Origin: an uncultured Fodinibius sp.
GTDB taxonomy: Bacteria; Bacteroidota; Rhodothermia; Balneolales; Balneolaceae
Reading direction: 5' to 3'
Assembly (NCBI GenBank): GCA_913056235.1
Contig: CAJXMW010000001.1
Location: forward strand, 1-64,000
DNA: 64,000 bases
Shown piece by piece: positions 1-64,000 of this stretch (position 1 is the first letter of the stretch; every line of letters starts with the position of its first letter). Made by a program: the position numbers and the translations under genes. A model generated the notes under the pieces. The model was not told the origin of the DNA. It saw nothing but the letters and a program-made list of their open reading frames with translations, and searched no databases.

Positions 1-46
1 TATAAAACACCGGTAGAACTACTACCTTAACCGAAATCCTCTACTT

Positions 47-3000
47 TTGAGTGGTCCGAAAAATGGGGAAGCTTACACAATCAGCAAGAAAAAAATAACA
101 AAAAATGAGTTGTCTAAATATTCAGAACTTAGAAATGAAGAGGTCATAACAATAGTTGACAAATTTGATTTCATAGAATTCGACGCTTCTAAAGAAAAAA
201 TATCTTTTATTTCAGAAGCACACCGAAAATTTGCCAAAAAACAAGTTGCAGACTTCACTGAAACAGCTCATGAAAAGATCATTAATAGTCTTTTAACCAA
301 TTTTAAAAGCCAAAACTCAATACAAAACCTTCCAGACTATTTAGAGGATTCAAAAAAGTATAAAGAACTTATAAGTTGCTTAAATGAAGACTATTACCAA
401 GAAGCATTAAAACAAACTGAGTCTTTAAACTTTATTCAGAAAAGAGCTGAGCAAGGCTTAAAAAGTGCCATTAACATAGATGACCTTTCCTCTCTATTTA
501 AATTCAGCCTTCAAAAGTCACTAATGTTGGGCCTTCTCAAAGCAAATATTTTAAAATCCGAAGTAGAAGCTCGCTTATTTGTTGAAGATCATGAACGCGC
601 CCTAGCATTAGCTCAAAGTAGTTTGTTAAAGGAAGATAGACTTCATCTTCTTAGTATAATTGCGAAATATTTTAAAAAAAATAATATAGATCTTGATGAT
701 GAAATAATTGAACAGATAAACCTTCTTTCAAACCAAATAGATACAGACTCACTAGGCCAGAAATCAGTTGAAATTGCTTCTAATCTTATTTGGATCAATC
801 TTGATCTAGCAATAGATATTGTTGAGAAATCAAATAATATATCAAACGAAAATGGCAAAAATAATATTGATTTAGCTTTTGCAAAACTTTCAGTAGAAGC
901 CTTTAATGCCCAAAGTAGTGAAGCTAACTACAAAGATGTAGTCGAAAAAACTACTGAGAAAAATTCAGATCCAGGTATACAAAATTTTCTTAATGCTGCA
1001 TCTCTTTTTGCAGAAGATTTCTCAACTAAAAAACTGATTGCAAAAGTTGAAGATCTTGAAGTAAAGAACAGACTATTTATACTAAGACAATGGATCTTAA
1101 ATAATCGTGATAATAAAGAGATTACAGAAATAGTCGAATACTCTCTTGACCAGTTAGTTTCAACTACAAATTACACCCCTAAATTAAGAGATCTTAGAGA
1201 AATATCTACCCCCTTACCTAAAGTAAATGATCCCGAAAAGGCTAAGAAATTAGTAGGGAGAATTGACAGCCTAATAAATTCAATGCATGATCTTGGAACC
1301 ACCATTGACTATGTCAGATTACAGATTGTTTTAGGTAAAACGGAACTAAATATTGGAGCTACTGAAGCTTCTTACCATAGAATAATTGAACTTTATTGGG
1401 ACATTTGCAACATAAATAACCTGTCAATTAGGACTGAAAGCATAGCTTGGTTTTTATCAGAATATCAAAACCTTGATCCCGATAAAGTAATAGAAGAAAA
1501 TGAACAACTTCTTACTGTATTACAAGAAAGCTTGGACAAAAATATTGATAGCCTTCTAAAATCAACAGCCTCTCATTACCAAGTAACTAAAGATATTATT
1601 AAAGCTTTATCTAAGAACCATCCACAAAAAGGTCTAGAAATAGCAAAATCCTTAAACACCCAGTCAAAACGAGATAAGGCATTATTTAATTTTTTAAAAC
1701 GTGAATCGAAGAAAAAAATCACAAACATAAACTTTGACTTAATTATCAATGCTCATGATGAAATATCGCATCAAAGTAAACGCGATAAAGCTTTACTAAT
1801 GGTAGTTGAAAATATTAACAACTCAGATATCGACAATATAGATAGAGCAATAGAACTAAAGCCTAAAATTGAAAATGTCAGTGACCATCAAACTAAAGTA
1901 CTAGTTTATTCACATTTCATTTCTTTGATATCATGCAGTGATTCAAAAGGTAAATATAAGAGTCTTGTAGAATATTTATTTAAAAAGCTTGACGAGACTT
2001 GGAAGGAAATTGATACTGCTTGGATAAAAGTCGACGCTGGATTTCTAATATCAAAAATTCTGTCCAAATACTCTAAAGATGTTGGTGCTAAATACTTAAA
2101 CAAAACTGAAGAATTTAAAAAGAATTTGACAATCTATTCTCAACAAGCAGCCATTACTTATACTGGGTCCATTAGAATTGCAATAAGAGCTTTTGCTGGT
2201 CTACTAGATAAAGATTTATTTACAAATAGCGATATTGAAAGAATTGAAAAATATATAAATAAGATACCTTCAAATGGGGAAAGGGTAGCAATATGGACCG
2301 ATTTCGCTTTGCGGTGTTATTCAAGAGGAAATAATGAGCTGGGTACAAAAATCACGAACCAGTATGTTAGAGATATAATAGAAAGTACACCAAAAAACGA
2401 CCAATCATATTATCATTCAATAATATCTAATGCTGCCCCAGCTTTATATCAAGCTCATGAAAATACAGCGCTCGACCTGATAAAAAAGCTTCCTCAAGAA
2501 TATCAAGAGACTGCAATATCAAATACAATTGAATTCATATTTAGAAAAAAACCTCTTGATGATCCATTCAACAATTCCCCAAATGGTGGCTACAAGATAA
2601 ACCATCAAAATGCAGTCGATATTCTTAAGCTGTTAGAATATGTAGATACTGATAAACAGTTATACAACCATATTGTGCAATTGGTTAATAGCCTAAATTC
2701 CAAAGACAATAAACAAGCCATTACTAGACAGCAAAAAGCTGATTTAGCTCATTCCTTGATTGATATTACTGAGTCAAAATTACCTGACAAAAAGAATATT
2801 AATCACAAAGGCTATTTAATTTCTGCCAAAGCATATTTGTTCACCTTACTAAGAACTAATCAAAAAGATTGGCAGGAGTTAGTATCAGAGGCTCAAAAAA
2901 TACCTAATAAAGCAGATAAAGTTTACGTACTCGGAATAATTGCCAGTAATCTCCGGAAGAATAAAGAACAAAGAGATAATCTATTGGATGATGTGGAAAA

Positions 3001-4189
3001 AATAATTAAACAAATACCATCAAAAATAGATCAGGTTAGTAGAAAAATACATATTGCAAACCTATTTGCGGATAAAAACACAAGTATATCTAAAAAATCG
3101 CTGAAATCTGCTATGGTATTTACTAAGGAAGAAGGAGAGGATGAAGGCAAAGCAATAAGCCAAAGACAAAAAAACATAATTGATCTTGCTCATAAAATTG
3201 ATCCAAACTTTGCTTCATCTTTAATTAATCTAATGGATAATGATCCTGCTAGAAATAATGCCAGAAACCCAATTAAAGAGCGACTTACATTACTAAACAC
3301 TAAAAAGACTATTGCTGAAGAGGATAACAGTTCTTCGATAAATAAAGAACATTACGCTCAAGCTGCTTGGATGAACTTAGGTTCATTAAATGCCAACAGG
3401 CTCCATACGATGCATAAAGAGAGCTTCAACAAACACTTTGAGGAATCTTCTGAACTAGATATTTATCAATCCTATGCAGTCTTATCATGGTTAATTGAAA
3501 ATGCAATAATTAGATACTCCAATACCGAAGAGGCAGAAAACATATTTTATCCGATATTTAATTCTTCTCTATTATCCTCAGAACTAACTACTTATATCAT
3601 ATCTTCTAATCAAGAATCAAATACCAAGGTTAAGCAAAATATTCAATTAGATAAGCAGAACAAGCATGCGATTACCATAAAAGAAGGTGAAAGAGATAAA
3701 GCCTTCAATTTTATACGAAGTTGGATTAAGGATAATGTTAATAACTATCTGAAAGTATGTGATCCTTATTTCGGATTGCAAGAACTTAACTTTTTGAAAC
3801 TAGTCAAAAATGAAAAACCCAATTGTAAAATATCAATTTTGACAAGTAAAAGACATCAAGAGAAAAGTGACATCCCTTACCAAGAAAAATTTAATACTTA
3901 CTGGAATTTAAATATATCAGAAGCTAAACCTCCGTTCACAAAAATTGTAATTGTAAGCTTAGGGAAATCAGGTAAGTCTCCAATCCATGATAGATGGTTA
4001 ATTTCTGACAAGAGTGGCTTAAAACTCGGTACCTCCTTGAATTCAATAGGCACAGATAAGGTCTCTGACATTTCAATTTTCTCAAATAACGAATTGGATG
4101 AAAAAGAATTTCAACTTAACCAATATTTAAACAATCAAAAATTTGAGCAAAATAATGAAAGAGTGAGTTACAACACTTTTAAATTGTAA
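47..4189 (+). CDS. Large helical-repeat protein with C-terminal PLD-like domain; probable part of a STAND/NACHT defence-type protein
   Basis: I do not recognise a named gene. Residues about 1-75 look like the winged-helix segment that follows a NACHT/STAND NTPase: a short helical run, then a strand pair with FIEFD and ISFISEAHRKFAKKQ. Residues about 75-1180 are almost wholly alpha-helical, with TPR/HEAT-like helix pairs and repeated phrases such as QSKRDKAL. The last 150 residues (about 1220-1380) look like a phospholipase-D-like domain, with IHDRWLISD followed by LGTSLNSIG, an HxR...GxSxN version of the HKD motif. No Walker A motif is visible, so any NTPase core would lie upstream of the window. 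The start used is TTG at 47, but the frame is open back to a TAG at 14-16 and the upstream codons (NRNPLLLSGPK) read like protein, so the N-terminus may be truncated or broken. Codon use is much more AT-rich than in the neighbours, suggesting transfer. Domain assignments are inference. Confidence 0.6.
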   Translation: MSGPKNGEAYTISKKKITKNELSKYSELRNEEVITIVDKFDFIEFDASKEKISFISEAHRKFAKKQVADFTETAHEKIINSLLTNFKSQNSIQNLPDYLEDSKKYKELISCLNEDYYQEALKQTESLNFIQKRAEQGLKSAINIDDLSSLFKFSLQKSLMLGLLKANILKSEVEARLFVEDHERALALAQSSLLKEDRLHLLSIIAKYFKKNNIDLDDEIIEQINLLSNQIDTDSLGQKSVEIASNLIWINLDLAIDIVEKSNNISNENGKNNIDLAFAKLSVEAFNAQSSEANYKDVVEKTTEKNSDPGIQNFLNAASLFAEDFSTKKLIAKVEDLEVKNRLFILRQWILNNRDNKEITEIVEYSLDQLVSTTNYTPKLRDLREISTPLPKVNDPEKAKKLVGRIDSLINSMHDLGTTIDYVRLQIVLGKTELNIGATEASYHRIIELYWDICNINNLSIRTESIAWFLSEYQNLDPDKVIEENEQLLTVLQESLDKNIDSLLKSTASHYQVTKDIIKALSKNHPQKGLEIAKSLNTQSKRDKALFNFLKRESKKKITNINFDLIINAHDEISHQSKRDKALLMVVENINNSDIDNIDRAIELKPKIENVSDHQTKVLVYSHFISLISCSDSKGKYKSLVEYLFKKLDETWKEIDTAWIKVDAGFLISKILSKYSKDVGAKYLNKTEEFKKNLTIYSQQAAITYTGSIRIAIRAFAGLLDKDLFTNSDIERIEKYINKIPSNGERVAIWTDFALRCYSRGNNELGTKITNQYVRDIIESTPKNDQSYYHSIISNAAPALYQAHENTALDLIKKLPQEYQETAISNTIEFIFRKKPLDDPFNNSPNGGYKINHQNAVDILKLLEYVDTDKQLYNHIVQLVNSLNSKDNKQAITRQQKADLAHSLIDITESKLPDKKNINHKGYLISAKAYLFTLLRTNQKDWQELVSEAQKIPNKADKVYVLGIIASNLRKNKEQRDNLLDDVEKIIKQIPSKIDQVSRKIHIANLFADKNTSISKKSLKSAMVFTKEEGEDEGKAISQRQKNIIDLAHKIDPNFASSLINLMDNDPARNNARNPIKERLTLLNTKKTIAEEDNSSSINKEHYAQAAWMNLGSLNANRLHTMHKESFNKHFEESSELDIYQSYAVLSWLIENAIIRYSNTEEAENIFYPIFNSSLLSSELTTYIISSNQESNTKVKQNIQLDKQNKHAITIKEGERDKAFNFIRSWIKDNVNNYLKVCDPYFGLQELNFLKLVKNEKPNCKISILTSKRHQEKSDIPYQEKFNTYWNLNISEAKPPFTKIVIVSLGKSGKSPIHDRWLISDKSGLKLGTSLNSIGTDKVSDISIFSNNELDEKEFQLNQYLNNQKFEQNNERVSYNTFKL

Positions 4190-4389
4190 TATAAGTTCAT
4201 TTTTTCGTAAAACTCATATTCCTACCACACTCTACCACATTCTTCCTAAATATTATATATCGGGAGAAAGGAATCATTTTATGCCTTAAAAATCATACCT
4301 CAAACCGTAATATCGGCACTTTTGCATATCTATACTCCGATATTTACTGACGCCTCAAGACATTATAATCAATCTTTCTCAATCCGTCC

Positions 4390-4420
4390 TTGACATATTA
4401 CACGGTTTCGGGGTACATTG
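4390..4420 (+). promoter_or_regulatory. Probable promoter of the dcw operon
   Basis: TTGACA at 4390-4395 is followed 18 bases later by TACATT (4414-4419). Read as TTG...TAcaTTG, this also fits the TTG/TAnnTTTG pattern of Bacteroidota promoters with about 21 bases between the elements. It lies directly before the TGGG boxes and about 80 bases before mraZ. Assigned by eye. Confidence 0.6.
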
Positions 4421-4445
4421 TGGGGTGAAGTGGGAGAATGTGGGA
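4421..4445 (+). promoter_or_regulatory. MraZ operator: three TGGGN boxes at 10-bp spacing
   Basis: TGGGG at 4421, TGGGA at 4431 and TGGGA at 4441 are separated by exactly 5 bases each. This is the arrangement known for MraZ binding sites (TGGGN repeats with 5-nt spacers), placed just downstream of the promoter and upstream of mraZ itself. It implies autoregulation of the operon by the MraZ ring. Confidence 0.85.
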
Positions 4446-4500
4446 GTTCAAATCCACTTGTCGAATTCGATAACATTTGCTGTAATTCTGGGGACCTTAT

Positions 4501-4971
4501 ATGCCTAGCTTCAAGGGCCAATACGAACATAGTGTTGATAATAAAGGACGCGTTAGCTTCCCGGCTAAACTGCGTAAGGCCCTGAATCCGCAGGCGCAAG
4601 AGCGCTTTACTATATTAAGAGGTCTCGAACCCTGCCTTTATCTGTACCCAGAGGATGAATGGCAGAAAGTAGAGGATCAGCTTTCCCAGATCAACAGCTT
4701 TACCAAAGAAGGTCGCACAGTAAAACGTAACTTCCTTCGTTTTGCTGTAGATATTGATTTAGATAACCAGAATCGCATTCCTCTCCCTTCACAACTCACA
4801 GACTGGGCCGGTATCGATGGCAAAGCCATATTTATTGGCAGCGGTGAACGTATTGAAATATGGTCGCCCGAGAAACTGGCAGAAATCGATGATGGTCTGG
4901 ATTTTGAATCGTATCAGGAACTTTTTGAGCGCGTGATGGGTGACGATGACAATAACGATGAAAAACAATGA
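4501..4971 (+). CDS. mraZ: Transcriptional regulator MraZ
   Basis: First gene of the division and cell-wall cluster, 156 residues. It has two SpoVT/AbrB-like beta domains (about 5-50 and 75-125) with the family motifs VDNKGRVSFPAKLR in the first and DNQNRIPLPSQL in the second. MraZ forms ring oligomers and binds TGGG repeats; three such boxes lie 55-80 bases upstream, so it probably represses its own operon. Only a weak Shine-Dalgarno (GGGGA) precedes the ATG. The acidic C-terminal tail (GDDDNNDE) overlaps the start of rsmH. Confidence 0.95.
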   Translation: MPSFKGQYEHSVDNKGRVSFPAKLRKALNPQAQERFTILRGLEPCLYLYPEDEWQKVEDQLSQINSFTKEGRTVKRNFLRFAVDIDLDNQNRIPLPSQLTDWAGIDGKAIFIGSGERIEIWSPEKLAEIDDGLDFESYQELFERVMGDDDNNDEKQ

Positions 4972-5893
4972 GACATATTATGAGCATCAGCCGGTACTGC
5001 TGCAAGAGTCCGTAGAGTATTTAATTACGGACCCAAGCGGGATCTATATCGATGCTACGCTCGGCGGTGGTGGACACAGCCTGGCATTGTTATCTCATCT
5101 CAATGACGACGCTCAGCTTATCGGAATCGACCAAGATGACGAGGCGTTAGATGCAGCAAACTCCCACATTGGCGACGACAAACGATTTTCTTCCATAAAA
5201 GGCAATTTCGGTTACCTCTCCAGGCTACTTCCCCCAGAACTCCATGGAGAGGTCTCCGGAATCCTTCTCGATCTTGGCGTCTCTACCCATCAAATTACCG
5301 AAGCCGATCGCGGATTCACCTTCCAGAAAGAGGGTCCACTGGATATGCGTATGAGCAACCTGCGCGGCGTCACAGCTTATCAGGTTGTCAATGACTATTC
5401 CTATGAAGATCTGCGAGATGTGATCTATCACTATGGCGAAGAACGACTGAGCCGTGAGATCGCCCGCGAAATCATTGATCGACGTCCACTTGAGACGACT
5501 ACTGAGCTTCGTGAAGCGGTGGAATCGGTTGTCCACGGCCAATATCAGATAAAGAGCGTGGCCCGTGTGTTCCAGGGGATCCGTATCGAGGTAAATCGCG
5601 AGCTGGATATGCTTCGTAATGTCCTCGATCAGTCGCTGGAGCAACTCAAGGTAGATGGACGCATTGTGGCTATTAGCTACCACTCGCTGGAAGACCGCAT
5701 CGTGAAGCGATTTTTCAAGGCGGGCAATCACGAAGGTAAAATTGAAAAAGATTTTTACGGCAACCCGCTGAATCCCATTGAAGAGATTTCCGGCGGCATT
5801 ATTCGCCCTTCGGAAGAAGAGATTGAAAAAAATCCCGCTGCGCGAAGTGCTAAGATGCGCGTTGCACAGAAAATAGACCAGCCGGAGGTGTAG
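4958..5893 (+). CDS. rsmH: 16S rRNA (cytosine(1402)-N(4))-methyltransferase RsmH (MraW)
   Basis: SAM-dependent methyltransferase that N4-methylates C1402 of 16S rRNA. The N-terminus shows YYEHQPVLLQE and DATLGGGGHS (the SAM-binding loop), then LLDLGVSTHQ, GPLDMRM and the RVFQGIRIEVN and AISYHSLEDRIVK blocks typical of the family. Three in-frame starts are possible (GTG 4940, ATG 4946, ATG 4958). The last gives a normal-length N-terminus and overlaps the end of mraZ by 14 bases, so translation is probably coupled. The C-terminus carries an SD (GGAGGTG) for the next gene. Confidence 0.95.
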   Translation: MKNNETYYEHQPVLLQESVEYLITDPSGIYIDATLGGGGHSLALLSHLNDDAQLIGIDQDDEALDAANSHIGDDKRFSSIKGNFGYLSRLLPPELHGEVSGILLDLGVSTHQITEADRGFTFQKEGPLDMRMSNLRGVTAYQVVNDYSYEDLRDVIYHYGEERLSREIAREIIDRRPLETTTELREAVESVVHGQYQIKSVARVFQGIRIEVNRELDMLRNVLDQSLEQLKVDGRIVAISYHSLEDRIVKRFFKAGNHEGKIEKDFYGNPLNPIEEISGGIIRPSEEEIEKNPAARSAKMRVAQKIDQPEV

Positions 5894-5894
5894 T

Positions 5895-6329
5895 ATGCAT
5901 ATCAAATCTCCGCTAAAAAAAGAAAAGGTCAAAGAGAACAAGCGCAACAACTCGGCCGGACGAAAAAAGAACGGCCATCACTCGACTTACCGCACCAATG
6001 GCGGCAATTATGGCAGGCGCATTGATAAGAAAGACGAGGGCAAGAAACGATTTTCTCTTCCATCGCTGAAACCCTGGAAGGTGATTCTGGGTGCTATTGT
6101 ATTGGGCGCGCTTGGCATTATCTATTTGAATCATGTTTTCGCCACGCAGGAACTGCTCCAGGAAGTCAATCAGCTGGAGCGCGAATACAATCAGGTAAAA
6201 CGGGTACACAGCGACTATAAGCTAAATTATGACCGAATGATTGGCCCTGCTAATATTTATGAACAGGCAAAAGGCCAGGGATTCATAAATGGCGGTCCCG
6301 CCGAAAAAGTGATTGAGGTGGAAAAGTAA
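5895..6329 (+). CDS. ftsL: FtsL-like cell division protein
   Basis: A 144-residue bitopic membrane protein. It has a strongly basic cytoplasmic N-terminus (about 1-58, many K/R/N), one membrane helix (about 61-79) and a short periplasmic coiled coil (about 83-110, QELLQEVNQLEREYNQVKR). Sequence conservation in FtsL is poor; the call rests on topology, size and position between rsmH and ftsI. It would bridge FtsQ and the FtsWI synthase at the septum. The ATG follows the rsmH stop by one base, with GGAGGTG inside rsmH as ribosome-binding site. The basic cytoplasmic tail is longer than in Proteobacteria. Confidence 0.8.
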   Translation: MHIKSPLKKEKVKENKRNNSAGRKKNGHHSTYRTNGGNYGRRIDKKDEGKKRFSLPSLKPWKVILGAIVLGALGIIYLNHVFATQELLQEVNQLEREYNQVKRVHSDYKLNYDRMIGPANIYEQAKGQGFINGGPAEKVIEVEK

Positions 6330-8495
6330 ATGCAAAATGAACGTTCTGCCATATTGAGCCGTATGTTTATGGTCTTTGGGCTGGTACTACTGGTACCCTG
6401 TGCCATTGGTATGCAGCTTTTTCGTATCAACTTTGTGGAGGGACCGGAACTGCGCGAACTCTGGAACGAGCAGGCCATCGACTACATCCCCATTCCAGCT
6501 CAGCGTGGCAATATTTATGATCACAACGGCAGCCTGCTGGCCACAAATTCTGTTGCTTACAAAGTGGCACTGGATCCCAAAATAAAGGGGCTTACACGAA
6601 CGCAAATTCGGCAGATGTGTGATACATTGGGCAAATACACGAACCTTTCAGCCCGTTCGTATCTACAAAAAGTGGATTCCGCTCCGGCTCGCTCTCGCTA
6701 CGTGGTACTCAATAAAAATGTAGACACGGAAACACACCAAGCACTGCGACAACTCGATATCCGGGGCATCATACTGGAAGAAGAATACCAGCGGCGATAT
6801 AGTTTCGGCGCTCTGGCATCACATACGCTGGGATTTGTGAATCACGCCATGAACGGGATGACCGGCCTTGAAAAGTTATATAACAAGAAACTCAGCGGCG
6901 AAGATGGTGTTCAACAGGTTCGCCGCGAGCGTAACGGCAAGATTTCTGCATATTTGGGAGCCCCCCGAAAGAAACCGCAACAGGGGCACTCACTGCAAAC
7001 AACTATCGATTCTCACATTCAAGCTATTTTAGAAGAAGAACTTAAAGCCGGGATTGACCGAACGAGATCCGCCCACGGTTCTGCTATTGTCATGGATCCC
7101 AGAACAGGAGCCATTAAAGCAATGGCTAATTATCCCACATTCAATCCCAATAATCCTGCCTCCCTTGACAAAGAGAACCGCAGGAACTTTGCGATCTCGG
7201 ATATGATCGAACCCGGCTCTACTTTTAAGCTCGTGACGGCTATTGCGGCCGTGGAACAGGGCAAGGTGCACTTTGGCGAAAACTTTGAAACACCCGAAGA
7301 CGGCAAGCTGCAAATCCACGGACAGTGGATGCGTGACCATGATCCACTTGGCACACTTCGATTCTCGGAAGTGATCGAAAAGTCATCCAACATTGCTACG
7401 GCTAAGATCGCCATGCGGTTGTCCCGGGATACGTTTTACCAGTATGCCCGCAATCTGGGCTTTGGGACGCCAACCAACATTGATCTGCCCAATGAAGAAA
7501 CCGGGCGGCTGCCGAAACCTTACGAATGGAGTCAGGTTACGCTGCCATGGATGTCGATTGGATACGAAGTGCAGGTGACCCCTATTCAGCTAGCGCAGGC
7601 CTATGCAGCTTTTGCCAACGGCGGAAAGATGATGCGTCCTTATCTCGTAGAAAAAATTCTTAACAGCAACGATGAGGTGGTTTGGCAGCATAATGATGTG
7701 GCCGTGCGACAAATTGCCAACCAAGAAACGATCCAAAAACTCTATCCCGTTTTCCGTGACGTAGTATCCGATTCAGGGACAGCCGAAAAAGCACAGGTGC
7801 AAGGACTCCCCATCGCCGGCAAAACTGGGACTGCCCAAAAATATATCGACGGTCGCTACCGAAATAAGTATCGCTCTTCATTTGTGGGATTCTTTCCAGC
7901 ACAGGATCCTAAATACGTCTGCCTGATTATACTGGATGATCCGGACGTATATCCCCCATACGGTGGACAGACGGCCGGACCAATATTTCAACAGACGGCC
8001 AAGCGCATTGCCGGACTCGACAACGAAATTGAAAAACAGATTATCGAACGGGAACAAGATACTAATACCTGGGCCTATGCTCCCGATTTACAGGGTTTGA
8101 GCAAGGATGAAGCGCAAGCACTGCTGAAGGCCCAACAACTGCCCTACAACTTGGAAGGAAGCGGCGACCTGATTGTCAAGCAATCGCCCCAACCGGGTAC
8201 CCAACTTTCACCGGAAGATGAGATCACTCTTGAATTATCAAACACTATTGCCGTTGCAGATACAACCGAACTGCCGAATGGCTATTCTATTATTCCGGAT
8301 GTGGGAGGCATGAGCATGCGTAAAGCAACACTACTAATTAACAGTCAAGGATTTGAAGCAAAGATGATAGGCTCGGGCACGATATTCACACAATTTCCCC
8401 GCGCCGGCGACATGATGAAGAAAGGACGTACTATCACTGTTCGCGGCAAAGCCAAAGCACTGGAAACACTAACAAAAAACGGGACCACCGAGTGA
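6330..8495 (+). CDS. ftsI: Peptidoglycan transpeptidase FtsI (PBP3/SpoVD-like) with two PASTA domains
   Basis: Septal D,D-transpeptidase, 721 residues. An N-terminal membrane anchor (about 12-30) is followed by a dimerisation domain beginning near IPAQRGNIYDHNG and a transpeptidase domain. The catalytic set is visible: STFK with Ser297, SSN at 352-354 and KTG at 498-500. After residue 580 come two PASTA-like repeats (about 586-645 and 651-712), each with a helix followed by a QxPxxG-type turn (QSPQPGTQLSP, TQFPRAGDMMKKG). The C-terminal PASTA pair makes it closer to SpoVD than to E. coli FtsI. Its start abuts the ftsL stop and its end overlaps the murE start. Confidence 0.95.
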   Translation: MQNERSAILSRMFMVFGLVLLVPCAIGMQLFRINFVEGPELRELWNEQAIDYIPIPAQRGNIYDHNGSLLATNSVAYKVALDPKIKGLTRTQIRQMCDTLGKYTNLSARSYLQKVDSAPARSRYVVLNKNVDTETHQALRQLDIRGIILEEEYQRRYSFGALASHTLGFVNHAMNGMTGLEKLYNKKLSGEDGVQQVRRERNGKISAYLGAPRKKPQQGHSLQTTIDSHIQAILEEELKAGIDRTRSAHGSAIVMDPRTGAIKAMANYPTFNPNNPASLDKENRRNFAISDMIEPGSTFKLVTAIAAVEQGKVHFGENFETPEDGKLQIHGQWMRDHDPLGTLRFSEVIEKSSNIATAKIAMRLSRDTFYQYARNLGFGTPTNIDLPNEETGRLPKPYEWSQVTLPWMSIGYEVQVTPIQLAQAYAAFANGGKMMRPYLVEKILNSNDEVVWQHNDVAVRQIANQETIQKLYPVFRDVVSDSGTAEKAQVQGLPIAGKTGTAQKYIDGRYRNKYRSSFVGFFPAQDPKYVCLIILDDPDVYPPYGGQTAGPIFQQTAKRIAGLDNEIEKQIIEREQDTNTWAYAPDLQGLSKDEAQALLKAQQLPYNLEGSGDLIVKQSPQPGTQLSPEDEITLELSNTIAVADTTELPNGYSIIPDVGGMSMRKATLLINSQGFEAKMIGSGTIFTQFPRAGDMMKKGRTITVRGKAKALETLTKNGTTE

Positions 8496-9973
8496 CTTTC
8501 GACCAACTTATATCACTTTGCAAGCCGATTGACGTCTCGGGACCCGAGCCGAATACCATTGGTGCGCTTACGCAGGATTCCCGACAGGTGGAAGAAGGAT
8601 CGGTCTTCATCGCAATCAAAGGATTCCAGGTCGATGGACACACTTTTATTGACGACGCCATCGACAACGGTGCCTCGGTCATCATCTGCGAAGAAAGCTT
8701 CTATACCGATAAAGACGTCTGTGTGCTTGAAGTCACCGACACGCGATCGTTGGTTGGTCCCTTGGCACAAGCCTTTGAAGGGAACCCTGCCGATAAGATG
8801 AAGGTCATCGGCATCACCGGTACCAACGGCAAGACAACCGTTGCCACACTCACTTACCAAGCCCTGCAAAAACTGGGAGCGAAACCATCGCTGTTGGGCA
8901 CGGTGGCAAAACGGATTGGTGAAAAAGAGGTGGAAAGTCAGCTAACGACCTCCGATCCCATCGAGCTGGCCGCTGATATGGCCAAGATGGTCGAAGCGGG
9001 ATCGACACATCTGGTGATGGAAGTATCGTCACACGCACTTGACCAGAAACGAGTTGACGGTATCGATTTTGATGTGGCTGCATTTACGAATTTAAGCCAT
9101 GATCACCTGGACTACCACAACAATCTGAAATCCTATGCGGCCTCAAAGAAAATCCTTTTTGACAACCTGGATTCCCAGGCAACTGCAGTTATCAATGGGG
9201 ATGACAAGCAGGCCAACTTTATTGCGATGGACTGCCCGGCCAATATCATTGATTTCAGTTTCAAGAAAGCACTGGCGGCCGAATGCCAGGTACTCTCAAA
9301 TACCATCAATGGATTGGTACTGCGGATTGGCAAGACCATCATCGAAAGTCCACTGGTGGGTACCTTCAATGCCTATAACCTGTCCGAAGCATTTTTGATC
9401 TGCCGCGCGCTGGGTTACAAGGATAAAGAAATTGCTGATACTCTGGAATCCCTGCCGGGAGCCGCGGGTCGTCTCGAACGCATTGAAGGGTCGGGGCAGC
9501 ACGGCAATCCTATTGTCTTAGTCGATTACGCTCACACGCCGGATGCGTTGGAAAATGTAGCCTCTACCCTGGCTGATATCAAAGGGGAAAACCAGGAACT
9601 GCATATTGTCTTTGGATGCGGCGGTAATCGTGACAAGACCAAGCGTCCCAAGATGGCAAAGATTGCCGAAGAGTATGCAGATCGGATTACCGTCACCTCC
9701 GACAATCCGCGTGATGAAGAACCGGATGCTATTATTGATGATACGATGGAGGGCTTTAAAGATACTGAACCTGTAGAACGACTTACTGATCGCCGCAAAG
9801 CCATTGAAAAAGCTATTTACGACGGCAATCCCAACACCATGATTTTGATCGCCGGAAAAGGACATGAAACGTATCAGGAAATTGCAGGCGAACGCCACGA
9901 CTTCGATGACCGGCAAATAGCACGCGAGGCATTAGGTCACAGGAATGGTAATTCCAAAAACGAGGTGAGCTGA
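8492..9973 (+). CDS. murE: UDP-MurNAc-L-Ala-D-Glu:meso-diaminopimelate ligase
   Basis: ATP-dependent Mur ligase adding the third stem-peptide residue, 493 residues. It has the N-terminal substrate domain, then the P-loop GITGTNGKTTVA (about 107-118), the ligase core with TTSDPIEL and VMEVSSHALDQ, and a C-terminal domain with DNPR at 404-407. DNPR is the motif for meso-diaminopimelate, so the wall is predicted to be of the A1-gamma type. Translation starts at GTG 8492, overlapping the ftsI stop by 4 bases. No murF follows, although murF sits here in many other phyla. Confidence 0.95.
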   Translation: MTFDQLISLCKPIDVSGPEPNTIGALTQDSRQVEEGSVFIAIKGFQVDGHTFIDDAIDNGASVIICEESFYTDKDVCVLEVTDTRSLVGPLAQAFEGNPADKMKVIGITGTNGKTTVATLTYQALQKLGAKPSLLGTVAKRIGEKEVESQLTTSDPIELAADMAKMVEAGSTHLVMEVSSHALDQKRVDGIDFDVAAFTNLSHDHLDYHNNLKSYAASKKILFDNLDSQATAVINGDDKQANFIAMDCPANIIDFSFKKALAAECQVLSNTINGLVLRIGKTIIESPLVGTFNAYNLSEAFLICRALGYKDKEIADTLESLPGAAGRLERIEGSGQHGNPIVLVDYAHTPDALENVASTLADIKGENQELHIVFGCGGNRDKTKRPKMAKIAEEYADRITVTSDNPRDEEPDAIIDDTMEGFKDTEPVERLTDRRKAIEKAIYDGNPNTMILIAGKGHETYQEIAGERHDFDDRQIAREALGHRNGNSKNEVS

Positions 9974-11109
9974 TGCTATACGAACTCTTACATTGGCTTG
10001 AAGTTAATTACCAGCCGCCCGGTTTTGGTGCCTTTGAATTTATCACCACACGGGTAGCCGTAGCAGCGGCCATGGCCCTGTTTATCAGCATCATGATCGG
10101 CCGACGCATTATCGAATGGCTCGAAAAAATGCAGCTGCGCGAAGTCATTCGGGAAGATATCGGACTTGATACGCACCTTGGCAAAGCACATACGCCAACC
10201 ATGGGCGGCATCATCATTCTGCTTGCAGTACTCATCCCCGCCCTGTTATGGATGCGCATGGATAGCATCTATACGTGGATGATCATCCTCGTAACGTTGA
10301 TCCTGGGTATCGTCGGCTTTATAGATGACTACATTAAAGTGGTCAAACAAGACAAGACGGGGCTCAGTGGCAAACTCAAAGTTACAGGGCAAATTACGGT
10401 GGGATTGCTGCTTGGCATCACGCTATATTTCTGGCCGGACTTCCAGGATTTTAATACGCTCTCGACCGTACCATTTTTGAAGAATGTAAACATCGATTAC
10501 GCCTTCTTGGGCGAAGCACTGGGATGGGTCATCTACATCCCGATGGTGATTTTTGTGATTACTGCCGTGAGTAATGCCACCAACCTAACCGACGGACTTG
10601 ACGGTCTGGCGGCCGGCACCTGTGCTATCGCTGGACTCATTCTCGGTATTTTTGCCTATGTATCCGGCCGTACCGACTTCTCAGATTTTCTCAACATCAT
10701 ATACCTGCCCGGCGCTGGTGAGCTGACCATCTTCTGCGCATCCCTTGTAGGTGCCTGCATGGGCTTCCTTTGGTATAACACGCATCCGGCCTCGGTGTTT
10801 ATGGGTGACACCGGATCGCTGGCCCTCGGCGGCTCATTTGGAGCCATTGCACTGATGCTGCACAAGGAATTACTGCTCCCGATTATCTGCGGAATCTTCT
10901 TTGTAGAAACGCTTTCTGTGATTATTCAAACGACCTATTTCAAATATACCAAGCGAAAGTATGGGGAGGGTAAGCGCGTATTTCTGATGACGCCCATCCA
11001 CCATCACTTCGAGAAGAAAGGACTGCCCGAATCCAAGATCGTCGTTCGATTCTGGATTATCGCGGTACTCCTCGGAATTCTAAGCCTCTTAACCCTAAAA
11101 CTGCGATGA
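9973..11109 (+). CDS. mraY: Phospho-N-acetylmuramoyl-pentapeptide-transferase
   Basis: Integral membrane enzyme moving phospho-MurNAc-pentapeptide to undecaprenyl phosphate to make lipid I. The 378 residues hold about ten membrane helices. Signature cytoplasmic loops are present: GFIDDYIKV with the Asp pair, NATNLTDGLDGLAAG, VFMGDTGSLALGG, and MTPIHHHFE near the C-terminus. The start ATG shares one base with the murE TGA (TGATG) and the end overlaps murD by 4 bases, as expected in a tightly coupled operon. Confidence 0.97.
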   Translation: MLYELLHWLEVNYQPPGFGAFEFITTRVAVAAAMALFISIMIGRRIIEWLEKMQLREVIREDIGLDTHLGKAHTPTMGGIIILLAVLIPALLWMRMDSIYTWMIILVTLILGIVGFIDDYIKVVKQDKTGLSGKLKVTGQITVGLLLGITLYFWPDFQDFNTLSTVPFLKNVNIDYAFLGEALGWVIYIPMVIFVITAVSNATNLTDGLDGLAAGTCAIAGLILGIFAYVSGRTDFSDFLNIIYLPGAGELTIFCASLVGACMGFLWYNTHPASVFMGDTGSLALGGSFGAIALMLHKELLLPIICGIFFVETLSVIIQTTYFKYTKRKYGEGKRVFLMTPIHHHFEKKGLPESKIVVRFWIIAVLLGILSLLTLKLR

Positions 11110-12473
11110 GAGAAGTACAAAATAAACATATCGTCGTAGTTGGAGCCGCCCGCAGCGGGCTGGCCGTGGCTTCGTTGCTGAAGCGAAAAGGGGCGCGTGT
11201 GTTTGTGACGGATAACAGTGCTATTGCTAATCCGGTAAAAACAACACTGCAGGATCTGGGCATCCCATTCGAGGAAAACGGCCACACCGAAAAGGCTCGT
11301 GGCGCATATTTTGTGGCGCTCAGTCCGGGCGTGCCTACAGAGGCTCCGCTGGTTCAGGAATATCTTGAGGCCAACAAAGAAGTTTTCTCAGAAATTGAGA
11401 TTGCAAGCTGGTTCAACAAAAGTCCCATAGTAGCCGTGACCGGCAGCAACGGCAAAACCACAGTCACCAGCTGGCTGGATCACACGTGGAGCAAAGCCAG
11501 CCGCGATCACGTTACCGGCGGCAATATTGGACATGCGTTTTCTGATCAGGTAGAGCAGACCGGTAAGAATAAAGAAGCCATTTTAGAAGTCAGCAGCTTC
11601 CACCTGGATCATATTGATACGTTTCATCCGCATATCAGTCTACTGCTGAATGTGACGCCGGATCACCTGGATCGATACCAAAACGATTTTGATAAATATG
11701 CGGCCTCGAAATTTCGCATTACCGAGAATCAAACAAGCAACGACTGGTTCATCTACAACTATGATGACCCCAAGACGGCTGAGCATGTAGCATCGCTTAA
11801 AAAAAAAGCCGATGCCCCAAAACTGTTGGCGTTCTCCAATCAGCGAGAACTAAACGAAGTCGACGGGGCATTTGTGCGAAACGAGAATATAATCTTGAAG
11901 TTTAACCGAGAAGAAGAGGTTCTGATGCCGATTAGCGAAGTAAATATTTCTGGGAAGCATAACCTGAATAACGGTCTGGCCACCGCGTTGGCGGCCCGCG
12001 CTTCCGAAATCAAAAGTGATGTCATTCGCGAAAGCCTGCGCACCTTTGAAGGCGTGGAGCACCGCTTGGAACAGGTGCGTGAAGTTGATGGCGTCAAATA
12101 CGTCAACGACAGCAAGGCTACGAACATCAACGCTGTGTGGTACGCACTCGACAGCTTTGACGTACCGCTGACCCTGATTCTCGGGGGCCGCGACAAAGGA
12201 AATGATTATTCGGAGCTGGCAGAACTCATCCGAAAGAAAGTGCACACAATTATCGCGATCGGCGAAGCCAAGCCACTTATCGAAGAGCAGCTAAAATCGG
12301 TGGTCCCTCATCTTGAAACCGCCAAGACAATGAACGATGCCGTCCGCCAGGCCAAGGAAGGAGCCAAACGTGGCGAAGCGGTATTACTGAGCCCGGCCTG
12401 CTCTTCTTTCGACATGTACGAAAATTATGAACACCGAGGCAACGAATTCAAAAAAGCAGTAAACAGACTTTAA
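11106..12473 (+). CDS. murD: UDP-N-acetylmuramoylalanine--D-glutamate ligase
   Basis: Mur ligase adding D-glutamate, 455 residues. An N-terminal Rossmann-like domain (VVVGAARSGLAVASLL) precedes the P-loop VTGSNGKTTVTSW (about 115-127). The central blocks NVTPDHLDRY and GKHNLNNGLATALAA and the C-terminal YVNDSKATNINA and LILGGRDKG match the family. It overlaps mraY by the usual ATGA. It is followed by a 76-base gap with a palindromic repeat before ftsW, the first break in the otherwise overlapping run. Confidence 0.96.
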   Translation: MREVQNKHIVVVGAARSGLAVASLLKRKGARVFVTDNSAIANPVKTTLQDLGIPFEENGHTEKARGAYFVALSPGVPTEAPLVQEYLEANKEVFSEIEIASWFNKSPIVAVTGSNGKTTVTSWLDHTWSKASRDHVTGGNIGHAFSDQVEQTGKNKEAILEVSSFHLDHIDTFHPHISLLLNVTPDHLDRYQNDFDKYAASKFRITENQTSNDWFIYNYDDPKTAEHVASLKKKADAPKLLAFSNQRELNEVDGAFVRNENIILKFNREEEVLMPISEVNISGKHNLNNGLATALAARASEIKSDVIRESLRTFEGVEHRLEQVREVDGVKYVNDSKATNINAVWYALDSFDVPLTLILGGRDKGNDYSELAELIRKKVHTIIAIGEAKPLIEEQLKSVVPHLETAKTMNDAVRQAKEGAKRGEAVLLSPACSSFDMYENYEHRGNEFKKAVNRL

Positions 12474-12480
12474 GTAATCA

Positions 12481-12540
12481 GCTTTCAGTTTTCAGCTGTC
12501 GGTAATCACAACTGATAGCTGAAAGCTGAAGACTGAAAGC
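12481..12540. repeat. Palindromic intergenic repeat between murD and ftsW
   Basis: Arms of 17 bases (12481-12497 and 12524-12540) are inverted with one mismatch; the arm reads GCTTTCAGTTTTCAGCT. The inner part repeats CAGCT/AGCTG units. It has no poly-T tail and lies inside the operon, so it looks like a dispersed palindrome that may fold in the mRNA, not a terminator. Confidence 0.75.
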
Positions 12541-12549
12541 CAAGAATTT

Positions 12550-13740
12550 ATGTTATACACAACGCCAAATAAAAATATTTCGTCGATCATGGGCACCAGC
12601 CCAGACGATATTGATACACCGAAGCAGGGCAGCGATCGCGTGCTCCTAGTATCGGTGATCATCCTGATGATATTCGGGATCCTGGCCGTGTATTCTGCTA
12701 TTGCTTACTTTGCAGAAATCAAACAGACTACGGCCTGGAGCCTTGTTACCGGGCATATCGTGAAGCTGGGCATTGCCTTCCTGGGCATGCTGATTGCCTC
12801 CAAGATCGACTACCATCTGCTGGCCAAGTTCAGCAAAATTGGTCTTATCGCAAGCTGGTTACTACTGATCGCCGTGTTGTTATTTGGGAATGAAGTATTT
12901 GGCGCCCAACGATCCATTAACATTGGCGGATTTTCCTTCCAGCCGGCCCCCTTTGCTTCACTGGCGCTTCTAATTCACATTTCAGTGCTCTTGGCCAACA
13001 AGCAGGACTATATCAAAGATTTCAAGCGTACCTTCCTGCCGATCATGTTCTGGGTGGTTATCACCTGTGCACTCATTGGGGTGGAAGACTTTAGTAGCGC
13101 CGCTGTATTGATGGGCCTGTCGCTGCTGGTCATGTTTGTGGGTCGCATCAGCATGATACAACTGGGCACGCTCGTGATCATCGGGCTGCTGGGAGCCACT
13201 GTTTTGATCTGGCAATCGCCCGAGCGCCAGAGCCGCATTGACCAATACATAAGCCAGGTAGTCGATATCAATAGCGAAGAGTTTAACACTACCGAAGGTT
13301 ACCAGGCACAACAGGCGCATATCGCCATTGCCCAGGGCGAAATATTTGGCGTAGGGATGGGTAAGAGCACCCAGCGTGACTTTCTTCCGGCTCCCTATAA
13401 CGACTTTATTTTTGCAATCATCGCCGAAGAATATGGGCTACTGGGCTCCGTATCGCTCATTGTTCTGTTCTCGGTGATCTTGTTTCGCGGCATTGCCAAA
13501 ATCGCCAAAAATGCGCCCGATACACTGGGCATGCTGATGGCCGTCGGATGCACGCTCACGGTCGTACTTTATGGATTTATCAATGCGGGAGTAGCCAGCG
13601 GGCTGCTGCCGGTAACGGGTCTGCCAATGCCCTTTGTGAGCTACGGCGGAACCAACATTATGTTTGCCGGGCTGATGATCGGCATCCTTATGAATATCTC
13701 GAAGCATAACACAAATAAGCGAGCAGTATTTTATGCGTAG
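12550..13740 (+). CDS. ftsW: Septal peptidoglycan polymerase FtsW
   Basis: SEDS-family glycosyltransferase of the divisome, 396 residues with about ten membrane helices. It shows a FSFQPAPFA segment in the middle, the large periplasmic loop carrying GVGMGKSTQRDFLPAPYNDF with IIAEEYGLLGS, and GLPMPFVSYGGTNIM near the end, all typical of FtsW/RodA. Its position between murD and murG indicates FtsW over RodA. The ATG at 12550 gives a polar N-terminal extension of about 30 residues; a second in-frame ATG (in SSIMGTSP) is an alternative. The gene overlaps murG by 8 bases. Confidence 0.95.
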   Translation: MLYTTPNKNISSIMGTSPDDIDTPKQGSDRVLLVSVIILMIFGILAVYSAIAYFAEIKQTTAWSLVTGHIVKLGIAFLGMLIASKIDYHLLAKFSKIGLIASWLLLIAVLLFGNEVFGAQRSINIGGFSFQPAPFASLALLIHISVLLANKQDYIKDFKRTFLPIMFWVVITCALIGVEDFSSAAVLMGLSLLVMFVGRISMIQLGTLVIIGLLGATVLIWQSPERQSRIDQYISQVVDINSEEFNTTEGYQAQQAHIAIAQGEIFGVGMGKSTQRDFLPAPYNDFIFAIIAEEYGLLGSVSLIVLFSVILFRGIAKIAKNAPDTLGMLMAVGCTLTVVLYGFINAGVASGLLPVTGLPMPFVSYGGTNIMFAGLMIGILMNISKHNTNKRAVFYA

Positions 13741-14893
13741 CGCCGCAACGAACATATCATCACAGGACGGTCCAGACGCCGCTGCTATGGGCACAAAAAT
13801 AAAAGTGCTCATAGCAGCCGGGGGGACCGGCGGTCATGTGTACCCGGCCATCGCTATTGCCGATGCGCTGCGGGAGCAGTATGACAACCTTGATATCCTG
13901 TTTGTGGGCACTAAAAACCACATGGAGTGGGAGACCGTCTCCAAATCGGGCTACGACATCACCAGCATCTGGATCAGCGGCTTTCACCGGCGGCTGACAC
14001 TGAAAAATCTGCTATTCCCGGTAAAGCTGGTCACGAGCCTGGTACAAAGCCTGTCGATCATCAATCGCTTTACGCCCGATGTCGTGATTTCATGCGGCGG
14101 CTATGTAGCGGGTCCCGTTGGGTGGGTGGCAACCAAAAAAGGCGTGCCGCTAGTAATACAGGAGCAAAACAGCTATCCCGGCGTCACCAACCGGATTCTG
14201 GGGCGTAGTGCGAAAAAGATTTTTACCGCCTTCAAAGATGCGGATCACTACTTCCCCATTGGCAGTACAAAGGTGGCCGGAAACCCGACGCGAAAGTCGC
14301 TGACACAAGCAGATGAGCAAGAAGCATATAAGACATTTGAATTTGAAAACGACAAACGCACACTACTTGTGCTGGGTGGCAGCGGCGGAGCACGCAGCAT
14401 CAATGAAGCGATGCAAGAGCATATTGGAACGCTGCATGATGAGCTCGGTCTACAGATCATCTGGCAGTGCGGCAAACGATACTATGACCAGCTGCGCCGT
14501 GATGTCAACGTAAGTGAATACAAAAATTTGAGACTCAAAGATTTCATCCACGATATGCCGGCCGCTTACGCCATAGCCGATTTGGTGATCAGCCGCGCCG
14601 GGGCCCTCTCCTGTTCGGAACTGGCCCTTACCGGCAAACCGAGCATCCTGGTGCCATCGCCCAATGTAGCCGGCGACCACCAGACTAAAAATGCCGAATC
14701 AATGGTGGAGGAAGGTGCTGCGAAGCTGGCGGCGGATGACAACCTGAACAACACCTTGGTTAACTTGGTAAAACAAGTTATCTCCAACGAACAACAACTG
14801 GCTGAGATGAGTAAGGCGGCCAAAGAACTAGCAAGACCTGATGCAGCAACAACAATCGCAAAAGAGGTGTTAGAACTGGCAACAAAAGATTGA
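13733..14893 (+). CDS. murG: Lipid II-forming N-acetylglucosaminyltransferase MurG
   Basis: Membrane-associated GT-B glycosyltransferase converting lipid I to lipid II. The 386 residues include the N-terminal glycine loop AAGGTGGHVYPAIAIA (about residue 27 on), the second glycine loop VLGGSGGARSIN, and the C-terminal ISRAGALSCSELALTGKPSILVP and GDHQTKNA nucleotide-sugar motifs. The ATG at 13733 lies inside ftsW and adds about 18 polar residues before MGTKIKVLIA. The internal ATG there could be the true start. Confidence 0.96.
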   Translation: MRSAATNISSQDGPDAAAMGTKIKVLIAAGGTGGHVYPAIAIADALREQYDNLDILFVGTKNHMEWETVSKSGYDITSIWISGFHRRLTLKNLLFPVKLVTSLVQSLSIINRFTPDVVISCGGYVAGPVGWVATKKGVPLVIQEQNSYPGVTNRILGRSAKKIFTAFKDADHYFPIGSTKVAGNPTRKSLTQADEQEAYKTFEFENDKRTLLVLGGSGGARSINEAMQEHIGTLHDELGLQIIWQCGKRYYDQLRRDVNVSEYKNLRLKDFIHDMPAAYAIADLVISRAGALSCSELALTGKPSILVPSPNVAGDHQTKNAESMVEEGAAKLAADDNLNNTLVNLVKQVISNEQQLAEMSKAAKELARPDAATTIAKEVLELATKD

Positions 14894-14911
14894 ATGAATT
14901 AAAAATTAACA

Positions 14912-14980
14912 TGTCATGCTGAAGTTGTTTCAGCATCAATATACAGATGTTGAAGATCCTGAAATGAGTTCAGGATGACA
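14912..14980. repeat. REP-like element, full copy 1 (murG-murC gap)
   Basis: Framed by TGTCAT and ATGACA. It holds two small stem-loops: GCTGAAGTTGTTTCAGC on the left and ATCCTGAAATGAGTTCAGGAT on the right. The same layout recurs at 16485, 17411 and 58588, with half copies at 36441 and 54564. Confidence 0.85.
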
Positions 14981-15002
14981 TTGTAAATGACAAAAGAACG
15001 CA

Positions 15003-16427
15003 ATGAGTAAGCAAATACAAACACAGCCCATATTTGGACGAACCCGCCACATCCACATGGTAGGTATTGGCGGGATTGGTATGAGCGGAATGGCGGAGAT
15101 TCTGTTGCAAAAAGGATATACCATCACGGGCTCAGATGCCAACATGGGCGAAACTATCGAGCGCCTGCAAAAGCTCGGTGCTAAAATTTCTATTGGCCAT
15201 GATGAGGCCAATATCGAAAGCGCTGATGTAGTCGTCTATACCAGTGCCGTACAAGCCGAAGAAAATATTGAAACAAAGACCGCACTCGAAAAAGGCATTC
15301 CCGTCATCAAACGTGCCGAAATGCTGGCCGAGCTGATGCGCATGAAGTACGGCGTGGGCGTTGCCGGTACCCACGGCAAGACTACAACCACAACGATGAT
15401 CGGCCATGTTATTCAGGACGGTAGCTTTGATCCCACAATTATGGTGGGCGGAAAGGTACACAGTTTTTCCAAGACCAATGCCGTAGTCGGCAAAGGCGAT
15501 ATCATCGTGGTCGAAGCCGATGAGTTTGACCGAACATTTTTGCGGCTGACGCCTTCGCTCGGCGTGATTACGAATATTGAAGCTGAGCATCTGGACATCT
15601 ATGACAACCTTGCTGATGTCAAAGATGCGTTTATCGAATTTGCCAACAAGGTGCCCTTTTACGGGGCCGTGGCGCTCTGCCTGGATGATCCCAATGTACG
15701 GAGCATCATCCCGTCCATTGAACGTCGCACGATCACATATGGACTGACGCCACAGGCACAGGTCCGCGCCGTTGATATTAATGTGGATCACTTTATGAGC
15801 ACATTTACAGTGATCAACGAGGGCGAAAAACTGGGTGAAATCAATCTGAATGGACCCGGTGAGCATAACGTAAAAAATGCGTTGGCAGCCGTGGCGGTAG
15901 GATTGGAATTGGATATTGATTTTGAGTACATAAAGTCTGGACTTGAGCGATTTGAAGGTGTGTTCCGGCGCTTCCAGCTCAAGGCTGAGAAAGACAATGT
16001 GATGGTTATTGATGACTATGCGCATCATCCCACAGAAGTACAGGCCACGCTAAATGCAGCCCGTAAAGGATGGAAAGATCGTCGTATCGTAGCTGTTTTT
16101 CAGCCACACCTGTTTTCTCGGACACAGGAGCTATATAAGGAGTTTGGAACCTCATTTTTTGATGCGGAGGTCTGCGTGATTACGGATGTGTATCCATCGC
16201 GCGAAGAACCTATTGAAGGCGTGACAGGCAAACTGATCGCCGATGTGGCCAAAGAATACGGCCACCGCAAAGTCCACTATGTGGAAGACAAGGCTGAGCT
16301 GCCGCGACAACTGAAAGAAATTGTGGAGCCCGGTGATGTCGTCATCACTATGGGCGCCGGCGACATTTATAAATATGGCGAACAGTTCGTAGAAGCGCTG
16401 GAAGCCGGAATCTCGAAATTGAAATGA
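15003..16427 (+). CDS. murC: UDP-N-acetylmuramate--L-alanine ligase
   Basis: First Mur ligase of the pathway, 474 residues. The N-terminus RHIHMVGIGGIGMSGMAEIL is the UDP-MurNAc-binding Rossmann loop. The P-loop is GVAGTHGKTTTTTMIG (about 117-132). EADEFDRTFL, NIEAEHLDIYD and GEHNVKNALAA follow, and the C-terminal domain has DDYAHHPTEV and FQPHLFSRT. It lies between two REP-like elements and may be transcribed with the rest of the cluster. No ddl fusion and no murB are present downstream, unlike in some other phyla. Confidence 0.97.
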   Translation: MSKQIQTQPIFGRTRHIHMVGIGGIGMSGMAEILLQKGYTITGSDANMGETIERLQKLGAKISIGHDEANIESADVVVYTSAVQAEENIETKTALEKGIPVIKRAEMLAELMRMKYGVGVAGTHGKTTTTTMIGHVIQDGSFDPTIMVGGKVHSFSKTNAVVGKGDIIVVEADEFDRTFLRLTPSLGVITNIEAEHLDIYDNLADVKDAFIEFANKVPFYGAVALCLDDPNVRSIIPSIERRTITYGLTPQAQVRAVDINVDHFMSTFTVINEGEKLGEINLNGPGEHNVKNALAAVAVGLELDIDFEYIKSGLERFEGVFRRFQLKAEKDNVMVIDDYAHHPTEVQATLNAARKGWKDRRIVAVFQPHLFSRTQELYKEFGTSFFDAEVCVITDVYPSREEPIEGVTGKLIADVAKEYGHRKVHYVEDKAELPRQLKEIVEPGDVVITMGAGDIYKYGEQFVEALEAGISKLK

Positions 16428-16484
16428 TAAAAAAGACAACTAGCAATTAATGACCAAAGACATTCAATAATAAATCACCTACGG

Positions 16485-16547
16485 TGTCATGCTGAATTTA
16501 TTTCAGTCTCAGTCAGCAATGGATCCTGAAGCAAGTTCAGGATGACA
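16485..16547. repeat. REP-like element, full copy 2 (murC-ftsQ gap)
   Basis: TGTCATGCTGAATTTATTTCAG on the left and GATCCTGAAGCAAGTTCAGG before ATGACA on the right. It is the same two-hairpin layout as copy 1, in the same orientation, with a shorter middle. Confidence 0.85.
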
Positions 16548-16594
16548 CGAGGCTTAGGTCAGAACGTAGTCGTTTTAGCAAGTAATCTTATTAA

Positions 16595-17341
16595 ATGACG
16601 AATAACGAATCACATAGCGGACCCCAAAAGAGCACAAATCCACTGCCGTGGATTGGCGGGGCGATCCTTGTGCTGGGACTAGCAGTACTGGCAGGACTCT
16701 ACTGGAGCTCGACGATGACCGTGCAGCAGGTTCGTTTTTCTGGCAATCACTTTGTGTCAATATCAGAGCTCCAGAAAATAAATGTGCCAACAGGCATGCA
16801 TCCCGACAGTATGGATTTTGGCAAGATTATGAACCGCTTTGAGCAGATTAACTATGTCAAACAAGCTGACATAAGCGTAGATCCCAGCGGGGGCTTGATG
16901 ATTAATATTACCGAACGACAGCCTATAGCCCTCCTGGCTGATGGCAACAAGAAAATTTATGTGGACCGCCACGGCGTGCGGTTGCCGCTTATACTCGGTA
17001 AAAACGTAGACGTGCCGATTTTGTACGGCTTCCGTGCTTCGCCGTTGCGTGATACGCTGAACAGTGATGCGTTCAAGAAAGTATCAGATTTTTTGATGAC
17101 GGCACAGAGCAAGAACGTAAGTAATGCGACCATCAGCGAGGTAGCCTGGACACAAAAAGAAGGCGTGGTTGCACTGACCAATCAAAACGGAGTAAAACTG
17201 GTTTTCGGCAAAGGTGATTTTGCCACACGGCTCCGCAACTGGGAAGCATTTTATGGCGAAGTCGTCAAACAAAAAGGAATTGAAGCGATGCGTTCTATTG
17301 ACCTGCGTTTTGAAGGTCAGATTGTAACACGAGAAAAATGA
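16595..17341 (+). CDS. ftsQ: Cell division protein FtsQ
   Basis: Bitopic divisome protein of 248 residues. A short cytoplasmic tail is followed by a membrane helix (about 18-37), then a POTRA-like domain (VQQVRFSGNHFVSISELQKI, from about 43) and a beta domain with the block ITERQPIALL and VDRHGVRLPL. These match FtsQ/DivIB. It sits between murC and ftsA in the conserved order and would link FtsL/FtsB to the early divisome. REP-like elements lie on both sides, so it may be read from the main operon transcript only through these spacers. Confidence 0.9.
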   Translation: MTNNESHSGPQKSTNPLPWIGGAILVLGLAVLAGLYWSSTMTVQQVRFSGNHFVSISELQKINVPTGMHPDSMDFGKIMNRFEQINYVKQADISVDPSGGLMINITERQPIALLADGNKKIYVDRHGVRLPLILGKNVDVPILYGFRASPLRDTLNSDAFKKVSDFLMTAQSKNVSNATISEVAWTQKEGVVALTNQNGVKLVFGKGDFATRLRNWEAFYGEVVKQKGIEAMRSIDLRFEGQIVTREK

Positions 17342-17410
17342 ATCAGAACTTGACGGCACGGGCGGACGCTCGCGTCATTTAACAGAATTTTTAACTCGAA
17401 AAAGCTTTTG

Positions 17411-17473
17411 TGTCATGCTGAATTCATTTTAGCATCTGTAAGCGATAGATCCTGAAACAAGTTCAGGATGACA
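17411..17473. repeat. REP-like element, full copy 3 (ftsQ-ftsA gap)
   Basis: TGTCATGCTGAATTCATTTTAGC on the left arm, then GATCCTGAAACAAGTTCAGG and ATGACA on the right. The third consecutive copy in the murG-ftsA part of the cluster. Confidence 0.85.
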
Positions 17474-17512
17474 TATTGATTATATAAATCACAACAGTAC
17501 GTGGATAACATT

Positions 17513-18778
17513 ATGGAAGAACAAGAAGATAGAATTGTCGTTGGTCTGGATATCGGCACAACCAAAGTATGCGCTATCGTAGCCTCTATCGACCCGCAGG
17601 ATCGGATTCACATCCTCGGGGTCGGAAAAGCGCCCAGCGATGGCCTTAACCGTGGCGTAGTCGTAAATATCGACAAAACGGTAAACGCCATTCAAACAGC
17701 AGTAGAGCAGGCTCAGTTGGCTTCCGGCATCGAGGTAAACTCGGTGAATGTCGGGATTGCCGGCGACCACATCCGCAGTATGCGTAGTAAGGGCGTCATT
17801 ACTATCAACAACCGCGACAATGAGATTACGGTGGATGATGTAGAGCGACTGCTTGAAGACTGCCAGCGAATCATGCTGCCGACCGACCAGCAGATTATCC
17901 ACGTAATTCCGCAGGAGTTTGTCGTTGACGGACAGGATGGCATCAGCGATCCCGTGGGCATGAGCGGCATGCGGATGGAAGCCGAAGTTCACATCATTAC
18001 GGGACTCGTCTCGGCCGCCAAAAACATTTACCGCTGCGTAGAGCGCGCCGGTTATCAAGTGGCTGATATCATCCTGGAACCGCTAGCGTCCTCGTACTCG
18101 GTACTCGACGAAGAAGAAAAAGAGGCCGGTGTTGTGCTTGTTGATATTGGCGGAGGCACGACTGACGTCGCTATTTTCCAAGACAATACGATCCGTCACA
18201 CGGCTGTCATTGCCATTGCCGGCAAAAAAGTGACTGATGACATCCGCGTAGGCCTGAGCGTACTCGATGATCAGGCCGAAAAACTCAAGCGCGAGCATGG
18301 CGAAGCCTATGTTGATATGATCCAAGAAGACGAAGCCATCACGGTACCCGGCATTGCAGGACGGCCGCCTAAAGAAATTACCAAGAGCATTCTGGGCAAA
18401 ATTATCCAAGCGCGTATGGAAGAGATCCTAGAGATTGTAGCCATTGAAGTAAAACGAAGCGGTTATGCTGATAATCTGAGCGCAGGCGTTGTGCTCAGTG
18501 GGGGAGGCTCGCTGATTAATAATGTCTGTCCCCTGGCCAATGAAATTCTCGGCATGGATGCCAAAATTGGCAAACCCATTGGGCTCAGCGGCGGACTCAT
18601 TGAAGAAGTAAACAATCCCATTTATGCGACTGGCGTGGGACTTGTAATGCACGCCATCAAAACGGGCTCTGGCCCAACAAACCAAGCCATTGTTCCCTCA
18701 TCCACTAAAGGATCGAGTGTGGAGAAAGTAATGAATAACATTGCGGAACGTATGAAAAGCTGGTTCAAAGAACTTTAA
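17513..18778 (+). CDS. ftsA: Cell division protein FtsA
   Basis: Actin-like protein that tethers FtsZ to the membrane. The N-terminal phosphate loop [15 protein letters not shown] opens the fold. The 1C-type insertion follows with [13 protein letters not shown], then [15 protein letters not shown] (phosphate 2) and [12 protein letters not shown] (adenosine motif). The C-terminus ends in an amphipathic helix ([19 protein letters not shown]), the membrane-targeting sequence. An upstream GTG at 17501 would add four residues; ATG 17513 is preferred. It precedes ftsZ by 112 bases. Confidence 0.96.
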
Positions 18779-18791
18779 ATACACTTTTACT

Positions 18792-18824
18792 AGCCCTGAA
18801 AGGGTTTTAAACCCTTCCAGGGTT
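18792..18824. repeat. Palindrome between ftsA and ftsZ
   Basis: Arms 18792-18807 and 18809-18824 pair almost completely (AGCCCTGAAAGGGTTT against AAACCCTTCCAGGGTT, two non-Watson-Crick positions). There is no T-run after it, so it is more likely a dispersed repeat or mRNA stem than a terminator. Confidence 0.65.
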
Positions 18825-18890
18825 GATACGAACTTACATAGCAATCAAATAGCAAAAACAGTACACAGCAATCAAAAAAGGAGTAACATT

Positions 18891-20240
18891 ATGTCTTCTA
18901 ACCTAAATTCTCGTTTTAGTTTTGACATCGACGGTCAAGACAATGCGAAAATAAAAGTAATTGGAGTTGGAGGCGGCGGGGGAAATGCCGTTAACAACAT
19001 GATTCACAAAGGGCTAACCAGTGTAGAGTATATCGCTCTTAACACTGATGCACAGGCCCTGAAAAACAGTCAAGCCGATATCACCATACAGGTGGGAGCC
19101 AATCTTACCAATGGACTCGGAGCCGGCGCTCGTCCCGAAATCGGGCGCGAAGCCGTTGAAGAAAATCGACATGAAATTGAAGAAGCCATCGAAGGCGCCG
19201 ACATGGTATTTGTCACGGCCGGCATGGGCGGCGGTACCGGCACGGGAGGAGCTCCCGTGGTCTCCGGCATCGCCAAGCGCAAAGGCATTTTAACGGTCGG
19301 CATCGTGACTACCCCCTTCGACTGCGAAGGTCCCAAGCGGATGAAATATGCCCTCGAAGGCATCACAGAACTCAAGAAAAACAGTGATACCGTGATTGTG
19401 ATCCCCAACGAGCGATTGATGGATATCGCCGATGAGGATACGACCCTGCTCGAAGCCTTTGACCAGGCAAACCAGGTGCTCTACAATGCCACCCGCGGCA
19501 TTTCGGATCTCATTCTGATGCCGGGACTCATCAACCTTGACTTTGCCGACGTGCGTACGACTATGCTCGATGGAGGCGCAGCCATCATGGGTGCTGCCAA
19601 TGCTACTGGCGAAGATCGTGCTGAAATTGCGGCCCGCGAAGCCATCAACTCCCCGCTGCTCGACGGCGTCAGCATTCACGGAGCGCGCAACGTTCTGGTC
19701 AACATTTCGTCGGGTGCAAACCTTGGCATGAAAGAGACCAACACTGCTACCAGTATCATTCAGCAGGAAGCTGGTGAAGATGCCGAAATTATTCTCGGTA
19801 CGGTTCTGGATGAAAGCTTTGATGATGAGCTGCGTGTCACGGTCATTGCCACTGGTTTTGACCTTGCCGACAGCAAGAGTGAAGCCCGCGTAGCACCGAA
19901 CTCTCAGGGCAATAAGAAACAGCAAAAGAGCAACAAAAAATCGGATGATCTGGATATGCCCAAGGCCAGCGACGTGACGGGCCACAGCCGGTACTCCTCA
20001 ACAAACGAACCGTTTTACAAAGGGGAGAAAAATCTCAAACAGATGGATCAGCCGGCCTTCCACCGTAGAGGACTCAAAAATGTCCGCTCGCTAAATAAAG
20101 ACGAGGAAGAAGAACAGAATCCAGATAATGAAATGCAGGATGAGCAGGAAAAGAGCAATGAACTGCTCAATAACCGTCGCGAACGTATTGACAAGACGGA
20201 TTCTGATCAGCCGGCATTTCTCCGTAAGATCATGGACTGA
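18891..20240 (+). CDS. ftsZ: Cell division protein FtsZ
   Basis: Tubulin-like GTPase forming the Z ring, 449 residues. The nucleotide-binding domain starts with [15 protein letters not shown]; the tubulin signature [10 protein letters not shown] is at about 113-122. The T7 loop is [10 protein letters not shown] long acidic, Gln/Lys-rich linker (about 335-435) leads to the C-terminal peptide [11 protein letters not shown], the contact for FtsA. A similar DQPAFHRRG stretch inside the linker resembles it. A strong SD (AAAGGAG) precedes the ATG. It is the last gene of the cluster and is followed by a rho-independent terminator. Confidence 0.98.
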
Positions 20241-20304
20241 GACAGAGTGATGTTCATCCTTAAACGATTGCTATGTACAAATCGAATGGCTGACTAACGT
20301 CAGC

Positions 20305-20385
20305 TCCATTCGTCCCGACCGCTGTTCGGGTTTTGATTGCTATAAACAAAAGGAGTCCCTTTTCCGGGGACTCCTTTTTTGTTTT
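20305..20385 (+). repeat. Direct repeat copy 1 (terminator cassette behind ftsZ)
   Basis: About 80 bases starting CCATTCGTCCCGACCGCTG and ending in the terminator stem and T-run. It is repeated in the same orientation at 24440-24517 with only a few differences. The first part also forms a small CCCGA/TCGGG hairpin. Confidence 0.9.
20347..20380 (+). terminator. Rho-independent terminator of the dcw operon
   Basis: AAAAGGAGTCCC pairs with GGGACTCCTTTT around a short loop, followed by a T-run. A 12-bp stem placed about 110 bases after the ftsZ stop. Confidence 0.9.
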
Positions 20386-20721
20386 TGCCGGATAAGCTTG
20401 TCTCAAAGCACTTTTGAAAAGCGCTGAAAACAAAAAGTCTGTTGCATTTTTTGTAAATGTCGGAATTGGATATCCAATTATCCGTTCGGCTTCCAGCCTA
20501 AAGCTCAGAGGTACTTCAAAAACAGCTGGACTTGAAAATGGGCCTATCTTCCACTCGTTTGAAGTTTAATTTGTAACAAAGGGGTTTGGCTTAACTCTTG
20601 AAATATCAAGGGGATAAAAAATCTCTGTAGAGAGCAGAGGCCCTACCTACACTTAAATATTAGTTCTATAAATAACAGAACCATTCTTTTTGTTTGTTTA
20701 AGTACTATTATCCTAGTTGGG

Positions 20722-21528
20722 ATGATAGGTTGTGAAAAAACTAACAGAAACAGTACGCACGATAGCATAACGGGGGCAACGAATACAACCCAGCAAGCTG
20801 GCACAGCGAAGTTGAAGACAATGTCAACAGCTTCTAGTGAGTCTCCATCATCTACTTTCTCAATGGAAATCACTCCTTCCGGTTCAAATCTAGATACAAA
20901 AGCTAAAAGCCCGGCAGGTGTGGACCATATTGTAATAAATGGGCAAACTACGGACCGTCTTAATGTAACGGGAAACTTGCAAATAACAATGGGATCGGCA
21001 AGTTCAACTTCGGATCCTGAAAGAGTTAATCCTATATATAGGACCTATCAGAACATACCTGGAAGTATATCCTATAATGGGAATTCGGCTCTTAATTACT
21101 CCATAGATGGTACGTCTCATTCGGCTACTTTGAACTCAGATCAGATTACTATACTCGATGATCTGCAGCAAAAGTTAGATGAAGCCCCAACTTCAGGAGG
21201 CATAGATCCACCTGATCCTTGTTCACAAAAGGGTGGTATTTCAACCCAAGTATGTCCTGAAGGAACCAGTACATCGGGTTTATCTAACGAAAACTCTCTG
21301 GAAACCATGACTGATCAGGAGATAAAACAATGGCTTGAAGCAAAAGGTTACGAAGTAAAAAGTTTAGGTAATCGAGAGTTTCAATTGACAAGAACATATG
21401 ATGAGGGGAAATTTGCTAAGAATATGAGTATTACCAGTGTTTTTGACGCCGATACTGGTGAAATGAACCACGAATACTCAGTTACAAAGGATGAAAATAC
21501 CAATTCTCAGGAATTACCTGTCCAATAA
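20722..21528 (+). CDS. Hypothetical lipoprotein with no obvious start codon
   Basis: Unrecognised. From ATG 20722 the protein begins MIGCEK. Reading the same frame upstream to about 20668 gives a hydrophobic leader (INNRTILFVCLSTIILVG) before the lipobox MIGC, so the mature Cys is coded at 20731-20733. The frame is open back to a TGA at 20599 but contains no ATG, GTG or TTG before 20722. A rare ATA/ATT start or a lost start codon is implied. The mature part is Ser/Thr/Asn-rich to about residue 165, has a short Cys-bearing stretch (DPCSQKGGISTQVCPEG), and ends with a domain containing EIKQWLEAKGYEVKSLGN. It lies inside the block flanked by terminator repeats, next to a pseudogene. Confidence 0.55.
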   Translation: MIGCEKTNRNSTHDSITGATNTTQQAGTAKLKTMSTASSESPSSTFSMEITPSGSNLDTKAKSPAGVDHIVINGQTTDRLNVTGNLQITMGSASSTSDPERVNPIYRTYQNIPGSISYNGNSALNYSIDGTSHSATLNSDQITILDDLQQKLDEAPTSGGIDPPDPCSQKGGISTQVCPEGTSTSGLSNENSLETMTDQEIKQWLEAKGYEVKSLGNREFQLTRTYDEGKFAKNMSITSVFDADTGEMNHEYSVTKDENTNSQELPVQ

Positions 21529-21588
21529 ATACTAGGGAATCCAACATCTCAGGGTTATAAAATAAATCTTTAAAATGGAGAGTTTATT

Positions 21589-23098
21589 ATGAAACGATTA
21601 GTTTTTTAATGCTTTGTTTAATTTTTGCTATAAATGGTTACGGACAGTCCGATCAGGTTTCATTTATACATGGGCTGAATGACAATGCCAGTGTTTGGAA
21701 TACGATGGCCAGCCAGCTCTCAGGTGATTTTGATTTTGTCAGAGATGATGTAAACTATAATTCCGAAGCTGCTATTAATAATTCGGCATCTACTGTCAAC
21801 ATCCCTTCTGGGACGGTATCACTAGGGCATAGTTTGGGCGGACTAATAGCCCGCGAATACTTGAGGCAAAACAGTACCGGAAACATGAAGGCCCTTATTA
21901 CCGTTGGAACGCCCCATCAGGGAGCTCCGGTAGCGGCTACGGTACAGAATGGCAAGGTTGCTGAGGTTGTATCGGACTGGATTGCAGACTTAGCTGCTGG
22001 ACCCGCTATATCACTCGGTAGTCTTGGAGGAAGAAATTTTGCCAAAGCATTGTTAGGTAAAATGGATTCGAAGCAACTAGAGTAAACAACGCTTTGGAAG
22101 GGATGTTTGGTGATGTAGCTTCAGTTGATGACATGAAACCCAATAGCTCTTTTCTTTCTACCTTGAATAGCTCCCCTAACAGTACATTGCCTTCGGCTCG
22201 TTATGCTATTTTTGGAGCAGAAGATAATTATGAATATGTAAGAATAGCCGAATCTTTTAGAAATAAAAGCAATGGGGAAAACCCCAAGGAAAGTGGGGTG
22301 TTTGTTAATATCCATCATGGAATTACATCCTTTTATTTTGTTACTGCTGCATATTACTCTTACCTGTCTGCACAGTATCTATATAAATATTCTCAAACTG
22401 ATCCAAGTGATCCCATGCACTTTTCATATTATGATAGTGCAGTTTATTTTCTCAGTATCGCTCGTGAATGGGCTCGTGGATTTGCCTCATTAGCCTACCA
22501 TCAACAGAGAGATTGGGACCAACAAATCATTGGAGTAAGTTATTATAGTCAAGATGGGAAGATAGTTGCAAAAGATGCTAATGACGGGTTATTACCGGCT
22601 AAGACTCAAGCCCCGTCATTTTTTGGAACTCCCGGGGACCAAATTATTCGAGCTGATGGGGCCAATCACTTAGAGGAAACTACCCATCCAAGCGTAAAAA
22701 ACCGGTTGTCAGAGGTATTTCGAAATGCTGATGTACAAATTCCGGAAGCAGGAACTGGCAATGAATCATTGAGCGTATCAATTTCGGGTCCTCCTTATGC
22801 AAATGACGGACAAACGGTAAGTTTTAATGCAAGCGTTTCCAATGCTAGCAGTTCGGTTAATTACCAGTGGTATTATCGCCAGGAAACGTATTCAAGTTGG
22901 ATAGCTGACGGTAACAATTCAGCAACCTACCAGCACACATTTTCAAGCGCTCCCGGGGGTGAAACCGCCCACTCGGCCGTGAAGGTGGAGATAAGCAGCA
23001 ACGGTGAAACAGCTACCGGCGTGCATTCGGTTGATGTGTATGGCTGCCAGGGATCCGGCACGCTTTCCATTGGAACCGAGGCCATAATACCCTGTTAA
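21589..23098 (+). pseudogene. Secreted alpha/beta-hydrolase (lipase-like) with Ig-like tail, broken by two frameshifts
   Basis: Three reading frames join into one protein. ATG 21589 (after GGAG) starts MKRLVF and stops at TAA 21607. One extra T in the T-run would join it to LMLCLIFAINGYGQ, a complete signal peptide. The second frame, to 22085, holds FIHGLNDNASVW and the nucleophile elbow GHSLGG followed by TVGTPHQGAP, as in PGAP1/lipase-like hydrolases. It stops at 22083. The third frame continues from about 22073 (ATRVNNALEG) to 23098 and ends in an Ig/PKD-like beta domain (about SVSISGPPYANDGQTVSF onward). Both breaks look like single-base deletions. This could be true decay or sequence errors. 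Confidence 0.75.
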
Positions 23099-23117
23099 CT
23101 AAACTTGATATCAACTT

Positions 23118-23153
23118 GGAGATGTTGGCTTTGAAACCGGCATCTCCATTTTT
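23118..23153 (+). terminator. Probable rho-independent terminator
   Basis: An 11-bp stem with two G-U pairs (GGAGATGTTGG with CCGGCATCTCC) around an 8-base loop, then ATTTTTTATT. It sits 20 bases after the lipase-like pseudogene. Confidence 0.75.
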
Positions 23154-23186
23154 TATTCTTAATTTTAACCGTTTCAGTAAGATAGT

Positions 23187-24410
23187 ATGTTGAAAATAGT
23201 TATTTACATTCTCACGGTTAGTACCCTATTGGGCTCCTGTGAGCTATTCGGCGGGAGTGACGAGAATAAAGCTGGCGGCGAAGTGGTATGGACGGTCGAA
23301 AACCAGCAGGAGTCGTTAACGGTAAGCACCAAACCGGCCATTGACAAAAGTCATGTTTATTTTATTCAAGATGCGAAGCTGAAATCTTATACCTTACAAG
23401 AAGGGAACCACCGGTGGAGCGAGCAGATTTGCCAGCAAGGCCGAACCTGCGATTACAGCCGCACTATTGTACAGACCGAAGATCGGCTTTTTACTGATCA
23501 GGGGTTTAATATCCAAGCCCATAGTAAAACATCTGGTAACATTATCTGGGAAACCGACATCACCGACGATGCCAAGGAAGTATCAGGTATCGGTTCTCCC
23601 ATAATGAGTCAGGACGAGCAGTATTTGTATGCTGGCAGAAAGGGTTATGTGCTGCAGGTGCGTAAAAACGACGGAGAAGTTACTCAACGTTACCCGCTGG
23701 ACCGGCTGGTACCGGAAGGGGTGACGCAAGGTGCTACAGAACCTATTATTTCGCCGGAAGAGGATATATTATATGTACCGACGAGTTACTGGGATCCCGC
23801 AGGTTCATACCCCGAAGAATCCAGCGGGGGGAATGTGTTTGCTTTCAATTCATCGACAAAAAATATTTTATGGGAGCGGCAGATTACCGTAATGGTATCC
23901 AATCCGTATCCTGATGTACCAGGTGATTCATTGAAAACTAGTCCTAATATTTACGATGCTGAAGTACAAGGTGATCTACTTATTTTGTTGGCCGGTTCAG
24001 CTGTGATAGCGCTCGACAGATTTTCTGGAGAAAAAATTTGGGAAACAGTGTTTTCGGATGATGGATTTGATGTGGGACTAGCAACAAATAAGGATGGTGT
24101 TTATATAGCTTCAGCAGGTTGGCATGCTACAAACCTAGATCTGGCAACAGGTAAAATTCTCTGGCGAAGGGATATTAGATATAGCAATACTAGTATCCCC
24201 ACCGTACAAAACGGGCGAATGTACTTTAATAACTCAGGCGGCGGGGGCATTTGGGTCCTTGATACCCAAAGTGGATCGATAATCTATCACAAAAATACCC
24301 CCAACTATGACGATGATAGCCATGACGTTTACATCTCTTCGCTCGGTGTTGGCGAAGGTTATATGGTAAATGTCGGCAGTCAAGCTGTGTATTGTCTTAG
24401 AGTGCCGTGA
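23187..24410 (+). CDS. Lipoprotein with PQQ-like beta-propeller repeats (BamB-like)
   Basis: A 407-residue lipoprotein: signal helix MLKIVIYILTVSTL and lipobox LLGSC with Cys18. The mature chain carries at least six PQQ-like blade motifs ending in a Trp or aromatic: GEVVWTVE, GNHRWSEQ, GNIIWETDI, KNILWERQI, GEKIWETVF, GKILWRRDI. This predicts a seven- or eight-bladed propeller at the inner face of the outer membrane or at the surface. BamB is the best-known member of this fold, but the neighbours give no link to the Bam complex, so a specific function is not claimed. The gene is the last in the block before the second terminator cassette. Confidence 0.75.
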   Translation: MLKIVIYILTVSTLLGSCELFGGSDENKAGGEVVWTVENQQESLTVSTKPAIDKSHVYFIQDAKLKSYTLQEGNHRWSEQICQQGRTCDYSRTIVQTEDRLFTDQGFNIQAHSKTSGNIIWETDITDDAKEVSGIGSPIMSQDEQYLYAGRKGYVLQVRKNDGEVTQRYPLDRLVPEGVTQGATEPIISPEEDILYVPTSYWDPAGSYPEESSGGNVFAFNSSTKNILWERQITVMVSNPYPDVPGDSLKTSPNIYDAEVQGDLLILLAGSAVIALDRFSGEKIWETVFSDDGFDVGLATNKDGVYIASAGWHATNLDLATGKILWRRDIRYSNTSIPTVQNGRMYFNNSGGGGIWVLDTQSGSIIYHKNTPNYDDDSHDVYISSLGVGEGYMVNVGSQAVYCLRVP

Positions 24411-24439
24411 ATTTCACATCTGCTATATGTATCATTAGA

Positions 24440-24517
24440 TCCATTCGTCCCGACCGCTGTTCGGGTTTTGATTGCTACAAACGAAAGGAGTTCCCTTTTC
24501 CGGGGACTCCTTTTTGT
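24440..24517 (+). repeat. Direct repeat copy 2 (duplicated terminator cassette)
   Basis: Near-identical to 20305-20385, including the CCCGACCGCTGTTCGGG hairpin and the terminator. It has one extra T (GAGTTCCC) and two substitutions. It closes the 4-kb block begun by copy 1. Confidence 0.9.
24483..24516 (+). terminator. Rho-independent terminator in cassette copy 2
   Basis: GGAGTTCCC/GGGGACTCC stem followed by TTTTTG. It is placed about 75 bases after the propeller lipoprotein gene and is a diverged copy of the ftsZ terminator. Confidence 0.85.
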
Positions 24518-25048
24518 TATTTAAATATCATTATTGTGGCAACTTTTGGGGCATCGGAGAAACCTTTGTCCAAAAAATAAAAACAAAGATCTCTCCCAAT
24601 GGTCGAGATGACAACCGTTGCTCTAATATTAAACAGGAATCATTATTTCTATCGAAGCGAGAAATCTTTATTAAGACTTACGGCCCTGAAGACTAGCGTA
24701 GGCAGATCGAGATGAGCTTGGGTCTTAGTTTCCCATAATCCATTAAATGCAGACTTGTCGAAGAAACGATCTCTCCTACCGGTCAAGATCACAGAACAGC
24801 CAGACAATGAAAAATAAAATCATTCTAATCTGACTACAACGCCTAGCATTGTGGCTAGGAAACAAAGATTTCTCGCTTGTGCTCGAAATGACAATAAATG
24901 ATGATAGCGATGAACATATATATCAAAAAGGTCACAACACAGTTCAGTGTGATCAGATAAACAAATTACCGTGCGTAACAAACTGCTTTAGGAAAAGTAT
25001 CAAATTTTGTACTGTTCAGAATGATCAGTCCAATCCAATTCCTTTTTT

Positions 25049-27784
25049 ATGAAACGGTTTATTCGACTTTTTTCGCTCCTTCTTTTTATATCACTGCTAT
25101 CTAGCTCTCTGGCAACTGCCCAGAAGCAAAAGCTGGAACCCAAAGATTACGGGCAGTGGCAGTATATTTCTAGTCAAACATTATCACCTGATGGTAATTG
25201 GTTTGCTTATAACATCAGCCTGGTAGATGGCGATGGCTGGCTCACTATCAAAGAGGTGGACACCGACTCCACCGGCAATCATAAATTTATGCATGGCGTA
25301 CGTCCACAAATTTCCAACAACAGCAAATGGGCGGCCTTTCTGATCGGCGTATCCGAAGACAAAAAGGAAAAGCTCAAGAAACAGAAAAAGCAAGTTCACT
25401 ATAAACTGGGACTGATGAATCTGTCCACGACGAAAGTGGATACCTTTAGCAATGTGCAGAGTTTCGAATTCTCCGAAAATGGCAAATATCTTGCCATGGA
25501 AAAGTACAAGGCCGAAGACGTAAAAACGGAAGGGACTGATCTTATTCTCCGGGAGTTGTCCACCGGAACCAACCAGCTTATTGGCAATGTTTCAGACTAT
25601 GCCTTTAACGATGAGGGCACCAAGCTGGCCGTATTGCTCGACTCCAACAAAGATCTGGGCAATGGCGCCCATCTCTATGACCTCTCATCCGCCACTATTC
25701 GAGTACTCGACAGCGATACAACTACCTACAAAAAGCTGGCTTGGAACGAGGATGGCACTGCACTGGCCTTTTTGAAAGAGAAAACGAATGAGAATTTTGA
25801 AGATCCTACCCACCAGATTTATGCCTTCACCAACGTCGATAAATCCATAGAAAAACAGGTTTTCGACCAGGATCAACGTTCGGCTTTCCCCGACAGCATG
25901 CGCATTGTCGATTATCGAACGCTGCAATGGTCTGAGGATAACAATACCGTCTTCTTTGGCATCAAGCAATGGAATCCCAAAAAAGAAGAAACCAAGCAGG
26001 ATTCGACCAAGAAGAAAAAAGATGACGACCTGGAGCCCTCAAATGTTGAAATCTGGCACTGGCAAGACGATCAGATTATGCCGCAACAAGAGGTAATGTC
26101 GAATCAGCTGAAACAGGACAACCATCTTTCGGCCTGGCATCTGGATGAGGAAAGCTTCGTACAGCTGGGCAACGAAAAATTTGAGGATATACAGCTGACG
26201 GGCGACCAGCAACATGCTGTGGGATACAATCCCAAGCCGTACGAGCCCACCTTCGAAGAAGAATGGAAAGATATTTATATCATCGATGTAACGTCGGGCA
26301 AATCCAAGAAAATTCTGGACAAACACGAATTTGTGCAGACCTCACCCGACGGCAAGTATGTGCTCTATTTTAAAGATCAAAACTGGTGGACCTACGATAT
26401 TTCCGCCGATAAACATCACAATCTTACCAAGAATATTGACACACGCTTCCAGAATTTCACCAATGTAAACGGACGCGAGAATCGGCGTCCATGGGGCAGC
26501 GGTGAATGGGCCGAGGATGATGCCTGGGTGCTGTTGTATGATCAGTACAACACCTACAAAGTCTGGGGCGATGGCAGCAATACCCAAAAGCTGACCAGCG
26601 GCAATGCCGACAAAATTAGGTACCGACAGGTCCGGTTTCCTGATGAACAGGAAGGTATTAAAGACGATGAATCGCTCTATTTCTCGATGTACGGCGATGA
26701 AAGCAAAGACCGCGGCTATTCCCGGCTGGAAGGGAATGGACAGGTACAAACGCTGTTATACAAACCGAAAATGATAAACTCGCTAACCAAAGCGGACTCC
26801 ACTCAGCAGTTCGTTTACCGAGAGGAATCGACCACTGATTCTCCGGATTTTTATCACGTTGGACAATCCTTCAACAACCCGGTAGCCCTTACCAACACCA
26901 ATCCCCAGCAGGACAACTATTACTGGGCTGACGACGAATTGATCACCTACACCAACGAAAATGGCCAGCAGCTCGAGGGACGGCTGATCTACCCGGCCAA
27001 CTATGATCCGGACAAGAAATACCCGATGATTACCTACATCTATGAGAAGCTGTCGCAGAGCACACACAGCTATAGCCTGCCATCGAAAACAAATGAATAC
27101 AGTTTTCGCCGGTATTCCTCTGAAGGATACTTCGTCTTTCTTCCGGATATTACCTATGAACTTAGCGATCCCGGCGTATCAGCCGTAAAAAGTGTGGTGC
27201 CCGCTGTCAACAAAGTGCTAGAAACAGGCATGGTCAACAAGGATCAAGTAGGGCTTACCGGGCACTCCTGGGGCGCCTACCAGACGACCTTTATCATCAC
27301 GCAGACCGATCTGTTCAATTCCGCTGTAGCTGGCGCACCACTTACTAACATGATCAGCATGTACAACTCCATCTACTGGAATTCCGGTACCCCTGATGCC
27401 AAAATTTTTGAGACGAGTCAGGGACGTTTTCCCCAACCGTGGTGGAAAGACTGGGACAATTTTGTAGAGAATTCACCCATCTTTAATATGCAGGATATGA
27501 GCACACCACTGCTGGTCCAGTTTGGTACCGACGATGGTGCCGTAGACTTTAATCAGGGTGTTGAACTCTATAATACCATGCGTCGTATGCAAAACCCATT
27601 TGTGATGCTGGTCTATGAGGGTGAAAACCACAATCTAGCGCAGGAAGAAAACCAAATTGACTACGGCAATCGTGCCTTCCAGTGGCACGAGCACTACTTA
27701 AAAGGCAAGGAAGCCCCTAAATGGATCACTGACGGTGTTCCCTTCCTGGAGCGGCCGGCTGCAAAAGAAAAAGAGAAAAAGTAA
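25049..27784 (+). CDS. Secreted S9-family prolyl-oligopeptidase-like serine peptidase
   Basis: A 911-residue exported peptidase. A signal peptide (about 1-24, cleaved near ATAQ) is followed by a long beta-propeller region (about 30-620) with a low-complexity charged loop (KKEETKQDSTKKKKDDD). The C-terminal alpha/beta-hydrolase domain has GHSWGAY with Ser740, GTDDGAV with Asp828 or Asp829, and ENHNL with His861, giving a full catalytic triad. Family members cut short peptides after proline or release N-acyl or dipeptidyl ends; the exact specificity cannot be told. The start at 25049 has no clear SD. A terminator follows at 27800. Confidence 0.9.
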   Translation: MKRFIRLFSLLLFISLLSSSLATAQKQKLEPKDYGQWQYISSQTLSPDGNWFAYNISLVDGDGWLTIKEVDTDSTGNHKFMHGVRPQISNNSKWAAFLIGVSEDKKEKLKKQKKQVHYKLGLMNLSTTKVDTFSNVQSFEFSENGKYLAMEKYKAEDVKTEGTDLILRELSTGTNQLIGNVSDYAFNDEGTKLAVLLDSNKDLGNGAHLYDLSSATIRVLDSDTTTYKKLAWNEDGTALAFLKEKTNENFEDPTHQIYAFTNVDKSIEKQVFDQDQRSAFPDSMRIVDYRTLQWSEDNNTVFFGIKQWNPKKEETKQDSTKKKKDDDLEPSNVEIWHWQDDQIMPQQEVMSNQLKQDNHLSAWHLDEESFVQLGNEKFEDIQLTGDQQHAVGYNPKPYEPTFEEEWKDIYIIDVTSGKSKKILDKHEFVQTSPDGKYVLYFKDQNWWTYDISADKHHNLTKNIDTRFQNFTNVNGRENRRPWGSGEWAEDDAWVLLYDQYNTYKVWGDGSNTQKLTSGNADKIRYRQVRFPDEQEGIKDDESLYFSMYGDESKDRGYSRLEGNGQVQTLLYKPKMINSLTKADSTQQFVYREESTTDSPDFYHVGQSFNNPVALTNTNPQQDNYYWADDELITYTNENGQQLEGRLIYPANYDPDKKYPMITYIYEKLSQSTHSYSLPSKTNEYSFRRYSSEGYFVFLPDITYELSDPGVSAVKSVVPAVNKVLETGMVNKDQVGLTGHSWGAYQTTFIITQTDLFNSAVAGAPLTNMISMYNSIYWNSGTPDAKIFETSQGRFPQPWWKDWDNFVENSPIFNMQDMSTPLLVQFGTDDGAVDFNQGVELYNTMRRMQNPFVMLVYEGENHNLAQEENQIDYGNRAFQWHEHYLKGKEAPKWITDGVPFLERPAAKEKEKK

Positions 27785-27799
27785 CATCAATAAACTACG

Positions 27800-27833
27800 A
27801 TAGCCCAGCTGTTGAAAGTTGGGCTATTTAATA
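27800..27833 (+). terminator. Probable terminator after the S9 peptidase
   Basis: ATAGCCCA (27800-27807) pairs with TGGGCTAT (27820-27827), followed by TTAATATT. The T-run is weak. Confidence 0.65.
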
Positions 27834-27841
27834 TTCATTAA

Positions 27842-28294
27842 ATGAAAGACTATAACATCACATATCGGGAGAATTACCAAATCAGGTGGCTGCAATATTT
27901 GTTCATCGGTTTGGGCTGCCTCCACCTGACGATCTTTATTATTGATTGGTGGAATAATGACGCAAACTGGATGTCATATCTGATCCTGGTGGCTGCAATT
28001 GGCGAAATACTGGTTGGTATTTTCCGGTACGAGCAATACTTCTTTCCCTATCCCGAGCTTACCCTTAATGATGAAGGGATGGTCGTTAAAGAAAACAACA
28101 ATGAACGACTCATACCCTGGAGTCAGGTACAAGAAATTACTATCGACAATAAATACATCTCGATAGTACGAGACGACAACAGGCAAGAAAATATTAACAT
28201 CCAGTATCTAAATTACGGGGATATCCAGGATGCAAAAAAGAAACTCAAGCAGTTCACAAAATCCCACGATGTAGCCTACCACTCAGTATATTAA
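27842..28294 (+). CDS. Small membrane protein with two helices and a PH-like domain
   Basis: No named gene recognised. 150 residues: two hydrophobic helices (about 15-35 and 43-62) and then a soluble beta-rich domain with LTLNDEGMVVKENNNERLIPWSQVQEITIDNKYISIV, the pattern of bacterial PH-like domains (a strand pair, a Trp turn, then a strand). It resembles in layout the two tandem proteins at 30055 and 30637, with weak sequence similarity. It converges with the sensor kinase gene, leaving a 4-base gap. Confidence 0.6.
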   Translation: MKDYNITYRENYQIRWLQYLFIGLGCLHLTIFIIDWWNNDANWMSYLILVAAIGEILVGIFRYEQYFFPYPELTLNDEGMVVKENNNERLIPWSQVQEITIDNKYISIVRDDNRQENINIQYLNYGDIQDAKKKLKQFTKSHDVAYHSVY

Positions 28295-28298
28295 GGTG

Positions 28299-29915
28299 TC
28301 AAGCACCGGCTTCAAGCATCTCCACCGGCACCCGCACCTCGATGCTGGGATTTTCTTTATCGAGCACTTCAAATTCGCCCTGCAACTGCTTAACCAACGT
28401 TCGGATCAGTTTGTAACCGAGGGTATGCTTAATGACGCTTTCAAAATTTGGAGGCAACGGGTGACCATTATCCTGCACCTGCAGCAGTAACTGACCATCT
28501 TTCGTTTCTATATTTACAAAAACCATCCCTTTATCCAGGTTTTTGAATCCATGCATAAAGGCATTCACCATCAGCTCATTCAAAATCATAGCCACCGGCA
28601 CTGCGCGGTCGATATGCACATCAACCTCTTCGGCATTCATCGAGACTTCAATATTCTGCTGACTGCTTTCGAAGGATTTTTGTAGCCGGTTGGAAAGCTT
28701 AATAGCAAAGTTCTTTAGATTTACCCGTTCAAAAGATTCTGCCTGTACCATCGTTTCGTGGATTAGCGCCATAGATCGAATTCGGGAATGCGAATCCTTC
28801 AGAATTTCTTCGTTGGATTTTTCCACTTCGCCCTTAAGCTGCAGCTCCAGCAGGGCAAGCACCATCGTCAAATTATCCCGCACGCGATCATGAATAGTAT
28901 CCAACAACAGATCCCGCTCTCCGATGGCTTCCTCCAGCTTATTTTGACTTTTAACCAGTTGCTTGGTTTTGCGTTCCACTTTTGCCTGCAAGTTTTTATT
29001 CCAGCTGCCCACCAGGTAGATACTCCCAGCTCCCAGCACCAGTACCAAAGCTATTGATATCCAGGATATAATCTGCAGTGATTCATTCGACTGCATCAGC
29101 TTTTGGCTAATTCCGGCCTCCATTGTACTCACCTGCTGATGCAGCGTTTCAGTGCCCAAAACCTTAGCCCCGATGATGAAGAGCACCAGTACCACAACCA
29201 CACTGCCGATAGCACTGTATATCCACGGCAGAGTCACTTTGGGTTTGGGAAACTCGGGAAAAACCTCATGTCGGGTTTCTGTTACAACAGGTGTCAACAG
29301 ATACAGCAGTGGGGCTACAATCACCATCGACTGCAGAAACATGCCGGTCCACCAGCCTTTCCACAGCGTAATGGTTTGAAATGGGCTGAGCCCAAAAAAG
29401 TCGCTCCAGACAAAGGAACCCAATGAACTGGCAATAGCCGCGAAAAACGAAACAACCGTAAAAAAGACAACGCTTCTCAAATCACGCAACCCGGGATCGA
29501 AAGGCACACAGTAATAAGCCAAGGCATAAATTCCCAATCCCAACACAAAGGCAATGCCGAACAATAACCCCCAGTAGTAGGTTACCGAAGCCGTAAAGGT
29601 CATCACAAATCCGGATAAAAAAAGCGGTATAAACCCCCATTCAAACCCCATCCAGAATAGTGTCAGCGTACCTAAGATAAGCGGTGGATAAAATAGGAAA
29701 AACTGGTTAACCGTAGATTGGCCCTGCTCGAAGAGCAGAAATTCATTGGGCGATATAAACACAACCGACGCTACGGAAATAGCAATAAGTACAATCCATG
29801 CTGCCAACAAATTAAGAACCCGGGAAGAGCTCAGCTGATATTTCTCCAGTATATAATCCAAAGGCAGTGGTACCCAACGCCCAGCCGTAGCACTACTCGT
29901 AATCTTATTCTCCAT
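28299..29915 (-). CDS. Membrane sensor histidine kinase, HisKA_2-type
   Basis: The N-terminal half holds about seven or eight membrane helices (about 30-250) and a further one before the cytoplasmic part. A coiled coil (KVERKTKQLVKSQNKLEE) leads to the DHp motif IHDRVRDNLTMVLALLELQ; its His is residue 342 from the ATG at 29915. The HATPase domain follows with N-box NELMVNAFMHGF and G-box DNGHPLP. HisKA_2 proteins usually read HHRVKNNL; here the second His and the Lys and Asn are changed but the phosphorylatable His is kept. An upstream start at 29987 is possible. No response regulator is adjacent. Confidence 0.85.
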   Translation of the reverse strand: MENKITSSATAGRWVPLPLDYILEKYQLSSSRVLNLLAAWIVLIAISVASVVFISPNEFLLFEQGQSTVNQFFLFYPPLILGTLTLFWMGFEWGFIPLFLSGFVMTFTASVTYYWGLLFGIAFVLGLGIYALAYYCVPFDPGLRDLRSVVFFTVVSFFAAIASSLGSFVWSDFFGLSPFQTITLWKGWWTGMFLQSMVIVAPLLYLLTPVVTETRHEVFPEFPKPKVTLPWIYSAIGSVVVVLVLFIIGAKVLGTETLHQQVSTMEAGISQKLMQSNESLQIISWISIALVLVLGAGSIYLVGSWNKNLQAKVERKTKQLVKSQNKLEEAIGERDLLLDTIHDRVRDNLTMVLALLELQLKGEVEKSNEEILKDSHSRIRSMALIHETMVQAESFERVNLKNFAIKLSNRLQKSFESSQQNIEVSMNAEEVDVHIDRAVPVAMILNELMVNAFMHGFKNLDKGMVFVNIETKDGQLLLQVQDNGHPLPPNFESVIKHTLGYKLIRTLVKQLQGEFEVLDKENPSIEVRVPVEMLEAGA

Positions 29916-30054
29916 TACTGATCCCAACCAATATTCCCAATTATTAATATTTTTTAATAATCTGTGAAAATTATCGAGTGAGTGCAAAACTCTTTTATCG
30001 TATTTTCATATACTGTATATAATTCGATTCGTCAGACAAACCACGACCAATAAC

Positions 30055-30525
30055 ATGGAAGAACTCATTCTTAAATCCGAGAAATCAAACTTTTTCAGCA
30101 CGGTTTTGCGCTTTGTATTCGGCGCCATCGGCCTGCTCTATCTTTTCATGGGCATCTCTGAGCACTACCCTCAGTGGGAATTCGAAGTCGGGGCCGTACT
30201 CAACGGCATCCTTGGACTAGGCCTGCTGATCATAGCTATTTTAAACCCTACCTTTGGGGCCAATATTGAGATCAAGCTCACCAATAAGTTTTTGCGCACT
30301 ACCGAAGATCTCTCACTCATCCGAACCGCCTACTGGAACAATATCAACAAGATAATGCTCAACCAGTTTAGCATCCGCATCTATTATAAAAGTGGTTCGG
30401 TGGAACGCTTTCGGCTTCCTTACCTGGATAGTGATGAGCTCGAAGATCTGAAGCAACGGATTACGCAAAAAAGTAAGGAGCATCACTTTGAGCTGGAGCA
30501 AAAGTCATGGTGGAACGTCTTTTAA
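30055..30525 (+). CDS. Tandem membrane protein A with PH-like domain
   Basis: Unrecognised family. 156 residues: an N-terminal KSEKSNFFSTVLRF, two membrane helices (about 18-36 and 45-63), then a soluble domain with RTAYWNNINKIMLNQFSIRIYY and a C-terminal basic/aromatic end HFELEQKSWWNVF. It is clearly paralogous to the next gene (30637), sharing RTAYWN, KIML and the WW tail. It is transcribed away from the sensor kinase gene. A membrane-bound sensor or partner role is possible but not shown. Confidence 0.65.
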   Translation: MEELILKSEKSNFFSTVLRFVFGAIGLLYLFMGISEHYPQWEFEVGAVLNGILGLGLLIIAILNPTFGANIEIKLTNKFLRTTEDLSLIRTAYWNNINKIMLNQFSIRIYYKSGSVERFRLPYLDSDELEDLKQRITQKSKEHHFELEQKSWWNVF

Positions 30526-30636
30526 ATTATAGCTAGCTACCCACAATATTAACCACTCACCACATTCTGGTTGATCTTTTCTGATCAACTTTTGACTATT
30601 TTTTAAAAGACTTTTTCACTAACTCAAGCACTAGCC

Positions 30637-31107
30637 GTGGATAAACTGGTCCTGAGTTCAGAGAAACCTAATGTTCTTAACAAAATCCTGCGACTTGTTT
30701 GCATTCTTTCAGGTACTGTCCTCTTCGTGATACCACCGGGCGTATTTTCTGCCACCGGATTTGAAACGGGCATATTTTTCCTCAAACTGCTGGGGATCGG
30801 ATTAATCGTGTTAGCTGTAGTCGATCCCATTTCTCTTTTTTGGAAAGATCACCAGCTTCAGCTGAACGATGAGTTCATCAAATCCATCGACGAATTGTCT
30901 ATCGAGCGCACGGCATACTGGAATAAGCTCGACAAAATTATGTTATCCCGTTTTAGGATAACCTTGATCTACAACAGCGGTATGGCAGAACAATTTCAGC
31001 TGCCTTTCATTAGCAATGAAGAGTTTGAAAAGCTAAGAAGCAGCATCCAATCTAAAAGTGCGGAACATCAGTTTAAACTTGAAGAACAACCATGGTGGAA
31101 AATCTAA
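30637..31107 (+). CDS. Tandem membrane protein B with PH-like domain (paralog of A)
   Basis: 156 residues, the same length as its upstream neighbour and aligned with it from end to end: SSEKPNVLNKILRL, two hydrophobic helices, ERTAYWNKLDKIMLSRFRITLIYNS and the tail HQFKLEEQPWWKI. The start is GTG 30637, matching the neighbour's N-terminus. It converges on the TauE gene, overlapping it by 4 bases (31104-31107). Function is unknown; the pair looks like a local duplication. Confidence 0.65.
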   Translation: MDKLVLSSEKPNVLNKILRLVCILSGTVLFVIPPGVFSATGFETGIFFLKLLGIGLIVLAVVDPISLFWKDHQLQLNDEFIKSIDELSIERTAYWNKLDKIMLSRFRITLIYNSGMAEQFQLPFISNEEFEKLRSSIQSKSAEHQFKLEEQPWWKI

Positions 31108-31913
31108 AACACCTCTGCCAACAGCTTTACTGCCATACCCACAGCTATCACAGCAAAAGCATACTGCAGATATTGTCGGTCTATTTTCAGGTTGATGAGT
31201 GCTCCCACAAACCCACCGAGCAGTCCGCCTGCTGCTAGTGGTAGTGCAGCCCCAAAATCGACATATCCCCAATGATACACCGTCAGCGCCTGCACTTCAT
31301 TACCGGTAATCCCAAGTTGTATAACTGCTGACAATGAAATAATGACAATGGCAAGCGATGAGGTGCTTACAACACGGGCAAACTCTTTTTTATAAAGCAG
31401 GTTCATCAGCGGTACCATTACACCTCCACCCCCAATTCCAGCCAAAGCCGCTACAAATCCTCCCAGCCCGCCCGTGACAACTGATTGCTCCCAAGTGATA
31501 GGATTCACGTCATTTTCTATCTGCTGGGATTCTCGATTGCCGCGCCGATAAAACATAAATGCCACATAGATAAGCAGCAGGCTGAAGAAAATAACGAACT
31601 CCTTTTTGCTGTAGTAGGGCGAAGTAATGACCATCTTGCCCAGCATCACGCCTATAGCTCCCAGCATCCCCACCTTGATACCATCTGCCCAATAAAAATT
31701 ATGCTGTTGATACTGGCGCACTGAACTGGCCAACGAGGCTACAAAGGTGCAAAACAGGGAACTGGCAATCGTAAGCACAACGGGATTCTCAATACCGGCA
31801 TCACTAAAAACTACAAACAGGATTGGCGTAAAAAGGATACCGCCCCCAAGTCCAAACAGGCCCGCAACGATACCAGCCACAATCCCCAATAAAAGTAGGA
31901 TGATCAGTTCCAT
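31104..31913 (-). CDS. TauE/SafE family anion exporter
   Basis: Polytopic inner-membrane protein of 269 residues with about eight helices. The N-terminal block GIVAGIVAGLFGLGGGILFTPIL and the repeat GGLGGFVAALAGIGGGGVMVPL in the second half show the internally duplicated TauE/SafE fold. Members export sulfite, sulfoacetate or similar organic anions. The start codon shares a base with the PhzF-like gene stop (TGATG), so the two are translated together. The substrate cannot be named. Confidence 0.88.
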   Translation of the reverse strand: MELIILLLLGIVAGIVAGLFGLGGGILFTPILFVVFSDAGIENPVVLTIASSLFCTFVASLASSVRQYQQHNFYWADGIKVGMLGAIGVMLGKMVITSPYYSKKEFVIFFSLLLIYVAFMFYRRGNRESQQIENDVNPITWEQSVVTGGLGGFVAALAGIGGGGVMVPLMNLLYKKEFARVVSTSSLAIVIISLSAVIQLGITGNEVQALTVYHWGYVDFGAALPLAAGGLLGGFVGALINLKIDRQYLQYAFAVIAVGMAVKLLAEVF

Positions 31914-32692
31914 CAGACGTTGATTTCTCCCTTCATGAACGTTTTTGCTGTTCCCGAAAGCTCCACGCGATCGCCAAGATATTTGCAGTACACCGTACCG
32001 CCCCGTTTCGATACCTGCCGACCAACAAGCTCATCTTTGCCCAGTCGCTTACTCCAGTAGGACGTCAGCATGGTATGGGTCGATCCGGTTACCGGATCCT
32101 CATCCACTCCAGCTGCCGGTGCAAAAAAGCGCGACACAAAGTCGGCCCGCTCACCCGGTGCGGTGACAATAATGCCACGGACATCGGCCCTTTTAAGCTT
32201 GCGGATATCGGGTTCGAGTTCGCGGACCTGCTGCTCCGATTCTAATACATAAAGATAATCAGTATCACGATATAGCTCTTGAGCAGGCATTCCAACGGCC
32301 TCCTCCAGAAACTCCGGCGGTTTAGCTTTGTTTAATTTGCTGGCGGGAAAGTTCATCACCAGTCGATCATCGCGTTTTTGGACCTGGAGCTCTCCACTGT
32401 TGGAATCAAAACGAATAACCGGTTCATCATACCCCAAATGCTGAAACAAAACGTGAGCTGAGGCCAAGGTCGCGTGTCCACACAAATCGACCTCGGTTGT
32501 GGGCGTGAACCAACGCAAGCGGTAACTGCCGCCCTGTTGGACAAAGAAGGCGGTCTCGGAAAGATTATTCTCCATGGCTATCTGCTGCATTTTTGCATCC
32601 GGAATCCATTCATCAAGTGGACAGACAGCGGCCGGATTCCCTTCAAAAATTTCGCTGGCAAAGGCGTCAACCTGATAAATCGGTAACTTCAT
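31913..32692 (-). CDS. PhzF-family isomerase/epimerase
   Basis: 259 residues with the PhzF diaminopimelate-epimerase-like fold in two similar halves. The N-terminus YQVDAFASEIFEGNPAAVCPL and NNLSETAFFV are diagnostic, with the catalytic Glu in SETAF. TPTTEVDLCGHATLASAHVL and DPVTGSTHTML follow. Family members act on phenazine precursors or other small cyclic acids, but most homologs in this phylum have unknown substrates, and there is no phenazine cluster here. It is the upstream gene of a two-gene unit with the TauE exporter. Confidence 0.88.
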   Translation of the reverse strand: MKLPIYQVDAFASEIFEGNPAAVCPLDEWIPDAKMQQIAMENNLSETAFFVQQGGSYRLRWFTPTTEVDLCGHATLASAHVLFQHLGYDEPVIRFDSNSGELQVQKRDDRLVMNFPASKLNKAKPPEFLEEAVGMPAQELYRDTDYLYVLESEQQVRELEPDIRKLKRADVRGIIVTAPGERADFVSRFFAPAAGVDEDPVTGSTHTMLTSYWSKRLGKDELVGRQVSKRGGTVYCKYLGDRVELSGTAKTFMKGEINV

Positions 32693-32842
32693 ATATCGAA
32701 TTTTAATTCAATCTCAAGTCGGACCAAAGATAGCAGAATCTTGATGCGATTCACAGTGCTGGTCTCATTTTACCGGAGTATAATTCTCTGAATTTCAGAT
32801 TCATCATTTCCGCTGAAAGAAACTTATATTTCGACGAAAACT

Positions 32843-32941
32843 TTTAACCATAGAGATACTCAGAGGATTTACGCAGAGATAATCGCAATATTCTTCCCAA
32901 CCCCTGTGATTATCTCTAAAAACTCTGCGGCAGAATACAGT
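32843..32941. repeat. Dispersed palindromic repeat before mutS2
   Basis: AGAGATAATC at 32875-32884 is inverted at 32908-32917 (GATTATCTCT), inside a wider GCAGAG...CTCTGC pairing. Related wording (CAGAGTTTCGCTGAGG, CACAGAGG) occurs at 49805-49890. It lies immediately upstream of mutS2. Confidence 0.6.
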
Positions 32942-32949
32942 AGAATTTC

Positions 32950-35352
32950 ATGCATTTATTCCCGGAACGATTATCCGAAAAAATTGGATTTGAAACGGTG
33001 CGATCAGCTACCGTAAGCAACGCGCGCTCGTCCATGGCCCGCGAACAGCTTTCAAAGCTCATGCCTTTCTCTGATCGAGAAGTCATCGAGCGGCGGCTCA
33101 CGCAAACCAAAGAAATGATGGACCTGCTGCAAAATGATGCGGCTTTTCCCCTGGAAAATCTCCACAACGTCCGTGACTATCTGAAGAAAGCGCAGCCCGA
33201 AAACAGCATTATTCCGCTCCAGGCCTTTGTTGAGATCCTGGAGCTTAGCCTCACCGCGCGCCGCGTCAAATCCTACATCGATCACCGTGAAAATCGCTAT
33301 CCGGAGCTCAAAGAAATATCGATTGGACTCATCCCCCTGGAAGAGCTGGAAGAGGAACTGCAAAGCAAACTTACCGACAACGGCGAACTGCGCAGCGACG
33401 CCAGTCCCGAGTTGCAGTCGATTCGCAAACGAATGAATAACAAGCGCGACGATCTGCGCAATACCATCAACCGAGTGATGAGCAGCCTTTCAAAAAAAGG
33501 CATGACCTCCGATGAAGGCGCCACCATCCGTAATGGACGTATGGTGATTCCCGTGCAGGTGGAATACAAACGAAAAGTAAAAGGTTTTGTACACGATGTG
33601 TCTTCGTCGGGACAAACGGTGTACCTGGAGCCGGTGGAGGCGCTCAACATAAACAACGAAATTCGTCAGCTGGAATCAGAGGAACAGCGCGAAATTGAAC
33701 GTATTCTCCGTGCAATGACCTCCGAAGTGCGAAAGCAGAGCAGTGCCATCCGTCAAAACCTGGAAACGCTCACTACTTTTGATGTGATTGCCGCCAAAGC
33801 CAAGCTCAGCATTGACCTGGATGGATATGTGCCTGTGCTTTCCGAATCATCGCACCTCTATCTAAAAGAGGCCTATAATCCCCTACTGGTACTTAAGAAC
33901 GAAGAACTGTCTGAGGATGAAAAAGAAAAGGTTGTGCCGTTGGATATGGAACTATCCGAAGATGAGCGCTGCCTGGTAATCACCGGTCCCAATGCCGGGG
34001 GTAAATCAGTGGCATTAAAAACACTGGCGCTCTGCAGCATGATGATGCAGGCCGGATTTGCTATCCCGGCACGCGACAGCTCAGAAATTCCGGTGTTCAA
34101 CAGCATCTTTGTGGATATGGGCGACGATCAGTCCATCGAAAACGACCTGAGTACTTTTTCGTCACGGCTGGAATGGATGAAGCATACCCTGACCAATGCC
34201 GACAAACACAGCCTTGTGCTCATTGACGAGGCTGCGGCCGGCACCGATCCCGAAGAAGGGGGTGCACTGTTTCAGTCGCTCATTGAACTGCTGATCGAGC
34301 GCGAATCCAAGGTATTGGTAACAACGCACCACGGCTCGCTCAAGGTTTTTGCTCATGAATACGAGCACGCCGTTAACGGCTCCATGGAGTTTGACCAGGA
34401 TACGCTTTCACCGACGTATCGCTTTAAAAAAGGCGTACCGGGCAGCAGCTATGCTTTTGAGATTGCCGAACGGATGGAGCTGCAGGATTCTCTGTTAGAC
34501 AAAGCGCGACTGCTGTTGGGCGAAGCGAAAAGCGATATGGAAACGCTTATCTCGGAGCTGGAATCCAAAACGCAGGAGGCCGATGAGCTCAAGAAGAAAT
34601 ATGATAAATTGAAATCGAAGACCGAGCAGGAACGCGATCGCTATGAGGAGAAGCGCACGGCTATAGAAAAAGAGAAAGAAGAAATTCGTGAAAAGGCGCT
34701 GAAAGAGGCTAAATCCATTATGGACTCGGCCAATAAGAAGATCGAAGAGGCGGTCGAGCGAATTGTCCAGCAGGGACAAAAAAACAGTCAGACGATTAAA
34801 GAAGCCCGCAAGGAAGTTGAGGAATATCGCCAGAAGGTAGACAGCGAACTTGAGGAGCTGGAAGAAGAACAGGACGAACGTTATCAGGATGCCGACGAAA
34901 AACCGAAAGTGGGCGACCGCGTGCGCCTGCAGGACGCCAACACAACGGGCGAACTCAAAGAAATTAATGGCAACAAGGCGGTCGTTTCAGCCGGTGGGCT
35001 ACGGCTAAAGACCAAGTACAAAAATCTAGTCAAGGTTGAAGACGCCTCCAAGCAAAAGAAGAAACAGAAAGTGAAGGTCAACTTTGAGGACAGCAACCGC
35101 TTTAAGGTCGTTAAGCCACAGCTGAGTATCCGCGGCATGCGGGGTAATGAGGCCATGAAAGAAGTGCAGCACTATATCGACAACGCGCTGGCTTCGGGCC
35201 GCAATGAAGTGCAGATCATCCATGGCAAGGGAAAGGGGATCCTCAAAAAGTTGGTCCATGAATACCTGGATAACCGGAAAGAAGTTAAGGGATATGAAAT
35301 GGCTCCCCTCGAGCAGGGCGGCGCCGGCTGTACGGTGGTGAAATTTAAGTAG
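32950..35352 (+). CDS. mutS2: MutS2-family ATPase/endonuclease with Smr domain
   Basis: An 800-residue MutS2. The core shows Walker A GPNAGGKS at 346-353 and Walker B LVLIDEAAAGTDP with Asp426. A long charged coiled coil spans about 515-650. A small KOW-like segment follows (KVGDRVRLQDANTTG), and the Smr nuclease domain (about 725-800) has LSIRGMRGNEAM and IIHGKGKGILKK. MutS2 lacks the mismatch-recognition domain of MutS and acts in recombination control or on stalled ribosomes. The ATG at 32950 has no clear SD. The second Smr motif ends KGKGILKK where GTGxLR is usual. Confidence 0.95.
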   Translation: MHLFPERLSEKIGFETVRSATVSNARSSMAREQLSKLMPFSDREVIERRLTQTKEMMDLLQNDAAFPLENLHNVRDYLKKAQPENSIIPLQAFVEILELSLTARRVKSYIDHRENRYPELKEISIGLIPLEELEEELQSKLTDNGELRSDASPELQSIRKRMNNKRDDLRNTINRVMSSLSKKGMTSDEGATIRNGRMVIPVQVEYKRKVKGFVHDVSSSGQTVYLEPVEALNINNEIRQLESEEQREIERILRAMTSEVRKQSSAIRQNLETLTTFDVIAAKAKLSIDLDGYVPVLSESSHLYLKEAYNPLLVLKNEELSEDEKEKVVPLDMELSEDERCLVITGPNAGGKSVALKTLALCSMMMQAGFAIPARDSSEIPVFNSIFVDMGDDQSIENDLSTFSSRLEWMKHTLTNADKHSLVLIDEAAAGTDPEEGGALFQSLIELLIERESKVLVTTHHGSLKVFAHEYEHAVNGSMEFDQDTLSPTYRFKKGVPGSSYAFEIAERMELQDSLLDKARLLLGEAKSDMETLISELESKTQEADELKKKYDKLKSKTEQERDRYEEKRTAIEKEKEEIREKALKEAKSIMDSANKKIEEAVERIVQQGQKNSQTIKEARKEVEEYRQKVDSELEELEEEQDERYQDADEKPKVGDRVRLQDANTTGELKEINGNKAVVSAGGLRLKTKYKNLVKVEDASKQKKKQKVKVNFEDSNRFKVVKPQLSIRGMRGNEAMKEVQHYIDNALASGRNEVQIIHGKGKGILKKLVHEYLDNRKEVKGYEMAPLEQGGAGCTVVKFK

Positions 35353-35520
35353 AGTTGACCACAGATTTACACGGGTTACCCCTCCTTGGTATAATATCAT
35401 TGCCTGGCTATGAATAACCAAGCCAGATTATTGGATAGAACCTGTATTAAAAACAGCTTTAAATTTTATAGTCTCAAAATTATTGTGGGCCGATTATAGG
35501 TACTTGGCAATATTTCATCC

Positions 35521-35596
35521 GAGTTCTGGGCTTGAAGTCTGATGAATAAAGTGCCCACAAACTCATCAGATGACAAGCCCAGTCATCAGATGAGGA
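35521..35596. repeat. Dispersed repeat family B, copy 1
   Basis: CTGGGCTTG and CAAGCCCAG form 9-bp arms around GATGAATAAA and TCATCAGATGA. A diverged copy lies at 62193-62268 with the same word order. The flanking 35353-35620 gap holds no gene. Confidence 0.65.
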
Positions 35597-35620
35597 TTCT
35601 GCTTTACTCTACATCAAACC

Positions 35621-36364
35621 TTAATCCAACGCTTCCAGCACCTCTTCCAATACCGAATCCCAACTTCCCTCAGCCTGGGCATCCACCTCGATATTTTCGG
35701 CTTCCAGCTTTTCTGTAATGGCTTGTGCTGCTGAAATCACATGAGCATCGCTGTAGTTCAGATTTGGAAATGCAGCCAAAGTCCGATTGACTGATCGGCG
35801 GGAGTGAAAAACAATCACGGCAGGTTTGTGGGCTGCCAGCTCTTTTCGGTACTCCCGTAATGCTTCGTCTTCAGGTCCTTCAAGTGTAAAAAGCACCAGC
35901 TCTTCAACCGGCACGTCGAGCTCGCGCAGAAACCCCGGCAGGTCTTCAGCCGTTTTATCTCCACAGGGATATAATGTTTTGCCAATCCGGCGAACACGCA
36001 GCATAAACTCCATAAGGTCTATGGCTTTGCCATCCGAGTGAGGATGCACGGCCGGAACACCCTGCTCCTCAAGAAAATTAGCCGTATGCTGGTTCAACGC
36101 CAGGTTTAGTCGATTCCGGGCGACGTCCAGCTTGTCATATTCTGAGACCTTCTCCACAAAATAGCGGGCATTACGCTTGCTGCCATGTACGATATTTTCG
36201 TACTCATCAAGCTCCTCCAGGGTCTCCAGAATTTCTTCGTCCGCCTCGAGGGGCTGGTATCGTTCCAACGGATAGTGCAAAGGTGTAGCCTTGTGCTCCT
36301 CTAGTTGGGAACGGAAAATTTCGGTGTCTTCGATTGCTGCTGTCAGTAGTACTGATCGACTCAT
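35621..36364 (-). CDS. Uroporphyrinogen-III synthase-like protein (HEM4 family), first copy
   Basis: 247 residues with the two-domain HemD fold: an N-terminal SRSVLLTAAIEDTEIFRSQL and a middle KNARYFVEKV-like region, then VIVFHSRRSVNRTLAAF and NYSDAHVISAAQAITEKL in the C-terminal half, which matches the usual FxSpsav and aiGptTa blocks. A second, more canonical HemD lies in the heme cluster at 57835. This copy is isolated between mutS2 and an outer-membrane protein and may be a paralog with another role. The chain is very acidic. Confidence 0.6.
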   Translation of the reverse strand: MSRSVLLTAAIEDTEIFRSQLEEHKATPLHYPLERYQPLEADEEILETLEELDEYENIVHGSKRNARYFVEKVSEYDKLDVARNRLNLALNQHTANFLEEQGVPAVHPHSDGKAIDLMEFMLRVRRIGKTLYPCGDKTAEDLPGFLRELDVPVEELVLFTLEGPEDEALREYRKELAAHKPAVIVFHSRRSVNRTLAAFPNLNYSDAHVISAAQAITEKLEAENIEVDAQAEGSWDSVLEEVLEALD

Positions 36365-36440
36365 GTAATTCGCTTTTCAAATACTTAAATGTTCAAAATT
36401 TATCTAGCGCTGAGGTATAGAAAAAAGCACTCATTTTTTA

Positions 36441-36466
36441 GATCCTGAAACAAGTTCAGGATGACA
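36441..36466. repeat. REP-like element, half copy
   Basis: Only the right half of the element is present: GATCCTGAAACAAGTTCAGG followed by ATGACA. The left TGTCATGCTGAA half is missing. Confidence 0.8.
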
Positions 36467-36531
36467 CGATGCATTTAATATCTACTTTACCCCAACTTCG
36501 CGGCCCTTCGGCTTTGCACGAGGCATACCAC

Positions 36532-37671
36532 TCAAAATAAATATCCGACGCCAATATAGATACGGGTCACGTCTTCGGAAAATCCCATTTCGCCGCGAAG
36601 GATAAAATCGGGATTAAACACCGACATTGCTCCGCCAAAGCCGATGGTTTGTTTATAACCTTCAAACAGATCGTTGATGTCGTCGGCTCCGGTAAAGACG
36701 CGACCGGTGTCTGTAAACAGTTGTCCACCAAACTTAAGTCCATATAATTGTGGGAACTTTACCAACCAAGCCCGCAACTCAAGCGTATAGGCCAGTGAGG
36801 ATTGACCCTGAAATCGATTCAACGGATACCCTCGCAGATTATTGGATCCACCCAGGGTTGCCATCTCCCAAAACGGGAGATCGCCCATGACATGACGCGC
36901 TTCCAGCCGGTTGGCGATGGTAAGGAAATCAAAAAGATAAAAATACTGACGAAACTCGAATCGTGCCTTGCCAAGCCCATAATTACTGAGAAATTTCGGA
37001 GAATACTGTAGCTCGAACTCGGCATAATTTCCGCGGTTGGGATCAAATTCGCTGTTTCGGTTCTCCCAAATTACACCTGTATTCAGATAATTAACCCAAC
37101 CGCCGTCGTTCCCGGTAGGCATTAGCTGATTTAAGGAGGAGTTATCCTGAGTAACATGCGGAATATAATACTCAATACCGAGTCCGGCCTGTAGATCTAA
37201 CTGCTTATTTCCAGCTTTATACAGCGGCTTGCGGGCCTTGTAACTTAGCCCCACCGAAATTGACTCAAAATAGTAGTAATCGTCGTCCCACCGGGTGTCA
37301 GAAAAAGAGGTTTGGTTACCAATCCCGAAGAAAATATCGGTGGTATAACGACGGAAAAAGGTGTCATAAATTGAACGGATATTGCGGTTGAAGGTTTGGG
37401 TCTGCTCGAACCGCCCCTCCACCTCAATAAATCCCTTGGTAGATACCAGGGCCGACGACTGCAAATAGTTTTTAAACGGTTTGATATTGCCAGCATAATC
37501 ATAACGGTTGTACAGCGCACCGCCCACAAATCCCTCGTTGGAGCTATAGCTGACCACCGGTACCAACGCACTAGATAACGAATCAGCCCCTATTGGGCCG
37601 CCCATCATCTGAGCCTTGGCCGTAGTTATGGAAAAAAACAATAGTACAATTAAAAATAGATAGCGTGTCAA
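36532..37671 (-). CDS. Omp85/BamA-type outer-membrane beta-barrel protein without visible POTRA domains
   Basis: 379 residues with a signal peptide (about 1-20, ending TAKAQ). The rest is an alternation of amphipathic strands ending in the aromatic YIGVGYLF, as for outer-membrane barrels. The sequence LGGSNNLRGYPLNRFQGQ matches the Omp85 VRGY/F lid motif and is followed by strands like those of the surface-antigen (D15) family. No room for POTRA repeats is left at the N-terminus, so it is a short Omp85 relative, possibly a lipid-, lipoprotein- or patatin-linked exporter. The partner is unknown. Confidence 0.8.
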   Translation of the reverse strand: MTRYLFLIVLLFFSITTAKAQMMGGPIGADSLSSALVPVVSYSSNEGFVGGALYNRYDYAGNIKPFKNYLQSSALVSTKGFIEVEGRFEQTQTFNRNIRSIYDTFFRRYTTDIFFGIGNQTSFSDTRWDDDYYYFESISVGLSYKARKPLYKAGNKQLDLQAGLGIEYYIPHVTQDNSSLNQLMPTGNDGGWVNYLNTGVIWENRNSEFDPNRGNYAEFELQYSPKFLSNYGLGKARFEFRQYFYLFDFLTIANRLEARHVMGDLPFWEMATLGGSNNLRGYPLNRFQGQSSLAYTLELRAWLVKFPQLYGLKFGGQLFTDTGRVFTGADDINDLFEGYKQTIGFGGAMSVFNPDFILRGEMGFSEDVTRIYIGVGYLF

Positions 37672-37681
37672 AATAGTGGAA

Positions 37682-38053
37682 TTAGGAATCTAAAGTACCT
37701 TCTTGCTCAAGGATTTCAAGCGTATCAACAGCATGTCGCAGGTGGGGTATCACAATGCTTCCCCCAACCACTAGGGCCACGTTTAACGCATCTACAATTT
37801 CATCTTTGCTCAACCCGTTTTCGGCACACTGCTCCAAGTGATAGTCAATACAGTCGTTGCAGCGTAATACCGTAGAAGCAACCAGCCCGAGCAACTCTTT
37901 GGTCTCCGAAGGCAATGCCCCATCTTTGTAGGTATTATTATCGAGATTAAAGAACCGCTTAATGCCCAAATGATCCAGATCGAAAATCTTGTCATTGCCC
38001 TCCGACCGTTCCCTGCGAAACTGCTCTAGCCTGTTACTTTCTATTTTGCTCAT
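37682..38053 (-). CDS. Carboxymuconolactone decarboxylase-like (AhpD-like) protein
   Basis: About 123 residues from the ATG at 38053 (AAAGG upstream); a TTG at 38071 is less likely. The core is the AhpD helical fold with the redox pair and histidine RCNDCIDYHLEQC, followed by GLSKDEIVDALNVALVVGGS. Proteins of this kind have peroxidase or thiol-disulfide activity through the CxxC. It starts just upstream of, and is read toward, the Omp85-like gene. Confidence 0.85.
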   Translation of the reverse strand: MSKIESNRLEQFRRERSEGNDKIFDLDHLGIKRFFNLDNNTYKDGALPSETKELLGLVASTVLRCNDCIDYHLEQCAENGLSKDEIVDALNVALVVGGSIVIPHLRHAVDTLEILEQEGTLDS

Positions 38054-38156
38054 GCTTTTACTACCTTTCAAGTTGAAAAATGCATCTTAAGATACCACTT
38101 ATTCTAAGGAACTTTAATCACAAATTGCTCCATTGAACTAAGCATTTTCGGGACTC

Positions 38157-39671
38157 TTGAAAAGAAAAAAATCTACTCCCAAACACAAGTTAGTTGTTCT
38201 TGGTGACAGCGTCAGCCAGGGATTCCAAAACGGCGGCGTCTACCGCACAGACCTGAATTTCCCGTCATTACTGCGAAACTGCTGGGAACCTGTGCCCGAC
38301 TTTGACCAGCCTCTGTTTACCGCCCAGGCAGGTATTCCCCTGAACCTGGAAGTGTTAACGCGCGGGTTGTCAGACGAGTTTGGAAATTCGATCGAGTGGA
38401 ATGAATACCTACCGGCCATTACGCACCTATATTCTACCCTCAAGCGGGTAAAACGATACTGGGAAGGCCGCATCAAGTCGCTAGAACGTAACCGAAAGAT
38501 GCCCTACCATAACCAATCGGTCTGGGGCTTTGCAATGAACGACGCCTGGATGGTGACCGAAGAGAAAAGCCGCAAGTTTATCAAAGAACAACCGGAGACG
38601 TACTCCATTTTTGATATGCTGCCCGACCACGCGATGTACGTAACAGCACGACTGGTGCTTAACCCCTCGTATGGCGAACAATTTCGCCACAATACCCAGA
38701 TCGACAATGTGCAGTACCTCCAGGATAACGGCGGCATCGAAAATCTCATTGTCACTATGGGGCACAACAACATTATCGGAGCCGCCTCTGATCTCAAGTT
38801 TATTCTTTCCGAGGACGAAGACCTGGAAAAGTTTCCCTCGGAACGCGAATATACCGTATATCGGCCTGCTCACTTTGAATATGAATATCGTAAGCTGGCT
38901 GAAAAAGTCAGTCAAATTGGCGCCGAACGCGTTATTACCCAGACCATCCCCTACGTCACTATCCCGCCCGTTACACGCGGTGTCAATGCCGATAAGTCCC
39001 GAAAAGGCCACACCGGCTATTTCGATTATTACACGCGATTTTGGGTTTGGGATGAGGATTTTGATCCCAACATACATCCACACCTGACCAAAGAGCAGGC
39101 TATCACGCTCGACCAGCATGTGGATGAATACAACAATATCATTCGTGAAATTGCCGACGAGTACGGCTGGATAACCGTGCCCCTGAACCGATATGTGAGC
39201 GGCATTGCCAGGCGACGTCTTGGCGGCGACATCCGGATTCCCTATCCAGATAACTTTTGTGAAGCCATGGAGCGTAACCCCATGACCGAACATCTCGTTT
39301 CGGACCGAAATAATCCTCAGCTAAGCACTGACTACATCCGCATTGATGAAGAAAGTGGTAAATTATACAAGGGCGGCGTCTTCAGCCTTGATGGTATTCA
39401 TCCCACCACCATCGGCTATGGGCTAATTGCGCATCTGTACAAAGAGACGATGGAAAGTTACGGCATTGAGTTCGATAAACCGCTCGACTGGGATCATATC
39501 ATTTCAAATGACACGCTGGTCACCAATCCCCCTTATCTGCTGGTAGAACTGCGCAACTTCCTGCGATTTTTGTCACTGGATCGCCAAGAAAAACTCTCGG
39601 TTGTAGGCAACGGTCTGCTCAACCAGATGATGAAAATTTTCTCCCAGCGGGATTCTACACAACAGAGCTAA
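38157..39671 (+). CDS. SGNH/GDSL-type hydrolase-like protein
   Basis: 504 residues. Block I is LVVLGDSVSQG near residue 12-22, with the nucleophile Ser18. Block III-like VTMGHNNIIG lies mid-chain, and block V is LDGIHPTTIGYG with Asp412 and His415. This gives a full Ser-Asp-His set for an esterase or lipase of the SGNH superfamily. It is longer than typical members, with a large middle region (about 60-180) of unknown role and no signal peptide. The start is TTG 38157 with a weak SD. The gene converges with apbE and overlaps it by 4 bases. Confidence 0.75.
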   Translation: MKRKKSTPKHKLVVLGDSVSQGFQNGGVYRTDLNFPSLLRNCWEPVPDFDQPLFTAQAGIPLNLEVLTRGLSDEFGNSIEWNEYLPAITHLYSTLKRVKRYWEGRIKSLERNRKMPYHNQSVWGFAMNDAWMVTEEKSRKFIKEQPETYSIFDMLPDHAMYVTARLVLNPSYGEQFRHNTQIDNVQYLQDNGGIENLIVTMGHNNIIGAASDLKFILSEDEDLEKFPSEREYTVYRPAHFEYEYRKLAEKVSQIGAERVITQTIPYVTIPPVTRGVNADKSRKGHTGYFDYYTRFWVWDEDFDPNIHPHLTKEQAITLDQHVDEYNNIIREIADEYGWITVPLNRYVSGIARRRLGGDIRIPYPDNFCEAMERNPMTEHLVSDRNNPQLSTDYIRIDEESGKLYKGGVFSLDGIHPTTIGYGLIAHLYKETMESYGIEFDKPLDWDHIISNDTLVTNPPYLLVELRNFLRFLSLDRQEKLSVVGNGLLNQMMKIFSQRDSTQQS

Positions 39672-40645
39672 CCTTTCGACAGGGTCTCAGTATGGACATC
39701 CGACGGCGCTTCTGCTCCAACATATACCGCCGTTGACCAAGCATCCGCAACCATAGCCGAAGGATGTACAGCCGTTGCTGAGCCCATCGGTTCTACAGGT
39801 TCTGCCTGATCAGGAAGTAGCAAGTGTCCCCACGAATGATCAGTATTATCATGGCGACGGTTTTGGTACGCCCCACTAGTACTAAGCGCCTCATTGGACA
39901 GCTCAATAGGATCACGCAACGGCTGCTGAGTTTGAGGATCCAAAATATGAACCGGCCATTTTTTATCTTTAAGTGGTTCCCCAAAACAGTGGATATCTCC
40001 GCTGAAGTTGATAAAAGCCGCGGATACATCACTTTGTTTAATCTCCTCAATAGCTTTGTCTAAGGCATATCCGCCGGCAATTCCGCCGGTGTCGATACCC
40101 ATACCAGCCTTGTCCAAAAACACACTTTCATCCTCAATTATGATCTTCTCGGAACCGATAATCTCTTCTAATTCTCGAAGCTCTCGATCAGTTGGTTTAT
40201 CAATCGACTGCCCCGGGTTTTGCCTGAATCCCCATCGCTTCATTGCTGGCTCAACGGTGACATCAAAACGCCCCTTGGTCTGACTATGCATATTTTTGGC
40301 AAATTCTAATAGTTCAATCGCCGCTTGGGAAACCGCAACGGGCACTTTACCGGATTGATGGGCCAACCTTGCCATCTCACTTTGATCATCATACATCGAG
40401 AACTTTCTCTCGAGTGACCGAAACGTTTGTTCGGCTCGACGAATGGCTTCGTAACCCGCCGACTCGGTCTCAGCCACGACTTGGAAAGAGATCAAAGATC
40501 CCATTACTAAACTTTGGCGGCTTACCGTTGTCAGCTTTACTCCCTGATCCTTCCAACGCTTGGGCACCAAAGATTTTCCTCCAAAAAGAGCTCCAAATCC
40601 GCCTGCAAACGCCAATTGCAGAAACTGTTTTCTATCAACACTCAT
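39668..40645 (-). CDS. apbE: FAD:protein FMN transferase ApbE
   Basis: 325 residues with a short hydrophobic N-terminus (RKQFLQLAFAGGFGALFGG) for export. The ApbE core is present: MGSLISFQV, FSMYDDQSEM, GRFDVTVEPAMKRWGF, DKAGMGIDTGGIAGGYALDKA and AAFINFSGDIHCFG. It ends shortly after PSAMVADAWSTAVYV, so the usual last helix and strand are short or absent. ApbE uses FAD to attach FMN covalently to a Thr in target proteins; its likely target is the FMN-binding protein two genes upstream (41148). Last gene of the iron/flavin operon, overlapping the preceding gene. Confidence 0.92.
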   Translation of the reverse strand: MSVDRKQFLQLAFAGGFGALFGGKSLVPKRWKDQGVKLTTVSRQSLVMGSLISFQVVAETESAGYEAIRRAEQTFRSLERKFSMYDDQSEMARLAHQSGKVPVAVSQAAIELLEFAKNMHSQTKGRFDVTVEPAMKRWGFRQNPGQSIDKPTDRELRELEEIIGSEKIIIEDESVFLDKAGMGIDTGGIAGGYALDKAIEEIKQSDVSAAFINFSGDIHCFGEPLKDKKWPVHILDPQTQQPLRDPIELSNEALSTSGAYQNRRHDNTDHSWGHLLLPDQAEPVEPMGSATAVHPSAMVADAWSTAVYVGAEAPSDVHTETLSKG

Positions 40646-41148
40646 CCGTTATCCTCCGACTTTGATAATGCAGTTTTCATTACAACAATACTCATCCAGG
40701 CATAACAGCCAATCATCAAGGTACCGCTCAAGATCACCACATAAACAAAAGGCAACCACAGGTACCGCATTATCCATAATCCACCAAAGGTAAGAATAAG
40801 TGAGATCAGTGGTTCAACTGCAATAGAAATTTGCAGCCATGAGGCTTCGCCAATCGATAAATAGAGGAATCCCATAATCAAAAACAGCGATGAAAGTCCG
40901 AGGATATGATTATGCGTTGTAATGAGCATTTCCTTCATCGGCTTCGGAAATTTAAGTTCCTCGGAGGGCTCAAGCTTACTCTTGCTGATACCCTTGTATT
41001 GCTCAACGACTCCTTGGGGCGTTAGATTCGTTGTCACTTCAATCATCACGCCACCTACAACTACACCAAGAAAGGATACCATTGCAAAAGTAAAGACAAG
41101 CTTTTTAATAGCCTTTGGCCATGCTTGCAAATTTGGTAAAGATTTCAT
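40642..41148 (-). CDS. Four-helix membrane protein with conserved histidines
   Basis: 168 residues with about four membrane helices (about 18-38, 75-97, 105-127, 132-155). The most striking stretch is LITTHNHILGLSSLFLIMGF, with two His at the start of the second helix, placed as metal or heme ligands often are. A periplasmic loop (about 40-72) joins the first two helices. The ATG overlaps the stop of the FMN-binding gene and the end overlaps apbE, so it belongs to that functional unit. I suggest an electron-transfer partner for the flavin protein; this is inference. Confidence 0.65.
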   Translation of the reverse strand: MKSLPNLQAWPKAIKKLVFTFAMVSFLGVVVGGVMIEVTTNLTPQGVVEQYKGISKSKLEPSEELKFPKPMKEMLITTHNHILGLSSLFLIMGFLYLSIGEASWLQISIAVEPLISLILTFGGLWIMRYLWLPFVYVVILSGTLMIGCYAWMSIVVMKTALSKSEDNG

Positions 41149-41714
41149 CAGGGTAATTGCACCTCATTAATAATTAACAACAAATCATGCACAGAATTAG
41201 TCAATGATCGCGCCGAAATGGTAGCTCCGCTGATATTCTGTATTGTCCGACCAAATCGTACATTCTCGGCTCTGCTTTTATCTTTAAACTGATTACGGAA
41301 AAAGGAATAATCGATTTCATAACCATAGCTTTCGCGATACTCCAACACGTCAACGCCAATAATCTTTTTCGATGCATCAAAATAAAGCAGATAGGAAAAT
41401 TTTTCTGACCGGCTGGGCGCGATATCAGGCAATACATACTGCACAGCTTTCTCGGTTTTTACTATTCCTAAATACAGCGTATCCGGCACCGTTGATTTAG
41501 CTTTCAACCGATTTTGCACTGTATTCTTAGTGCTGTCTTGTACGACAACCGTATGCCAAGTTAGGTCTTTTTCAGTCCCAAGCACGGCTGTTACTGACTC
41601 CCTAATCAGGGAATTGTTAATTTTTTCGGGATTTACCTGTGCTGCCGAATATCGAGGCACTGCCATCATTAAGGCGGCAAATCCCAATAAAAAGAAACAG
41701 ATTCGCACTTTCAT
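41148..41714 (-). CDS. Exported FMN-binding domain protein
   Basis: 188 residues. A signal peptide (about 1-25, ending SAAQ) is followed by an FMN_bind domain: NIQNISGATISARS near the C-terminus is the site for covalent FMN, with Thr165 as acceptor. DYSFFRNQFKDKSRAENV lies just before. Related domains occur in RnfG and NqrC and in periplasmic flavin carriers. With ApbE encoded two genes on, the protein is predicted to carry FMN and pass electrons outside the cytoplasm, perhaps to ferric iron given its operon partners. Confidence 0.85.
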   Translation of the reverse strand: MKVRICFFLLGFAALMMAVPRYSAAQVNPEKINNSLIRESVTAVLGTEKDLTWHTVVVQDSTKNTVQNRLKAKSTVPDTLYLGIVKTEKAVQYVLPDIAPSRSEKFSYLLYFDASKKIIGVDVLEYRESYGYEIDYSFFRNQFKDKSRAENVRFGRTIQNISGATISARSLTNSVHDLLLIINEVQLP

Positions 41715-41778
41715 ACTATCAAGTAAATATAAAAGGGAGAAATCCGAAGATCTCTCCCTCCTGCATTCAAAAAATAAC

Positions 41779-42930
41779 TCAGAAATTATATCCTACACCC
41801 AGGTTTAGCTGGTGAATATTTTTATCACCCGACGACTGCATCAGCTGGTAGTCAGCTTTAAACGCAACCTGTGAAGCTGGTTTATAGGTTAACCCAAAAG
41901 TGTAATCCATACGGCTATTCTCAGGATTATCGGGAATTTGAACCGTTGTAAACTGAGTATCATAGGTTTCGTAACGTCCAAAGGCTTTCAGCTTTTGTGA
42001 GGTTTCAGGCATGAAAAACGGCATAATATCATACGCGAGCTCAGCATAGCCTCCAAGCTGGCTTTTCCCTGCATTATTACCAAATACCAGGTTCAGCTCC
42101 TCGGCTTTCGAAAGTCCACTATAAACAATCAGACCGCGTGCTTCAAAACGGTTCTTTTGATAGATTATGTGACCTTCGATCAGATTAAACGTTGCCCCAT
42201 CCAGCGAGGAGATACTCTCAGCATTGCCATCTTCAATTTCGCTGCTCATTTGAGAAAAGAAATACGAAGCACCAATAGAAGTGTTTAGCCCCAGTCGGTA
42301 GTCAAGGCGACCCGTCAAAGCAATATTTGCCGTTGACGATTCAAAACCTGCTTGTCGTGCTTCACGAATTCCTTCGTCGCCATTTACCTCGTTGGGCGCA
42401 AGACCTGCCATCGCATACAGATTATAGCTCAAACCCGATTCGGTAGAACCATAAATTCCTATGCCAGACTCTCTCCAAGTTGAAGGGATAAGGTATTTTT
42501 CAACATTGGGTCGTTCAACACCATTGAATGTAGGTGGCTCATGCGTGGGATTTACAATTCCAACAGGAACCAGCATCAGTCCAGCACGGAGCCCCAGTTC
42601 TCGCTGAAAACGCAAGTCAACATAAGCCTGCTCAAGAGCCACTTCGCCACCCTCAGCTCCGCCATCTTCAGCTTCCAATAGTGTGTGTTCAATCTCTAAC
42701 TCGGATCGAAAAGAGATCCAGTCGTTAAAATTATAGCCTGCGTACAGGATAAACCGATGAAAATCGAGATTCCCGGGCGTGTTTTCACCGTTTTCATTAT
42801 AAGTGACATCATTATAGTGCAGCTCGCCATATCCGCCTAGGGTTGCTCCCTGGTTTTGCTGGGCATTAACGGCTAGCGCTGTGATAATTGAAAAAACTAA
42901 AGTTAAACTTAGGGTTCGTAAAAAATGCAT
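41779..42930 (-). CDS. Outer-membrane porin-like beta-barrel protein
   Basis: 383 residues with a signal peptide (about 1-23, ending VNAQ). The mature chain has regular amphipathic strands, starting GATLGGYGELHYN and ending LNLGVGYNF with a terminal Phe, typical of an outer-membrane barrel. FHRFILYAGYNFNDW and PVGIVNPTHEPPTF resemble the phosphate-selective/porin-O-type families of this phylum. No TonB box or plug is seen. It lies between an iron-binding lipoprotein gene and the FMN-binding gene on the same strand, so it may admit the iron complex or a redox substrate. Confidence 0.8.
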   Translation of the reverse strand: MHFLRTLSLTLVFSIITALAVNAQQNQGATLGGYGELHYNDVTYNENGENTPGNLDFHRFILYAGYNFNDWISFRSELEIEHTLLEAEDGGAEGGEVALEQAYVDLRFQRELGLRAGLMLVPVGIVNPTHEPPTFNGVERPNVEKYLIPSTWRESGIGIYGSTESGLSYNLYAMAGLAPNEVNGDEGIREARQAGFESSTANIALTGRLDYRLGLNTSIGASYFFSQMSSEIEDGNAESISSLDGATFNLIEGHIIYQKNRFEARGLIVYSGLSKAEELNLVFGNNAGKSQLGGYAELAYDIMPFFMPETSQKLKAFGRYETYDTQFTTVQIPDNPENSRMDYTFGLTYKPASQVAFKADYQLMQSSGDKNIHQLNLGVGYNF

Positions 42931-42978
42931 TCTTTTTGTTACTGTTATAGAGATTGTGGTTAGTGATTGAAAAGTGAT

Positions 42979-44043
42979 TTAAATTAAGCCTGCTTCCCTC
43001 AATAGATTCAGCGTACCCTCTAACTTCTGGAGCTGCTCATAATCGTACTCTGGACTCAGCTCAAACGCCTTGTCAACGTCCAGCATGTATTTCGGCAACT
43101 TCACATCCTTAATCACCGGATACTCATGTACGGATTCGGCTGCATAACTCTGAGCCTGCTTGGAAAGCAAAAAGCTGAGGAATTTCTGAGCCGCCTCCGA
43201 GTCGGTAGATGTCTTCAGTTCCGAGGCTCCGGTCACCAAGGCCAGGTTCCCAATATTACCCTCTTTAAAGTGATAGGTTGCAATAGGTGCATTCGCTTGG
43301 GGACCTTTTTCGCCGTAGTGCGTTTCATCTTCAAACTCTCCTTCACCGCCGCCATATTTGAGTCGCAGAATGTAATAGTGATTCGTTAGCGCAATGTCGA
43401 TCTCACCAGCAGCAATCGCCTGCACCATCGGCGTGTTAGAACTATAGCTTTTGGGATTGAGCTGTTGCATCTGGTTCAACCACTGCCGCGTTACATCTTC
43501 GCCTTTAGTCAGGCGCATGGTGGTAATAAAATCGTAAAAACTGGAGTAGGTCGGCGTCCATCCTACCTTGCCTTTGTATTTTTCCATTTGCGGTACATCC
43601 ATCACCGAAGTTGGCAGGTCGGTAGAATCTACCTCACTGGTGTTATAGGCCAGCACGCGGTAACGTACCGTCACCGGCACCCATTTGCCGGATGAGGAGT
43701 GGAAGTTTTCAGGTTTGTTCAACAGCGAATCGGGTAACGTTTTGAGCAGATCCTGCTTCGAGGCCGTTGCCAGTGCGCCGGTGGTGTTGGCCCAATAAAT
43801 ATCGGCCGGACTCTGTTGGTCTTCTTCGTTTAGCACCGCCAGCAGTTCGGCATCATTGCCATACTTTACTTGAATATCGATATCTGACTGTTTTTTAAAA
43901 TCGGCCACCAACTGCTCAACCAAGGCCGGACTTCGTCCCGAATAAACCACCAACTCGTCAGATGAGGATTGACCACACGATGCCAGTACTAATGCAAGCA
44001 ATCCTATCATACATACTTTTGCGAAACGATCCATCATTTCCAT
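42979..44043 (-). CDS. Iron(III)-type solute-binding lipoprotein (FbpA/FutA-like)
   Basis: About 354 residues from ATG 44043 (AGTGAAGAG upstream); ATG 44064 and 44037 are alternatives. The leader KVCMIGLLALVLASC is a lipobox signal. The mature fold is the type-2 periplasmic binding protein: LVVYSGRSPALVEQLVADF, YGNDAELLAVL, PADIYWANTTGAL and ALTNHYYILRLK. The adjacent Tyr pair in NHYY corresponds to the iron-ligating tyrosines of FbpA-type proteins. No permease or ATPase gene is nearby, which is unusual. First gene of the minus-strand iron/flavin operon, just downstream of the palindrome at 44127. Confidence 0.85.
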   Translation of the reverse strand: MEMMDRFAKVCMIGLLALVLASCGQSSSDELVVYSGRSPALVEQLVADFKKQSDIDIQVKYGNDAELLAVLNEEDQQSPADIYWANTTGALATASKQDLLKTLPDSLLNKPENFHSSSGKWVPVTVRYRVLAYNTSEVDSTDLPTSVMDVPQMEKYKGKVGWTPTYSSFYDFITTMRLTKGEDVTRQWLNQMQQLNPKSYSSNTPMVQAIAAGEIDIALTNHYYILRLKYGGGEGEFEDETHYGEKGPQANAPIATYHFKEGNIGNLALVTGASELKTSTDSEAAQKFLSFLLSKQAQSYAAESVHEYPVIKDVKLPKYMLDVDKAFELSPEYDYEQLQKLEGTLNLLREAGLI

Positions 44044-44126
44044 ATCAAACTCTTCACTTCTCATTTATATTTTTTGTGTATTGTTCGGCCGAATGCTCAT
44101 TTTTTCTCGAGTCAAACCGGCTCTAT

Positions 44127-44153
44127 GCTTAATTAGATTAGTTCTAATTAAGC
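44127..44153. promoter_or_regulatory. Perfect palindrome, probable operator between the iron operon and hemG
   Basis: GCTTAATTAGA (44127-44137) and TCTAATTAAGC (44143-44153) are exact inverted 11-bp arms around TTAGT. It lies between divergent starts at about 44043/44064 (minus) and 44181 (plus). The TTAG/CTAA-rich arms resemble sites of DtxR/MntR-type metal regulators, but the exact family cannot be shown from sequence. Confidence 0.65.
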
Positions 44154-44180
44154 AACCAAAAGTATTGAAATTCTTTTACA

Positions 44181-45542
44181 ATGACCAATAAAAAAACATC
44201 CATTGGCATCCTAGGAGGCGGCATTTCAGGACTCAGCACGGCCTACGCATTGGCCCAGCAAGGTATCAAAGCTACAGTGTACGAAAAGCGGTCTGAAGTA
44301 GGCGGAGTTATCCACTCGGTACAGCAGAATGGCTGGCTCGTCGAAGAGGGACCCAACACGCTGATGGTGAAAGATCAGTCTACCTGGGATCTACTGGATC
44401 AAATCGGACTGAATGACCCGATGGTCGAGGCCAATCAAATTGCTAAAAAACGATATGTGGTTAAAAATGGCAGTCCAGTCGCCCTGCCCTCTTCGCTGGG
44501 CAGCTTTTTATCAACACCACTACTGTCGACAGGTGCTAAACTCCGGCTGTTTAAAGAACCGTTTGTAGCTCCATCGGTCCAGCAGGATGAATCCATTGCC
44601 CAATTCATTCAGCGCCGGCTTGGAAAGCAGCCATTGGACTATGGTGTCAATCCATTTGTGTCCGGCATCTATGCGGGCGATCCCAAAGAGCTTTCCGTGA
44701 AGCACACCTTTTCATCGCTCTGGAAAATGGAACAACAGCACGGCTCCATCGCCAAAGGATTTTTTAAACGAGATCGATCGAAGACATCTGCAAAACGTGC
44801 GCTTGTTTCTTTTGAGGAGGGTAACCAAATGCTGCCCAAAGCCATGGCGGCCTCCCTGTCCGAGCCGGTTAGTACTTCTACGACCGTAAAATCAGCCAAA
44901 CGGGATGGTGAACGATGGCTGTTATCAGGTGATGTGGATGGGACCTCTTTTGAACATCAACACGACTGCCTCATTTCCACTCTGCCTACCCATGTACTGC
45001 CTGAAGTTTTCGGAGTACAGTCTTTCGAAGAATTATCAGAACTACCTTATGCGCCAGTGAGCGTGCTGGCCCTGGGATTCAAACGAGAACAAATCAAGCA
45101 TCCGCTGGACGGGTTTGGCATGCTCATCCCCGAGGTTGAGGGCTGCCAAACGCTGGGCGCGCTTTTTTCCTCTACGTTGTTTCCAGGTCGTGCCCCCAAG
45201 GATCATGAATTGCTGACCTGCTTTATCGGCGGTGATCGTAATCCCGAAATAGCCTCTAAATCTAAAGAAGTACTTGAAACAACTGTGTTAGATGAACTGG
45301 GCAATCTACTAGGCATCAACGGCATGCCGGTATTCAGCCACCATACTTTTTGGCCCCGCGCTATCCCACAGTACAAGGTTGGCCACGACCATTACCTGTC
45401 ACTGATGAATGAAATTGAACAGCAGCATCCCGGGTTGTTTTTGGAGGGTAATTTTAGGAGCGGCGTGTCGGTACCCGATTGTATTTCAACGGGATTTGAA
45501 ACCGCCCAAACGGTGCATACATTCTTGCAATCCTCGTCATGA
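44181..45542 (+). CDS. hemG: Protoporphyrinogen oxidase, HemY type
   Basis: FAD-dependent oxidase that aromatises protoporphyrinogen IX, 453 residues. The dinucleotide-binding loop GILGGGISGLSTAYAL (about 8-24) and VYEKRSEVGGVIHS and VEEGPNTL follow the HemY pattern. FVSGIYAGDPKELSVKHTF and PQYKVGHD, with NFRSGVSVPDCISTG at the end, complete it. Since a ferrochelatase and oxygen-dependent HemF are also encoded, the protoporphyrin route is likely over the coproporphyrin one. Oxygen would be the electron acceptor. It is separate from the main heme cluster and next to the palindrome, so perhaps iron-regulated. Confidence 0.88.
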   Translation: MTNKKTSIGILGGGISGLSTAYALAQQGIKATVYEKRSEVGGVIHSVQQNGWLVEEGPNTLMVKDQSTWDLLDQIGLNDPMVEANQIAKKRYVVKNGSPVALPSSLGSFLSTPLLSTGAKLRLFKEPFVAPSVQQDESIAQFIQRRLGKQPLDYGVNPFVSGIYAGDPKELSVKHTFSSLWKMEQQHGSIAKGFFKRDRSKTSAKRALVSFEEGNQMLPKAMAASLSEPVSTSTTVKSAKRDGERWLLSGDVDGTSFEHQHDCLISTLPTHVLPEVFGVQSFEELSELPYAPVSVLALGFKREQIKHPLDGFGMLIPEVEGCQTLGALFSSTLFPGRAPKDHELLTCFIGGDRNPEIASKSKEVLETTVLDELGNLLGINGMPVFSHHTFWPRAIPQYKVGHDHYLSLMNEIEQQHPGLFLEGNFRSGVSVPDCISTGFETAQTVHTFLQSSS

Positions 45543-45653
45543 ACAAGTGATGATCCAGTCTCCCAAATTCTGCAAAAAATTTAGTACCTTCATGCCCTGT
45601 CGTACAAAGAATATGTGAAGCACGTTAACCGCTAATTAAAGCAAGATATTATT

Positions 45654-47285
45654 ATGGCTAATGCAATTTTTGAGATCCGGGAACCGGATAACGAGCCGGT
45701 TTATTCTTACGCGCCCGGTACTCCTGAACGTGAGAAGCTAAAAGCAGAGTTGGAACGGCAAAAATCCATGCAGATTGAGATCCCGGCGATTATTGGCGGG
45801 AAAGAAGTGAAGACCGATCGCACAGCCGATGTGGTCACCCCGCATAATCACAGCCATAAGCTGGGAGAGACGCACCTGTGCGGTGAGAAGGAAGTAGAAA
45901 TGGCTATTGAATCGGCCTTGGAAGCACGCAAGAAATGGTCCCAAATGCCGTGGGAAGACCGTGTAGCCATCTTCAAAAAAGCGGCCGATCTGCTTTCGGG
46001 ATCCTGGCGGTACAAGATGAATGCCGCTACCATGCTGGGACAATCCAAGACGGCCCACCAGTCAGAAATTGATGCTATTGCTGAGCTAGCGGACTTCTTT
46101 CGGTTCAATGCCTACTACCTCACACAGATTTATCAAGATCAACCCTATTCACCAGACGGCATGTGGAACCGGTCAGAATATCGCCCTCTCGAAGGATTCG
46201 TATTTGCTGTGACACCTTTTAACTTTACTTCCATCGCGGGTAATCTACCTACCGCTCCTGCACTCTGCGGCAACGTAGCACTCTGGAAGCCGGCAACCTC
46301 CTCTATTTACTCCAGCTACTTCTTGATGGAACTGCTGAAAGAAGCCGGTCTGCCTGATGGCGTGATCAACTTTCTGCCGGGCAGCGGTGCTGATGTAGGT
46401 GACCCCGTCCTGGAAAGCGAACACCTGTCGGGACTCCATTTCACCGGATCCACCGGTACCTTCCAGCATCTCTGGAAAAGCATTTCCGACAATCTCGAAA
46501 TGTACAATACTTACCCACGCATCGTAGGCGAAACGGGCGGCAAAGACTTCATCTTTGCCCATGAAGAAGCTGATGTAGATGCCTTGGTAATCGCGGCCCT
46601 TCGCGCAGCTTATGAATTCCAGGGTCAAAAATGTTCGGCGGCATCTCGTATGTATATCCCCGAGTCGCTGTGGGATGAATTCAATGAGAAGTTCACCGCA
46701 GAAGTCGATAAAATTAAGATGGGCGAAGCCGAGGATTTCCGCAACTTCATGACAGCCGTCATCGACCAGAAAGCCTTCGACAGCATCACCGAATATATTG
46801 ACTATGCCAAAGAGGCCGATGATGCAGATGTGCTGATTGGCGGCGACTATGACGATTCGGATGGCTATTTCGTAGAGCCGACCCTGGTTCAGGCTCATGA
46901 CCCGTATTTCAAGACGATGGAAGAAGAGATCTTTGGTCCGGTACTGACGGTATATGTCTATGACAATGACAAGTTTGAAGAAACGCTGGAGCTCTGCGAC
47001 AACACCTCTCCCTATGCGTTGACCGGCGCCATCTTTTCCCAGGATCGTTACGCCCTTGAGAAAATGGACGAAGAGCTCAAGCAAGCGGCCGGGAACTTCT
47101 ACATCAACGACAAACCAACCGCTGCGGTAGTCAACCAGCAGCCATTTGGCGGGGCACGCAAGTCCGGCACCAACGACAAGGCCGGCAGCGCCGCCAACCT
47201 GATGCGCTGGATTTCTATCCGCTCCATCAAAGAAACACAAGAGCCGCCCAAAGACTGGACCTATCCGTTCATGGGCGAAAAGTAA
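45654..47285 (+). CDS. pruA: L-glutamate gamma-semialdehyde dehydrogenase
   Basis: Aldehyde dehydrogenase of proline and arginine breakdown, oxidising glutamate semialdehyde (P5C) to glutamate with NAD, 543 residues. The N-terminal extension (FEIREPDNEPVYSYAPGTPER) is of the eukaryote-like P5C dehydrogenase type. GETGGKD with Glu293 and EFQGQKCSAASR with the nucleophile Cys327 give the active site; EEEIFGPVLTVYVY and FGGARKSGTNDKAG follow. No proline dehydrogenase gene adjoins. Two hairpins follow, the second a clear terminator. Confidence 0.93.
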   Translation: MANAIFEIREPDNEPVYSYAPGTPEREKLKAELERQKSMQIEIPAIIGGKEVKTDRTADVVTPHNHSHKLGETHLCGEKEVEMAIESALEARKKWSQMPWEDRVAIFKKAADLLSGSWRYKMNAATMLGQSKTAHQSEIDAIAELADFFRFNAYYLTQIYQDQPYSPDGMWNRSEYRPLEGFVFAVTPFNFTSIAGNLPTAPALCGNVALWKPATSSIYSSYFLMELLKEAGLPDGVINFLPGSGADVGDPVLESEHLSGLHFTGSTGTFQHLWKSISDNLEMYNTYPRIVGETGGKDFIFAHEEADVDALVIAALRAAYEFQGQKCSAASRMYIPESLWDEFNEKFTAEVDKIKMGEAEDFRNFMTAVIDQKAFDSITEYIDYAKEADDADVLIGGDYDDSDGYFVEPTLVQAHDPYFKTMEEEIFGPVLTVYVYDNDKFEETLELCDNTSPYALTGAIFSQDRYALEKMDEELKQAAGNFYINDKPTAAVVNQQPFGGARKSGTNDKAGSAANLMRWISIRSIKETQEPPKDWTYPFMGEK

Positions 47286-47293
47286 ATCCCCCT

Positions 47294-47322
47294 CGTCTGA
47301 TCACTGGTTTTGTGATCAGACG
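47294..47322. repeat. Hairpin after pruA
   Basis: Perfect 11-bp arms CGTCTGATCAC / GTGATCAGACG around a 7-base loop. No T-run follows. The words GATCAGACGAAT and CATCAGGCG...CGCCAGATGAG just after it recall the family-B repeats at 35521 and 62193. Confidence 0.7.
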
Positions 47323-47380
47323 AATATGTTAGCAACTCCATTCATCAGGCGAAAAAATTAGTCGCCAGATGAGCATTTTG

Positions 47381-47410
47381 GGCTCCCGGCTTCGGTCGGG
47401 GGCCTTTTTT
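47381..47410 (+). terminator. Rho-independent terminator of pruA
   Basis: GGCTCCCG pairs with CGGGGGCC around GCTTCGGT, followed by six T. It lies about 100 bases after the stop. Confidence 0.85.
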
Positions 47411-47512
47411 GTGACTCATCCTTGTTCCTTCCCTAACTAATTAGGAAAGGATACTTGATGCCATAATCAACGAGTCTTTCTCCCCACCGGCAGGGAGAAA
47501 ACAAAAGAGGGT

Positions 47513-47546
47513 CAAAATAAAAAGGCCCGGTTGGGCGACCGGGCCT
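47513..47546 (-). terminator. Rho-independent terminator of the coiled-coil lipoprotein gene
   Basis: On the minus strand AGGCCCGGT pairs with ACCGGGCCT, followed by a T-rich run (complement of 47513-47522). It lies about 30 bases after the stop at 47574. Confidence 0.85.
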
Positions 47547-47573
47547 AATAATATATGCCTAGAAAATACGTGC

Positions 47574-48008
47574 TTAGGAGCCGATGCCGATCTTTTCTTT
47601 CAACTTGTTAAACGAATCTTTAAGACTATCAAGCTGGTCGTCGATGTCTTCTTTAAGATCCTGCCAGTTTTCTTCTGAACGTGCTTTCAGCTCTTCTAGG
47701 TCATTTTCCAGGCTTTCCTTCTTATCGTTCAAGCTCTCCCATTGCTTTTGCAGCTCACTTTTCGATTCTCCGGACTGTTCATCAATTTTCTGCTTTAACT
47801 TCTTCATCTGGCTCTCAATATTCGACAGCTGCTGCTCCACATTATTAACAAACTCCTGCTTGCTGACCTGAACCTCCTTTTTAGCCGATTCATACGCCTC
47901 AGCAGCCTCTTCCTTCGTCTGATTCATTTTGTTCTTCGACTTCTCGGTACAAGCACTCAAGGCAGTCGCAACCGAGACCATGAGTAGTACAATAATTATG
48001 CGTTTCAT
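47574..48008 (-). CDS. Small lipoprotein with long coiled coil
   Basis: 144 residues. The leader MKRIIIVLLMVSVATALSAC is a lipobox signal with Cys20. The rest is a continuous charged helix of heptads (QQLSNIESQMKKLKQKIDE and onward to LKEDIDDQLDSLKDSF), so a coiled-coil rod anchored by a lipid. It may act as a spacer or stress-related envelope lipoprotein. No family name is claimed. It has its own strong terminator and stands alone. Confidence 0.75.
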   Translation of the reverse strand: MKRIIIVLLMVSVATALSACTEKSKNKMNQTKEEAAEAYESAKKEVQVSKQEFVNNVEQQLSNIESQMKKLKQKIDEQSGESKSELQKQWESLNDKKESLENDLEELKARSEENWQDLKEDIDDQLDSLKDSFNKLKEKIGIGS

Positions 48009-48151
48009 AATAAAATAGGATTTATTGAAGTAACTGATTCACTTTCTAGTTACCTTTCTACCTCAATTTTGTTCCGCCAGGATATTGGATGATATTGACT
48101 CGTTCATTTTAGATATTGAACCGATATTCATTTAAAGCTATTATTTCATTT

Positions 48152-48967
48152 ATGACGATCAGCATATTGGGCTGCGGTTGGTTGGGCCTGCCCCTGGCCG
48201 AACACCTCCGTGATTCTGGACACACCGTAAAGGGATCTACGACCTCCCCTGAAAAATTGCAGATCCTTAACGGTAAAGAAATTACGCCCTACCTCCTGGA
48301 ACTTACACCACAACTACAATGTGAAGGATGCAACGATTTTTGGGATTCCGATACCCTAGTTCTCAATATTCCTCCCGGTCGCAGCAAGGACAATGTGGAA
48401 GAGTATCACCAAAAACAAATTGAATCTGTTATCAGACAGATCAACAAGTCGACTATCAATTTTGTCGTTTTTGTGAGCTCCACGTCTGTTTACCCCGAAA
48501 AACCCGGCATTGTAGGCGAAGAAGATACCAAACGTGGGGAGGCAACTCGGGCCTCGGGCAATGCTTTGCTCAAAGCAGAAAAAATGCTGATGAATCAATC
48601 CAGTTTCGAAACTACGGTCGTTCGTTTCGGTGGACTATACGGGCACGACCGCCATCCCGCCAAATACCTGGCCGGACGCAAGAATTTAGACAAAGGCAAT
48701 GCGCCTGTTAACTTGATTCATCAAGAAGATTGCATCCAGATTATCACCAAAATTATTGAAAATGGCGTAAGAGGCGAAGTATTCAACGGGGTATCGGATG
48801 GCCATCCGCCACGTAAAATGTACTATCCGGCGGTCGCCAGATATCTGGACCTAGAGCCGCCTACGTTTAAAGAGGATGCTGCCAACGACTACAAAGTAGT
48901 ATCAAACCGGAAACTTAAAGCACTGCTCAACTATAAGTTCAGACATCCCAATCCTATGGACTCCTGA
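48152..48967 (+). CDS. NAD(P)-dependent epimerase/dehydratase-like protein
   Basis: About 271 residues from ATG 48152. An upstream ATG at 48116 would add 12 residues before the cofactor loop, which is less likely. The Rossmann motif ISILGCGWLGLPLAEHL with SGHTVKGSTTS is followed by FVSSTSVYPEKPG and RFGGLYGHDRHPAKYLAG, as in the YeeZ/SDR-like group of short nucleotide-sugar-like epimerases. The catalytic Tyr is in SVYP. The substrate is unknown. Confidence 0.82.
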   Translation: MTISILGCGWLGLPLAEHLRDSGHTVKGSTTSPEKLQILNGKEITPYLLELTPQLQCEGCNDFWDSDTLVLNIPPGRSKDNVEEYHQKQIESVIRQINKSTINFVVFVSSTSVYPEKPGIVGEEDTKRGEATRASGNALLKAEKMLMNQSSFETTVVRFGGLYGHDRHPAKYLAGRKNLDKGNAPVNLIHQEDCIQIITKIIENGVRGEVFNGVSDGHPPRKMYYPAVARYLDLEPPTFKEDAANDYKVVSNRKLKALLNYKFRHPNPMDS

Positions 48968-49008
48968 TTAGCCTGAAAACTCTGAAAATACTGAGCTTAT
49001 CTTTAGCC

Positions 49009-49036
49009 AAGCCCTGCGTTTTAATGCGGGGCTTCG
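49009..49036 (+). terminator. Probable terminator-like hairpin after the epimerase gene
   Basis: AAGCCCTGC (49009-49017) pairs with GCGGGGCTT (49026-49034) with one G-U pair. Only a weak T-rich tail (CGGTATTT) follows. Confidence 0.55.
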
Positions 49037-49140
49037 GTATTTAGAACTAATTTGAACTGAAAATTTTTCGTTGTGAATGTACGAGTCCATTCTTATTCTT
49101 GAACGTTAATTGTATTTCCTAATTGTTAAGCAGAGTTATT

Positions 49141-49794
49141 ATGGATCAAAAGATACATGAATATGAGAGCGATGATATTAAAGTTACTTATGACAGCAAA
49201 CGATGTATTCATTCTGCAGAATGTGTAAAAAATCTGCCCTCTGTTTTTGATCCCAATAACGATCCATGGATTGTTACCGACAATGCCTCCGTGGAGGAAA
49301 TCAAAGAAGCGGTACATCACTGTCCTACCGGTGCATTACAGTACAGCGATACTGAAAACCCGGAAAACCCTTCACGTACAAACACAATCACAGTTGGTCC
49401 GGATGGCCCGCTCTACGTGCGCGGTGATATCGAGATCCAGAATGCCGACGGCGAAACGCTTTTGGAAGACACCCGTGTAGCGCTTTGCCGGTGCGGAGAA
49501 TCAGAAAATAAACCGCTCTGCGACGATACACACAAGGATATCGATTTCAAAGCACCTGCCGGTTTTGATGAGTCGAAGTTACGGCCCACGACCAATGGAG
49601 ACGCTGATCATGATAAACTAATTATTCGGCTGATGGAAAATGGTCCCATGTTAATAGAAGGAGAGTACGAAGTGCTTTCTATTGCCAACCAGCGGGTAAA
49701 CAGTCAGAAAAATGTAGCCATGTGCCGCTGTGGACAATCCGGCAGCAAGCCCTTCTGCGATGGAACTCATAAAGAGGTGGGCTTTGAGGGGTAA
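49141..49794 (+). CDS. Fused 4Fe-4S mono-cluster (Fer4_19) and double CDGSH iron-sulfur protein
   Basis: 217 residues from ATG 49141; a TTG at 49123 is less likely. The first 70 residues hold a divergent 4Fe-4S mono-cluster domain: CIHSAECVKNLPSVF and the later HHCPTGAL. Two CDGSH-type domains follow. The first reads CRCGESENKPLCDDTH, with Asp in place of the usual Gly, and the second CRCGQSGSKPFCDGTH is canonical. Each CDGSH unit binds a 2Fe-2S cluster with three Cys and one His. The middle blocks GPLYVRGDIEI and GPMLIEGEYEV are the repeated beta parts of the fold. A redox or iron-handling role is likely; the partner is unknown. Confidence 0.88.
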   Translation: MDQKIHEYESDDIKVTYDSKRCIHSAECVKNLPSVFDPNNDPWIVTDNASVEEIKEAVHHCPTGALQYSDTENPENPSRTNTITVGPDGPLYVRGDIEIQNADGETLLEDTRVALCRCGESENKPLCDDTHKDIDFKAPAGFDESKLRPTTNGDADHDKLIIRLMENGPMLIEGEYEVLSIANQRVNSQKNVAMCRCGQSGSKPFCDGTHKEVGFEG

Positions 49795-49802
49795 GAGCAA
49801 AC

Positions 49803-49895
49803 GTTTTACCGCAGAGTTTCGCTGAGGACCTCACAGAGGTATTTGCCAAATTTGCTCAGCAAAGCTCTGTGGTTCCCTCCATTACCTCTGCGATT
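49803..49895. repeat. Dispersed CAGAG-type repeat
   Basis: ACCGCAGAGTTTCGCTGAGG...CACAGAGG and GCTCTGTGG...CTCTGCG repeat CAGAG/CTCTG words with inverted pairing, similar to the element before mutS2 (32843). It overlaps the assigned start of the next gene. Confidence 0.5.
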
Positions 49896-51125
49896 ATACT
49901 CGGTACACTAGCCTATCTATTAAGAGAAGTGGATAAACTGCTCAAACAGTTTTTCAAATATATTAAAGAGCCAGAGATTAATGATCGCCTGTTTTTTGCA
50001 AGGGTGATTGTTTGTCTGGGATTTATCTCGGGAATAGTTATCTCATATCCCCTATGGATAAATGACCGCTTTTATCCGCTGGCACCTGTAGGTGATTTCG
50101 TTCCTCTATTATCTCCACCCTTCGATACGATTTTGTTTGCCGGTATCCTTATGCTGCTGGCTATCCTTGTTTTCTATCCTCAAAAGTATATTTTTGCCGG
50201 ATTTTTTAGCCTCATGGCTTTTGCCCTACTACAGGATCAGTCGAGATGGCAGCCATGGGTATATCAATACTCTTTTATAATCGGGGCTATTGCCTGGTTC
50301 CAAACCCATCCATTAAAAAAACATGGGAGGCACGCGATTGCTTGTATCCAGATTATCCTCATTGGAACATATCTATGGAGTGGAATCCAAAAGCTTAATT
50401 ATAACTACCTTTTCGAAACCTTCGAATGGCTACTAAGTCCTGCTTTAGAAGCATTTCCGATATTACAATCTATGCCTTTATCCCTGTTTGCACTCATTAG
50501 CATTCTCATTGAAGCAGGGGGTGGTATTGCGCTTGCATTTCGAAGAACAGAGAGGTTAGGAGCATGGGTATTAATAGGGATGCACTGTTTTATATTTATA
50601 ATGATAGGACCAGCAGGTAAGGAGTACAACAGAGTTGTCTGGCCATGGAATATTTGTTTTGTCATGCTAATTGGCTCAATTTTCCTTGGGAAGAAAAATT
50701 CACAAGAAACTTCCAGACTTTTCCCACAGAATTTTTATCACGGTCTAGTTATTATCATATTTCTAATACTTCCAGTTCTAAACATTGCAGGTGTTTGGGA
50801 TCACTACCTTTCTTCATCATTATACTCTGGCAATTTGCCGTACGGTAAAATTCATGTCACCGATACAGTAAAGAAAAAGTTTCCTAAAAGAATAAAAACG
50901 AAGTTTAATTTGCTGAATGGATTTTCTATTAGGAAGTGGAGTTTTACAGAACTTCATGCCTCAGACTATCCGCAGCCAAGGATTTACAAAACTGTGTTTC
51001 GCAAGCTATGCAAATATCAGCAACACAAATATGGACTGGTGCTGGAAATTTATGGCACGGCAGATTTAATAACGGGAAAACGAAAACGGCAGGAGTACTT
51101 TTGTCACGAACTTATCCCATCCTAA
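49869..51125 (+). CDS. Polytopic membrane protein, possibly HTTM/DoxX-like
   Basis: Up to 418 residues, with about eight to nine membrane helices (first near 35-55, last near 285-300) and a C-terminal soluble part of about 100 residues (from HVTDTVKKKFPKR). YLWSGIQKLNYNYLFETFEWLL and IEAGGGIALAFRR resemble the HTTM/DoxX-type membrane cores, but this is weak. The start is uncertain: GTG 49869 lies inside a CAGAG-type repeat, and a later GTG near 49929 could be used. AT-rich codon use differs from its neighbours. Function unknown. Confidence 0.6.
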   Translation: MVPSITSAIILGTLAYLLREVDKLLKQFFKYIKEPEINDRLFFARVIVCLGFISGIVISYPLWINDRFYPLAPVGDFVPLLSPPFDTILFAGILMLLAILVFYPQKYIFAGFFSLMAFALLQDQSRWQPWVYQYSFIIGAIAWFQTHPLKKHGRHAIACIQIILIGTYLWSGIQKLNYNYLFETFEWLLSPALEAFPILQSMPLSLFALISILIEAGGGIALAFRRTERLGAWVLIGMHCFIFIMIGPAGKEYNRVVWPWNICFVMLIGSIFLGKKNSQETSRLFPQNFYHGLVIIIFLILPVLNIAGVWDHYLSSSLYSGNLPYGKIHVTDTVKKKFPKRIKTKFNLLNGFSIRKWSFTELHASDYPQPRIYKTVFRKLCKYQQHKYGLVLEIYGTADLITGKRKRQEYFCHELIPS

Positions 51126-51187
51126 CCTAGAGATCATCCATAAAAATCGCGATATTTACCTCATTAAACTAACTTTTGATTCTTAAT

Positions 51188-51574
51188 ATGTCTTCAAAAA
51201 CCGTTGCCGAAAAAATGTACATCAAACCGGGCATGGAGATTGGCTTCTTTAATGCCCCGAACAACCTTGAAGAACTACTCGGTGGCCTTCCTGACGATGT
51301 AGAAATAGCCGAAGATCTGGAAGGTACCGAACTTGACTTGATTCTGGCATTCATTGAAGACCAGCAGATGCTGGAGGCGTACTTATATTCGCTGAAACAA
51401 GCCATCGCCGATGACGGTGCACTCTGGCTAGCCTATCACAAGGGCAGCTCGTCGGTTGATACTGATATCAACCGTGATATTATACACAACTACGGGCAAC
51501 AAATGGATCTAAAGGGAGTCTCGATGATTTCCATCAACGATAATTGGTCTGGATTTCGATTTAAAAAGGTATAA
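51188..51574 (+). CDS. DUF3052-family protein
   Basis: About 128 residues from ATG 51188; a TTG at 51176 adds four. It matches the DUF3052 pattern: YIKPGMEIGFFNAPNNLEEL at the start, a LPDDVEI strand, DDGALWLAYHKGSS in the middle and SINDNWSGFRFKK at the end. The fold resembles a methyltransferase-like Rossmann domain with no clear catalytic residues. Function unknown. Its TAA overlaps the ATG of the DUF423 gene, so they are co-translated. Confidence 0.8.
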   Translation: MSSKTVAEKMYIKPGMEIGFFNAPNNLEELLGGLPDDVEIAEDLEGTELDLILAFIEDQQMLEAYLYSLKQAIADDGALWLAYHKGSSSVDTDINRDIIHNYGQQMDLKGVSMISINDNWSGFRFKKV

Positions 51575-51951
51575 TGATGCAAAAACTGTTTCTGACGCTT
51601 GGAAGTATTGCTATGGCACTGGCCGTAGCACTTGGTGCCTTTGGCGCCCATGCACTCAAAAGCAAGCTTACCCAAGACATGCTCGATATTTTCGAAACGG
51701 GCATCCAATATCACTTTTATCACGCCATTGGCTTACTGATCATTGGACTGGTTGCACAATATTTACCCGAGTCAGCACTTCTAAAATGGTCCGGCTGGTT
51801 GATGGTATTCGGCATTCTCATCTTTTCGGGTAGCTTATACCTGTTGGCCACAAGCGGTATTCGCTGGCTGGGTGCAATTACCCCTGTGGGCGGGCTCTGC
51901 TTTATCGCTTCCTGGATACTCTTAGCTTTAGCAGTCTGGAAAGGCCTCTAA
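51574..51951 (+). CDS. DUF423 (YgdD/TMEM256-like) membrane protein
   Basis: 125 residues with four membrane helices. ALAVALGAFGAHALKSKLTQD is the family signature near the start, and YHFYHAIGLLIIGL and GSLYLLATSGIRWLGAITPVGGLCFIASW complete it. Two adjacent ATGs at 51574 and 51577 are possible starts. Role unknown; the family is broadly conserved in bacteria and eukaryotes. Translationally coupled to the DUF3052 gene. Confidence 0.9.
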   Translation: MMQKLFLTLGSIAMALAVALGAFGAHALKSKLTQDMLDIFETGIQYHFYHAIGLLIIGLVAQYLPESALLKWSGWLMVFGILIFSGSLYLLATSGIRWLGAITPVGGLCFIASWILLALAVWKGL

Positions 51952-52549
51952 TAGGGATAATCTCACCACTTATCTTGTACAAGCCCTTGCAACACAACAA
52001 CTTACAAGCAAAATATTGGCATAAAGCCCCCATTCAAAATTAGACTTGCAGTTCCGGCTCATTATTATAACTTATGACTAATCAAAAAAAGTAGTCTCAA
52101 GTACGCATGAGGCTATTTGAATGCTACTTATGAGCACAAGATTTTCGTTTTTGCATCGTTGCAGGTAAAGAACCGTTAACCTCATACAAATGGCATGACC
52201 CGAACAACCAAGATATATCAACCATGCTTCATTTTTGGCACTGTGCCTGAATTATTCAACACTAATGGGCCAAAATGAGATTGCCCGTTAACGAAGTTCA
52301 CTAAGAGGCATCAGGCTATGGGCTTTACGGCAAACATAGAAACAAATGTCTCACTAACAGATTTTTGAGTCACTTGATGTTATCTCGCTGATCCAGATGG
52401 ATTTGATCGGAAATACTGCAAAAAATATTATCCAGGAATTTATTGCCGATTATAATCAGATTAACGGTTTGAACTAAAACGATATTCATCAATTCACAGT
52501 TAATTTTAATTACTTCAACAGCTTTTACTAAGTACTAAACAATTTTTTC
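51952..52549. other. 598-base intergenic region with a possible gene remnant
   Basis: No complete gene was seen. From 52358 to 52477 there is a 39-codon open frame that reads like protein (SLDVISLIQMDLIGNTAKN then IIQEFIADYNQINGLN and a stop). Just upstream, in another frame, are GFTANIETNVSLTDF codons (52321-52365). Together they may be the end of a decayed small gene. The rest shows no strong hairpin or repeat. Confidence 0.4.
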
Positions 52550-52912
52550 ATGAACATAGAAGACTTCCGAGAATTCTGCCTCTCATTCAAAGGTGTATCC
52601 GAAGATTTCCCATTTGATGAAGATACCCTTGCATTCAAGGTAATGGACAAAATTTTTGCCCTCACTGATGTAGAGGAGTTTGATGGCATAAACCTAAAAT
52701 GTGATCCCGTAAAAGCGGCCATGCTGCGAGACCTGTATGAAGAGGTCAAGCCGGGCTATCATATGGATAAGAAGAACTGGAATACCGTCGATCCCAAAGG
52801 CAAGCTGGATGATGAGCTTATCAAAGAATGGATCAAGGATTCCTACAACCTGGTTGTTGAAGGCCTGCCGCGCAAAAAGCAGAAAAAGCTCGAAAAGCTT
52901 CAAGAGGATTAA
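52550..52912 (+). CDS. MmcQ/YjbR family protein
   Basis: 120 residues with the YjbR fold (DNA-binding-like, double-wing). MNIEDFREFCLSFKGVSEDFPFDED at the start, VMDKIFALTDV, INLKCDPVKAAMLRDLY and PGYHMDKKNWNTV are the family landmarks, followed by LIKEWIKDSYNLVV and a basic tail (RKKQKKLEKL). The cellular role is unclear. It converges with the small membrane protein gene, overlapping 4 bases (52909-52912). Confidence 0.9.
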   Translation: MNIEDFREFCLSFKGVSEDFPFDEDTLAFKVMDKIFALTDVEEFDGINLKCDPVKAAMLRDLYEEVKPGYHMDKKNWNTVDPKGKLDDELIKEWIKDSYNLVVEGLPRKKQKKLEKLQED

Positions 52913-53223
52913 CGTTTTCGCACAAATAAATTCTTAATACGGCGGAGATTCTTCTTTTCAAAATTCCAGACAAACTCAAACTGTCCCAGCACAAAACCGT
53001 ACACCAAAAAAAGCAGCTGGTAAGAAGGAAATACTACCAAAACCCAAGCGATTAACTCAATCCAAAGGGGCGTCTCCGCATTGATCCCCAGCCAGCCAAA
53101 CACCACCTTGCGCACATACAAGGCCGTCATGCCGGTGATGGAAAAAATAAAAAGGATAAGGAGCAGGCCACCGAAGCTTTCAACTCCCCATCTTTTCTTC
53201 ATTTTTTCAATAAATTCTTCCAT
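52909..53223 (-). CDS. Small two-helix membrane protein (DUF6787-like)
   Basis: 104 residues. A short N-terminal MKKRWGVESFGGLLLILFIFS enters a first helix (about 17-38), and a second lies at about 57-80. The C-terminus is basic (NFEKKNLRRIKNLFVRKR). WxV...GG-LL and SITGMTALYVRK recall a small family common in this phylum, which I name with caution. It lies 11 bases downstream of hemL on the same strand and may be its operon tail. Confidence 0.6.
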   Translation of the reverse strand: MEEFIEKMKKRWGVESFGGLLLILFIFSITGMTALYVRKVVFGWLGINAETPLWIELIAWVLVVFPSYQLLFLVYGFVLGQFEFVWNFEKKNLRRIKNLFVRKR

Positions 53224-53234
53224 GCGATTCCTTT

Positions 53235-54530
53235 TTAAACTTTATCCAGCGCTGCCTGCATGGATTTATCAGCTGCTTCGATCGTTTTATCCAAATGTTC
53301 TTCGGTCAGTGAATTGGCCAAGAAGAACGATTCAAAAGGCGAAGGAGGCATATAAATACCGTTCTCCAACATCTCATGGAAAAAGACCTTGAACAGCTCT
53401 TGATTGGTGGTATTGGCCGTTTCAAAATCTCTCACTTCCACATCGGTGAAGAAGGCGCTCATCATGGATCCCACACGGTTGATCTGCGTTGGAATTCCAT
53501 GATCAGCAAATACCTCTTTAAGCCCCGAAAACAAGTAGGTTGTTTTCTCCTCAAGCTCATCATAATGCAGGGGATTTTCGTGCAGCTCCGAAAGCAGGGC
53601 ATAGCCAGCAGCCATTGCCAGCGGATTGCCCGAAAGCGTACCCGCCTGATAAACCGGACCAACCGGCGACACCACATCCATAATTTCCTGTTTGCCACCA
53701 AATGCACCTACAGGCATTCCCGCACCAATAATTTTTCCGTATGTCACCAGATCAGCTTCCACGCCATACCGTTCCTGGGCACCACCTTTAGCTACACGGA
53801 ATCCGGTCATCACTTCGTCGAAAATCAGTACCGTATCGTGGGCATCACAGAGCTCTCGAAGACCATCCAGAAATCCTTTCTGCGGGGGGATACATCCCAT
53901 ATTCCCGGCCACTGGCTCAAGAATGATGGCAGCCACTTCGCCTTCATACTCGTTGAGCAACTGCTTGACCGAGTGCAAGTCATTAAAATCAGCCGTTAGT
54001 GTGTCTTTGGCCGTACCCTTGGTGACCCCCGGACTGCTGGGCTGACCGAGCGTGAGCGCGCCGCTACCGGCATTAATCAGAAACGAGTCACCATGGCCGT
54101 GATAATTGCCCTCAAATTTAATCACTTTATCGCGGCCGGTATAGCCACGTGCCACACGAACCGCGCTCATGCATGCTTCGGTCCCGGAATTGACCATTCT
54201 GATCTTATCAACCGTAGGCACCATCTTCTTGACGAGCTCTGCCATTTTCACTTCAATCTCGGTAGGAGCTCCAAAAGAGGTCGATTTTGCCGCCGTTTCC
54301 TGCACGGCTTTGATAACCGGCTCATAAGCATGGCCCAGGATCATCGGTCCCCAAGAGCCAACGTAATCGATATATTCTTTGCCGTCGACATCTGTGAGGA
54401 TAGATCCCTTGGCCTTTTCAAAAAAGACAGGCGTTCCGCCTACGGAGTTAAAAGCCCGGGCCGGAGAGTTGACGCCACCGGGAATAAACTTCTGTGCTCG
54501 CTCAAATAATTTCTTACTCTTTTCTAGCAT
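53235..54530 (-). CDS. hemL: Glutamate-1-semialdehyde 2,1-aminomutase
   Basis: PLP enzyme that turns glutamate-1-semialdehyde to 5-aminolevulinate, the second step of the C5 route, 431 residues. [17 protein letters not shown] at the start, [20 protein letters not shown] (PLP phosphate loop), [24 protein letters not shown] and the PLP lysine in [18 protein letters not shown] at Lys266 are all present. It is the last of the heme genes on this strand, following hemB after a 73-base gap with a half REP-like copy. Confidence 0.96.
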
Positions 54531-54563
54531 GTTTTCTAATAGTTTTTTGCAATATCCTTTGTA

Positions 54564-54589
54564 GATCCTGAAACAAATTCAGGATGACA
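54564..54589. repeat. REP-like element, half copy
   Basis: GATCCTGAAACAAATTCAGG followed by ATGACA, the right half only, in the hemB-hemL gap. Confidence 0.8.
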
Positions 54590-54603
54590 CATTAATAAAA
54601 TGC

Positions 54604-55596
54604 TCAGTTTTTATTCAATATCTTTGATGCCGCTTTGGCAAAATAGGTAGCAATCAAATCTGCACCAGCTCGCTTAAAGCCAACCAGCGCTTCCATCATG
54701 GCCTCTTCTTCGTTGAGCCACCCTTTCTCTGCAGCGGCCTTTAACATAGCATATTCACCGGATACATTGTAAACTGAAACGGGCACTGATACATTTTCTT
54801 TTACCGCCCGAATAACATCCATATACGGCAGTCCCGGCTTGACCATCACAATATCGGCCCCTTCCTGTTCATCTAGTTTGGCTTCTTTGATGGCTTCTTT
54901 CACATTTGCCGGATCCATCTGATACGTCTTTTTGTCGCCAAATCCGGGCGCGGAATCCAGTGCATCCCGGAACGGTCCGTAATAGCTGGACGCATATTTT
55001 GCGCTGTAGGCCATGATGCCGGTATGCTCAAACCCTTCTTCATCGAGCGCTTCGCGCATAGCTCCAATGCGACCGTCCATCATGTCGGATGGGGCTACCA
55101 TGTCGGCTCCAGCCTTGGCATGACTTACGGCCATCTTCGACAGCACTTCTACCGATTCATCATTCAGAATTTCTCCATCTTCAACAATCCCATCGTGTCC
55201 GTAGCTCGAGTACGGATCCATCGCAATATCGGTCATCACCAGCATCTCGGGATACTCTTCTTTGATTGCTCGAACCGCCCGCTGCATCAACCCATCGGGA
55301 TTGAGCGCCTCGGTGCCTTTGTTGTCTTTCAACTCATCGGGCACCTTAGCAAAAATCACGACCGATCGAATGCCTACTTCCTGCAATTCTCCAACTTCTT
55401 CGAGCAGCAGATCCAACGTGTAGCGATAGTAATCCGGCATAGAGGGAATTTCGACTTTTTCATTTTCGCCCCCCATCACAAACACCGGAGCAATAAAGTC
55501 AGCCGGCTTGAGATCGTGCTCAGCTACCATATCCCGAATGGCTGCCGAAGCTCGCAATCGACGTCCGCGAATGTATGGAAATTGTCCGTGTGACAT
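54604..55596 (-). CDS. hemB: Delta-aminolevulinic acid dehydratase (porphobilinogen synthase)
   Basis: Condenses two 5-aminolevulinates to porphobilinogen, about 330 residues from ATG 55596; a TTG at 55638 is less likely. RGRRLRASAAIRDMV opens it. The two Schiff-base lysines are seen as YSAKYASSYYGPFRDA (Lys200) and VMVKPGLPYMD (Lys253). At the active-site metal loop the chain reads TDIAMDPYSSYGHDGIV, without the cysteines of zinc enzymes, so a magnesium-type enzyme is predicted. It lies between hemF and hemL. Confidence 0.95.
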   Translation of the reverse strand: MSHGQFPYIRGRRLRASAAIRDMVAEHDLKPADFIAPVFVMGGENEKVEIPSMPDYYRYTLDLLLEEVGELQEVGIRSVVIFAKVPDELKDNKGTEALNPDGLMQRAVRAIKEEYPEMLVMTDIAMDPYSSYGHDGIVEDGEILNDESVEVLSKMAVSHAKAGADMVAPSDMMDGRIGAMREALDEEGFEHTGIMAYSAKYASSYYGPFRDALDSAPGFGDKKTYQMDPANVKEAIKEAKLDEQEGADIVMVKPGLPYMDVIRAVKENVSVPVSVYNVSGEYAMLKAAAEKGWLNEEEAMMEALVGFKRAGADLIATYFAKAASKILNKN

Positions 55597-55636
55597 ATTG
55601 AATTTAGATTTCGTCAACTCTTTTAAATTTTTACGC

Positions 55637-55680
55637 AATACCCAATACGCATCACTATCAAGTACTGCGTGTTGCGTATT
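55637..55680. repeat. Palindromic repeat in the hemF-hemB gap
   Basis: AATACCCAATACGCA (55637-55651) and TGCGTGTTGCGTATT (55666-55680) pair over 15 bases with two mismatches. It looks like a dispersed AATACGCA-type element. Confidence 0.65.
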
Positions 55681-55684
55681 ATTC

Positions 55685-56647
55685 CTACTTAATTTCTCTG
55701 TTTAAAATTTCGTTTTTCTTGCCATATTCAATCCAGTCAATAGGATTTTTGAGTCGATCAAGCAAGTACGCTTCATCACTACCTTCCTCAATCTGAAAAT
55801 CGTAATCCCACCGAACGCGCGGGGGCAGACTCATCAAAATAGATTCTGTCCGCCCATCTGTTTTGAGCCCAAACAAAGTACCGCGATCGTGGATCAAATT
55901 AAACTCTACATACCGACCACGGCGGATCTCTTGGAAATACCGCTGCTGTTCAGTGTACTCCTCATCTTTGCGCCGCTCAACAATAGGCACGTAACTATCC
56001 AAGAAAACATCGCCAACATCAGTAGTAAAATTATACCAATCTTCGGCCGATCGTTGATCAGTGGGACGCAGGTAATCAAAAAATAACCCGCCTATACCGC
56101 GACCTTCTGAGCGATGGTCGTTATAAAAATACTCGTCACACTCTTTTTTGAATTGCGGATATAAATCCTTGCCATGTTCATCACAGGCAGCTTTCAAGAC
56201 TTGGTGAAAATGCACGGCGTCTTCATCCCATAGATAATATGGCGTCAAATCTGCGCCGCCGCCAAACCAGCAGTCGCGTACCTCGTCCATGCTGGCATCA
56301 TCATAGAGCTCAAAGTAGCGATAGTTGGCATGAACGGTCGGCACCATCGGGCTTTTTGGATGGAGGACGAGCGACAACCCGCCGGCCCAGAACCATCCCT
56401 GCTCGACTTCAAAACGCTTGCGGATCAGTTCGGGTAATTCGCCATGCACAGCGGAAATATTGACTCCTCCTTTTTCAAAGACATCCCCTTTTTCAATTAC
56501 GCGGGTATGACCGCCACCCCCGCCATCGCGATCCCAGTCATCATGACGGAATCGCGCCTTGTTGTCGATCTGCTCCAGTCGGTCACAGATTTCATCCTGA
56601 AGATTTCGGATGTAGGCTTCAAATCTATTTTTAATGTTTGTATCCAT
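55685..56647 (-). CDS. hemF: Oxygen-dependent coproporphyrinogen III oxidase
   Basis: Oxidative decarboxylation of coproporphyrinogen III to protoporphyrinogen IX using O2, 320 residues. DWDRDGGGGGHTRVIEKGDVFEKGGVN, with VHGELPE, is the N-terminal signature, followed by HANYRYFE, CWFGGGADLTPYYL, RGIGGLFFDYL and YVEFNLIHDRGTLFGLKTDGR, all HemF-specific. Its use of O2 agrees with an aerobic lifestyle. Same strand as hemE, 62 bases downstream of it across a repeat (56667). Confidence 0.97.
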   Translation of the reverse strand: MDTNIKNRFEAYIRNLQDEICDRLEQIDNKARFRHDDWDRDGGGGGHTRVIEKGDVFEKGGVNISAVHGELPELIRKRFEVEQGWFWAGGLSLVLHPKSPMVPTVHANYRYFELYDDASMDEVRDCWFGGGADLTPYYLWDEDAVHFHQVLKAACDEHGKDLYPQFKKECDEYFYNDHRSEGRGIGGLFFDYLRPTDQRSAEDWYNFTTDVGDVFLDSYVPIVERRKDEEYTEQQRYFQEIRRGRYVEFNLIHDRGTLFGLKTDGRTESILMSLPPRVRWDYDFQIEEGSDEAYLLDRLKNPIDWIEYGKKNEILNREIK

Positions 56648-56666
56648 CGTTAAATTATTCTTGAGC

Positions 56667-56722
56667 GCAGATTTACACTGATCTTAACAGATAATCTGTA
56701 TTATCTGTGCTAATCTGTGGCC
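56667..56722. repeat. CAGATT-type dispersed repeat
   Basis: GCAGATTTACACTGATCTTAACAGATAATC-type wording with inverted CAGAT/ATCTG words; the words GATCTTAACAGATA recur inverted at 57785-57835, on the other side of hemE. A trace (CCACAGATTTACAC) also occurs at 35359. Confidence 0.65.
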
Positions 56723-57759
56723 CTATATTCTTTAACCGTATCTACAAAGGCGCGGGCATGGTCTACCGGGATGTTTGGAAGAATGCCGTGTCCCAGGTTG
56801 GCAACATACTTCTGCGGACCGAAACGGTCGATCATTCGCTTCGTCTGACGCTTGATCTCGTCAATGGGCATCATCAGCTTCGAAGGATCAAAGTTGCCTT
56901 GCAACACTACATCACCACGCGTGGCTTCGCGGCCGTACTCAGGGGTGATAGTCCAGTCGAGTCCCAGCGCCGCGGCGTTGCTTTTGAAGCTCAACCGTTC
57001 CAGTGCATACCAGCTGCCCTTGGCAAACAGAATCACCGGTACCTCATCAATGGCATCACAAATTTCCATAAGATACGGCATGGCCCACTGATTAAAATCT
57101 TCAGGGCCCAGCAAACCTGCCCAAGAATCAAAAAGCTGTACTGCCTGCGCGCCGGCATCGATCTGGGCTTGCAAATAATCAATGGTGGCTTTCGTAAGTT
57201 CTTTCATCACATGCTTCGCCGCATCGGGATGCTGGTACATGAACGCCTTGGCTTTGGCAAAATTCTTGGAGCCTTCGCCCTGCACCATGTAACAGAAAAG
57301 CGTCCACGGAGCACCGGCAAAACCGATTAGTGGCACGCGACCGTTAAGCTCTTTGCGGGTCAGCGTGATAGCTTCCATTACGTGGTTCAACTTTTCGGGT
57401 ACATCTTCGGCCAGGATTGCAAAAGCATCATCTACGCTGCGGATGGGATTCTCCATCACCGGACCTTTGCCCTTGACCAAATCAACATCAATACCCAGCG
57501 CCTGTGGAATAGTCAGAATATCCGAAAAGAGGATGGCGGCATCTGGTTCCAGCTCATCGATGGGTTGAATGGTAATCTCACATGCCAGTTCGGGCGTCTC
57601 GACGCGCTCGAAGAAGGTATACTTTTTTCGGATTTCCATGTACTGCGGCAAATATCGCCCCGCCTGACGCATCATCCACACGGGTGGACGTTCAACTTTT
57701 TCTCCGCGTAGTGCGCGTAGTAATAAATCGTTTTTAAGTTCAGGAAAATCGTTATTCAT
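56710..57759 (-). CDS. hemE: Uroporphyrinogen decarboxylase
   Basis: Removes four carboxyls of uroporphyrinogen III, about 349 residues from ATG 57759; a start at 57780 adds seven. RPPVWMMRQAGRYLPQY, the N-terminal signature, is followed by PDAAILFSDILTIPQALG, GFAGAPWTLFCYMVQG, FDSWAGLLGPEDF and LGHGILPNIPVDH. All key blocks are intact. It lies between hemD and hemF in the minus-strand cluster. Confidence 0.97.
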   Translation of the reverse strand: MNNDFPELKNDLLLRALRGEKVERPPVWMMRQAGRYLPQYMEIRKKYTFFERVETPELACEITIQPIDELEPDAAILFSDILTIPQALGIDVDLVKGKGPVMENPIRSVDDAFAILAEDVPEKLNHVMEAITLTRKELNGRVPLIGFAGAPWTLFCYMVQGEGSKNFAKAKAFMYQHPDAAKHVMKELTKATIDYLQAQIDAGAQAVQLFDSWAGLLGPEDFNQWAMPYLMEICDAIDEVPVILFAKGSWYALERLSFKSNAAALGLDWTITPEYGREATRGDVVLQGNFDPSKLMMPIDEIKRQTKRMIDRFGPQKYVANLGHGILPNIPVDHARAFVDTVKEYRATD

Positions 57760-57784
57760 AAATACTTTTTTTCTGGGCACTAAT

Positions 57785-57835
57785 TGGCACAGATAAAAAC
57801 AGATGTATCCGTGCTTATCTGTTAAGATCTGTGAC
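57785..57835. repeat. CAGATT-type dispersed repeat
   Basis: TGGCACAGATAAAAACAGATG and TATCTGTTAAGATCTGTGAC; inverted relative to 56667-56722. It fills the hemD-hemE gap. Confidence 0.6.
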
Positions 57836-58563
57836 TAAATACTTTCAGCTTGGTTAAAAATGTAATCGGAAGTAGTTCGGAGTAGCACTTCGGTGTCGGG
57901 CTGCTTGGCAATCTGCACCGGCTGGTCGGTTTCATCTTCCAGTGCTTTTGCCGTCGTTGGTCCTATTGCAAACAGCGCGGGCAGTTCCTCATCGAAACCT
58001 TCGCCCTGCGCGAATCCCTCCACAGCACTGGGGCTGTAAAACAGGATGCCGCTGACTTCCACATGAGGCAAATGTACAGGATTAATGATTGTCTCATACA
58101 CTTCCAGTTCAATGACTTCAATATCCTCTTCTTTGAGCATATCGGTCATCTTGCCACGACTAAGATTGCCGTGAAAGTAGATCACCGAATTGATCTTACC
58201 TTCATTTATAATTAGCTCAGCAAGATGCTCGCTGTCTTCGGTACGTGGGACCTTGGCATCCAGTCCTAATTCCTGAAGAGCCTGCTGCGTCTTCGACCCC
58301 ACTGCAAACAACTGTACTTCGGGGCGCACCTGCAGACCAGCATCCATAAGCTCTTTGAGTGCTTTTACGCCATTTGTGCTGGTAAAGATCCAGTCCGACT
58401 TCGGATGTTTTGTAATTACCTTGAGCACGCTATCCCAATACTCCGGAAAATTGAAATCGAGCGCCGGTTCAATAATCGGTTCCAATCCCAATATCCGCGC
58501 GTATTCAATTTGTTGTGCGGACAGCGGTCGCGTGACTAAAATATTTCGTTTGTCTTGTCGCAT
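57835..58563 (-). CDS. hemD: Uroporphyrinogen-III synthase (heme-cluster copy)
   Basis: Closes hydroxymethylbilane to uroporphyrinogen III, 242 residues. The two-domain fold is visible: ILVTRPLSAQQIEYARILG at the start, DWIFTSTNGVKAL, FAVGSKTQQALQELG, SVIYFHGNLSRGKMTDML, and ILFYSPSAVEGFAQ and FAIGPTTAKALEDE at the end. HemD sequences vary greatly, but its place between hemC and hemE supports the call. A second HemD-like protein is encoded at 35621. Confidence 0.9.
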   Translation of the reverse strand: MRQDKRNILVTRPLSAQQIEYARILGLEPIIEPALDFNFPEYWDSVLKVITKHPKSDWIFTSTNGVKALKELMDAGLQVRPEVQLFAVGSKTQQALQELGLDAKVPRTEDSEHLAELIINEGKINSVIYFHGNLSRGKMTDMLKEEDIEVIELEVYETIINPVHLPHVEVSGILFYSPSAVEGFAQGEGFDEELPALFAIGPTTAKALEDETDQPVQIAKQPDTEVLLRTTSDYIFNQAESI

Positions 58564-58587
58564 AATTAAATAGAACGCTAATTACTG

Positions 58588-58666
58588 TGTCATGCTGAAT
58601 TTATTTCAGCATCTGTCGCTATGAACATTAGTATGCTGAAGATTCTGAAACAAGTTCAGGATGACA
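58588..58666. repeat. REP-like element, full copy 4 (hemC-hemD gap)
   Basis: TGTCATGCTGAATTTATTTCAGC on the left and CTGAAACAAGTTCAGG with ATGACA on the right. It has a longer middle (79 bases in all) that repeats TATGCTGAAGATT. Confidence 0.85.
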
Positions 58667-58722
58667 CGGTGTGGATTAAGCTGGTTCTCACAGTATGATC
58701 TGCGCAATTAATGTTATCAGTT

Positions 58723-59652
58723 CTACAATTCTGATTTAATCTGATCAATAACTTTGATGGCCCCTTCGCTAAGCAGTGCCTGCGCGGCGGCATGTCCCAG
58801 CTCACCGGCTTCACCTACCGACTTCTTCTCTTCAAAATCGTACCGCTCACTTCCATCCAACGTAAGTGCCACAGCTTTAAAGTGGACATGACCGTCTTCT
58901 ATAAATGCGTACGCTCCCACCGGGGCACTGCATCCAGCCTCCATATCGTGCAGAAAATCCCGCTCAATGGTCGTACACAATGCGGTTTCATCATGATTCA
59001 ATTGCGATACAATTTCTTCCATCTCCGTATCTCCCTCCCGAATCATCACCGCCATAGCTCCCTGCGCGGCGGCCGAAACCATCCAGTCGAGATACTGATC
59101 GATATGATGGCCAAGGTCGATTCGCTGCAAACCGGCAGCAGCAAAGATGGCAGCATCCCAACCCTTGGTTTCCACTTTCTCCAGGCGCGTATTCACATTG
59201 CCACGTATATTCACAACCTGATGGTTGGGATACCGATTAAGCCACTGTGCACGCCGGCGGTTACTGCCCGTCGCAATTGTTGCTTCATACTCAGGATCAT
59301 CCAAAAAGTCGGTTCCCTTTGACGTAACCAGCGTATCGCGGGGATCAGCACGATCTAAAATAGCCGCTACTTTTAAGGGCAGAGGATTCTCAGTCGGCAA
59401 ATCTTTGAAAGAATGCACGGCAATATCGATCTCATCGTTGAGCTGGGCATCATCCAGTGCCTTGGTAAACACACCTTTGCCACCCATTTCGGTAAGCGGG
59501 GTGGTCTGATCCCTGTCGCCTTCGGACTTAACAAAAATAAGCTCTGTTTCATAGCCGAGCTCTTCCAATTTGGCGGCAACCTGTTTCGCTTGCCACGTGG
59601 CAAGCTGACTATCGCGGGTACCAATGCGAATGACGTTTTTCTTACTCATCAT
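58723..59652 (-). CDS. hemC: Hydroxymethylbilane synthase (porphobilinogen deaminase)
   Basis: Polymerises four porphobilinogens to hydroxymethylbilane, about 309 residues from ATG 59652. IRIGTRDSQLATWQAKQVA is the N-terminal signature, with HSFKDLPTE, GSNRRRAQW and NIRGNVNTRL following. The dipyrromethane cofactor is attached at Cys241 in EAGCSAPVGAY. The start lies inside hemA (overlap about 11 bases), so translation is coupled; a second ATG at 59649 is also possible. Confidence 0.96.
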   Translation of the reverse strand: MMSKKNVIRIGTRDSQLATWQAKQVAAKLEELGYETELIFVKSEGDRDQTTPLTEMGGKGVFTKALDDAQLNDEIDIAVHSFKDLPTENPLPLKVAAILDRADPRDTLVTSKGTDFLDDPEYEATIATGSNRRRAQWLNRYPNHQVVNIRGNVNTRLEKVETKGWDAAIFAAAGLQRIDLGHHIDQYLDWMVSAAAQGAMAVMIREGDTEMEEIVSQLNHDETALCTTIERDFLHDMEAGCSAPVGAYAFIEDGHVHFKAVALTLDGSERYDFEEKKSVGEAGELGHAAAQALLSEGAIKVIDQIKSEL

Positions 59653-60907
59653 CTGCTTTGGTTTCGAGCTTAAACATATCATTCACAACCTTAGTTACCT
59701 GCTCAGATTCGTGATGGTCACGCAGGTGCTCGATGGAGTAAGCGGCAATTTTATTCACGATACGCCGCGTCAGATTCTCAACCTTTTCTTTGTCGGTATC
59801 GGAAATCTTGTTTTTAAAAAAATCAAATTCATCTTCGCGGATCGCATCAAACTTACTCGTCAGCGCTTTAATCGTCGGTACTACCTTCTGCTTGCTAAGC
59901 CAATTCTTGTAATCTGTCAGCTCATCGTCAATAATCTTCTTGACGAGCGGAATATTTTCTTCGCGCTTGCGATACGCCTCGTCGGTTACATCCGTCAGAA
60001 AATCCATATTGGCCAGATCCACAAAGTCCAGATCACCAATTTCGGGATCGATATTACGGGGCACCGACAAATCCACCATCACCTTAAAACTGGGATTGAG
60101 GATTGACGGTTTCATATCATCGAGCTCAATTATAGGCTCCTTAGCTCCTGTTGCCACAATAATCAGATCCGACTCTGCAATTTTCTGCGGCAGCTCTTCC
60201 ATATCGGCCACATCCAGATCAAACCTGCCAGCCACAAATTCGGCTCGGTCACGCGTGCGATTGATCAGCGTTACCTTCTTTGCTCCAAGGTTGATCAGAT
60301 TCTTGCAGGTCACCTTGCCAATCTTGCCGGTTCCGACAAGCAAAATATTTTTGTCCCTGAGATTGTCGAAGGTCTCCACAGCAAACTTAACTGCCGCATA
60401 GGCCGTTGTAGCTGCTCCTTCTCCCAGCGAGGTCTCATTGCGTGATCGCTTGTGCGCCCGAAATACGTGCTGCATCAGGCGATGCAATTCGCCATCAACC
60501 GCATCGAGCTCACTGGCCAACTCATATCCTTCTTTTACTTGATTCACCACCTGCACATCGCCCAGTATCTGAGAGTCGAGCCCTACGGTAACCTGGAACA
60601 AATGTTCAACGGCCCGCTGCCCTTCTTTCTCAAATCCGTAGTTATGGAATTCTTCGAGCGAAGCCCTGGAATAGGTCACCAGCAGGCGAATGAGCTCCTG
60701 GGCGGATACATTTTGCGCGAAAATCTCCGTGCGGTTGCAGGTTGAAACCACAAAAAGACTGTCCATGCCTTCGCGCTTGGCGCCTTCAATAAGCTCCTTC
60801 TTCTGTGCTTCTTTCAAACTGAAGCGTTCGCGCACGTCGATGCTCGCCTCCCAGTGGTTCACACCGACCGCACAAAAATCCGATATTTTAGGAGGTTCTA
60901 CTGACAT
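59642..60907 (-). CDS. hemA: Glutamyl-tRNA reductase
   Basis: NADPH-dependent first step of the C5 pathway, 421 residues. GVNHWEASIDVRERFSL is the N-terminal signature; the catalytic Cys57 is in VSTCNRTEIF. GLDSQILGDVQVVNQVKEGYELA follows. The NADPH loop is VGTGKIGKVTCKNLINLGAKKVTLINRT, and a C-terminal dimerisation helix ends the chain. It abuts the hemH stop directly and overlaps hemC, giving a tight hemH-hemA-hemC unit. Confidence 0.97.
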   Translation of the reverse strand: MSVEPPKISDFCAVGVNHWEASIDVRERFSLKEAQKKELIEGAKREGMDSLFVVSTCNRTEIFAQNVSAQELIRLLVTYSRASLEEFHNYGFEKEGQRAVEHLFQVTVGLDSQILGDVQVVNQVKEGYELASELDAVDGELHRLMQHVFRAHKRSRNETSLGEGAATTAYAAVKFAVETFDNLRDKNILLVGTGKIGKVTCKNLINLGAKKVTLINRTRDRAEFVAGRFDLDVADMEELPQKIAESDLIIVATGAKEPIIELDDMKPSILNPSFKVMVDLSVPRNIDPEIGDLDFVDLANMDFLTDVTDEAYRKREENIPLVKKIIDDELTDYKNWLSKQKVVPTIKALTSKFDAIREDEFDFFKNKISDTDKEKVENLTRRIVNKIAAYSIEHLRDHHESEQVTKVVNDMFKLETKADDE

Positions 60908-62032
60908 CTATTCGGCAGAAACTTTTAGGGATTCCGATTTTGCTTCTTCATCCAATTTAATTTCGTGATCCAGCTTCGCCAACACCTGATCAGAAAGGGC
61001 CTGAATGTATTGGGGATGATCGTTAATACCATCCATCACCTTGAGATTCTCAAACTCGTACCCTTCTTCCTCGAGATCCTCTACGAGCTCAATACCCAGC
61101 TCGAACAGCGTCTCCACGTGATCCGTTACAAACGCAATTGGAATCATCAGAAAATTCTTGATACCGTACTCGATGTGGCGCTCCACCAGCTCGGCCGTGT
61201 TGGGCTGCGTCCACTTTTGCGGACCCACTTTCGACTGATATCCCAGCCAGTAATCGTGATCGTAACCGCGCATCTCCATAATCGCTTCCATCGTCTGATT
61301 GATCTCCGTGGTATAGGGATCACCACTTCTGACCTCGAGCATTGGCGTGCCGTGCGCGCTGAAAATAAAATGCGTTTTCTGGCGCGTTTCCTCATCCATC
61401 TCAGCCAGCGCTTCGTCGATGCGATCATTCATTGCCGAGAGGTAATTCTCATCGAGATGGTAATTCTTTACATGAAATTCCTTCCACGGCGTATCGTGAC
61501 CAAATTTCTCATCACGCTTTGTCTCCCAATCGCGGTAACTGCTTCCGGTGGTTGTCCACGAAAACTGTGGGTACAACGGAACCATCACCGCGTGGGTGAT
61601 GCCGTCCTCGACCATGTCGTCCATCGTAGTCTCGGCAAACGGCAGCCAGTAGCGCATGCAGGTATAAACGTTCACATCGTGCCCAGGAATAACCTTTTTA
61701 AGATGCTTCTCCAGGCCGCGGCGCTGCTTTTCAGTCAAACTGTTAATCGGCGAACAGCAGGTCGAGGTGATGCTATTCTTGCGATTCAGGCAGTGCTTGT
61801 TACCCATACATCCTTTGGGGCAGCCGTTAATTTCTTCATAATCTTCTTGAACATTAGGTGCACGAAATTTGGATATTATCTTCGCGAAAAGATCCTGAAA
61901 TTTGCCGCCGCCCAGCTTAATAATATCCTCATCGCGAAAAAGATTGTATAAAAAGGGTCGGACCGCGTAATCGGCGGTAGGACCGCCAAGATTCATCAAC
62001 ACTACGCCAATTCGTTTCTCGTCTGTCGACAT
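60908..62032 (-). CDS. hemH: Ferrochelatase with a cysteine-rich insertion
   Basis: Inserts Fe2+ into protoporphyrin IX (or a related porphyrin), 374 residues. It starts RIGVVLMNLGGPTADYAVRPFL. The active-site His227 is in FIFSAHGTP and the Glu307 in DHVETLFELG. Between YEEI and SPI, where the family has a short glycine stretch, this protein reads NGCPKGCMGNKHCL and TSTCCSPI, with Cys71, Cys75, Cys81, Cys92 and Cys93. The spacing looks like a metal or iron-sulfur site. First gene of the heme cluster; its terminator and promoter were not identified. Confidence 0.92.
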   Translation of the reverse strand: MSTDEKRIGVVLMNLGGPTADYAVRPFLYNLFRDEDIIKLGGGKFQDLFAKIISKFRAPNVQEDYEEINGCPKGCMGNKHCLNRKNSITSTCCSPINSLTEKQRRGLEKHLKKVIPGHDVNVYTCMRYWLPFAETTMDDMVEDGITHAVMVPLYPQFSWTTTGSSYRDWETKRDEKFGHDTPWKEFHVKNYHLDENYLSAMNDRIDEALAEMDEETRQKTHFIFSAHGTPMLEVRSGDPYTTEINQTMEAIMEMRGYDHDYWLGYQSKVGPQKWTQPNTAELVERHIEYGIKNFLMIPIAFVTDHVETLFELGIELVEDLEEEGYEFENLKVMDGINDHPQYIQALSDQVLAKLDHEIKLDEEAKSESLKVSAE

Positions 62033-62344
62033 TTTGAACTCTGTTCTAGCCTGTTAACAATTTATCTAAGCAGATGATCTGTAGGTTCGTGATCATCAGA
62101 GTAAAGAAACCAATTCTTTGTGAAGGAAATTTGAAGAAGAAGTGTCAAATTCTATTTAGAACGAGTCTATTATGTCTATAAAGGGCTCACCTGAGTACTG
62201 GATTTGAAGTCGGATGAATAAACCACCGACAACATTCATCACCCAACAACCCCAGTCGCCCAATGAGAGATTATTTAAGTCATAATTTGAAATTACTACC
62301 TTCATAGTATATACTTTTAATTGAATTTAGACAAGGTCATTGAT
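62033..62344. other. Intergenic region between hemH and the TlpA-like gene
   Basis: Divergent promoters for hemH and the TlpA-like gene must lie here. Family-B repeat copy 2 is at 62193-62268. No clear promoter could be assigned and no gene was seen. Confidence 0.5.
62193..62268. repeat. Dispersed repeat family B, copy 2
   Basis: GAGTACTGGATTTGAAGTC...GATGAATAAA...TTCATCACCC...CCCCAGTC...ATGAG aligns with 35521-35596 throughout. The CTGG/CCAG pairing is only partly kept, so this copy is decayed. Confidence 0.6.
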
Positions 62345-63424
62345 ATGATGTTAATAAGAGAATTGCTTCTACTTCTGTTAGTATCCCTTTTAGGCGTATT
62401 AATTGCTCGAGGCCAACAACCTGAAACTGACTCCAATTCTTTTCCCACCTCTTTTTCTAATTTGAACGAACAATATCAAGATTCCCTCAAAGCCCAGCAT
62501 GGGGCTATCACCCCTCAATTCCTGCGCTCTTGGAGCGACCGCTACTGGAAGCTGGTCCAGCGTCATCCCAACCATAAACTGGCCCCCGAAGCTGCCCGCA
62601 AGGCCTTGTCCATTTATGCAAAGTTTAACAATCCCAATATATTAGAAGAGAAGCTGAATTCGCTCTCGATGGATGACCGGGCCATGAGCGGGGTCCTTCC
62701 CTTTTGGAAGCAGCCGTTAGACGGAAGTCACACATTGGATCATCCCTATGTTAAAAAATTGCAACGCATTGCGGAACACAGCCAATCTGAGGATGTCCAG
62801 ATTGCCGCTCATTATTACCTAGCCCGTTGGTTTACCAAGTTTAAATACTATGACCAAGCCTTAAACCAACTGAATACGCTGGAACTCAGCTACCATGTCT
62901 ATCCAAGCAATACAAAATATGGTGAAGAAATTGCAAAAATGCGGAACCAGATAGATACATACTCGGCGGGGAAGCCTATGCCTAACTTTACAATCAAAAT
63001 GCTGGATGGAGGTACGTTCACGCAGCAGGCCCTAAAAGACAATGTCACCTTCATCTATTTTTACGGCTCTCACTGTGGCTCATGCACCATCATGTACCCC
63101 AAAATAACCGAACTCTATCGCCAATACAAAGACCAAGGGTTTCAGGTGGTGGGTGTTGGCTACGACTGGAAAGTTCCTTATGGGTTCAACACGCCGGCCG
63201 AGTTTAAGCAATTTGCACAGGAGTATGACATTATGTGGCCACAGACTGTGGATGTATCGTTTTTTACGGATACGTTGAACATGCAAGCCCTTTCCACTGG
63301 CTATCTGATCAATGGCAATAAAAAGATTGTGCGTATCAGCCGCTCGGATGTCGTAACCAATGTCACCGACAATTTCGAGCACACATCCCTGAAGGAAGCG
63401 GTCGGTAAGCTGATTCGAAAATAA
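62345..63424 (+). CDS. TlpA-like thioredoxin-fold protein with CGSC motif
   Basis: About 359 residues from ATG 62345 (AAGG upstream); a TTG at 62321 adds eight. A signal helix (MLIRELLLLLLVSLLGVL) leads to a helical N-terminal domain (about 30-210, FLRSWSDRYWKLVQRH and TPR-like turns). The C-terminal thioredoxin domain has PNFTIKMLDGGTFTQQAL and then YFYGSHCGSCTIMYP with the redox pair Cys244/Cys247. It is a periplasmic thiol-disulfide protein. The helical extension resembles those of the Bacteroidota DUF-TlpA fusions. No cytochrome-assembly genes adjoin. Confidence 0.82.
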   Translation: MMLIRELLLLLLVSLLGVLIARGQQPETDSNSFPTSFSNLNEQYQDSLKAQHGAITPQFLRSWSDRYWKLVQRHPNHKLAPEAARKALSIYAKFNNPNILEEKLNSLSMDDRAMSGVLPFWKQPLDGSHTLDHPYVKKLQRIAEHSQSEDVQIAAHYYLARWFTKFKYYDQALNQLNTLELSYHVYPSNTKYGEEIAKMRNQIDTYSAGKPMPNFTIKMLDGGTFTQQALKDNVTFIYFYGSHCGSCTIMYPKITELYRQYKDQGFQVVGVGYDWKVPYGFNTPAEFKQFAQEYDIMWPQTVDVSFFTDTLNMQALSTGYLINGNKKIVRISRSDVVTNVTDNFEHTSLKEAVGKLIRK

Positions 63425-63475
63425 TACATGCCATATTCACCGGTAATACCCCCCCTCGACCGATGAGGCGCTCAA

Positions 63476-63504
63476 GTCCCCGGCACTTTGGAAGTGCCGG
63501 GGAC
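63476..63504. terminator. Strong hairpin between convergent genes
   Basis: Perfect 13-bp arms GTCCCCGGCACTT / AAGTGCCGGGGAC around TGG. No T-run on either side, but it sits between the convergent TlpA-like and kinase genes, so it may stop transcription from both. Confidence 0.65.
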
Positions 63505-63508
63505 ATAG

Positions 63509-64000
63509 TTAGCTCGTAGGCAACGTAAACCAAAAGCGGGTCCCCTCTCCTACTTCGCTTTCAACATTAATGTTGGTACCGTGAGCGTTGAGAATACTTT
63601 TAACCACGGCCAGGCCAAGTCCCGTACCGCCTTTGTCGCGTGATCGCGCTTTGTCAGTGCGATAAAAACGATCAAACAGCCGGCCCAGATGTTCTTGTGA
63701 GATCCCGATGCCACTGTCCTTAACCTCAACTGTAACCTGTTCGTCATTACATGAATAGCAAAGACTGACGATACCTTCATTGGTGTATTTGATGGCATTG
63801 GAGATCAGGTTATCAATCACCTGTTCGATCTTGCCGGGGTCGCCGGTAGCCTTGCAAGCTCCCTGGTCAATATTCAGCGTGATTCCTTTTTCATCGGCCT
63901 GATCACGGTACTGTTCATCCACATGCCGGGCAATGATAGCCAGGTCGAACTCCTGCATCTCTACAAAATACTCGTCGGAGTCATATCGCTGCAGAGTTTT
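63509..64000 (-). CDS. Sensor histidine kinase, C-terminal part (runs off the window)
   Basis: The reading frame is open to the end of the window, so only the last 164 codons are seen. They hold the end of the dimerisation helix (YDSDEYFVEMQEFDLAIIA) and the HATPase domain: N-box NLISNAIKYTNEG, G1 KDSGIGISQEHLGRLFDRFYRTDKARSR (GIGIS), F-box and G2 GGTGLGLAVVKSILNAHG. This is the usual PhoR/VicK-type kinase core. Input domain and partner regulator lie outside. Confidence 0.9.
   Translation of the reverse strand, partial: KTLQRYDSDEYFVEMQEFDLAIIARHVDEQYRDQADEKGITLNIDQGACKATGDPGKIEQVIDNLISNAIKYTNEGIVSLCYSCNDEQVTVEVKDSGIGISQEHLGRLFDRFYRTDKARSRDKGGTGLGLAVVKSILNAHGTNINVESEVGEGTRFWFTLPTS

What the first reader, a model, noticed from the sequence alone, without database searches (positions are those of the whole stretch)
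14..4189. Candidate STAND/NACHT-type protein with a C-terminal phospholipase-D-like domain
The 1380-codon gene has a winged-helix-like start, more than 1000 residues of helical repeat and a terminal IHDRWLISD...LGTSLNSIG motif of HxR-type PLD-like proteins. In known STAND defence proteins (for example Avs) the effector is N-terminal and the repeat sensor C-terminal. An effector-like domain at the far C-terminus would be an unusual order. Domain calls are by eye.
Basis: partly seen in the sequence, partly recalled or inferred. Interest (0 to 1): 0.75.

Follow-up and report, generated by a model that had tools for sequence, protein, structure and literature searches.

The report
Split STAND immune-type gene, C-terminal PLD
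The window opens with the last four-fifths of a large bacterial immune-receptor-like gene (ATPase switch, long helical sensor and, unusually, a phospholipase-D-like domain at the very end) that has been broken in two by a jumping gene; intact relatives are rare but occur on mobile DNA in many bacterial phyla.

Summary
The finding holds up. ORF 47-4189 is the 3' part of a split gene of about 1650 codons. Window bases 1-77 are the end of a multicopy IS3-like element. The missing 5' part lies at the end of contig C5, stops at the element's other end, and encodes the predicted NTPase (Walker A GEEGVGKT, Walker B FFVIVDGLPD). A 4-bp duplication (CAAT) flanks the insertion, which falls inside the winged helix. 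Intact relatives of 1620-1680 aa occur in Bacillota, Pseudomonadota, Chloroflexota, Bacteroidota and others, all in one order: NTPase, winged helix, long helical repeat, PLD-like domain. The NTPase/repeat model matches Avs3, Apaf-1 and MalT; the C-terminal model matches NucT, Nuc and Zucchini (Z up to 13.5). The PLD motif is HDR-x11-GTS, with H, D and R invariant in 22 of 22. The family is patchy (about 0.3-1% of genomes), on plasmids, beside Tn7-like genes and near other defence genes. Best reading: a one-gene anti-phage STAND system with a C-terminal PLD output domain, inactivated here by the insertion. Architecture is shown; defence and PLD catalysis are inferred. MalT is a precedent for C-terminal output, so this is a new variant of a known kind.

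The parts
1..77 (-). Right end of a multicopy IS3-like insertion element (reverse complement starts TGTAAGCTTCCCC).
   Evidence: Bases 3-79 are 100% identical to the first 77 bases of contigs C3 and C4; a similar end occurs at IS3-family transposases such as ISAs22; the other end is present at four contig ends.
78..81 (.). CAAT, 4-bp direct repeat flanking the insertion (the other copy is at G000:C5:424132-424135)
   Evidence: Read directly.
80..4189 (+). 3' segment (1369 codons and stop) of the interrupted STAND-PLD gene. The 5' segment is G000:C5:423285-424135 (L046:13286-14136), outside the window.
   Evidence: tblastn over the whole length to proteins of 1633-1657 aa on plasmids; family alignment; 5' segment found by profile, E 2.1e-77.
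80..245 (+). Remaining part of the winged-helix domain; the insertion cuts it after its first helix
   Evidence: Alignment with relatives and secondary structure of the L017 model.
246..3650 (+). Long all-helical repeat region, putative sensor/scaffold
   Evidence: Helix pairs throughout the model of residues 1-1100 of relative L017 and the N-terminal half of the C-terminal model; no Pfam repeat family matches.
3656..4186 (+). C-terminal PLD-like domain, single motif
   Evidence: AlphaFold2 pLDDT about 93 over the domain; VIA-align Z 13.5 to NucT, 12.8 to Nuc, 12.2 to Zucchini, 10.1 to BfiI.
3986..4036 (+). HDR...GTS variant of the HKD motif (HDRWLISDKSGLKLGTS)
   Evidence: H, D, R, G, T and S invariant in the 17 aligned C-termini; HDR in 22 of 22 members.
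4501..4971 (+). mraZ, first gene of the cell-division cluster; marks the right edge of the accessory insertion
   Evidence: In four congeneric genomes an S9 peptidase gene lies 388-516 bp from mraZ with nothing between.

Best explanation
The ORF is the 3' part of a one-gene, anti-phage-type STAND NTPase of about 1650 codons with the order NTPase, winged helix, long helical repeat, C-terminal PLD-like domain. In intact relatives the repeat region most likely recognises an infection signal, ADP/ATP exchange in the NTPase drives oligomerisation, and this pairs the C-terminal PLD-like domains. Single-motif PLD enzymes need two copies for one active site, so pairing would switch on a nuclease (less likely a lipase) that destroys phage and/or host DNA. 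In this genome the gene is inactive: an IS3-like element sits inside the winged helix, leaving the NTPase part and the repeat-PLD part on opposite sides. Shown: architecture, interruption, mobility, conserved motif. Inferred: defence, oligomer-driven activation, nuclease activity.
For: Split gene; the S9 peptidase-mraZ order in congeners confirms that C5 end and C1 start are neighbours. STAND: Pfam AAA_16/NPHP3_N/NACHT/NB-ARC hits in most members, Walker A, Walker B (hhhhDGL) and GxPG motifs, model matches Avs3, a TPR-STAND, Apaf-1, MalT and CED-4. PLD. Fixed architecture: relatives found with the NTPase/repeat profile alone also end in the PLD domain. No conserved partner gene, so the effector should be within the protein, and the PLD is the only candidate. 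Defence-like mobility and context: plasmids, Tn7-like tns genes beside three members, type I restriction, OLD-TOPRIM, HNH, DUF262/HEPN and KwaB-like neighbours, PADLOC hits among neighbours. Patchy: 4 of 394, about 4 of 399 and 1 of 398 genomes. A C-terminal Lys-to-Arg HKD nuclease is described on the BREX AAA+ protein BrxL (PMC12839542).
Against: No functional test of any member. The HKD Asp is not conserved and Lys is Arg, so the domain could be inactive; non-catalytic PLD folds (FAM83, TrmB, MITD1) match about as well as NucT. Enrichment near defence genes was not measured against a control. Two members have Ala for the Walker A Lys and one has Arg.
Confidence: 0.66

Rival explanations
1. 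Same STAND protein, but the C-terminal PLD-like domain is a non-catalytic sensor or adaptor (as in TrmB or FAM83) that binds the trigger; output comes from the oligomer itself or from an unlinked effector.
For: Sensors of Avs and bNACHT are C-terminal (PMC12169576). Non-catalytic PLD folds FAM83, TrmB and TrmBL2 are among the best matches with NucT. The motif lacks the HKD Lys and Asp.
Against: H, D and R are invariant in 22 of 22 members at 25-35% identity. No N-terminal effector exists (the NTPase starts within about 25 residues of the start) and no conserved partner gene was found. The same domain occurs in a VPA1262-type protein beside an SMC-like ATPase gene and as a small separate protein, as an effector module would.
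Confidence: 0.25
2. A STAND regulator with no role in defence, of the MalT type, that controls a metabolic or stress response.
For: MalT shares NTPase, winged helix, TPR-like region and C-terminal output and is a fold match.
Against: No DNA-binding output domain, no conserved operon, patchy distribution, and mobile or defence-like contexts.
Confidence: 0.08
3. The reader's ORF is still expressed as a separate 1380-aa protein from the TTG at 47, using signals in the insertion element, and acts as a free repeat-PLD protein.
For: The 3' part is open over 1369 codons with no further lesion.
Against: The start codon and first 11 codons are element sequence; the NTPase that should control it is separated; an open frame also fits a recent insertion.
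Confidence: 0.06
4. The split is an assembly artefact: the element is not inside the gene and the two contigs were cut there by chance.
For: The junction falls on contig ends of a short-read-like assembly; the element body is not in the assembly.
Against: Both element ends, matching terminal inverted repeats and a 4-bp duplication are present at the junctions, as for a true insertion. The neighbouring gene order agrees.
Confidence: 0.04

Closest known systems
Avs (AVAST) antiviral STAND NTPases, e.g. Avs3 (PDB 8dgc)
   Same: STAND NTPase plus a long helical repeat; best fold match of the N-terminal 1100 residues; sporadic and in defence neighbourhoods.
   Different: Avs carries its effector at the N-terminus; this family has none there and a PLD-like domain at the C-terminus. 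No PADLOC Avs model matches.
bNACHT proteins (bacterial NLR-related)
   Same: NACHT-like P-loop region, weakly matched by the Pfam NACHT model in 8 of 12 members.
   Different: Described as N-terminal effector and C-terminal sensor (PMC12169576); the order here is different.
MalT-type STAND regulators (PDB 8bob)
   Same: NTPase, winged helix, TPR-like arm, output domain at the C-terminus; fold match.
   Different: The MalT output is a LuxR-type DNA-binding domain (own knowledge), here a PLD-like domain; the repeat region here is much longer.
BrxL with C-terminal HKD endoDNase (Lys-to-Arg variant) of type 1 BREX
   Same: PLD/HKD domain with Arg for Lys at the C-terminus of an AAA+ family protein in a defence system (PMC12839542).
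   Different: BrxL is a Lon-like AAA+ BREX component, not a STAND protein; no sequence comparison was made here.
PADLOC candidate PDC-S05 and NCBIfam VPA1262 N-domain
   Same: Their PLD-like stretch matches the C-terminus of relatives L010 and L009.
   Different: The models cover no STAND NTPase; function untested.
NucT, Nuc, BfiI, Zucchini (single-motif PLD nucleases)
   Same: Fold of the C-terminal domain, Z 10 to 13.5.
   Different: Canonical HxKx4D motif there, HDR-x11-GTS here.

Membership tests
STAND NTPases | P-loop NTPase with Walker A and hhhhD(G) Walker B | tested here: met
   5' part on C5: GEEGVGKT and FFVIVDGLPD. In the family most members have both; L009 and L018 have GATT and L020 GRTT at Walker A.
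STAND NTPases | Winged-helix module after the NTPase, GxP motif, then superstructure-forming repeats | tested here: met
   GxPG motif and winged helix in the alignment; model matches Avs3, 6mfv, Apaf-1, MalT and CED-4.
Avs/AVAST | Effector domain N-terminal to the STAND NTPase | tested here: not met
   NTPase begins within about 25 residues of the start in all full-length members.
Avs/AVAST | Match to curated Avs models | tested here: not met
   No PADLOC Avs hit for the window protein or for four full-length relatives.
Avs/AVAST | Recognition of phage terminase or portal and tetramer formation | not testable with these tools
   Needs biochemistry.
bNACHT | NACHT module over the family cut-off | tested here: inconclusive
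   8 of 12 members match PF05729 at E up to 0.01 and the best, L012, is over the cut-off; in the own genome the match is below it.
bNACHT | N-terminal effector, C-terminal sensor | tested here: not met
   Order is NTPase first, PLD last.
PLD superfamily | PLD fold | tested here: met
PLD superfamily | Canonical HxKx4D motif of catalytic members | tested here: not met
   HDR in place of HxK; the Asp is present in the window protein and L025 but not in most.
PLD superfamily | Phosphodiesterase activity | not testable with these tools
   Needs enzyme assay.
MalT-type regulators | LuxR-type DNA-binding output domain | tested here: not met
   The C-terminus is PLD-like; no such Pfam hit.
IS3-family element (interrupting) | Terminal inverted repeats, short target duplication, several copies | tested here: met
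   TGTAGGCTTCCCC / TGTAAGCTTCCCC ends, CAAT duplication, copies at other contig ends.
IS3-family element (interrupting) | OrfAB transposase | not tested
   The element body is missing from the assembly; only similarity of its end to IS3-family elements was seen.

The most novel reading that the evidence does not exclude
A separate, widely but thinly spread family of single-gene antiviral STAND proteins in which the output enzyme is at the far C-terminus: oligomerisation through the NTPase pairs single-motif HDR-type PLD domains into active nucleases, so effector order is reversed relative to Avs and bNACHT.
Probability: 0.45. Interest if true: 0.65.

Novelty: new variant of a known kind. Interest (0 to 1): 0.52.

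Why it matters
STAND proteins link bacterial, plant and animal immunity, and antiviral ones are described as effector first, sensor last. A fixed family in several phyla with the NTPase first and an enzyme-like domain last would show that the output can sit on the sensor side, and would give a simple test of activation by pairing of half-site enzymes. No Pfam, NCBIfam or PADLOC model describes it as a family, so annotators call it hypothetical or ATP-binding protein. The broken copy here is also an example of how such genes are lost.

Tried and rejected
Pfam, PADLOC and NCBIfam on the window ORF alone found nothing significant, nor did phmmer against PDB. A single-sequence scan of genome contigs found nothing; the scan with alignment A1 then worked. 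The NACHT family alone gave only a sub-threshold hit in the own genome, which proved to be the missing 5' part. No phage record holds the PLD domain; two near-identical viral contigs hold the whole gene. Alignment A2 was too diverse for a viral scan. A conserved partner gene was looked for and not found, apart from Tn7-like transposition genes and an HNH gene beside two members. Foldseek matches of the long helical part to Utp, IFT and importin chains were taken as generic helical-repeat matches.

Full report
What is in the window. The window is the first 64 kb of contig C1 of a 3.97-Mb, nine-contig genome. ORF 47-4189 exists as described, with an in-frame stop at 14-16. No Pfam, PADLOC or NCBIfam model recognises it.

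The gene is split. Bases 3-79 of the window are identical to the first 77 bases of two other contigs, C3 and C4, after which all three sequences diverge. They are a repeat end, and the shared length suggests a k-mer overlap at an unresolved repeat. A similar end is found beside IS3-family transposases on plasmids. A profile of the N-terminal regions of intact relatives found the missing 5' part at the end of contig C5 (E 2.1e-77). C5 is 424,211 bases long. The gene starts at C5:423285 and its sequence stops at 424135, where TGTAGGCTTCCCC... begins; this end is repeated at other contig ends. The window side reads ...GGGGAAGCTTACA and then CAATCAGC; the C5 side reads ...TTGCAAT and then TGTAGGCTTCCCC. 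The matching terminal repeats and the CAAT duplication are those of a true insertion. The two parts are in the same reading register and together have about 1650 codons, inside the family range. In four congeners an S9-peptidase gene lies 388-516 bp from mraZ with nothing between. In this genome the peptidase is the last complete gene on C5 and mraZ the next gene on C1, so the two contig ends are neighbours and the STAND gene is an accessory insertion between two conserved genes.

The family. tblastn on plasmids found four relatives over nearly the full length, and scans of genome and viral contigs found 19 and 2 loci. Full-length members have 1620-1680 residues. Their first ~290 residues match AAA_16, NPHP3_N, NACHT and NB-ARC models and carry Walker A, Walker B and GxPG motifs. 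The model of residues 1-1100 of L017 (mean pLDDT 85) matches Avs3 first, then a TPR-STAND protein, Apaf-1, MalT and CED-4. This is a STAND protein.

The C-terminus. The model of the last 329 residues (pLDDT 86 overall, about 93 in the domain) matches NucT, FAM83, Nuc, phosphatidylserine synthase, Zucchini, SauUSI and BfiI with Z 10 to 13.5. The fold is PLD-like. The motif is HDR-x11-GTS: HDR is invariant in all 22 members, while the Asp of HxKx4D is not conserved. A Lys-to-Arg HKD nuclease at the C-terminus of BrxL is reported as probably active (PMC12839542), but matches to non-catalytic PLD folds (FAM83, TrmB) mean that activity must be tested.

Is the order fixed? Searching with the NTPase and repeat profile only, without the PLD domain, gave further full-length members, and all of them end in the PLD domain. 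The domain also occurs elsewhere: in a VPA1262-type protein beside an SMC-like ATPase gene in Azospirillum and as a 222-aa protein in a congener, G008.

Context. Members lie on plasmids. Three adjoin Tn7-like tnsA/tnsB/tnsC/tniQ genes (L022, L023, L024), whose cargo is known to be rich in defence genes (PMC8649781). Neighbours include a type I restriction R protein (L025), OLD-TOPRIM (L026), HNH genes (L015, L031), DUF262/HEPN (L008) and a KwaB-like gene (L010). PADLOC models match many neighbours, but no control was run. No partner gene is shared. The family is rare: 4 of 394, about 4 of 399 and 1 of 398 sampled genomes in three groups, where the 4 of 394 includes one PLD-only protein. In a second genome of the same phylum, G377, the gene is interrupted by an IS21-type element.

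Mechanism. The repeat region probably senses, the NTPase oligomerises, and the paired PLD domains act. The steps shown are the architecture, the conserved motif and the absence of another effector. Sensing, oligomerisation and cleavage are inferred from Avs and from single-motif PLD enzymes. In this genome the gene is most likely dead.

Novelty. Antiviral STAND proteins are described as N-terminal effector and C-terminal sensor (PMC12169576). C-terminal output exists in MalT (own knowledge), and predicted GT4 effectors have been noted C-terminal to STAND domains (PMC8195603). The paper searches made here did not bring up a C-terminal PLD on a STAND protein, but the library lacks most subscription journals. 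Hence new variant of a known kind.

Noticed in passing
window 1-79; G000 C3:1-77, C4:1-77, C5 end, C2:602773-602849, C7 (two places): Many contig breaks of this assembly fall at one multicopy IS3-like element whose body is absent from the assembly; a partial diverged left end lies at C1:1113444-1113494.
   Followed up: partly
L077 (G377:C1:1271000-1290000), 7767-15265: Another family member is interrupted by an IS21-type istA/istB pair; its NTPase-repeat part and repeat-PLD part lie on either side.
   Followed up: partly
L022, L023, L024, directly downstream of the family gene: The STAND-PLD gene sits right beside the transposition genes of Tn7-like elements in Clostridium, Gracilibacillus and a proteobacterial MAG, probably as cargo.
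   Followed up: partly
L078:1139-1807 (G008:C10): A 222-aa separate protein in a congeneric genome ends in the same HDR...GTSLNGLG PLD-like domain; no Pfam match.
   Followed up: partly
L009, L018, L020 Walker A: Two members have GATT and one GRTT where others have GKT/GKS: possible loss of nucleotide hydrolysis in part of the family.
   Followed up: no
L015:5153-6082 and L031:1817-2731: Related HNH_2 endonuclease genes lie about 200 bp from the STAND-PLD gene in two distant members, on opposite sides.
   Followed up: partly
L011:2935-8522: Azospirillum plasmid pair: a 1314-aa ATPase with an SMC/AAA_23-like P-loop followed by a VPA1262-type protein with the same PLD-like domain; possibly a two-gene system using the same effector module.
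   Followed up: no
G000 C5 end to C1 start, between the S9-peptidase gene and mraZ: Accessory insertion site next to the cell-division cluster: empty in at least four congeners.
   Followed up: yes
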